This document shows positions 1-26,184 of a stretch of 26,184 nucleotides of DNA, in pieces. The translations under genes and the position numbers were made by a program. Source of the DNA: a virus. Within the stretch, counting starts at the first letter, position 1. The number at the start of each line of letters is the position of its first letter. Location: positions 1-26,184 of the IMG/VR virus record IMGVR_UViG_3300017782_000185, one strand, 5' to 3'. A model generated the notes under the pieces. The model saw only the letters and a program-made list of their open reading frames with translations, made no database searches and was not told the origin of the DNA.

Positions 1-89
1 ATTACACAAACTATCAACCTCTCTGGGCAGAGGACAATCTTCGCAAGAGCGATACAATTATCAATGAACATCAAACCAAATTACTATAA
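1..89 (+). CDS. 3' end of an HNH-type endonuclease gene (partial)
   Basis: The gene enters from the left edge; its codons start at base 3 and it stops at TAA 87-89. The stop shares its last A with the next start (TAATG), a junction used repeatedly in this genome. The 28 visible residues include NYQPLWAEDNLRKSD, which matches the end of a phage HNH domain, where the asparagines help position the catalytic metal site. The HNH protein at 2713-3306 ends in the same way (NCQPLWTHENLSKADK). The two other forward frames are open but carry no such motif. The catalytic histidine would lie outside the window, so activity cannot be judged. The family call is fairly firm despite the short length. Confidence 0.6.
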   Translation, partial: YTNYQPLWAEDNLRKSDTIINEHQTKLL

Positions 90-829
90 TGAATAACGAC
101 AAGAAATTCCACTGGTTTCCATTCTACTACCAAGCATGGATGACAGACATGAACGTGCAGATGCTCTCACACTCTGAGAAGGGTCTGTATATTGATATGC
201 TATGCTCATGCTTTAATGAGGATGGGCTACCTACTGATCACAAGATGCTCAAACGTCTCTTTAAATGTGATGAGGATGACCTGCAAATGGTGGTCACTTT
301 ATTCCATGAGCGTGACGGAAAGCTACACAATAAGAAGCTGGATGAAATCAAGGCTGATCAAGCTGAAGTATCCAAGAAAAAGAGTGAAGCAGGCAAGGCA
401 TCTGCACAAGCACGTAAGGCTAAACGACTTGCACAAGTAACACCTGTTGAACACGTGTTAAAATCTGTTGCAACAGAACCTCAACAGAATCCAACTAGTA
501 GAGTAGAGGAGAGTAGAGAAGAGAAGAGTAAAGAAAAAGACTCTAACGCATCTGACGATGCTGTAGTTTTGATCTGGGATAATTCTCCTAAGATTGCAAG
601 AGAGAGATCCAGTCGCAAACAGCTCGCTGAAGCTTGGAAAAAAATCAAAGAGAAACCCGACACTGCAACCTTGCAGAATGCTATGAACTGTTGGAACAAA
701 TCAGAATCATGGCTTGAAGGCTACGCTTGTGGTATCCACAGATGGGTTAAAAATGAGCAGTGGCTTGATTTGCCAGCACCTAAGCGATCTAAACCGAATC
801 AACAATTTCCAAGCCTAAAGGACATATGA
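89..829 (+). CDS. DUF1376 (YdaU-like) phage replication protein
   Basis: This 246-aa protein begins with a DUF1376-type domain at about residues 8-75. Features are HWFPFYYQAWMTD, an aromatic segment followed by a helix containing EKGLYIDMLC, then GLPTD. Proteins of this family commonly sit next to DnaB helicases or helicase loaders in phages and are thought to act in replication initiation, though the biochemical role is poorly defined. Residues about 90-150 are highly charged (many K, E, Q, S), so probably a flexible linker or coil. The C-terminal 70 residues, with WKKIKEKP and GIHRWVKNEQWLD, look like a second folded domain. The start has no Shine-Dalgarno sequence but overlaps the upstream stop as TAATG. 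It overlaps the next ORF by ATGA. Family placement is good; the exact role is inferred from the neighbouring helicase. Confidence 0.7.
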   Translation: MNNDKKFHWFPFYYQAWMTDMNVQMLSHSEKGLYIDMLCSCFNEDGLPTDHKMLKRLFKCDEDDLQMVVTLFHERDGKLHNKKLDEIKADQAEVSKKKSEAGKASAQARKAKRLAQVTPVEHVLKSVATEPQQNPTSRVEESREEKSKEKDSNASDDAVVLIWDNSPKIARERSSRKQLAEAWKKIKEKPDTATLQNAMNCWNKSESWLEGYACGIHRWVKNEQWLDLPAPKRSKPNQQFPSLKDI

Positions 830-981
830 AAACACAAGAACACGAAGAAATACACAACCGCCTCGACCAGCTATCTGCTGAGTTCGATAAACAAATACTA
901 ATCAACCCAACCAAAGCAAAAGAGTTACTGATCCACTTCATGGATCTAGTGAGCCTTAACTTCAAACAAATCCAAAAATGA
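826..981 (+). CDS. 51-aa hypothetical protein between replication genes
   Basis: A short ORF filling exactly the space between the DUF1376 gene and the helicase. It overlaps both neighbours by ATGA (826-829 and 978-981), which strongly suggests translational coupling and a real gene. AAGGA lies a few bases upstream of the ATG. The product is helical and charged (starting MKTQEHEEIHNRLDQL, then AKELLIHFMDLV) with amphipathic heptad-like spacing, compatible with a small coiled-coil partner protein. No family is recognised. Its position suggests a helicase-associated or loader accessory role, but this is inference only. Confidence 0.6.
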   Translation: MKTQEHEEIHNRLDQLSAEFDKQILINPTKAKELLIHFMDLVSLNFKQIQK

Positions 982-2222
982 AATTCACCAACACAATATC
1001 AGAGGATTACGTAGCATCTGGCGTGATCAATTCACCAGAGAAGGTGATACCAACCTTAAGGGGTGAGGGTGTTAATGCAGACTATTTTCACAACTACCTA
1101 CCCAAGCTGGTTTGGCGTGTAGCCAATAACCTGTTCGATGATGAGAAGTTTAACGAGATTGAAATGCTTGAATTTTCAGACCAGATCAAGGGTGTAGATG
1201 ATGGCGATGAGTTGATGCATGAGATATCCAAGATCCGCAGGCACTGGTGTGGTCATGAGGCGATGAAACCACACATCAAAACCCTCAGAGAGATGTATGC
1301 TACCCGCTTTGCTCATAAATCGCTCACAGAGAGCTTGGAGGCACTTGAGGGGGGTGAGTTACCAGAAAACATTTCAGACGCATCACAGGGGCTAAGAGAG
1401 GGCATTATGGCGATTCTGACAAACCAGTCTAGCTACAAGAATGCAGAACAGTCCACTGAGGAGTTCGCTGATCTGCTTCGAGCTATCCACAAAGACAAGT
1501 CCACATCGGGCATTCCCAGTGGCATACCATTGATTGATAACGTGACAGGTGGCTTAGGTAAGAACGAGCTATGGATCGTTGGCGCACCAACATCATGTGG
1601 TAAGACAGTCCTCATGTTACAAGTCATGGCATCCTTTTTACGACAGGACAAGAACGTGCTGATGTATTCGCTTGAGACTGAGGCGAACATGATACACGCC
1701 AGACTGGTAGCTAACCTTGAAACGATTGATATGGGACGGATACTAGGGAAAACAAACAACCCGCTTATCAAGTCGGATCTGATCAAAATGCGTGACTACA
1801 TGGAGGAAATGAAGAAGCGTGACAATCTAATTATCTGTGATGAGGATTCACAAAACCTAGACAGTATACAGGCGAAGGCACAACAGATCAACGAGGTAAC
1901 GCCAGTTGACTTGATTGTGGTGGACTACATACAGCTAGTCAACGTCTCCAATACAAGGGACAAGGCACGCCATGAGCAGGTGGCAGAGGTTACTCGAACC
2001 ATGAAGCAGATGGCAAAGAAATTCCAATGTCCAATCCTCACAGCGACACAGCTAAACGATGATGGACGTGTTCGGGAGTCTAGGGCGATCTCACATGATG
2101 CAGACGTATTGCTTCTCATCGGGGAGGAAGGTCAGGGCATCCACGTGGCAAAGAATCGCTCTGGGGAGCGTGGTCACACACTTGATCTAAACCTTAACGG
2201 AGGCTACCAGAGATTCTCGTAA
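978..2222 (+). CDS. DnaB-like replicative DNA helicase
   Basis: A 414-aa protein with the features of a hexameric 5'-3' DnaB-family helicase, which unwinds the replication fork. The N-terminal ~100 residues resemble a short DnaB N domain. The RecA-like motor has Walker A GAPTSCGKT at 202-210, SLETE at about 231-235, Walker B LIVVDYIQL at 312-320, the sensor-like TATQLNDD at 355-362, RESRAISHDADVLLL at 366-380, and AKNRSGERG near 391-399, which corresponds to the arginine-containing loop of DnaB proteins. At 414 aa it is slightly shorter than cellular DnaB (about 450-470), as is common in phages. The start overlaps the preceding stop as ATGA. It implies that primase is a separate protein, not visible here, or comes from the host. 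Confidence 0.93.
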   Translation: MKFTNTISEDYVASGVINSPEKVIPTLRGEGVNADYFHNYLPKLVWRVANNLFDDEKFNEIEMLEFSDQIKGVDDGDELMHEISKIRRHWCGHEAMKPHIKTLREMYATRFAHKSLTESLEALEGGELPENISDASQGLREGIMAILTNQSSYKNAEQSTEEFADLLRAIHKDKSTSGIPSGIPLIDNVTGGLGKNELWIVGAPTSCGKTVLMLQVMASFLRQDKNVLMYSLETEANMIHARLVANLETIDMGRILGKTNNPLIKSDLIKMRDYMEEMKKRDNLIICDEDSQNLDSIQAKAQQINEVTPVDLIVVDYIQLVNVSNTRDKARHEQVAEVTRTMKQMAKKFQCPILTATQLNDDGRVRESRAISHDADVLLLIGEEGQGIHVAKNRSGERGHTLDLNLNGGYQRFS

Positions 2223-2716
2223 TGAGTAAGCAATCACAATGGATAGGCTCACCTGCATGGGAACGTGGTCAAAAGGTAGAGAGGGATTTCGAGCGTTTAT
2301 TGGTAAAGAGAGATCCAAACTACCGCAGAGCAACAGAGCAAGAGCAATACAGGCACATTGATTTCAAGACCTATTTCGGAACGATTGACGTAAAGGCTAA
2401 GAAAAGACTGAGTCGAGCATCACGCATACAGGAGGAAAAGCTGTGGCTTGAGTTCAAGAACGTGCAAGGCAAACATGGATGGCTTACTGCTCCGCATTTG
2501 GATGTCGTAGCATTTGAGAGGGACGAATCATTCGTTCTGGTCAAGCGTGTCGAGCTACTGGAACTGGCGGACAATCTTTGTGACTTGTCCCACATGGTAG
2601 AGTCTACTGATCACGCCATGTATAGGGGCTACAGTCGCAAGGGGCGCAAGGATTTGCTCAGTGTGATTAAGATGAGTGATCTGCAATTTATCAACTACAA
2701 AGTATGGAGAAAATGA
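2222..2716 (+). CDS. PD-(D/E)XK nuclease-like protein
   Basis: A 164-aa protein whose pattern fits a small PD-(D/E)XK nuclease fold. There is an N-terminal helix with Glu20, then Asp47 (in HIDFKTYFG), then a strand with Asp56-Val-Lys58 (TIDVKAKKR). This gives the E...D...DxK arrangement that binds metal and cuts phosphodiester bonds. LEFKNVQGKHGWL (76-88) looks like a conserved second core segment. The family is known from phages as restriction-like or resolvase-like nucleases; the substrate cannot be deduced. It starts at TAATG on the helicase stop and ends at ATGA with the HNH gene, so it is translated with the replication operon. The main doubt is whether it processes replication or packaging intermediates or attacks host DNA. 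Confidence 0.55.
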   Translation: MSKQSQWIGSPAWERGQKVERDFERLLVKRDPNYRRATEQEQYRHIDFKTYFGTIDVKAKKRLSRASRIQEEKLWLEFKNVQGKHGWLTAPHLDVVAFERDESFVLVKRVELLELADNLCDLSHMVESTDHAMYRGYSRKGRKDLLSVIKMSDLQFINYKVWRK

Positions 2717-3306
2717 AACATTGTTCCGACTGTAACACAGAGAAACCACTCTCCGATTTCAACAAGCGTAGAGCGTCCAAGGACGGACTACAGCCTAAAT
2801 GCAGGGCTTGCGACAACATCAGAAGCTTGAACAGGTATGCACTCAAGGCGGAGGATGCAAGGGAATATTATCAGCGTAACAAAAAGCGAATCACACAGGT
2901 GCAGTTGAAGTATCAAAAGAAACGCTACGAAAACGATCCAGAATACAACTTGATTAGGAGGACAAGGCGAAGAGTGATCAATGCACTGGATGGTATCGGT
3001 AAGGATGCCAGCACAATGGAGCTGTTAGGTTGCACTGCACGACAATTTCGGGAGCATATCGAGTCTCAGTTTGTAGACGGCATGGCGTGGGGACAGCGTG
3101 GAAGCTGGTCGGTTGACCACTATATTCCAATCTCAGCATTCGACATGACCAAGCCAAAACACCAGCGGTATGCGTTCCATTGGAGTAACTGTCAACCACT
3201 GTGGACTCATGAAAATTTGAGCAAGGCGGACAAATATTGCCCTAAAGAACTAAAAAAATATCTGGCTTCACCCCTTATGGAATATAGGGAAAAGGGGAAA
3301 AGGTAA
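2713..3306 (+). CDS. HNH endonuclease with N-terminal CxxC zinc motif
   Basis: With the ATG at 2713 the product is 197 aa. This start forms an ATGA overlap with the preceding stop and has GGAGA just upstream, so it is preferred over the in-frame ATG at 2704 (200 aa). In 2704 numbering, Cys7/Cys10 and Cys33/Cys36 form a small zinc ribbon (HCSDC ... KCRAC) of a type often found before phage HNH domains. A basic linker follows, then the HNH core with Asp138-His139 (WSVDHYIPIS), Asn162 (HWSNCQPLW) and Asn171 (HENLSKADK). Such enzymes nick or cut DNA and may be free-standing homing endonucleases or packaging helpers. The 3' end overlaps the first copy of the 53-bp upstream element. No intron is seen near it. 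Confidence 0.8.
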   Translation: MKHCSDCNTEKPLSDFNKRRASKDGLQPKCRACDNIRSLNRYALKAEDAREYYQRNKKRITQVQLKYQKKRYENDPEYNLIRRTRRRVINALDGIGKDASTMELLGCTARQFREHIESQFVDGMAWGQRGSWSVDHYIPISAFDMTKPKHQRYAFHWSNCQPLWTHENLSKADKYCPKELKKYLASPLMEYREKGKR

Positions 3307-3328
3307 AAAAAGATTAAAATAGTTCTTG
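3276..3328 (+). repeat. 53-bp upstream element, copy A
   Basis: This stretch overlaps the last codons of the HNH gene and runs into the promoter region. Compared without gaps to 4912-4964 it matches at about 39 of 53 positions. The best-kept parts are TATGGAATA at the start and AAAAAAGAT/AAAATAGTT at the end. Both copies end in TTG and sit upstream of a block of small genes, so a shared regulatory role is likely. Confidence 0.6.
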
Positions 3329-3353
3329 CAATAAATAAACGACTTGCTATTCT
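3326..3353 (+). promoter_or_regulatory. sigma70-like promoter of the first small-gene block
   Basis: TTGCAA (3326-3331), a 16-bp spacer and TATTCT (3348-3353) make a fair sigma70-type promoter. Transcription would start near 3360, about 22 bases before the ATG at 3382. The palindrome GTGATCAC (3354-3361) lies directly at the predicted start point and could be an operator. The A/T-rich 53-bp element sits immediately upstream. Confidence 0.5.
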
Positions 3354-3381
3354 GTGATCACCGCAAGGAACACAACACATT

Positions 3382-3615
3382 ATGAAAACAGCAAACAGAA
3401 AAATAGACAATCATCACAAGTTCATACCCACTAACGAAGCCAAGGTTGCTGAATTGCAAGTAGGTAACGTGATTAGAACTAGGGAAGCTATTGGTGAAGT
3501 CATCAGCGTAATTGAATCTGGAGCATTTCGCCAGCTCACGCTCGACACAATACAAGGAAAAGAAATACAGATATCTAAAAAAACAAGTGATTTTGTTGAT
3601 CTTTATATGTATTAA
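3382..3615 (+). CDS. 77-aa hypothetical protein
   Basis: First gene of the accessory block, closely downstream of a promoter and followed 19 bases later by a terminator hairpin, so it looks like a short unit of its own. The ATG is preceded by ACATT and a distant AAGGA, not a normal ribosome binding site. The product begins with a charged stretch and then has a segment of likely small beta-strands (AELQVGNVIRTREAIGEVIS, RQLTLDTIQGKEIQI). This is compatible with a compact SH3-like or KOW-like beta fold, but that is only an impression from strand-glycine spacing. No family is recognised. Confidence 0.6.
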   Translation: MKTANRKIDNHHKFIPTNEAKVAELQVGNVIRTREAIGEVISVIESGAFRQLTLDTIQGKEIQISKKTSDFVDLYMY

Positions 3616-3634
3616 GCTACAACCCAACCCACTA

Positions 3635-3663
3635 CCCTGCTAGGTCAAACTAGCGGGGCTTTT
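3635..3663 (+). terminator. Rho-independent terminator
   Basis: CCCTGCTAG (3635-3643) pairs with CTAGCGGGG (3650-3658) around a six-base loop, giving 9 pairs with one G-T, followed by CTTTT. An outer ACCCAA/TTGGGT pairing extends it. The T tract is short, so some read-through into the following small genes is expected; those have no clear promoter of their own. Confidence 0.75.
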
Positions 3664-3677
3664 GGGTGTAAGACATT

Positions 3678-3770
3678 ATGAAACTAATACTCGACTATAT
3701 CGGATATACGATTACCTTCGCACTTATCGGATTCTTCTTCTTCGTGCTTGTGCCAATCGCTTTTAACTAA
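3678..3770 (+). CDS. 30-aa single-membrane-span peptide
   Basis: The ORF reads MKLILDYIGYTITFALIGFF and continues to a total of 30 residues, almost all of it one hydrophobic helix with a short polar start. It begins with the same (A)CATTATGAA context as its neighbours at 3382 and 3775, and ends 4 bases before the next ORF, which supports it being translated. Tiny phage membrane peptides can act in lysis, superinfection exclusion or membrane remodelling; nothing in the sequence picks one. Too short for a family call. Confidence 0.45.
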   Translation: MKLILDYIGYTITFALIGFFFFVLVPIAFN

Positions 3771-3774
3771 CATT

Positions 3775-3906
3775 ATGAACACAACAAAAACAGGCATCAT
3801 TGCCATAACTATTATGCTCACATTTCTAGTGGGCTTCGGGATCGGACATCGCCTCTGCCAGCAGATGTGGGAAAGATCAATACAGGAACAAATACACAAC
3901 CACTAA
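3775..3906 (+). CDS. 43-aa small membrane protein
   Basis: A 43-residue ORF with one predicted transmembrane helix (TGIIAITIMLTFLVGFGIG) near the N-terminus and a charged, helical tail (HRLCQQMWERSIQEQ). The short N-terminus with one lysine suggests N-in topology, or a signal-anchor with the tail in the periplasm. The latter would resemble a small spanin- or holin-like protein, but no lysis partner is visible. It follows the 30-aa membrane peptide directly and shares its start context. Reality is supported by packing and start context; function is unknown. Confidence 0.5.
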   Translation: MNTTKTGIIAITIMLTFLVGFGIGHRLCQQMWERSIQEQIHNH

Positions 3907-3908
3907 TT

Positions 3909-4190
3909 ATGAACGCAACACCATTACCATACGAGGCTATTGAGAACAATGGTCATTACACCTTCGCCAATGGGCAGAGGGTTGAGACAGATGAGATCGC
4001 CGTTTACGGCATTGAGGCATCTCCGCACATTACTGACACAGACCCAGATTGCTGTGAGATCGGCAGTATGCTGGTAAACGATGGCGAGTGGCGTGATGCC
4101 ACTGCGGAGGAACTAGCTGAGATCAATGACGATCGCCTCTACATGGATGATCTCGTTACCAATATTGTTAAAGAATTAACTGACTACTAA
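3909..4190 (+). CDS. 93-aa acidic hypothetical protein
   Basis: The start is taken at the ATG 3909 (MNATPLPYEAIENNG), two bases after the previous stop; the frame extends further upstream to 3867, but that would overlap the membrane-peptide gene. The protein is very acidic and ends in DGEWRDATAEELAEINDDRL. A related ending, PATDEEIDALDGSLWYDEIL, occurs in the next gene. This ending recalls small acidic phage proteins with a 'glycine-x-x-A-T/L-T-x-E-E-L' helix start. The pair may be diverged duplicates. No enzyme motif is visible. It has no Shine-Dalgarno sequence. Confidence 0.65.
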   Translation: MNATPLPYEAIENNGHYTFANGQRVETDEIAVYGIEASPHITDTDPDCCEIGSMLVNDGEWRDATAEELAEINDDRLYMDDLVTNIVKELTDY

Positions 4191-4191
4191 T

Positions 4192-4389
4192 ATGATAACT
4201 AAAGAACAAGCTACAAGCCCAGTGATCTCAGACCTTGTCATTGACGGGGCTGACATGAGGGACTACCCAGACTTTGCGGACGCGTTTATCGTGTCCTGCT
4301 CCATTGACGGAGTGCCTGCCACTGACGAAGAGATCGATGCACTTGATGGCTCACTCTGGTATGACGAAATTTTACAGTCAATATTATGA
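4192..4389 (+). CDS. 65-aa acidic hypothetical protein, related to its upstream neighbour
   Basis: This acidic ORF starts one base after the previous stop and overlaps the next gene (ATG 4386, TGA 4387-4389), so all three are likely translated together. Its C-terminal half, VPATDEEIDALDG, resembles the C-terminal half of the preceding protein, suggesting a duplication followed by divergence. It has a central segment DFADAFIVSCSIDG predicted as beta-strand. No catalytic residues are recognisable. High negative charge would suit a protein-binding or DNA-mimic role, but this is speculation. Confidence 0.6.
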   Translation: MITKEQATSPVISDLVIDGADMRDYPDFADAFIVSCSIDGVPATDEEIDALDGSLWYDEILQSIL

Positions 4390-4586
4390 ACAAAAACATA
4401 GAAAACGAGAATAAGGATTTCGCTTGGGACTTTTGTCTCGACAACGAAATAGCAAGCGAACAGGAACTAGTCCTAGCCACAAAACTCAAAGGTTTCAGCT
4501 GGGACACGATCATGGACGTGATTTTTATCCGAACTGGCTACAATGACATCGAACAATATGTCGAGATGGAGGGAGGTGCAGAATGA
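4386..4586 (+). CDS. 66-aa hypothetical protein
   Basis: An ORF overlapping its neighbours on both sides (4386-4389 and 4583-4586), part of the same translated block. The product, with EQELVLATKLKGFSWDTIMD and then TGYNDIEQY, is predicted mostly helical and acidic. Its last codons, for EGGAE, contain the GGAGG that serves as ribosome binding site for the next gene. No family is recognised. Confidence 0.6.
   Translation: MNKNIENENKDFAWDFCLDNEIASEQELVLATKLKGFSWDTIMDVIFIRTGYNDIEQYVEMEGGAE
4572..4576 (+). promoter_or_regulatory. Perfect Shine-Dalgarno site for the 4583 gene
   Basis: GGAGG lies six bases upstream of ATG 4583, inside the end of the preceding gene. It stands out because most starts in this window have no such site, so this gene may be translated more strongly or may come from a different source. 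Confidence 0.7.
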
Positions 4587-4897
4587 TTGAATACATAATC
4601 GCTGTGTCACTTCACCTTGGCATGGGAGATGACTACAACTCAGTTCACCCTCGCATACAGTGGAACAATGACGGAACGCTGGTGGGGGCATACCTCAACT
4701 CACATTCTGAGCTGTCTGCCTTCATAGGGCATCGCTGGGAGAGTGGTGACTGGGGGATAGAGGTAGGACTCGTGACAGGCTATAATATAGCCCCTGTCGT
4801 GCCATTCGTTAAATACAACTGGAAACAGATATGGCTTGCACCCGCTATTCACGAGAAAAAGCTTGGCGCAGTGATCGGGATCGAGTGGAAGTTTTAA
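4583..4897 (+). CDS. 104-aa phage protein, possible small outer-membrane beta-barrel
   Basis: The protein is made of alternating hydrophobic and polar residues in short strands rich in Gly, Trp and Tyr (WGIEVGLVTGYN, VVPFVKYNW, KLGAVIGIEWKF). It ends in Phe, as outer-membrane barrels do (the C-terminal beta-signal recognised by the BAM machinery). The first 12 residues are hydrophobic but not a convincing cleavable signal peptide. Small proteins of this look (YNxVHPxI... near the start, VPYVxY in the middle) occur in phages without known function. A barrel role, for instance altering the surface against superinfection, is inference. A soluble beta-sandwich is the main alternative. Confidence 0.6.
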   Translation: MIEYIIAVSLHLGMGDDYNSVHPRIQWNNDGTLVGAYLNSHSELSAFIGHRWESGDWGIEVGLVTGYNIAPVVPFVKYNWKQIWLAPAIHEKKLGAVIGIEWKF

Positions 4898-4911
4898 CCA
4901 CACTTTTCCTA

Positions 4912-4964
4912 TATGGAATAAGGGCTGGAGGGCATATTGGTAAAAAAGATGAAAATAGTTATTG
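4912..4964 (+). repeat. 53-bp upstream element, copy B
   Basis: Second copy of the element at 3276-3328, here wholly between genes (4897 to 5038). The conserved ends are TATGGAATA and AAAAAAGATGAAAATAGTT. A weak promoter may follow (TTGTCA at 4968-4973), but no good -10 hexamer is seen. The rest of this 140-base gap shows nothing else clear. Confidence 0.6.
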
Positions 4965-5037
4965 ATGTTGTCATGATTTCTGTCAGATTGATTTCAACGA
5001 GCGAGAGAAACCGCTCACAAACCAAAACCAAAACAAT

Positions 5038-5286
5038 ATGGAACTAGAAATACAACACCAAAGAAGTAACTTCTCTCAATTCTCAGATAGCCTGTGGATG
5101 ATCGCAATCAATGGGGATACCGTTATCAAGTTTGATGTGGATCAGTATGACATGATTGAGTTCGCGTTGCATCTTTGCGACATTGCCGACGATTGCTTGA
5201 GGGCAGTCAAGACGGACACTAATGAGGCGCAAGAAAAACTCATGGAAGCAGTCGAAGCTATTTCTTTTGCGAACGAAACGGACTGA
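5038..5286 (+). CDS. 82-aa hypothetical protein
   Basis: First gene after the second 53-bp element. The leader is A/C-rich (AAACCAAAACCAAAACAAT before the ATG) without a Shine-Dalgarno site. The N-terminal half looks like beta-strands (LWMIAINGDTVIKFDV). The C-terminal half is a long acidic helix (DDCLRAVKTDTNEAQEKLME). The arrangement recalls small regulatory or binding proteins, but no family is recognised. It is followed 16 bases later by another small gene and then a strong terminator. Confidence 0.6.
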   Translation: MELEIQHQRSNFSQFSDSLWMIAINGDTVIKFDVDQYDMIEFALHLCDIADDCLRAVKTDTNEAQEKLMEAVEAISFANETD

Positions 5287-5302
5287 ATAAGTGAAGAGAA
5301 CA

Positions 5303-5500
5303 ATGAAAACGGAACAACCTAAAAACGGAATTCAAATAGTCAATGGCGATGGATGCACTCATGTAGAAATCGAATGTGACGCAATGAATGACATGCTAGG
5401 CTGGATAGTAATGCCGCCCGCAAAAAGTGAGGGTGCCGCATTGAGAAAAGCCGCGAAGAAGTTAAGAGCGTTGGCAGATCTATGTGAGGAGCTAGCATAA
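5303..5500 (+). CDS. 65-aa hypothetical protein
   Basis: The ATG at 5303 is chosen because GAAGAGA lies just before it; an in-frame GTG at 5291 would add four residues. The product has an N-terminal strand-rich part (NGIQIVNGDGCTHVEIECDA) and a C-terminal basic amphipathic helix (LRKAAKKLRALADLCEELA). It is the last gene before the terminator at 5566. Function is unknown; the basic helix could bind nucleic acid, but there is no recognisable domain. Confidence 0.55.
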   Translation: MKTEQPKNGIQIVNGDGCTHVEIECDAMNDMLGWIVMPPAKSEGAALRKAAKKLRALADLCEELA

Positions 5501-5565
5501 CGTCAAACCAAAACAAATAGAAAACAAAAACAATGAAATAACGAAACAATCCAAGCATCGACAAG

Positions 5566-5597
5566 AACCCGCTTCCTTAACTGGAGGCGGGTTTTTT
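5566..5597 (+). terminator. Strong Rho-independent terminator
   Basis: AACCCGCTTCC (5566-5576) pairs with GGAGGCGGGTT (5583-5593) around TTAACT, giving 11 pairs with one G-T, and runs into TTTTTT. It closes the accessory block; the next promoter begins only six bases later. Confidence 0.9.
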
Positions 5598-5602
5598 GTG
5601 TC

Positions 5603-5631
5603 TTTACAAAGTGCATACATTAGGCTATGGC
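5603..5631 (+). promoter_or_regulatory. Promoter placing +1 on the ATG at 5638
   Basis: TTTACA (5603-5608), 17-bp spacer, TATGGC (5626-5631), then six bases (TTGTGC) and ATG. The usual distance puts transcription start on the A of the start codon. The -10 match is moderate, but the geometry equals that at 5821 and 7611. Confidence 0.5.
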
Positions 5632-5637
5632 TTGTGC

Positions 5638-5841
5638 ATGGAAAACATCCAGCCCAAGATAGACCGCCTAAGCTACTACGCACGACCGACTGAGGACGTA
5701 GCGCATGACCCATTGATAGATACCAGTGAGGACTGCATAGCCCAGCAGTATGAATGGAGTGAGGATCACGTAGCACTAGGTGAGGGTGGATTCCAGCGCA
5801 AGAACGTGATTGGTGATGAGTTGACTGATGAGATGCTGTAG
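5638..5841 (+). CDS. 67-aa hypothetical protein before the terminase genes
   Basis: The start at ATG 5638 (MENIQPKIDRLSYYARP) is favoured over upstream GTG codons, which would lie between the terminator and the promoter. The protein is acidic (many D and E) with no recognisable domain; SEDHVALGEGGFQRKNV is its most distinctive segment. The last codons contain the -35 hexamer of the terminase promoter, and the gene ends 14 bases before the terminase start. It is predicted to be made from a leaderless message. Position next to terminase suggests a packaging or late-switch accessory protein, which is inference. Confidence 0.6.
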   Translation: MENIQPKIDRLSYYARPTEDVAHDPLIDTSEDCIAQQYEWSEDHVALGEGGFQRKNVIGDELTDEML

Positions 5842-5849
5842 CGTATAAT
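5821..5849 (+). promoter_or_regulatory. Near-consensus promoter with +1 on the terminase ATG
   Basis: TTGACT (5821-5826), 17-bp spacer and a perfect TATAAT (5844-5849) form the best promoter of the window. Six bases (GTTGCC) separate it from ATG 5856, so the message should begin exactly with the start codon. It overlaps the end of the previous gene. Confidence 0.75.
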
Positions 5850-5855
5850 GTTGCC

Positions 5856-6227
5856 ATGAATCCACGTCAAAGGAAGTTTGTAAAGCTGTGGTTGACTGGT
5901 ATGCCAGCAGGCAGAGCGTATGAGAAAGCAGGCTACGAGGTTAAGGGATCTACGGCAGATGTTTGTGGATCACAGTTATTGAAAAATCCTAAGGTAAAAG
6001 CACATATTAATAAAATGAATGAGAAGGCAGAAAAGTCCACAATTAAGACAGTTAAAGAGCGCAAGGAGATGCTATCTCGCATCATGGACAAGGCAGAGGA
6101 CACTGAGCGTCTACAGGACGCGATTAGAGCCAGTGCAGAACTGTCCAAGATGGATGGAGCATACGAACACGTAGAGCAACTAGGCACGATCAAGATAAAC
6201 ATCGGTGGCGATGACAAGGCGGAATGA
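5856..6227 (+). CDS. terS: Terminase small subunit
   Basis: A 123-aa protein that should recognise phage DNA and load the large terminase. The N-terminal region (RQRKFVKLWLTGMPAGRAYEKAGYEV, then GSQLLKNPKV and HINKM) matches the helix-turn-helix and 'LLKNPKV' pattern of the Terminase_2 family (typically 'F...Y..G..A..A...AGY......G..LL..P.V...I'). The middle (about 60-105) is predicted coiled and helical for oligomerisation. It overlaps the large subunit by ATGA, the usual arrangement. The start lies directly after a consensus promoter and has no ribosome binding site, so translation is probably leaderless. At about 120-150 aa, family size is normal. Confidence 0.85.
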   Translation: MNPRQRKFVKLWLTGMPAGRAYEKAGYEVKGSTADVCGSQLLKNPKVKAHINKMNEKAEKSTIKTVKERKEMLSRIMDKAEDTERLQDAIRASAELSKMDGAYEHVEQLGTIKINIGGDDKAE

Positions 6228-7543
6228 GCCAAGATGTTGAGATAGATATAAACCCTCGCGAGCCCTTCCGAGAGTTTCTGACCACTAAAAAGAGGTGGTT
6301 AACGCTTGTATGCCATCGTAGAGCAGGTAAGACTGTAGCATCGGTGCAGAGGTTGGTATACTGCGCACTTACACACAAGCGAGCGGGCATGGATCATGCG
6401 CCATTGCGTTATGCCTACATTGCGCCCACACAGGTGCAGGCTAAGTCCATTTGTTGGCAATACTTCAAGCAGGCTTGTTCATCAATTCCAGACGTTAAGA
6501 TCAATGAGAGTGAACTGTCGGTGACATTCCCCAACCGAGCGCAGATTAAGCTATATTCGGGCGAGAGTTACGAGCGTATGCGGGGGCTATACTTTGACGG
6601 ATGTGTGAGCGATGAGGATGACGATATCCCTCAGAGCGCAATGAACTACGTGATTCTGCCATGTTTATTGGACTATTCGGGGTGGCATTGCTCAATGGGA
6701 ACGCCAAAGGGACGTGGAACGCTCTACAGGAACGTAAAGCGGGCAAAGACCGATGACAGTCGGTTCTGTCTCGTTCTCAGAGCCTCTACTAGCGGGATTA
6801 TCCCCAAAGATGACCTAGATGTGATCCGTGCAGAGATTGGCGAGGAAGCATATGCACAAGAGATGGAGTGCGATTTCAACGTGGCTAGGCAGGGAGCAAT
6901 CTACGCCAGTCACCTGCAAGACGCTGTTGACGATGGCAGGGTGTTCGACTTCACCCCAGACCAGTCTCACCTAGTGTTCACTACGTGGGATCTAGGCTCA
7001 CCCGCCAATACTGTCACATGTTACTGGCAAAAAATAGACCTTACCTATCGACTGATCGACTGTGACTTTGGTTTGGAGATGACTACAGCGGAGAGGGTGG
7101 CTCATATGTATGCGAAAGGCTATAACTTCGGACAACACTTCCTGCCACATGACGGTAAGACCAAGGGAGCGGACAATATGTCGTTCGCATCTAAACTGCG
7201 TGACGCTGGACTTCAGAACGTCGAGGTGCTAGACAATGCTGGACAAGGTGCTGAGGCTAAGCGTATCCGCTCCATGCATGACATCTTCCCCCAGATATAC
7301 TTCAATAAGACAGCTTTAGACGTTGAGGAAGGGATGTTTGACGCATTGCGTGACTACCACTACAAGGAACAGCGTATAGATGGACGTATCACCAGCAAGG
7401 TGGATCATGGCTTCGCTTCTCACTTTTGTGATGCCTTTGGCTACTTCTCCGAGGCACTAGCGTCTGGTCGTATGCGTTGCAACCTAACTAAGCGTGGCAT
7501 AGGCAGAGCCAAGTCATCACTTGGATCATCCATGCGTAGGTAG
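6224..7543 (+). CDS. terL: Terminase large subunit (ATPase and nuclease)
   Basis: A 439-aa packaging motor. The ATPase domain has Walker A CHRRAGKTVA at 30-39 and Walker B with Asp130-Glu131 (YFDGCVSDEDDDIP); the coupling segment GTPKGRG is at about 159-165. The C-terminal RNase H-like nuclease has Asp256 (TTWDLGSPANT), Asp310 (FLPHDGKTKG) and Asp403 (HFCDAFGYF), the acidic residues expected to bind the metal pair that cuts concatemers. Length is within the range for this family (420-600). It is translated by ATGA overlap with the small subunit. The closest general type is the large terminase with a compact nuclease seen in many podo- and siphoviruses; the packaging mode (ends or headful) cannot be told from this. 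Confidence 0.95.
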   Translation: MSQDVEIDINPREPFREFLTTKKRWLTLVCHRRAGKTVASVQRLVYCALTHKRAGMDHAPLRYAYIAPTQVQAKSICWQYFKQACSSIPDVKINESELSVTFPNRAQIKLYSGESYERMRGLYFDGCVSDEDDDIPQSAMNYVILPCLLDYSGWHCSMGTPKGRGTLYRNVKRAKTDDSRFCLVLRASTSGIIPKDDLDVIRAEIGEEAYAQEMECDFNVARQGAIYASHLQDAVDDGRVFDFTPDQSHLVFTTWDLGSPANTVTCYWQKIDLTYRLIDCDFGLEMTTAERVAHMYAKGYNFGQHFLPHDGKTKGADNMSFASKLRDAGLQNVEVLDNAGQGAEAKRIRSMHDIFPQIYFNKTALDVEEGMFDALRDYHYKEQRIDGRITSKVDHGFASHFCDAFGYFSEALASGRMRCNLTKRGIGRAKSSLGSSMRR

Positions 7544-7551
7544 AGTCCAAT

Positions 7552-7583
7552 ATTTCACGTATTGACCTGCCAACTTGTGAAAT
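7552..7583. promoter_or_regulatory. Inverted repeat downstream of the large terminase
   Basis: ATTTCAC (7552-7558) and GTGAAAT (7577-7583) form a perfect 7-bp inverted repeat 18 bp apart, in the 103-base gap before the portal operon. It encloses TTGACCT, which is itself mirrored by AGGTCAA at 7617-7623 in the promoter. There is no T tract, so an operator is more likely than a terminator. Confidence 0.35.
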
Positions 7584-7610
7584 GATGTCCTTACATTGTG
7601 ATCACTAAGC

Positions 7611-7640
7611 TTGACAAGGTCAACGTATTTATGTTATGAA
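7611..7640 (+). promoter_or_regulatory. Promoter placing +1 on the ATG at 7647
   Basis: A consensus TTGACA (7611-7616), 18-bp spacer and TATGAA (7635-7640), then six bases (CAGTGC) and ATG. The predicted first base is the A of the start codon. The -35 box forms the dyad TTGAC-aag-GTCAA, and the palindrome GTGATCAC lies just upstream at 7598-7605, both plausible operator sites. Confidence 0.6.
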
Positions 7641-7646
7641 CAGTGC

Positions 7647-7832
7647 ATGGGCAGTAAACCGAAAGCACCGAAACCAGCCGCACCTCAAGCACAGATGGTA
7701 GACCTACAGTCAGAGGGCGAGCGATCTGGAGTCTCAAACTTTGAGGCAGAGCTAAAGAAGCGTAGAAAGCAGACACAGACCAAGATGGCAGGCGAGACTG
7801 GCGGATATGGTGGTAACACACAACTAGGATAA
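7647..7832 (+). CDS. 61-aa small protein preceding the portal
   Basis: The protein starts MGSKPKAPKPAAPQAQ, a Pro/Ala/Lys-rich flexible stretch, and ends with KKRRKQTQTKMAGETGGYGG. Short proteins with a 'KAPKP' beginning and a basic, then glycine-rich tail are common next to portal or internal virion genes in podoviruses, where they are usually small structural or unassigned proteins. The frame could extend to a TTG at 7611, but that TTG is the -35 box of the promoter, so the ATG at 7647 is chosen. The portal GTG follows its stop without a gap. Confidence 0.65.
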   Translation: MGSKPKAPKPAAPQAQMVDLQSEGERSGVSNFEAELKKRRKQTQTKMAGETGGYGGNTQLG

Positions 7833-9479
7833 GTGGACGGACAATACGTCATATCCAAGCGTGATGCGCTAAAGCATTACCGCGCACCGCACGAGCAACT
7901 CTGGGATGAGGTAGCAGAGCTATCCATGCCGAGGAAGGTCTCTATTGCAGGTGGGCAAGGGACTCTCCCGCCCATGATCGACTCCGCTCAACTGCATGAC
8001 AGCACGCTACGCACTGCGTCATTGATGCTTGCCAATGGATTCTGCTCTCTCGTGACCCCTCGTGAGGAGGTATGGCACAATCTGACCCCACCTAAGGCAC
8101 TGCGTGAGAACGACAGTGTCATCAAGTTTTATCGTGAATGCTCCGAGGAGATCACGTATCGCCTAGAGCAATCCAACTTCTACACAGAGATCCAAGAGGT
8201 CTACCTAGACAGATCCGCAATGGGAACTGGTCTGGACTTCTCCGAGTGGGATGCAGAGAACGAGGAGTTAAACTTCCGTCATCTACCCATCGGCACGTAT
8301 TACATCGGTCAAGACCATCGTGGGCGCTGTGATGCAGTCGTTTACGAGTGTAATTACACCGCAGTGCAGGCGGCAGGCGAGTTTGGTATTGAGAACCTGC
8401 CAGAGAAGCTACAGCGTGAAGCTAAAGACCCTAAGTGCAATGAGAGTCATGTATTCGTCATCTGTGTGGATAAGGTCAACGCATGGGAGGAACAGTCACC
8501 ATTCCCATACAAGATGGTCTGCGCCCATGAGGACAGTAAGAAGATCGTTCATGAGCAGGGATACTACGAGATGCCTGCACACGTCACACGCTACCTTAAG
8601 TGGGGTAATAGCCCGTATGGCTTTGCACCTACATGGGTAGCACTGCCAGAGGCGCATAAGCTTTCATTCCTACAGAAACAGATGGACGTGCTTGCTGAGA
8701 AAGCGGCAAACCCACCGATACTTGCACCTGCCAGCATGGAGGGTGAAATTGGCGTAGGAGCACTGGATATTACCTATGTTAACGACCTAGATCCAAACCG
8801 CTCGCCACGTGAATGGCAGACGGCAGGACGTTACGACATCGGACAAGACAGAATTGAACAGAAGAAGAAGGCAATCATGGAGATCATGCACGGAGATCTG
8901 TTCAGACTCTTTGCTCAGATTGAGCGTCAGATGACTGCGACCGAAGCCACACTGCGACAGGCAGAGAAGGTGATGCAGTTTAGCCCGACATTCTCACGTC
9001 TGACTAGCGAATACCTTGACCCTAAGCTACGTAGAATCTTCTCAATCCTATGGAGGCAGGGTGTCATGCCCGAAGCACCAGAGGAGATCCAGATGGTCAC
9101 ACAGGATCGTAGCGTAGTAGTTCCAGTTCCGAACATCGCCTACAATAACCGAATTTCACTAGCCATTAAAGCCCAGCAGAACACAGCATACGCTGAGTTT
9201 ATGGCAATGAACCAGTCCACTGTCGAGATGAACCCAGAGATTCTGGATAACCTAGATGGTGACGCACACTTCCGTGATAGCTGGCGTAATGCTGGACTGC
9301 CCGAAGACGGACTACGCTCACAAGAAGAGGTAGCAGAGACACGACAAGCTAGGGCAGAGCAACAAGCTCAAATGCAACAGATGGAGCAAGCACAACAAGC
9401 CGCATCAATGCTTAAGGACGCATCAGCCGCCAATGGTGGCGAGATCCCCGAAGGTATAGGTGAGGCACTGCAAGGATAA
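7833..9479 (+). CDS. Head-tail connector (portal), T7 gp8-like
   Basis: A 548-aa protein, close to T7 gp8 in size, that should form the dodecameric ring through which DNA enters and leaves the capsid. Typical segments are EQLWDEVAELSMPR near 20-33, DSTLRTASLMLANGF (about 56-70), a 'TPPREEVWHNL'-like region, FRHLPIGTYYIGQD (about 149-162), GNSPYGFAPTWVALPEAHKL, and the helical ATEATLRQAEK followed by the crown-like C-terminus rich in Gln and Met. It starts with GTG directly after the previous TAA (TAAGTG) with AGGA three bases upstream; the next in-frame ATG would delete conserved sequence. The Gln-rich tail (EQQAQMQQMEQAQQA) may be disordered. Confidence 0.92.
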   Translation: MDGQYVISKRDALKHYRAPHEQLWDEVAELSMPRKVSIAGGQGTLPPMIDSAQLHDSTLRTASLMLANGFCSLVTPREEVWHNLTPPKALRENDSVIKFYRECSEEITYRLEQSNFYTEIQEVYLDRSAMGTGLDFSEWDAENEELNFRHLPIGTYYIGQDHRGRCDAVVYECNYTAVQAAGEFGIENLPEKLQREAKDPKCNESHVFVICVDKVNAWEEQSPFPYKMVCAHEDSKKIVHEQGYYEMPAHVTRYLKWGNSPYGFAPTWVALPEAHKLSFLQKQMDVLAEKAANPPILAPASMEGEIGVGALDITYVNDLDPNRSPREWQTAGRYDIGQDRIEQKKKAIMEIMHGDLFRLFAQIERQMTATEATLRQAEKVMQFSPTFSRLTSEYLDPKLRRIFSILWRQGVMPEAPEEIQMVTQDRSVVVPVPNIAYNNRISLAIKAQQNTAYAEFMAMNQSTVEMNPEILDNLDGDAHFRDSWRNAGLPEDGLRSQEEVAETRQARAEQQAQMQQMEQAQQAASMLKDASAANGGEIPEGIGEALQG

Positions 9480-9727
9480 TGAGAAAAATAACACAAGAGA
9501 TAGCAGATGCCGCTGAGGACTGCTTAAACACAAAGAATGGGGAGATGCTCATGGCATTTCTCGTTAAGGAGTTTGGATTAATGGAGCGAACCTTCCAACT
9601 TGATGGACAAGGTAAAGTATCACCAATCAATGCCGCCATACGTGATGGCGAGCGTGGCGTGGTAGGTCTGCTGTTCAAGCTTAAGCAACAACAAACATTC
9701 AATCCCAATGAAAAAGAAAACGGCTAA
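9479..9727 (+). CDS. Bbp19-like small phage protein
   Basis: An 82-aa protein located between portal and scaffold. Its pattern, CLNTKNGEMLMAFLVKEFG followed by an insert and AIRDGERGVVGLLFKL, fits the Bbp19-type family of podoviruses ('...L.T..G...L..LL...G........ ...G.R..G..L...L'). The role is unknown, though its place is constant near head genes. The ATG overlaps the portal stop (TAATG) with AAGGA immediately before. The last 20 bases overlap the start of the next gene. Moderately sure of the family because only the spacing of hydrophobic and glycine residues was used. Confidence 0.6.
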   Translation: MRKITQEIADAAEDCLNTKNGEMLMAFLVKEFGLMERTFQLDGQGKVSPINAAIRDGERGVVGLLFKLKQQQTFNPNEKENG

Positions 9728-10052
9728 GAAGAAGGTAGCACGCAAGACTACTAAGAAGGTGGCTAAGAAGGTGGCAAAGAAGGTTGAAGAACCTATTGCA
9801 GACATTGGTCTTGAGCCTATGGATAAGCCACTAATGGACATTGATGGCGATCCGATCACTCCGATTGAGCTATTCAAGCAGGGAAATGGCGCATGGTATG
9901 GCGAACTTAACCCTCCAGTAGTGCTGTGGCGCATGGAGCATTGGTCTAAGGAAGCGTTCAGCGACAAATACGGACACAAAACCGAGCTACTTGAATTCAT
10001 TTTTGACAAACACGACTTGATTTATGACAGAAACAACAGCACCAGCGGGTAG
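9708..10052 (+). CDS. 114-aa protein with histone H1-like lysine tail
   Basis: The first 26 residues are almost all Lys, Ala, Val and Thr (KKKTAKKKVARKTTKKVAKK), like bacterial histone H1-like tails and certain phage structural proteins. A short acidic region follows (IADIGLEPMDKPLMDIDGD), then a compact C-terminal part with PITPIELFKQGNGAWYGEL and VVLWRMEHWSKEAF. The gene overlaps the Bbp19-like gene upstream and the scaffold gene downstream (10024-10052), which supports translation. The basic tail would bind packaged DNA or nucleic acid non-specifically; whether it is in the virion is not known. No known domain is recognised in the C-terminal half. Confidence 0.65.
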   Translation: MKKKTAKKKVARKTTKKVAKKVAKKVEEPIADIGLEPMDKPLMDIDGDPITPIELFKQGNGAWYGELNPPVVLWRMEHWSKEAFSDKYGHKTELLEFIFDKHDLIYDRNNSTSG

Positions 10053-10998
10053 CGGAGAGGCATCAGCCCCAGCACCCGACACCAGCACAGCGTCACCAGA
10101 AACCAGCACAGGGTCAGTAGATCCATATGCAGGTGCATCTACCAGTGAAACTGTTCAAACGTCCCCAGAGGCTTCCATGAGCCAACCAGAGGGTATTATC
10201 AACCAGCTATACACCGCAGAGGGTGGATTGTCTGAGAACTACACCGATCTTCTCAAGGAGAATGGTATGGAATCACTAACCAATACTGTAGCCAAGTATA
10301 AGTCTGCGGATGGTCTGCTCAAAGGGGCGGCTAATCTTGTCAACTTTGCAGGTAAAAAGGTTGAAGGCGTAGTAGTTCCAAATGAGGGTAGCTCAGAGCA
10401 AGAGGTGGCCGATTACCGCAAGGCTATTGGCGTGCCAGAGTCTGCTACCGAGTATGATCTACGTCTCGACAACCTTCCCGAAGGTCTGGACTGGAATGAT
10501 AACTTGGCAGAGCAGTGGGGCGGAGTGTTCCATGAGGCTGGTCTAAACCAAGAGCAGGCACAAAAGCTTTCACAGGCATACAGCGATATTACATCTCAGC
10601 AACTTGAGGAGGCTACAGGCAAGCTAAATGAGCAGTCTGAGTTGACCATGCAAGAGCAACAGGCATCGCTACAAAAGCAATGGGGGCGTGAATACGACCG
10701 CAACCTGCAATCTGCTGTAGACATGGCAGAGGTAGTTGGCTTTGACATGGAAAACTCTTCCGATATGCAAGCGGTAAGGCATCCAAAAGTGATGAATATG
10801 CTACTAGCTAAGTCTCAATCTATGCAGGAGCAACCATTACCACGAAATGGCGCACCTACGTCAAGCGGTTTAAACAGTCCAAAAGCGCAAGCAGACGCTA
10901 TCTATGCCAAACACAATGGGCAAATACATCTTGCACCACCAGAGGCGCAGAAGGCATACGCAGAGCTACGCAAGCTAGGATACCAGCAAGAACGTTAA
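10024..10998 (+). CDS. Capsid assembly scaffolding protein
   Basis: A 324-aa protein directly ahead of the capsid gene region. The N-terminal ~55 residues are Ser/Thr/Ala/Pro-rich and disordered (SGEASAPAPDTSTASPETST). The middle resembles phage scaffold proteins with YKSADGLLKGAANLVNFAGKK-type spacing, followed by VPNEGSSEQEVADYRKAIGVPESATEYDL, a pattern common in podovirus scaffolds. The C-terminal half is strongly helical and Gln-rich (QEQAQKLSQAYSDI, ELTMQEQQASLQKQWG). Scaffolds guide coat assembly around the portal and then leave. It starts inside the previous gene without a ribosome binding site and is followed 14 bases later by a terminator. Confidence 0.85.
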   Translation: MTETTAPAGSGEASAPAPDTSTASPETSTGSVDPYAGASTSETVQTSPEASMSQPEGIINQLYTAEGGLSENYTDLLKENGMESLTNTVAKYKSADGLLKGAANLVNFAGKKVEGVVVPNEGSSEQEVADYRKAIGVPESATEYDLRLDNLPEGLDWNDNLAEQWGGVFHEAGLNQEQAQKLSQAYSDITSQQLEEATGKLNEQSELTMQEQQASLQKQWGREYDRNLQSAVDMAEVVGFDMENSSDMQAVRHPKVMNMLLAKSQSMQEQPLPRNGAPTSSGLNSPKAQADAIYAKHNGQIHLAPPEAQKAYAELRKLGYQQER

Positions 10999-11012
10999 TT
11001 TGTTAACAATAG

Positions 11013-11055
11013 GGTGGACTCGGGTTGTTGTGTTCCCGAGTTCGCCCACCTTTAT
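11013..11055 (+). terminator. Terminator after the scaffold gene
   Basis: GGTGG-ACTCGGG (11013-11024) pairs with CCCGAGT-(TCGC)-CCACC (11035-11050): 12 pairs with one 4-base bulge and a 10-base loop, followed by TTTAT. The T tract is short. It separates the portal-scaffold transcript from the capsid region. Confidence 0.75.
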
Positions 11056-11065
11056 ACGGATAAAA

Positions 11066-11278
11066 ATGGATAAAGAATTACAACCATCGTCATCACAGAA
11101 CGATATTACTGGCGATCACATTATCACAGGAGTGAGTAATGAAACCTACCGAAAAGGCTGGGATCGTATATTTGGGGAAAAGTATGAACCAAATAATGAG
11201 TCGAATGACCCCAATGATGGGTCTAAAGGCTGTCACGACTGGAGTGAGGACAAGCCAAGGAATAAGTGGATTAGGTAG
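11066..11278 (+). CDS. 70-aa small phage protein with YRxGWDRIFG motif
   Basis: The ATG at 11066 follows the terminator by 10 bases; upstream codons in the same frame belong to the terminator. The product is acidic and polar, with TGVSNETYRKGWDRIFGEKY in the middle. A 'YR..(W/Y)DRIFG' motif occurs in small proteins near head genes of marine podoviruses (from memory, not searched). The tail NESNDPNDGSKGCHDWSEDK is probably disordered. The last codons (WIR, then TAG) overlap the first copy of a direct repeat. A different forward frame (11139-11459) overlaps most of it but has poorer composition and spans the repeats, so this frame is preferred. Confidence 0.55.
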   Translation: MDKELQPSSSQNDITGDHIITGVSNETYRKGWDRIFGEKYEPNNESNDPNDGSKGCHDWSEDKPRNKWIR

Positions 11279-11302
11279 ACAGATAGTCTTTAATCACTTT
11301 AA
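11268..11302. repeat. 35-bp direct repeat, copy 1
   Basis: Identical at 34 of 35 bases to 11325-11359, with only a 22-bp gap between the copies (57-bp period). Read on the minus strand it repeats the codons for KVIKDYLST plus the TAA stop of the minus-strand gene, so it is a second copy of that gene's 3' end. The following 22 bases also show weak similarity to the sequence after copy 2. Confidence 0.9.
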
Positions 11303-11324
11303 AACATCCATTACGGATTATCAA

Positions 11325-11359
11325 GGATTAGGTAGACAGGTAGTCTTTAATCACTTTAA
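11325..11359. repeat. 35-bp direct repeat, copy 2
   Basis: The copy that forms the actual 3' end of the minus-strand gene (stop at 11328-11330). It differs from copy 1 by one base (AGGTAG against AGATAG). Confidence 0.9.
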
Positions 11360-11546
11360 TTTGATCCTTAGGTATCTGAGAGCAGGTCTTAACCACCCAA
11401 TTAAGATATGGTTTGGGTATCTTGTCGCTTGTAATGCCTTTGTATTTACCAAAGGTTAAGGCGAACCTTTTAGAGTTACCTATTACTGGCTGAGAGTATA
11501 TACCCTCATGCCTATCCCCTTTAGTAATGCGTCTGTTGTGCTTCAT
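11328..11546 (-). CDS. DUF3820-like small protein, only minus-strand gene
   Basis: A 72-aa protein read against the direction of every other gene. Its centre, ALTFGKYKG...DKIPKPYLNWVVKT, fits the DUF3820 pattern ('FGK.KG....IP..YL.W......'), a small domain also found at the C-terminus of some exonuclease X-like proteins and in phages. Function is unknown, possibly nucleic-acid linked. The N-terminus (MKHNRRITKGDRHEG) is basic. The ATG has no Shine-Dalgarno site and the frame continues upstream past a TAA. Its last ten codons, stop included, are duplicated just downstream. It looks like an acquired cargo (moron-like) gene between the scaffold and capsid genes. The family call rests on one clear motif. 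Confidence 0.65.
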   Translation of the reverse strand: MKHNRRITKGDRHEGIYSQPVIGNSKRFALTFGKYKGITSDKIPKPYLNWVVKTCSQIPKDQIKVIKDYLST

Positions 11547-11564
11547 TTGCTTATGTTTAATTGG

Positions 11565-11753
11565 TTAATATCCTATTAGATGTTTTAGCCTATCAACATC
11601 CAGTAAGTAAAGATACCCCTTAAAAGAGATACCGATTTTACATACTGAACATTGGATTGGTCATTCTCCTTTTAGAGAGGTTTTGAGCCGTTGACTAGCA
11701 AAGTTTGATACAGGTAAGCCATGACTCTTACGAGCCTTTACAACCTGCCAGAA
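11565..11753 (-). pseudogene. Decayed minus-strand coding frame upstream of the DUF3820-like gene
   Basis: In the same minus frame as the 11328-11546 gene, two further open stretches lie upstream. One (11568-11660) has a CSVC pair followed by LDVDRLKHLIGY; the other (11664-11753) has KARKSHGLPVSNFASQRLKT. They are separated by TAA (11565-11567) and TGA (11661-11663). Neither has a start codon in frame, yet the composition looks protein-like. AAAAGGAGAATG on the minus strand near 11665 offers a good start in a neighbouring frame that stops after eight codons. This suggests a broken zinc-ribbon or HNH-type gene, but random open sequence is a real alternative. Confidence 0.25.
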
Positions 11754-11994
11754 CTAGATCCAGCCAAGACACACATCTAAGTGCCTTGGAGCTTTTGTTC
11801 TTACGAACGTCACACATATAGACTGGAAACTATATGGTTGGCGGTAGCGGAGAGCAACTGATCATCAGAAATTACTGTCCGCATTGTAATGCATATATGT
11901 TGCAGGTGCATGACCTGTGGGTAAAAAGAAACCCCAGTAAGTGGATACGGCACCTACTGGGGAATTATACTATTATGAAACGGCTCTTTCGAGC
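11711..11994. other. Hairpin-rich interval, possible structured RNA
   Basis: At least six good stem-loops follow one another. They are GTAAG/CTTAC (11714-11731); GTTC/GAAC (11797-11808); CATATAG/CTATATG with an 8-base loop (11815-11836); GCGGA/TCCGC (11847-11882) enclosing CTGA/TCAG; CAGGT/ACCTG (11903-11917); CCCCAGTA/TACTGGGG (11932-11962); and GCTC-TTTC-GAGC (11983-11994). No known RNA family or tRNA is recognised. It may be a noncoding RNA, an RNA control region, or chance enrichment in A/T- and G/C-mixed DNA. Confidence 0.35.
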
Positions 11995-12004
11995 AACACT
12001 ATAA
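11834..12004 (+). CDS. Possible 56-aa CxxC protein
   Basis: An ORF beginning MVGGSGEQLIIRNYCPHCNA and continuing with MLQVHDLWVKRNPSKW. The CPHC pair could be half of a zinc ribbon; GGA lies about eight bases before the ATG. However, the ATG sits in the 3' arm of the CATATAG hairpin and the ORF spans several stem-loops, including a near-perfect 8-bp stem, which argues for RNA structure rather than coding. It could be a translated ORF under structural control, a fragment, or chance. Confidence 0.25.
   Translation: MVGGSGEQLIIRNYCPHCNAYMLQVHDLWVKRNPSKWIRHLLGNYTIMKRLFRATL
11922..11962 (-). terminator. Terminator-like hairpin, minus-strand orientation
   Basis: CCCCAGTA (11932-11939) pairs perfectly with TACTGGGG (11955-11962), and GTG/CAC extends it inward. 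Read on the minus strand, the stem is followed by TTTCTTTTTA, a good T tract. On the plus strand the following bases are only A/T-mixed. It could stop minus-strand transcripts coming from the capsid side before they reach the DUF3820-like gene. Confidence 0.5.
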
Positions 12005-12077
12005 AAAAACTCCGAAGCTCCGTGTCAACCTCTGCACTGATAATGACATAGATCCATAGCATGGTCAACATCTAATT

Positions 12078-12091
12078 TGCACTAAAGTGCA
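12078..12091. promoter_or_regulatory. Palindrome upstream of the capsid promoter
   Basis: TGCACT-AA-AGTGCA is a perfect 6-bp inverted repeat ending 14 bases before the -35 box of the capsid promoter. Looser complementarity (CAACATCTAA before, TTAGTTGGATGT after) extends it. Position suggests an operator or an upstream terminator without a T tract. Confidence 0.45.
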
Positions 12092-12105
12092 TTTAGTTGG
12101 ATGTA

Positions 12106-12134
12106 TTGACTTTGTATTATTTTTGTGTTATGAA
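12106..12134 (+). promoter_or_regulatory. Promoter of the capsid gene
   Basis: TTGACT (12106-12111), 17-bp T-rich spacer and TATGAA (12129-12134). The -10 context GTTATGAA is the same as in the portal promoter at 7633-7640. Transcription would start near 12141, leaving a leader of about 175 bases, unlike the leaderless promoters upstream. Confidence 0.65.
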
Positions 12135-12201
12135 TAAGACGTTCAAACGAAGGACACTGCCGAATTAGTTTTATTTAAAGGATAGAATTAGGACGCACCC
12201 T

Positions 12202-12264
12202 GATCAAGAACGCCAATCTACCCGATTAGCGACCGCTTAAACTAAGCGATACTCTTGCTCAATC
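12202..12264 (+). promoter_or_regulatory. Structured leader of the capsid message
   Basis: Within the 175-base leader, CGCTTA/TAAGCG (12234-12248, 3-base loop) forms a hairpin. Around it CAAGA (12205-12209) pairs with TCTTG (12253-12257) and GAT (12202-12204) with ATC (12262-12264). No long ORF lies in the leader; the last 40 bases are A/T-rich and unstructured up to the ATG. It could stabilise the message or help initiation without a Shine-Dalgarno site. Confidence 0.35.
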
Positions 12265-12315
12265 TGGTGCAACAAAACCTAATTATTATCATTAAAATTA
12301 TAACAAACTAATATC

Positions 12316-13239
12316 ATGGCATTTACATCAACTGTCCCAGAACATTTCCCCTCGCTCTACCAAGATGAGTGGAAATTAGAACTACAACAACTCACTTCAC
12401 GCCTACAAGGTCTTGTGCCTACGTATGCAGTGCAAGGTGAATCCCGCCGTTTCAACAAACTTGGCAAAGTCGAAAGCTCCCCAATGACAGGACGCTTCCA
12501 AGACTCTGCACCACAAGACGTTGTAACTGAAATGCGTTCACTCTACGTGGACTTCCGCACTGTTGAAAACTTTGTTTCCAAGGTTGACAGCATTCGTCTT
12601 GGCGAGATTGACTCTCCTCACAACGCAATCATTAAGTCGCACATGGCGGCGGCTGGTCGTGATCGTGATGCGGCAATCATCGCTATGCTTGGCGGTTCTG
12701 CTTACGAAGGCAAGAACGGCACAACTGAAGTAGTCTTTGACACTGCTAACCAAAGCATTGCTAAGAACTACAACCATGACGGAACTACTACTGACGAAGG
12801 ACTTACCTACGACAAGATCGTTAACGCTCGCGCCCGTCTCGGTAGCAAGAACGTTGCTGGTCAAAACGTTGAGGGTTCTAGCCCACTCGGTATGGTCATC
12901 ACTCACGATGAAGTAGAGGATCTCCTCCACGATGACAAGTTCATCAATCGTGACTATCGTGCAAAGCTTGAAGAAGCTCAGTCTGGTAGCATTGTTGACG
13001 CATTCGGATTCACCATCATCGCTGTCGATTCAAGCCTTCTGCCAGCTTCAGCAGGCACACGTGCTTGTTACGCATTTGCTAAGGACTGTGTAGCCTTCGG
13101 TTATGCCGCTAATCCAGAGACATTTGTTGACATCCTTCCAACCAAACGCCACGACACACAGATTCGTTCTGAGTGGGCATGGGGTGGAACTCGTCTTGAT
13201 GACGAAGGTGTTATCCAAATCAATGTTGACCGCTCTTAA
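12316..13239 (+). CDS. Major capsid protein
   Basis: A 307-aa protein of the HK97-fold coat type used by many podoviruses outside the strict T7 group. Recognisable parts are MAFTSTVPEHFPSLYQDEWK at the start, the E-loop-like region with RRFNKLGK and SPMTGRFQDSAPQD, VDSIRLGEID, HMAAAGRDRDAAIIAMLGG, and near the end FGYAANPETFVDILPTKRHD followed by WGGTRLDDEGV. The gene is read from its own promoter and is separated from the scaffold by an unusual 1.3-kb interval. Codons (GTT, CGT, GAC, TTC, AAC preferred) look optimised compared with its neighbours, as expected for the most abundant protein. The start has no Shine-Dalgarno sequence (AACTAATATC before ATG). Confidence 0.9.
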   Translation: MAFTSTVPEHFPSLYQDEWKLELQQLTSRLQGLVPTYAVQGESRRFNKLGKVESSPMTGRFQDSAPQDVVTEMRSLYVDFRTVENFVSKVDSIRLGEIDSPHNAIIKSHMAAAGRDRDAAIIAMLGGSAYEGKNGTTEVVFDTANQSIAKNYNHDGTTTDEGLTYDKIVNARARLGSKNVAGQNVEGSSPLGMVITHDEVEDLLHDDKFINRDYRAKLEEAQSGSIVDAFGFTIIAVDSSLLPASAGTRACYAFAKDCVAFGYAANPETFVDILPTKRHDTQIRSEWAWGGTRLDDEGVIQINVDRS

Positions 13240-13278
13240 TCGTATTATTAACCCATAAATATAGAATAACAAAATATC

Positions 13279-13728
13279 ATGGCTACAACTAAATCAGATA
13301 TCTATAGTGTTCAATCAGCAACTGGAACTGGTGACAATCGTGCAGATGGTCGTCTCCTTTCTGGCAAGGTTCGGCAGGCACACGCTACTGTTACCCTCGC
13401 AGGTGACGAAGCAGATGCCGCTGTAATCAGCTTGGTCGAGCTTCCAAAGGGAGCTATTGTTGACCCATCACAGTCCTACATCATTCATGAGGACTTAGGT
13501 GGCACAATCTCTGCCGATGTAGGCTTTGCCTCTGACGCTGACGGATTGACACTCAATGGCGCACTTGACCTAGCTTCTGCTGGCAAGACGTTCTTGGATG
13601 CAGTAAGTGTTGCACCTGTTACCATCGCTGAAGGTGACGAGGTTCTTACCCTTACCCTTGTAACATCCACGACTCCTACTGCTGACGCAAAGGCACGTGC
13701 CGTAATTACGTTCATCGATCGTAACTAA
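13279..13728 (+). CDS. Capsid decoration-like protein
   Basis: A 149-aa protein immediately after the capsid gene in the same short operon, with the same ATATC-ATG start context and the same favoured codons. It is rich in Ala, Asp, Thr and Val and looks all-beta (GKVRQAHATVTLAGDEADAA, VSVAPVTIAEGDEVLTLTL, ARAVITFIDR), as expected for a small capsid-surface stabiliser. Many podoviruses encode such a protein here. The pattern beginning 'KSDIYSVQSA' recalls this group, but it was not confirmed. The alternative is a minor head-tail protein. High expression is inferred from the operon and terminator. Confidence 0.6.
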   Translation: MATTKSDIYSVQSATGTGDNRADGRLLSGKVRQAHATVTLAGDEADAAVISLVELPKGAIVDPSQSYIIHEDLGGTISADVGFASDADGLTLNGALDLASAGKTFLDAVSVAPVTIAEGDEVLTLTLVTSTTPTADAKARAVITFIDRN

Positions 13729-13736
13729 ACAACTCT

Positions 13737-13780
13737 AAGGGTAGCGTGGGCTAAGTTCTCACGCTACCCTTATCTTTTTT
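13737..13780 (+). terminator. Very strong terminator ending the capsid operon
   Basis: AAGGGTAGCGTG (13737-13748) pairs perfectly over 12 bp with CACGCTACCCTT (13760-13771), loop of 11, then ATCTTTTTT. The ATG of the tail gene follows three bases after the T tract, so tail genes depend on read-through or on a promoter that is not apparent. Confidence 0.95.
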
Positions 13781-13783
13781 CAC

Positions 13784-16387
13784 ATGACTAAAACCGAAAT
13801 CGCCAATATCGCCCTCGCAAAGTTTAGAGAGGGACGTATCACAAATATCGAATCTGATACCGACTCGGTTGCAGTCGTAATGAATGACCAGTATGATCAC
13901 GCACTGGAACTTCTACTTGAGGAACATCGCTGGAACTTTGCTGGCACACGTATTACCCTCACACAGCTTTCTGATGCACCACCATTCGGCTGGAAGTATC
14001 AATACCAATTACCTAGCGACATCATCAGACTACGTGATGTCAACGGAGAGGACGTAGAGGCATCCTCGCAACTATTTGCCATTGAAGGCAACAAGCTTCT
14101 AACCAATGACGCAAAGGTCACCATTACCTACACTGGTAAGATCACTGACGTTAATCTTTTCTCGCCATCATTTATTGAGGCACTTGCATTTAAACTGGCA
14201 AGCATTACCTGTGGACGACTCACAGGTGACGCTGAGTTAGCTGTAGCTCTGGGCAGGCAGTATGAGCAGGCACTAGCCAAGTCGATGCACAACGACACCA
14301 AGGCTAACGGGAGCAGGGACAAGAACCTCATGCAACGCATGATGGGCGGCTCTGCTATCCTAGGTGGCACATACGCACCATACAGAGGCGTAAGCACATC
14401 CTCTGGATCTAGTAGCACAAGTGGCTCAGTGGCGGCACACAAGCATGAGGTCACAGACCTGCTACAGACAGGTGCGACAGACGGGCAAGTTCTTACATGG
14501 AATAACACCACACAGCTATGGGAGGCGGCAGATTCCGCTGGTGGCAGTGCATCTCCACTCACAACCAAGGGTGACCTATACGGCTTCGACACAGACAACG
14601 CCAGACTAGGCGTAGGCGCAGATGGTCAATTCCTCAAGGCAGACAGCACAGAGGCTACAGGACTCAAGTGGGAGACATTGGCAGGTGGTGGTGATATGTT
14701 GTCCACAAACAACCTTTCAGACGTAGTTAGTCAATCCACTTCCAGAACGAACCTAGGACTAGGCACAGCGGCTACAAGCAACACAGGAGACTTTGCAAGC
14801 GCATCACACACGCACACAGCTAGTAATATTACAGACTTTGATACAGAGGTATCTAATAACGCCTCAGTGGTTGCCAACACAGCTAAGGTAACCAACGTCA
14901 CAACTAACCTAAGCTACACTGCATCACCTACAAACGGCACAGTAACATCGTCAGACGGCACAGATGCTACAGTAACGCTGGCAGACGGCACAAACGCTGG
15001 GCTATTAGCACCCGCAGACTTTACTAAACTTGGCAACCAATCTGGCACAAATACAGGTGACGAAATAACAGCAGGTCTTGGGGTGGAGGGTATTGCTGAA
15101 GTCGCTAACACAACCCAAATCAACTCTGGAGCGTCTGATAAGGTGAGAATGGTTCACCCCTTCTACTTAGCCAACTCTGACTACATCACAGACTCCAAGA
15201 CGGCTACGCTTACCAACAAGACTTTTGATGCTAACGGCACAGGCAATAGCATTAGTAACATTGACCCAGCAGACCTTAGTGCTACTGGCACACCATCATC
15301 CTCGACCTACCTACGTGGAGATAACACATGGGCTACTGTATCGGGTAGTGGTGGAGACGTTAGCAAGGTAGGCACACCAGTAGACAACCAAGTAGGTGTT
15401 TGGACAGGTGACGGCACTATTGAAGGTGATGCCAACTTTACTTGGAGCGGCACTGATTTATATGTCGCGGGCGACACGCAAATTTGTAGCACGGATGCTG
15501 GATCAGCCGCATCACCAGAATTGTCACTTAAGAGAGATAGCGCATCACCCGCTGACGGAGACTACCTTGGGCAAATTAGATTCGACGGCAAAAACGACAC
15601 TGGTAACAATCAGTTGTATGCTAAGATTACAGGCAAAACATCGGATGTCACTAACGGCACAGAGGATGGGTTGATCGAAACAGCAGTTGTAGTTAATGGC
15701 ACTAATACAATAGTTTCTCGCCAAACTGGAGACGCTTTAAAGCTCATCAACAATGTAAGCTTAGAGGTTGCTGGCGACATCACAGTAACAGGCACAGTCG
15801 ATGGCGTAGATGTAGGTGATCGGGATCACGATTCGGTCACACTAGCTGGCGCACCTAGTTACATTACAAAGAACGCCAATCAGCAACTGACACTGCACGA
15901 TGTTGATCTAAACAGTGAGGTGACAGGCAACCTCCCAGTTGGCAACCTTAACTCTGGAACAAGCGCAAGTGCTACTACATTCTGGCGTGGAGACGGCACA
16001 TGGGCAACTCCAGCAGGTGGAGGCGCATCCAGCACTGACATGGGACTTGCTGTCTCTGACGAGTCAACTGCCTTAACAGCATCCACAAGCACCCCACTAG
16101 GCACATTCCATGCACAGAACGCTGGCACATGGAGCGAGATACTTATTGGCGTAACGACAGCACCTACGGGTAGCACACTTACTTGTGATGTCCATAAAAA
16201 CGGAACTACAATATTCTCTACCAAACCCACCATTGACGCAGGAGAAAAGACATCAGTAACAGCGGCAACTGCGGCAGTATTATCTACCACTACCTATGCT
16301 AAAGGTGACCTTATTGAGTTGTTCTGCGACTCCGTTGGAGCTACGGTAGCAGGCACAGGACTTAAGTTTTACTTTAACCAATCATAA
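13784..16387 (+). CDS. Tail tubular protein A (gp11-like) fused to a long tail fibre
   Basis: An 867-aa continuous ORF. Residues 1 to about 200 match a tail tubular protein [15 protein letters not shown] at the start, [19 protein letters not shown] (36-54), [19 protein letters not shown] (70-88), then [11 protein letters not shown] and [16 protein letters not shown]7 gp11 is a separate protein of 196 aa. A Ser/Gly linker follows (about 204-216). The rest is fibre sequence: [51 protein letters not shown], two RGD(G/N)TWAT repeats, and a C-terminal domain (about 765-867) typical of fibre tips. It would join the portal ring and recognise the host. No stop or frameshift is seen at the seam. The start directly follows a terminator without a ribosome binding site. 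Confidence 0.85.
15314..15336 (+). repeat. Fibre-module DNA repeat, copy 1
   Basis: CGTGGAGATAACACATGGGC recurs as CGTGGAGACGGCACATGGGC at 15986. Each encodes an RGDxTWAT fibre motif, a known mark of modular tail fibres where recombination can swap domains. Confidence 0.7.
15986..16008 (+). repeat. Fibre-module DNA repeat, copy 2
   Basis: Second copy of the RGDGTWAT-encoding segment, about 670 bases downstream of the first, marking the start of the C-terminal fibre domain. Confidence 0.7.
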
Positions 16388-16869
16388 TGAATAAATACAC
16401 AATCTACCACAACACTGATGGGGTTTTAGCTACAGGTAAGCCATACCCAGCAGACGAGGGCGCAGACATTCCTAACCTTGACCCAGAGCTTAACTTGTTA
16501 CTAGAGGTTACTGATGCACGCCCAACATACGACAGCTCGACGCACAAGCTCGTAGAGAACGCCATTGCTTACGACACCACGGCAAAGACAGCGACACGTA
16601 GCTGGTCAGTCGTCGCACTCACACAAGCTGAGATTGACGAGCGCACACCTGCACATGTCGAGATCAATGGCATCAAGTGGAAGACTGACGAGGCATCGCA
16701 AGCAGCATTCTCAAGCATGACCCTGCTGATCGACAAGGCGGGCATGGCTGACACGGACATGGTTGCTATCAAAGACGCACTAGGAGCAAGCCACGGCATG
16801 ACGGTGGCGCAATACAATGCGGATGCGATCACATACGGTCTGCACTGCTACACGCTCTTTCATAGCTAA
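16387..16869 (+). CDS. Tail fibre assembly or attachment protein, DUF4376-like
   Basis: A 160-aa protein immediately downstream of the fibre, joined by a TAATG overlap at each end. The first half ([20 protein letters not shown] ... DARPTYDSSTHKLVEN) resembles the N-terminal part of small fibre-tip or fibre-assembly proteins. The second half (RTPAHVEINGIKWKTDEAS, DMVAIKDALGASHGMTVAQY and HCYTLF at the end) fits the DUF4376 pattern of a conserved Trp, an acidic stretch and a final aromatic and His. Such proteins act as fibre chaperones or as a bound tip. Two roles remain possible: chaperone (not in the virion) or minor fibre component. Confidence 0.6.
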   Translation: MNKYTIYHNTDGVLATGKPYPADEGADIPNLDPELNLLLEVTDARPTYDSSTHKLVENAIAYDTTAKTATRSWSVVALTQAEIDERTPAHVEINGIKWKTDEASQAAFSSMTLLIDKAGMADTDMVAIKDALGASHGMTVAQYNADAITYGLHCYTLFHS

Positions 16870-17582
16870 TGAACATAATTAATCCATACAGGTTCGCTGG
16901 TGCTGGTGGCGACACACTTAATAACAACCTCATTTCATTCTGGAAACTACAAGAGGTTAGCGGAACGCGCGTTGATGAGGAGGCAAGTGGCAATGATCTT
17001 GACGACATCAACACGGTAACACAAAGCGTAAGTTCAATAGTTTACACGGATAGCGCAAGATTCACCGCTTCAAACTCTGAGAGGCTTAGAATAACCGATG
17101 CCACTCAAACGGGGCTAGGTGTAACTGGTAGCTTCACTGTGTGCGCGTGGGTGGAGATCGTCAGTTTCAACGAAAACAACGGAATATTTAGCAAGTGGGA
17201 TGGAACCACTCAGCGTTCGTGGTCTGTCTTCTACAGAAATTCAACGCCAAACCTTCGATTCGCCATATCTAATGACGGAGTGGCTAATACTAATTGTGAC
17301 ATATCATCATTCACCCCAGTCGGTGGAACATTTTACCATATTTGTGCGAGGTATGACAGTGCATCCAATGAGGTTGCACTTATACTTGACGGGGGCACAC
17401 CATCAACAGCCACATTTAGCGGTAGCGTTTTTGATTCGACCGCAGATTTTAGCCTCGGTTATTCTGGCTTTAATTTTCTTAATGGCAAGATGGAAGCTTG
17501 CGGCTTCTGGGATCGTGCATTGACCAACGCTGAGGTTACAAGACTGGCTGATGAGACAGACTCATTTTACGCGCAATACTAA
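16869..17582 (+). CDS. LamG/concanavalin A-like lectin-fold protein
   Basis: A 237-aa protein that is nearly all one jelly-roll lectin domain: NNNLISFWKLQEVSGTRVDE, a 'SFTVCAWVEI' strand, then GIFSKWDGTTQRSWSVFY, GTFYHICARYDSASNEVAL and the typical ending NGKMEACGFWDRALTNAEVTRL. This fold binds carbohydrates in phage and bacterial proteins, so it is probably a receptor-binding or decoration protein linked with the fibre. It begins MNIINPYRFAGAGGD, a start often seen in phage LamG proteins. TAATG overlaps join it to both neighbours. Base use differs slightly from the surrounding genes, which would fit exchange by recombination. No catalytic residues of a glycosidase are visible. Confidence 0.75.
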   Translation: MNIINPYRFAGAGGDTLNNNLISFWKLQEVSGTRVDEEASGNDLDDINTVTQSVSSIVYTDSARFTASNSERLRITDATQTGLGVTGSFTVCAWVEIVSFNENNGIFSKWDGTTQRSWSVFYRNSTPNLRFAISNDGVANTNCDISSFTPVGGTFYHICARYDSASNEVALILDGGTPSTATFSGSVFDSTADFSLGYSGFNFLNGKMEACGFWDRALTNAEVTRLADETDSFYAQY

Positions 17583-17689
17583 TGACAACACCAAGCCCAC
17601 AACTGCACACTGACCACATCGGAGGCGAGCGCGTCTACTGGTCATGCGAACCGATGGCATTTGACAACGCAAACGCAACTAATCCCTAA
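17582..17689 (+). CDS. 35-aa protein before tail tubular B
   Basis: A very short ORF (MTTPSPQLHTDHIGGERVYW and 15 more residues, ending NANATNP) that fills the space between the LamG and tail tubular B genes. It shares TAATG overlaps with both, the same junction used by its neighbours, so translation is very likely. It is polar and rich in Asn, Pro and Thr, with a single cysteine, and resembles no known family. It could be a small tail component or a translational spacer that keeps reinitiating ribosomes coupled. Confidence 0.55.
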   Translation: MTTPSPQLHTDHIGGERVYWSCEPMAFDNANATNP

Positions 17690-20331
17690 TGGAAACAGCC
17701 AACATAAAATTTAACGGAGGAATCTGGAGCGAAGTTCTCAAGGGACGATACGATCTGGGGAACTACCAGTCTGCGTCTAGAACGTGCGAGAACTTTATAC
17801 CAAACCGCTACGGACAGGTAGAGAAGCGCAGTGGCACAAAGCACCTTGGCTACGCTAAGGAGGACGACAGAGTGTGCGTCCTGCATCCGTTCCAGTATTC
17901 AGTCAACACCAAGTTTATCCTAGAGTTCGGTCATGAGTATGTCCGTTTCTGGAGTAATGATCTACAGGTTGAGTCTGGTGGCTCACCACTTGAGGTGGTC
18001 ACTCCCTATCAAGAGGCAGAACTATACGAACTACAGATGCGAGCAGTCAATGATGTTGTCTACGTAGTGCATCCAAACCATCCAGTAGGCAAGCTTACAC
18101 GTATTGCTGACAATAACTGGACGTATGCTGAAGCTGATCTTAGTCTTCCGTTTGTTGACCCAGACGTAAACCCCATTGATGTGACTCTTACTCCTAGTGC
18201 TACCACAGGCACAGGTATAGACATCGTATCCAGTGCAGATGCGTTTGACGCTGACCACGTTGGTAGCGTGCTACGGCTTGAGTATTTAACTGAGGGTTCG
18301 TCTTCTGTGTTTCATGATGACTATTTACAATCTGCTACTAGTTACTACTCTAATCTCGTTGCCGCTGATAACGCTATTTCATTTAGTAAAACAAACACCT
18401 ACGAGACGACATCTGACAATGGATATAATTGGCGAGTGTCTCGTAATGCCGCTTTAAATGGGCAAGTATTATATTATACCTGCATCAAAGATTACACCCC
18501 TGCTACATGGGTAACAGCTACATCATATGTGATTGATGATGTGGTGATTGATGGGGGCTTGGCTTACTACTGCACGACTGCACACACAAGTAGTGTGCTG
18601 TTTGCTGATGATTCAGCCAACTGGTCAGAGGTAATTCAACCAGCAGATGCTCCTAACCACTTCAGTGCTGGTGCGGAGGCACTATTTCCGCAAGATGTTT
18701 CTGGAGAGTGGAGTTTAAAAACCACAGGAAGCTGGCGTGGAGACTGGGCGATACAGCGCAGTATAGATGGAGGTGTAAACTGGTCAACGATAAGAACACT
18801 CTCCAGTCGTGATGATGCCAATTATCTTGTAGAAGAAGATGAGAATGGCGAAACTCACCAAATTAGAGTTCTTGCTATTACATCTTACTGGGACGGCAGA
18901 GAGCGTGAGTCCGTTACTTTTACTATCTTGTCTGCACCAGCATACGGCACGGCAGAGATAACAAGTGTTACAGATGCACAGAACGTGGAGGCTGATGTTG
19001 TGACGGAGATACCCTCAACTGATGCTACAGTATCATGGCAGGAGTCTGCATTTTCAAGCTACCAAGGATATCCCAGATCCATAGCACTGTTTGACAACAG
19101 GTTGCTACTAGCTGGGACAAAGAAAAAGCCACAGGCTTTCTTTTACTCTGCCATTAACGCATACGATGACTTCCTAGCCCAGACAACTCTCGCAGACTCT
19201 CCGTTCTTTGTAGAGGCACTATCAGACGATCAAAGCTCAATACAGTGGCTCTCAGCGCAACGTGAGCTATTTGTAGGCACGGCATCAGTGGAAGGCATAC
19301 TCGCCACACGGAAGCAGGACGAGGCTCAGTCACCAGAGAACCTTCCTATTGTTCGCTGGAATGAGTCAATGGGATCAGCACACAGGGGTGCGCTACCAAT
19401 GCGTGACAGTCTAATGTGTCTGCAACGTGGACGCACCACCATCAATATGCTGGCATACTCACTTGAGCGTGACGGCTACACTGGCGAGGAGGTGTCATTA
19501 CTTTGTAATCACCTGTTCCAAAGTGGTGTCCAGCAGATGGCACACCTCCGAGAGCCATACACAGGCGCATACACTATCCAAGAGGACGGAACGCTGTGCC
19601 ACATGGTTTACGAGCCTAAGCTACAGGTCACAGGCTGGTGCAAGTTTACAACCCAAAACGGAGACTTTGAGTCAGTCGCAGTCATACCATCCTCTGGATC
19701 GGACGAGGATCAAGTCTGGTGCGTTGTAAAGCGTGAAGTGAATGGTGACACCAAAAGACACGTAGAACGCTTCACAATCGACAATAGAGCCAAGCAGGAG
19801 GCACTGGACGCTGACAACCTCTGGTATGTTGACGCTGGTGTTAAAGCTACAGGCACAGACCTCACATCAGTCTCTGGTCTTGATCACCTAGAGGGCGAGA
19901 CAGTCTGCGTCCTAGCTGACGGCATCAAGGGCGAATACGTGGTATCTGGCGGTGTAATTACATTGTTAATACCAGCAGACACAGTGATTGTAGGATTACC
20001 AGTAGTATCTGAGTTTGAGCCACTTGACCTTGAGGTTACATACAAGGGCGGTAGCACATACGGCAAGCGTAAGCAACTATACCAGAGCAAGTTGATGTTG
20101 CATAAGTCATTAGGTGGATCTATCGCATACGATAGCGAGAGCTACCAAGAGCTAATCTATCACACGGCAGGCGAGGCAATGGACAGTAGCATACCGCTTA
20201 AGTCTGGATACTCAGAGGTGTTCGCAGAGGGCGGTCACAGCAGGCAGAAGTTCTGGAGAATAAAACACGCAGAACCCTATCCTTTTACTTTACAAGCAGT
20301 CATACAATCGTTTACAATGGGGAAACATTAA
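17689..20331 (+). CDS. Tail tubular protein B (gp12-like)
   Basis: An 880-aa protein, somewhat longer than T7 gp12 (794 aa), that forms the nozzle of the short tail. The start matches the family: NIKFNGGIWSEVLKGRYDLG then YQSASRTCENFIPNRYGQVE with the conserved 'KRSGTKHLG'. Later come PRSIALFDNRLLLAGTKKKP, RTTINMLAYSLERDGYTGEE, HLREPYTGAYTIQEDGTLCH and a GWCKF segment, all typical. An insertion at about residues 273-316 (ATWVTATSY ... GLAYYCTTAHTSSVLFADD ... NWSEV) looks like a chitin/CBM5-type carbohydrate-binding motif. It starts by TAATG overlap with the 35-aa gene. Identity is secure; the binding role of the insertion is inference. Confidence 0.92.
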   Translation: METANIKFNGGIWSEVLKGRYDLGNYQSASRTCENFIPNRYGQVEKRSGTKHLGYAKEDDRVCVLHPFQYSVNTKFILEFGHEYVRFWSNDLQVESGGSPLEVVTPYQEAELYELQMRAVNDVVYVVHPNHPVGKLTRIADNNWTYAEADLSLPFVDPDVNPIDVTLTPSATTGTGIDIVSSADAFDADHVGSVLRLEYLTEGSSSVFHDDYLQSATSYYSNLVAADNAISFSKTNTYETTSDNGYNWRVSRNAALNGQVLYYTCIKDYTPATWVTATSYVIDDVVIDGGLAYYCTTAHTSSVLFADDSANWSEVIQPADAPNHFSAGAEALFPQDVSGEWSLKTTGSWRGDWAIQRSIDGGVNWSTIRTLSSRDDANYLVEEDENGETHQIRVLAITSYWDGRERESVTFTILSAPAYGTAEITSVTDAQNVEADVVTEIPSTDATVSWQESAFSSYQGYPRSIALFDNRLLLAGTKKKPQAFFYSAINAYDDFLAQTTLADSPFFVEALSDDQSSIQWLSAQRELFVGTASVEGILATRKQDEAQSPENLPIVRWNESMGSAHRGALPMRDSLMCLQRGRTTINMLAYSLERDGYTGEEVSLLCNHLFQSGVQQMAHLREPYTGAYTIQEDGTLCHMVYEPKLQVTGWCKFTTQNGDFESVAVIPSSGSDEDQVWCVVKREVNGDTKRHVERFTIDNRAKQEALDADNLWYVDAGVKATGTDLTSVSGLDHLEGETVCVLADGIKGEYVVSGGVITLLIPADTVIVGLPVVSEFEPLDLEVTYKGGSTYGKRKQLYQSKLMLHKSLGGSIAYDSESYQELIYHTAGEAMDSSIPLKSGYSEVFAEGGHSRQKFWRIKHAEPYPFTLQAVIQSFTMGKH

Positions 20332-20335
20332 CACA

Positions 20336-20740
20336 ATGAGAACACGCCTATTCAAAGATTCGGATTACGAGATGGTGCAGAAGTGGTGGGTCGCTTCTGG
20401 ATCACCTGTGGTTAACCTTTCCCAGCTACAGACTATTGGGCTAATCGGCTACACGTCTGACAATGAGCCAGCGTGCGCTCTGTGGGCGTATCGTAGCAAA
20501 GGCGTGGGCGTGGCTTTCCTAGAGCATCTAGTAACCAATCACAAGGTAAAGTCTCCTATGAAGAAGATGAAGGCAGTCCAATACATGATGGATCATATGC
20601 TGGACATTCTTGAGCAAGACGGCTACCAGATGATTCGTGGCACTACGTGGTGCGACACGCTCGCAAAGATATGTGAGAAACGCTGGGGGTTTCAGATTAT
20701 TGACGACAACAGCATTAACATGAGCTTAATTTTAAACTGA
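20336..20740 (+). CDS. GNAT acetyltransferase-like phage protein
   Basis: A 134-aa protein between the nozzle gene and the internal virion proteins, a constant position in many T7-like phages. The segments SDYEMVQKWWVASGSP, IGLIGYTSDNEPACALWAYR and AFLEHLVTNHKVKSPMKKMK followed by a C-terminal helix and RWGFQIIDDN agree with a degenerate GNAT fold ('DY..I..WW.......GLIV......A..WLY...'). The acetyl-CoA binding loop is not clearly kept, so it may be a structural relative. GGGGAAAC lies upstream of the ATG at long spacing. Probably a virion-assembly or minor internal protein; substrate is unknown. Confidence 0.7.
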   Translation: MRTRLFKDSDYEMVQKWWVASGSPVVNLSQLQTIGLIGYTSDNEPACALWAYRSKGVGVAFLEHLVTNHKVKSPMKKMKAVQYMMDHMLDILEQDGYQMIRGTTWCDTLAKICEKRWGFQIIDDNSINMSLILN

Positions 20741-20747
20741 AAAAACA

Positions 20748-21227
20748 ATGTTACCATTTTTAGCAATAGCCAAAGTATTATCAGCCGTATCCGCAGTTGC
20801 TGGCACATATATGTCCATCCAAGGGCAACGTCAAGCGGCTAAGGCGGCTGAACAGTCTGCCGAGTGGAACGCAGACCAAGCACGTAAGCAAGCGGCATAC
20901 GATGAAAGCGTAGCGCAGAAAAACATGAGGCGTGAGCGTGAGAACAATAAACGTGAAATTGCACGCATGAGGGCGTTGGGCGCAAGGAGTGGGCTTACTG
21001 AGACTGGCGCAGTGTCAGACTCTCTTATAGAAGCATCAGAGCGTCATCAGACCGAGATAGATGACATCTGGGAGAGGGCATCAACGCAAGCCAAGCAACT
21101 ACGTGGGCAGGCTCAGATGAGTTCGTGGGAAGGTGAGCAGGCTCAGACAGCTTCTAAGTATAACATATATGGCACAGCTTTGAGTGGGGCTGGGAGCGTT
21201 GCATCCTCACTAATTAAAGAAAAATAA
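20748..21227 (+). CDS. Internal virion protein, gp14-like
   Basis: A 159-aa protein with an N-terminal hydrophobic helix (MLPFLAIAKVLSAVSAVAGT) followed by a long coiled-coil-like, Ala/Gln/Arg-rich body (QGQRQAAKAAEQSAEWNADQ, RARENNKREIARMR-type repeats) and a short C-terminal region (YNIYGTALSGAGSVASSLIK). Size, composition and order match T7 gp14 (196 aa), which forms part of the core and inserts into the host outer membrane on infection. Cysteine-free, no enzymatic motif. The start is A-rich (TGAAAAAACAATG) without a Shine-Dalgarno site. Placement is firm by position and pattern. Confidence 0.8.
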   Translation: MLPFLAIAKVLSAVSAVAGTYMSIQGQRQAAKAAEQSAEWNADQARKQAAYDESVAQKNMRRERENNKREIARMRALGARSGLTETGAVSDSLIEASERHQTEIDDIWERASTQAKQLRGQAQMSSWEGEQAQTASKYNIYGTALSGAGSVASSLIKEK

Positions 21228-21230
21228 TCA

Positions 21231-23159
21231 ATGAGACAACAAGATTACAAAATGGTGCAGGGTGGTAACACCCGCGTAAACATGAGCGCAGGAGCGGCAA
21301 GCCAAGCTGGTAATGCTATGGCGAAGCTTGGGCAGACACTGGCGCAGACTGGTCAAGATGTTTCAAAGATAATGGAGGCTACTGTGGACGCACAAGAGCG
21401 CACAGACCTTATTCGTGCAAAGCAGAAGTGGAAGGAAATACAAGCCAAGCAGAACATCTTTCAAGACAAGAACAAGCGTGACCCGCTCCTCTGGGACGAG
21501 AACAGACAGAAGCTAATGAAGGAGTTTGATGCCTACAATAACGGCATTAAAACATACACCAAAAATGGTCAATTAAACCTGCAACTTTCAAAAGAAGCAT
21601 GGGCTAGTGACTTTGAATACGGCACGCTACAAGGGATGCAGAAGCGCATCAACATGAACCTAGCTGATGAGACTCTGGCGAATGTCAAGCTCTCCTTAGC
21701 AAACAAGAATCCCGAAGAAGCGTCAATGGCACTAGATCAAGGCAGAAGGAGTTTGACTGCTGATACTATCGCTAATGCTGAAATTCAAATTAAAAAAGGT
21801 TACGACATCCAAAGAATGGACGATGCCAAAGACCTAGCCAGCGCAGACCCTCAAAAGTATCTAGAAGGAATACCCGATTTAAAAGGTTATTCTAGAGACG
21901 AAAAAGACAAGCTGTATAGTTACACTGCAAACAAAAGAAACGTGCAAGCAAGAGAGCAACTGGACGCACTTGACGAGGCTATGCTTACTGGAGACGGAGT
22001 TTCGCTAGAGGACTTTGACAGTATGCAAGAGCAGGGCTTGTTCAGCCAAGTGGGCGATGGTGACATCATGAAACTTCGCAATGGCATGGAGAGAAATCTC
22101 CCGCTTACTAATGTCGAGCTTTCTGAAATAAACGGCATCCTAGCCAAGCTGTCAGAGAAGCGCAAGGAGATGACCGAAGAAGATTACTTACAATACTATA
22201 ACAGTCAATCAGTAGAGATTAGATCCATGATCGGCACACACAAGGGCTACGGCTACATCACCGCAGACCTATACCGACACAACCCATACCAAAAAGGGGG
22301 TGAAAATCTGCAGTCTAAAAATATTGCTAGTAACAACGATGAGCTGAAAGCACTTGCTGAATACCATTTAAAAGCTTTAAACTTTTCACCGCAGGTTTCT
22401 GATGACACTTGGGACAATCTTTCTTTAATGGAGAAGAATAAAGCATCACAACGACAACGTGACTTTTTGCGTGAAGGCAGGGAGTTTATTGATAAAAATC
22501 CAGATGCGACATCAACAGAAGTCAGGGCATGGGTAAGTAAGAAAATGAACGAACAAAGTGCTGTTAATGAATACAGCCCAAGCAATTCATCTATCCGCAG
22601 TGGTAACACAGAGCCACTGAAAAAGAAGATAAACACGCACGGAGGAAGAAGACATATGCTTAAGAACAAGTCTTTGAAGCAACAGCAAATGGATACGTCT
22701 ACAGGCAAGGTGTCTAATAAAGCCAACTTCGGTGGGTCTTCTGGGTGGGCTGGTGGTAATACCAGAAAAGAAGTAGAGAGAAACTTGGTTGCTGTGGAGT
22801 CCCCATCTGGTGCATCCTTCAAGGTCAACAAGACAGTGGCTGGCAACTTCCAATCTTTTCTGCAAGAGCTTGAAAACGAGGTAGGTTATCAAATTAAACC
22901 AAGTTCAAGTGCTGGCTACAACTGGCGCAACAAGCGTGGCAAAAAGAGTCTTTCTCAACATTCTTACGGAAATGCTATTGACATTAACTGGGATGAGAAT
23001 AAAGCTTTCTGGGGTGGTGACGATGCTATCAGTGAAATACCAAACATTGATCAGATAGCGGCAAAGCACGGACTTGTATGGGGAGGCTCATGGAAGAACA
23101 AAGACACAATGCAATTTGAGTATCACCCCTCAACAGGAGTCCCCGCAAGAGGAATCTAA
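21231..23159 (+). CDS. Internal virion protein with C-terminal M15-like peptidase domain
   Basis: A 642-aa protein in the gp15 position. Residues 1 to about 500 are helical and Gln/Lys-rich (AMAKLGQTLAQTGQDVSKIM; many Asn and Asp), a likely core-forming part. The last ~100 residues look like a VanY/M15-type peptidase that cuts peptidoglycan cross-bridges: YNWRNKRGKKSLSQHSYGNAIDIN with His577 and Asp584, then HGLVWGGSW and the closing motif. The usual final 'DxMHFE' zinc-binding His is replaced by Gln (KDTMQFEY, Gln628). His632 four residues on could take over. The domain would help cross the cell wall on entry. Head role is inferred from position; enzyme family is firm, activity uncertain. 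Confidence 0.78.
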   Translation: MRQQDYKMVQGGNTRVNMSAGAASQAGNAMAKLGQTLAQTGQDVSKIMEATVDAQERTDLIRAKQKWKEIQAKQNIFQDKNKRDPLLWDENRQKLMKEFDAYNNGIKTYTKNGQLNLQLSKEAWASDFEYGTLQGMQKRINMNLADETLANVKLSLANKNPEEASMALDQGRRSLTADTIANAEIQIKKGYDIQRMDDAKDLASADPQKYLEGIPDLKGYSRDEKDKLYSYTANKRNVQAREQLDALDEAMLTGDGVSLEDFDSMQEQGLFSQVGDGDIMKLRNGMERNLPLTNVELSEINGILAKLSEKRKEMTEEDYLQYYNSQSVEIRSMIGTHKGYGYITADLYRHNPYQKGGENLQSKNIASNNDELKALAEYHLKALNFSPQVSDDTWDNLSLMEKNKASQRQRDFLREGREFIDKNPDATSTEVRAWVSKKMNEQSAVNEYSPSNSSIRSGNTEPLKKKINTHGGRRHMLKNKSLKQQQMDTSTGKVSNKANFGGSSGWAGGNTRKEVERNLVAVESPSGASFKVNKTVAGNFQSFLQELENEVGYQIKPSSSAGYNWRNKRGKKSLSQHSYGNAIDINWDENKAFWGGDDAISEIPNIDQIAAKHGLVWGGSWKNKDTMQFEYHPSTGVPARGI

Positions 23160-23169
23160 ACTTTATAAC

Positions 23170-26100
23170 ATGGCAAACGAACTAGACCAAATCACTGGTG
23201 GCTTAGAGGAGAACATAGCTCTTAGTAACATACGCAAGCAGAAGGCGGAAGAACAAGCGAATCAGCACGAACAGCTACGCAGTGAGTTTGACGATTACGC
23301 CAGAGGTGGCACAGGCGATCCGCTAGACATGAATCGTGTGGAGGCATACAAGAACCAAGTGCCGTCACATATGTTTCAAGCTTCACTGTATAAGCTACAG
23401 GAGGAGACCTATCCAGTCGGAGAATCTTTTTCGACTCCTATCTTAGACAAGTATGTTGGGGATGACCCCAACGCCTACAAGGATTACGAGGCTTATGACA
23501 ACAGGCAAGCCAGCATGAATCGGGCTTACCGCATCAAGGACTACCACTATGGTATGTTTACGTATGACTCAAGGGCTGATTACCCCAACATGAATGATGA
23601 AGCTTATGAGATAATGTCTGTAGGTGGATATTTTTCTGAGATGTATAACAAGCCAATGGACGAGGTTGTTAAAAACATAGACACTTATGTGGGTATGTAT
23701 GGCAACCAGAAGAACATTAAAGACCCCAACATCAAATCTGTTTTTGATCAGATCAAAGGCGAGGTGTTTGACATGGGCGAGTCCATGAAGCGAGATGACC
23801 AGTATTGGTCAGAGGGATTGGATATGGCACTACGTGGCGAGTCCATTGAAAAGACAGTCACTGGCAAGCTGGGAACACCAGAGGGTGACAGGCAGGCTCA
23901 AGTCTACAGGATGGCGGCAGACTATATTTATGGTGAGTATGGCAACAACATCATTAAAGCTAAGGAGTATTTAACATTACTAGGTGAGGGGGACAAGCGT
24001 CCAGAGACACTAGACGCACGCAAGCCATCGGGTGCTGAGGTTCAAGGAAGACTGGCAATGGCGAACCAACTGATGGAAGAGTCACCAGAGGATCGTCAAG
24101 AAATACTCAGTCTTATATTTAAGCTGGCAGAGCTTGAGGGCGAAGAGGTCGAGGGTGCTGTCAACAGGGTGGCTAAGTCTATGCAGAGGGCTATTAGTGG
24201 GTCTATTGAAGATATCACCAGCGGAAGCACCAAGGCATTGCTTGACCCTAATGTGTTCATACCTAAAGCATTAGAGATTAAAGACGATAAGATCGCAGAA
24301 CCTTTACGTAAACGCACAGAGCTAATGCAAGACCTACGCATGGCACGCAACATCTACAAAGATATCGAAGCCCAAGGCACAGGCGAGATGATCGCACAGA
24401 CGACTGCGGCTAATATTCACTACGCAGGAATGTTTGCTTTAGGCTGGTCTGGCTTTGGTGCTATGGCTCTTGACATGGCATCTAAGCGTGATGAGCAGTT
24501 ACGCATTGAGTATCCCGACATGAGTCCAGACACTCGCTGGTCTATCTCTCAAGCTGATGCTGTAGTTGATGCATCACTGGAGCGGTTCAAGTATAAGATG
24601 GTGTTTAGTGGTTTCCCTACGCTGACTAAGTTTGTAGGTGGCACAGGAGTTAAACGAGCCGCAGGCGTGTTTGGAGTCCGAGTGGCATCCGCTCAAGCGA
24701 CTAATTACGCTGAGGAGGTTGCCCAAAACATGACCAATCCAATCTTCCATAAGATGTGGGTAGCCGCTGGTGCAGACATTCCAGACGTAACACAGGAGGA
24801 CTGGGACAGGAACTTCTGGATGATGGAGGATGGCGACAAAGTGCCATTCATTGATGGTGAGCTATTCGTTTCTCTACTCGGTATGTCAATGCTGGGCGCA
24901 GGTGGTCGTGGAGCATACGACAAGTTTGGTGGTGCTAACGTAAAGCGCATACTGGATGAAAAGGATAAGTTGCTTCTGCAAGGATTCCCAGAGGCACAGG
25001 CAGACGCTATTATCAAAGCGAACCAAACCGACACCACAAAAGCTTTCGAGATGTTCCAAGATGGTCTTGAGGACATGAGCCAGCAAGAGCGCAGAGCTAA
25101 CATGAATCAAGCCAAGGCTGATGGTGCAGACAGGCGTGTGCTTAAGGCTGAACTTGATGAGTATAAGCAACGTGTAGAAGAAGACGGCACAGAAGATGAC
25201 AAGGTAAATCTACGTGTTCGTGAAGCTCAGTTTGACTTTGCAATGAAATACGATGCTCACCTTGAGGAGCGTGAGGACGGACGCTGGGATTTTGTGTCAC
25301 CGAATACAGACGTTGCACCTAACCAAACATTTGAAACCAAGGAGCAGGCAGACGAGGCTATGCTACAGCACTACCACAAGGTAGATCAAATGTTCCTTGG
25401 AGCAATGGCAGAGCAGGCACAACGTATTGATGCCATGCCTAAAAACAAGGAGGCAATGAAGCTTGCGGTCAAGGAGCTTAAGGAGGCGCAGGCAAAGGCG
25501 GGGGTCGAGGCAGACATTGCACTAGATCAAGACCTCACTACCTTAGCGGAGTTTGGCGCACAGTCTAAAAAGAACATGGAGATTGCGCTAGAGCGTGTTC
25601 AGCACGAACTATTGCGTAAGAATATCTTGCGTCCAGCAACTGTCAAAGACCTTGAGGCGTGGACTATTAACGCACAGGTAACCCTAGCCAAGAACGGCAG
25701 AGGGTATGTCCAGAAGGTAGCCAAGGGCGGCAACATTGCTGATGTATACGAGGATGCCAGTGAGGGATTCCTTAAGACAATGATACACAAGGATGTAGTG
25801 TCAAAGGACTGGGTTAAGGATCAACTGTTTAAATACCAAAAGGACAGTGGTGATTCAGTAAAGTGGGGCTTTAAATCCGTTGAGGATATTACTGATGGTC
25901 GCATGGTAGAGGCATTTTCTGATTTGGCTAAAGCTAATCTATGGAACGCATCCAAAGACAACAAAATGGGCAAGCTGTCCAGCTTGATTCGTGCGTTAAA
26001 GCAGTTCTTCAAATCCATACTAGATGCCGCTGAGAGCTTACTCAAGCTACAGGCAGAGGGTAAGATTGACGCTGACTTCCAGACCTTACTCGACCAGTCT

Positions 26101-26184
26101 GTCGGACTTAACATGGACGAGCAGATCGCACGTAAAACACAGGAGGCGCAGAAAGAGATACTTGGTGATGTTGACACCACATCC
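23170..26184 (+). CDS. Large internal virion protein, gp16-like (open at right edge)
   Basis: An uninterrupted frame of 1005 codons that starts at ATG 23170 and runs off the window; the true length is greater. It lies last in the gp14-gp15-gp16-type row, so it probably corresponds to the largest ejected core protein (T7 gp16 is 1318 aa). It is mostly helical and acidic, with hydrophobic stretches near residues 410-432 (NIHYAGMFALGWSGFGAMAL) and 567-578 (LFVSLLGMSMLG) that could insert into membrane. A region near residues 810-880 (KNMEIALERVQHELLRKN, then IADVYEDASEGFLK) resembles segments of giant phage polyvalent proteins. No lytic transglycosylase signature was seen at the N-terminus. Function is inferred from position and size. 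Confidence 0.8.
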   Translation, partial: MANELDQITGGLEENIALSNIRKQKAEEQANQHEQLRSEFDDYARGGTGDPLDMNRVEAYKNQVPSHMFQASLYKLQEETYPVGESFSTPILDKYVGDDPNAYKDYEAYDNRQASMNRAYRIKDYHYGMFTYDSRADYPNMNDEAYEIMSVGGYFSEMYNKPMDEVVKNIDTYVGMYGNQKNIKDPNIKSVFDQIKGEVFDMGESMKRDDQYWSEGLDMALRGESIEKTVTGKLGTPEGDRQAQVYRMAADYIYGEYGNNIIKAKEYLTLLGEGDKRPETLDARKPSGAEVQGRLAMANQLMEESPEDRQEILSLIFKLAELEGEEVEGAVNRVAKSMQRAISGSIEDITSGSTKALLDPNVFIPKALEIKDDKIAEPLRKRTELMQDLRMARNIYKDIEAQGTGEMIAQTTAANIHYAGMFALGWSGFGAMALDMASKRDEQLRIEYPDMSPDTRWSISQADAVVDASLERFKYKMVFSGFPTLTKFVGGTGVKRAAGVFGVRVASAQATNYAEEVAQNMTNPIFHKMWVAAGADIPDVTQEDWDRNFWMMEDGDKVPFIDGELFVSLLGMSMLGAGGRGAYDKFGGANVKRILDEKDKLLLQGFPEAQADAIIKANQTDTTKAFEMFQDGLEDMSQQERRANMNQAKADGADRRVLKAELDEYKQRVEEDGTEDDKVNLRVREAQFDFAMKYDAHLEEREDGRWDFVSPNTDVAPNQTFETKEQADEAMLQHYHKVDQMFLGAMAEQAQRIDAMPKNKEAMKLAVKELKEAQAKAGVEADIALDQDLTTLAEFGAQSKKNMEIALERVQHELLRKNILRPATVKDLEAWTINAQVTLAKNGRGYVQKVAKGGNIADVYEDASEGFLKTMIHKDVVSKDWVKDQLFKYQKDSGDSVKWGFKSVEDITDGRMVEAFSDLAKANLWNASKDNKMGKLSSLIRALKQFFKSILDAAESLLKLQAEGKIDADFQTLLDQSVGLNMDEQIARKTQEAQKEILGDVDTTS

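Follow-up and report, generated by a model that had tools for sequence, protein, structure and literature searches.

Sigma-70-type promoters placed directly against start codons probably give leaderless or near-leaderless mRNAs for three transcription units of the phage analysed here, and the arrangement recurs across its relatives. The window, by which we mean the whole stretch of DNA analysed, is a linear virus record of 26,184 bases. Protein matches place it with podovirus-like phages and identify, in a row on one strand, a DnaB-like helicase, the small and large terminase subunits, portal, capsid and tail genes. Among isolated phages even the nearest, all of them pelagiphages, are only distantly related, with identities of at most about 28% in the portal, about 32-38% in the terminase and about 25% in the capsid, and a nucleotide search of isolated phages with the window returned no match. 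A group of close relatives was gathered by scanning viral collections with the terminase, portal and capsid proteins. One contig in this group (L119-L121, IMGVR_UViG_3300025654_000017) carries at 269-4571 of its reverse complement a second virion-like gene set, recognized by eye and seemingly another phage's, beside the group's own capsid gene, and may be chimeric. Searches of bacterial genomes for a host gave no match with the portal protein and, with the terminase alignment, only scattered MAG contigs from different phyla.

The three promoters lie on the plus strand. An intrinsic terminator (5563..5596, plus strand), with a 14-pair stem and a T run, closes the upstream unit just 5' of the first promoter, P1, and a GC-rich hairpin followed by T's also stands 5' of the TTTACA box in relatives when these are read by eye. 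P1 (TTTACA-17-TATGGC, 5603..5631) has its boxes at 5603-5608 and 5626-5631 and leaves six bases to the ATG at 5638, which opens a 67-aa ORF (5638..5841) predicted to be leaderless. Most relatives in which this ORF occurs have homologues of about 69-93% identity; its product had no match in PHROG or Pfam and, used as a query, gained no further relative. P2 (TTGACT-17-TATAAT, 5821..5849; boxes 5821-5826 and 5844-5849) has its -35 box inside the 67-aa ORF, at the 3' end, and stops six bases before the ATG at 5856 of terS, the terminase small subunit gene (5856..6227; phrog_51, E 1.4e-20), likewise predicted leaderless. The gene for the large subunit, terL, follows (6224..7543; phrog_2, E 3.2e-29). 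P3 (TTGACA-18-TATGAA, 7611..7640; boxes 7611-7616 and 7635-7640), with a TGT before the -10 that makes a TGn extended -10, again leaves six bases to an ATG, at 7647, which begins a predicted leaderless gene for a 61-aa pre-portal protein (MGSKPKAPKPAAP...; 7647..7832) that relatives likewise keep between their terL and portal genes. The portal, or head-tail connector, gene comes next with a GTG start (7833..9479; phrog_332, E 1.9e-93). A preliminary description of this DNA had given these coordinates, hexamers, spacers and six-base gaps, and all proved correct at the three sites when the sequence was rechecked.

All three sites have TTGACA/TATAAT-like boxes, at spacings of 17, 17 and 18 bases that fall within the 16-18 of sigma-70-type promoters, and are conserved. 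P2 (11/12 consensus matches) and P3 (10/12) are strong; P1 (8/12, with only 3/6 in the -10) is weak alone, yet conserved. A Bacteroidetes-type promoter (TAnnTTTG) was dropped by eye, the conserved boxes fitting TTGACA/TATAAT. Sites matching the consensus at 10/12 or better number only six on the plus strand of the 26 kb, and two of these stand exactly six bases 5' of one of the 30 gene starts. When the gene starts were shifted circularly through all 26,184 positions, only the unshifted arrangement gave two such sites at that distance, and all three sites at 8/12 or better were equalled in 94 of the 26,184 shifts. P1 is not significant alone, because 264 sites in the window are equally good (at least 8/12) and about 0.3 would be expected at that spot over the 30 starts by chance. 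As a predicted promoter, P1 is rescued by its conservation in relatives.

For each gene the upstream regions were compared and distinct ones counted, a promoter for terS and for the pre-portal gene being defined by a score of at least 10/12. The pre-portal start in L033 and the terS start in L003 were set by hand; for the pre-portal gene of L005 the scoring chose a box 12 bases from the start, which later tables replace by the alternative TAGTGT at distance 10. The earlier claim that promoters abut the start codons of three genes was borne out in the relatives, with counts that are not independent because of shared ancestry: terS has such a promoter at a distance of 6-10 bases in 12 of 13 distinct upstream regions, the pre-portal gene at 6-10 bases in 18 of 20 (L005 included, and additionally L010), and the 67-aa gene carries TTTACA-17-TATGG[A/C] at distances of 6, 10 or 11 in 6 of 8 distinct relatives. 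Control starts had an abutting promoter in 0/18 cases for terL and 1/24 for portal. The layout is missing in L112 at terS, in L046 and L047 at the pre-portal gene, and in L003 at the 67-aa gene. Upstream of position 786 in L003 the terminator is kept while the abutting promoter is absent, possibly a natural switch to a leadered form.

Mean best scores reached 10.4 for terS and 9.7 for the pre-portal gene against 6.7-6.8 in dinucleotide shuffles, and 7.6 against 6.6 for the 67-aa gene. The layout is still conserved where the relatives' terminases have diverged to about 58% identity. Furthermore, when 2.9 million viral contigs were scanned with a DNA-only pattern for P3, 19 stretches matched; 17 came from this phage group and two were unrelated. 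The -35 box of P2 offers a further view, since its TTGAC contains a leucine codon at the end of the 67-aa ORF. This codon is TTG in 10/10 sequences, although TTG makes up 11% of leucine codons in the phage, and a leucine a few codons beyond the -35 varies among CTG, TTG, CTT, CTC, CTA and TTA. Codon usage here indicates that the -35 of P2 is under selection as DNA.

The distance from -10 to start codon is narrow but not fixed. The constant six-base gap proposed earlier holds in the window (6, 6 and 6) and fails in the relatives, where most gaps are 6-7 and some 8-11. Strong promoters in the group, counted over 2641 candidate starts, lie at distances of 6 (8), 7 (13), 8 (2), 9 (1), 10 (8) and 11 (1), with 0-2 at each other distance. 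Transcription starts were predicted by the usual rule of 7-8 bases after the -10 together with a pyrimidine-purine step, and such a step is found at position 7 or 8 in 37/40 listed sites. By this rule transcription is predicted to begin on the start codon itself at spacings of 6 and 7 (a leader of 0) and three to four bases 5' of it at 10 and 11, spacings of 8 or 9 being rare; leaders of 3-4 bases are therefore expected on some messages. In the window itself the computed +1 is the A of the ATG at all three genes, in agreement with the original prediction. The similarity once seen among the three six-base strings is a weak point, as these strings vary freely in relatives except for a pyrimidine right before the start codon. 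That base is C at all three promoters as against 3/26 other genes.

Translation of these messages would have to begin in a phage with no sign of Shine-Dalgarno use. Shine-Dalgarno-like tetramers precede 5/29 genes as against 92/575 of all ATGs; genes are thus not preceded by them more often than ATGs in general, which argues that the phage does not use them. At the three promoter-abutted starts there is no Shine-Dalgarno sequence, nor is there phage-wide enrichment. The -10-like hexamer about 6-7 bases before the start (hexamer start about 12 upstream) is that of TA-led leaderless genes. RNA folding of the first 50 bases leaves the AUG mostly unpaired and is not distinctive. The start of terL overlaps the stop of terS (ATGA) and the portal GTG abuts the stop of the 61-aa gene, an arrangement suggesting that terL is likely translationally coupled to terS, and portal likely to the 61-aa gene.

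The position of the start codons themselves bears on this reading. The ATG of terS is the earliest possible start in its frame and lies 14 bases 3' of the preceding stop. The -10 box of P3 itself contains an ATG, which is out of frame with the pre-portal gene in the window and in spacing-6 relatives, and the MG... start is consequently secure in the window; in most relatives with a spacing of 7 or 10 that ATG is in frame, making the start less secure. Lying 12-15 bases upstream, it could be the true start in many of these relatives.

From this arrangement we infer that the promoters fire, that transcription begins at the computed +1, that host polymerase is used and that leaderless messages are translated. 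The -10 box stands right next to the start codon of the gene that opens each of three short transcription units: the 67-aa ORF; terS-terL; and the 61-aa ORF with portal and onward. Sigma-70-type promoters of this kind would presumably be read by host RNA polymerase, which, starting 7-8 bases after the -10 at a pyrimidine-purine step, would begin at the A of the ATG in the window and produce a leaderless mRNA, and in some relatives would begin 3-4 bases earlier and produce a near-leaderless one. Ribosomes would then initiate on the AUG at the very 5' end of the message, with no Shine-Dalgarno sequence to guide them, and later genes would be reached by stop-start coupling. Messages for terS and the pre-portal gene may additionally come from upstream read-through transcripts.

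An unlikely alternative is that the promoters are real but their start sites scattered, giving very short leaders of 1-5 bases, with the loose spacing a product of compact intergenic space. The range of 6-11 in relatives fits this view, as does the best initiator at spacing 10, which would yield a three-base leader, mostly AUC. Spacings of 6 and 7 dominate, however, with a pyrimidine before the start codon, and the space ahead of the -35 is not always compact: from the terL stop to the -35 it measures 2-126 bases across relatives, and the -10-to-ATG gap stays at 6-10. Less probable still is that the genes are translated mainly on longer transcripts reading through from upstream, by coupling to the preceding cistron, the promoters adding little. 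The overlap of terL with the terS stop, the closeness of the terS start to the preceding stop and the placing of all genes on one strand would suit such a scheme; against it stand the conservation of the promoters, including the frozen TTG codon, the terminator before P1, and a distance from terL stop to pre-portal start of up to about 160 bases in some relatives. That the boxes are chance consensus matches without promoter function is hardly credible. P1 alone might be so explained, but the control genes and the codon test oppose the idea, and for P2 and P3 conservation is already contrary to it. Leaderless or near-leaderless mRNAs from promoters against start codons thus remain, in our view, the probable outcome.

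This arrangement is gene-specific, as the same promoter type sits about 180 bases before the capsid gene. A TTGACT-17-TATGAA promoter with TGn before its -10 (12106..12134, plus strand) lies 181 bases ahead of the major capsid protein gene (12316..13239, plus strand; phrog_3437, E 4.1e-35), for which a leadered transcript is predicted. The distance is 181-189 bases in the closest relatives, which belong to the same subgroup; others show variants or no clear match. The idea that late head genes as a class are leaderless accordingly fails, for the major capsid gene, the key head gene, has this conserved promoter far upstream. The promoter and the first part of the leader (cgttca...aggacactgc) recur in relatives, and an Rfam search that included the leader region gave no match. 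About 850 bases of the window before the capsid gene (11460-12316) are without a clear gene, and a terminator-like hairpin lies on the minus strand within this stretch (11932-11962). An imperfect direct repeat (attaggtagacag.tagtctttaatcactttaa) forms two adjacent copies at 11272-11360, 3' of the scaffold gene. As a tentative possibility, one promoter type may serve two translation classes of late genes, leaderless for low-copy packaging and portal proteins, the high-copy capsid gene having a conserved leader of about 180 bases, with the presence of a leader setting dosage or timing in a host without Shine-Dalgarno use.

Taken together, the sequences point to a real and conserved layout that likely yields leaderless or near-leaderless mRNAs. 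An uncultured phage group thereby joins the small number of phages in which leaderless layouts are repeated, and it provides a natural comparison, within one genome, of predicted leaderless and leadered virion genes behind promoters of one kind. Start-codon annotation benefits as well, as an ATG directly preceded by a -10 box is likely the true start.

The middle and late promoters of Thermus phage phiYS40 consist of a -10-like element only, and leaderless genes are widespread in the phylum of its host. Most middle and late messages of this phage are leaderless (Sevostyanova et al. 2007, as described in PMC3594737), whereas the present phages have full -35/-10 promoters and predicted leaderless messages for only some genes. 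Cluster O mycobacteriophages (Corndog and others) have three predicted leaderless promoters, PL1, PR2 and PL2, one of them in the structural operon (PMC4351075); their host is actinobacterial and the genes are unrelated, and leaderless status is predicted in both cases. The preliminary statement that no phage uses such a layout repeatedly was therefore wrong. The leaderless phage message of lambda cI comes from one gene only, for the repressor of a temperate phage, while those predicted here serve virion assembly. In HTVC010P-type pelagiphages, among the nearest isolates (TerL about 32%, portal about 27-28%, capsid about 25% identity), no abutting promoter was found by eye at the corresponding genes of HTVC010P. 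In many bacteria a -10 box lies immediately ahead of the start of leaderless (TA-led) genes (PMC3160421), and experiments in Deinococcus radiodurans have shown that leaderless expression is driven by -10 motifs located about 6-7 bp ahead of ORFs (PMC12340547). The present phages resemble these systems in the -10 about 6-7 bases before the ORF and the lack of a Shine-Dalgarno sequence, but those genes are chromosomal and mostly without a -35, whereas the phage promoters have good -35 boxes. Leaderless phage messages were thus known before; the unusual feature here is that, in a phage lacking Shine-Dalgarno sequences, their predicted use is confined to particular genes, next to a capsid gene with a predicted leader.
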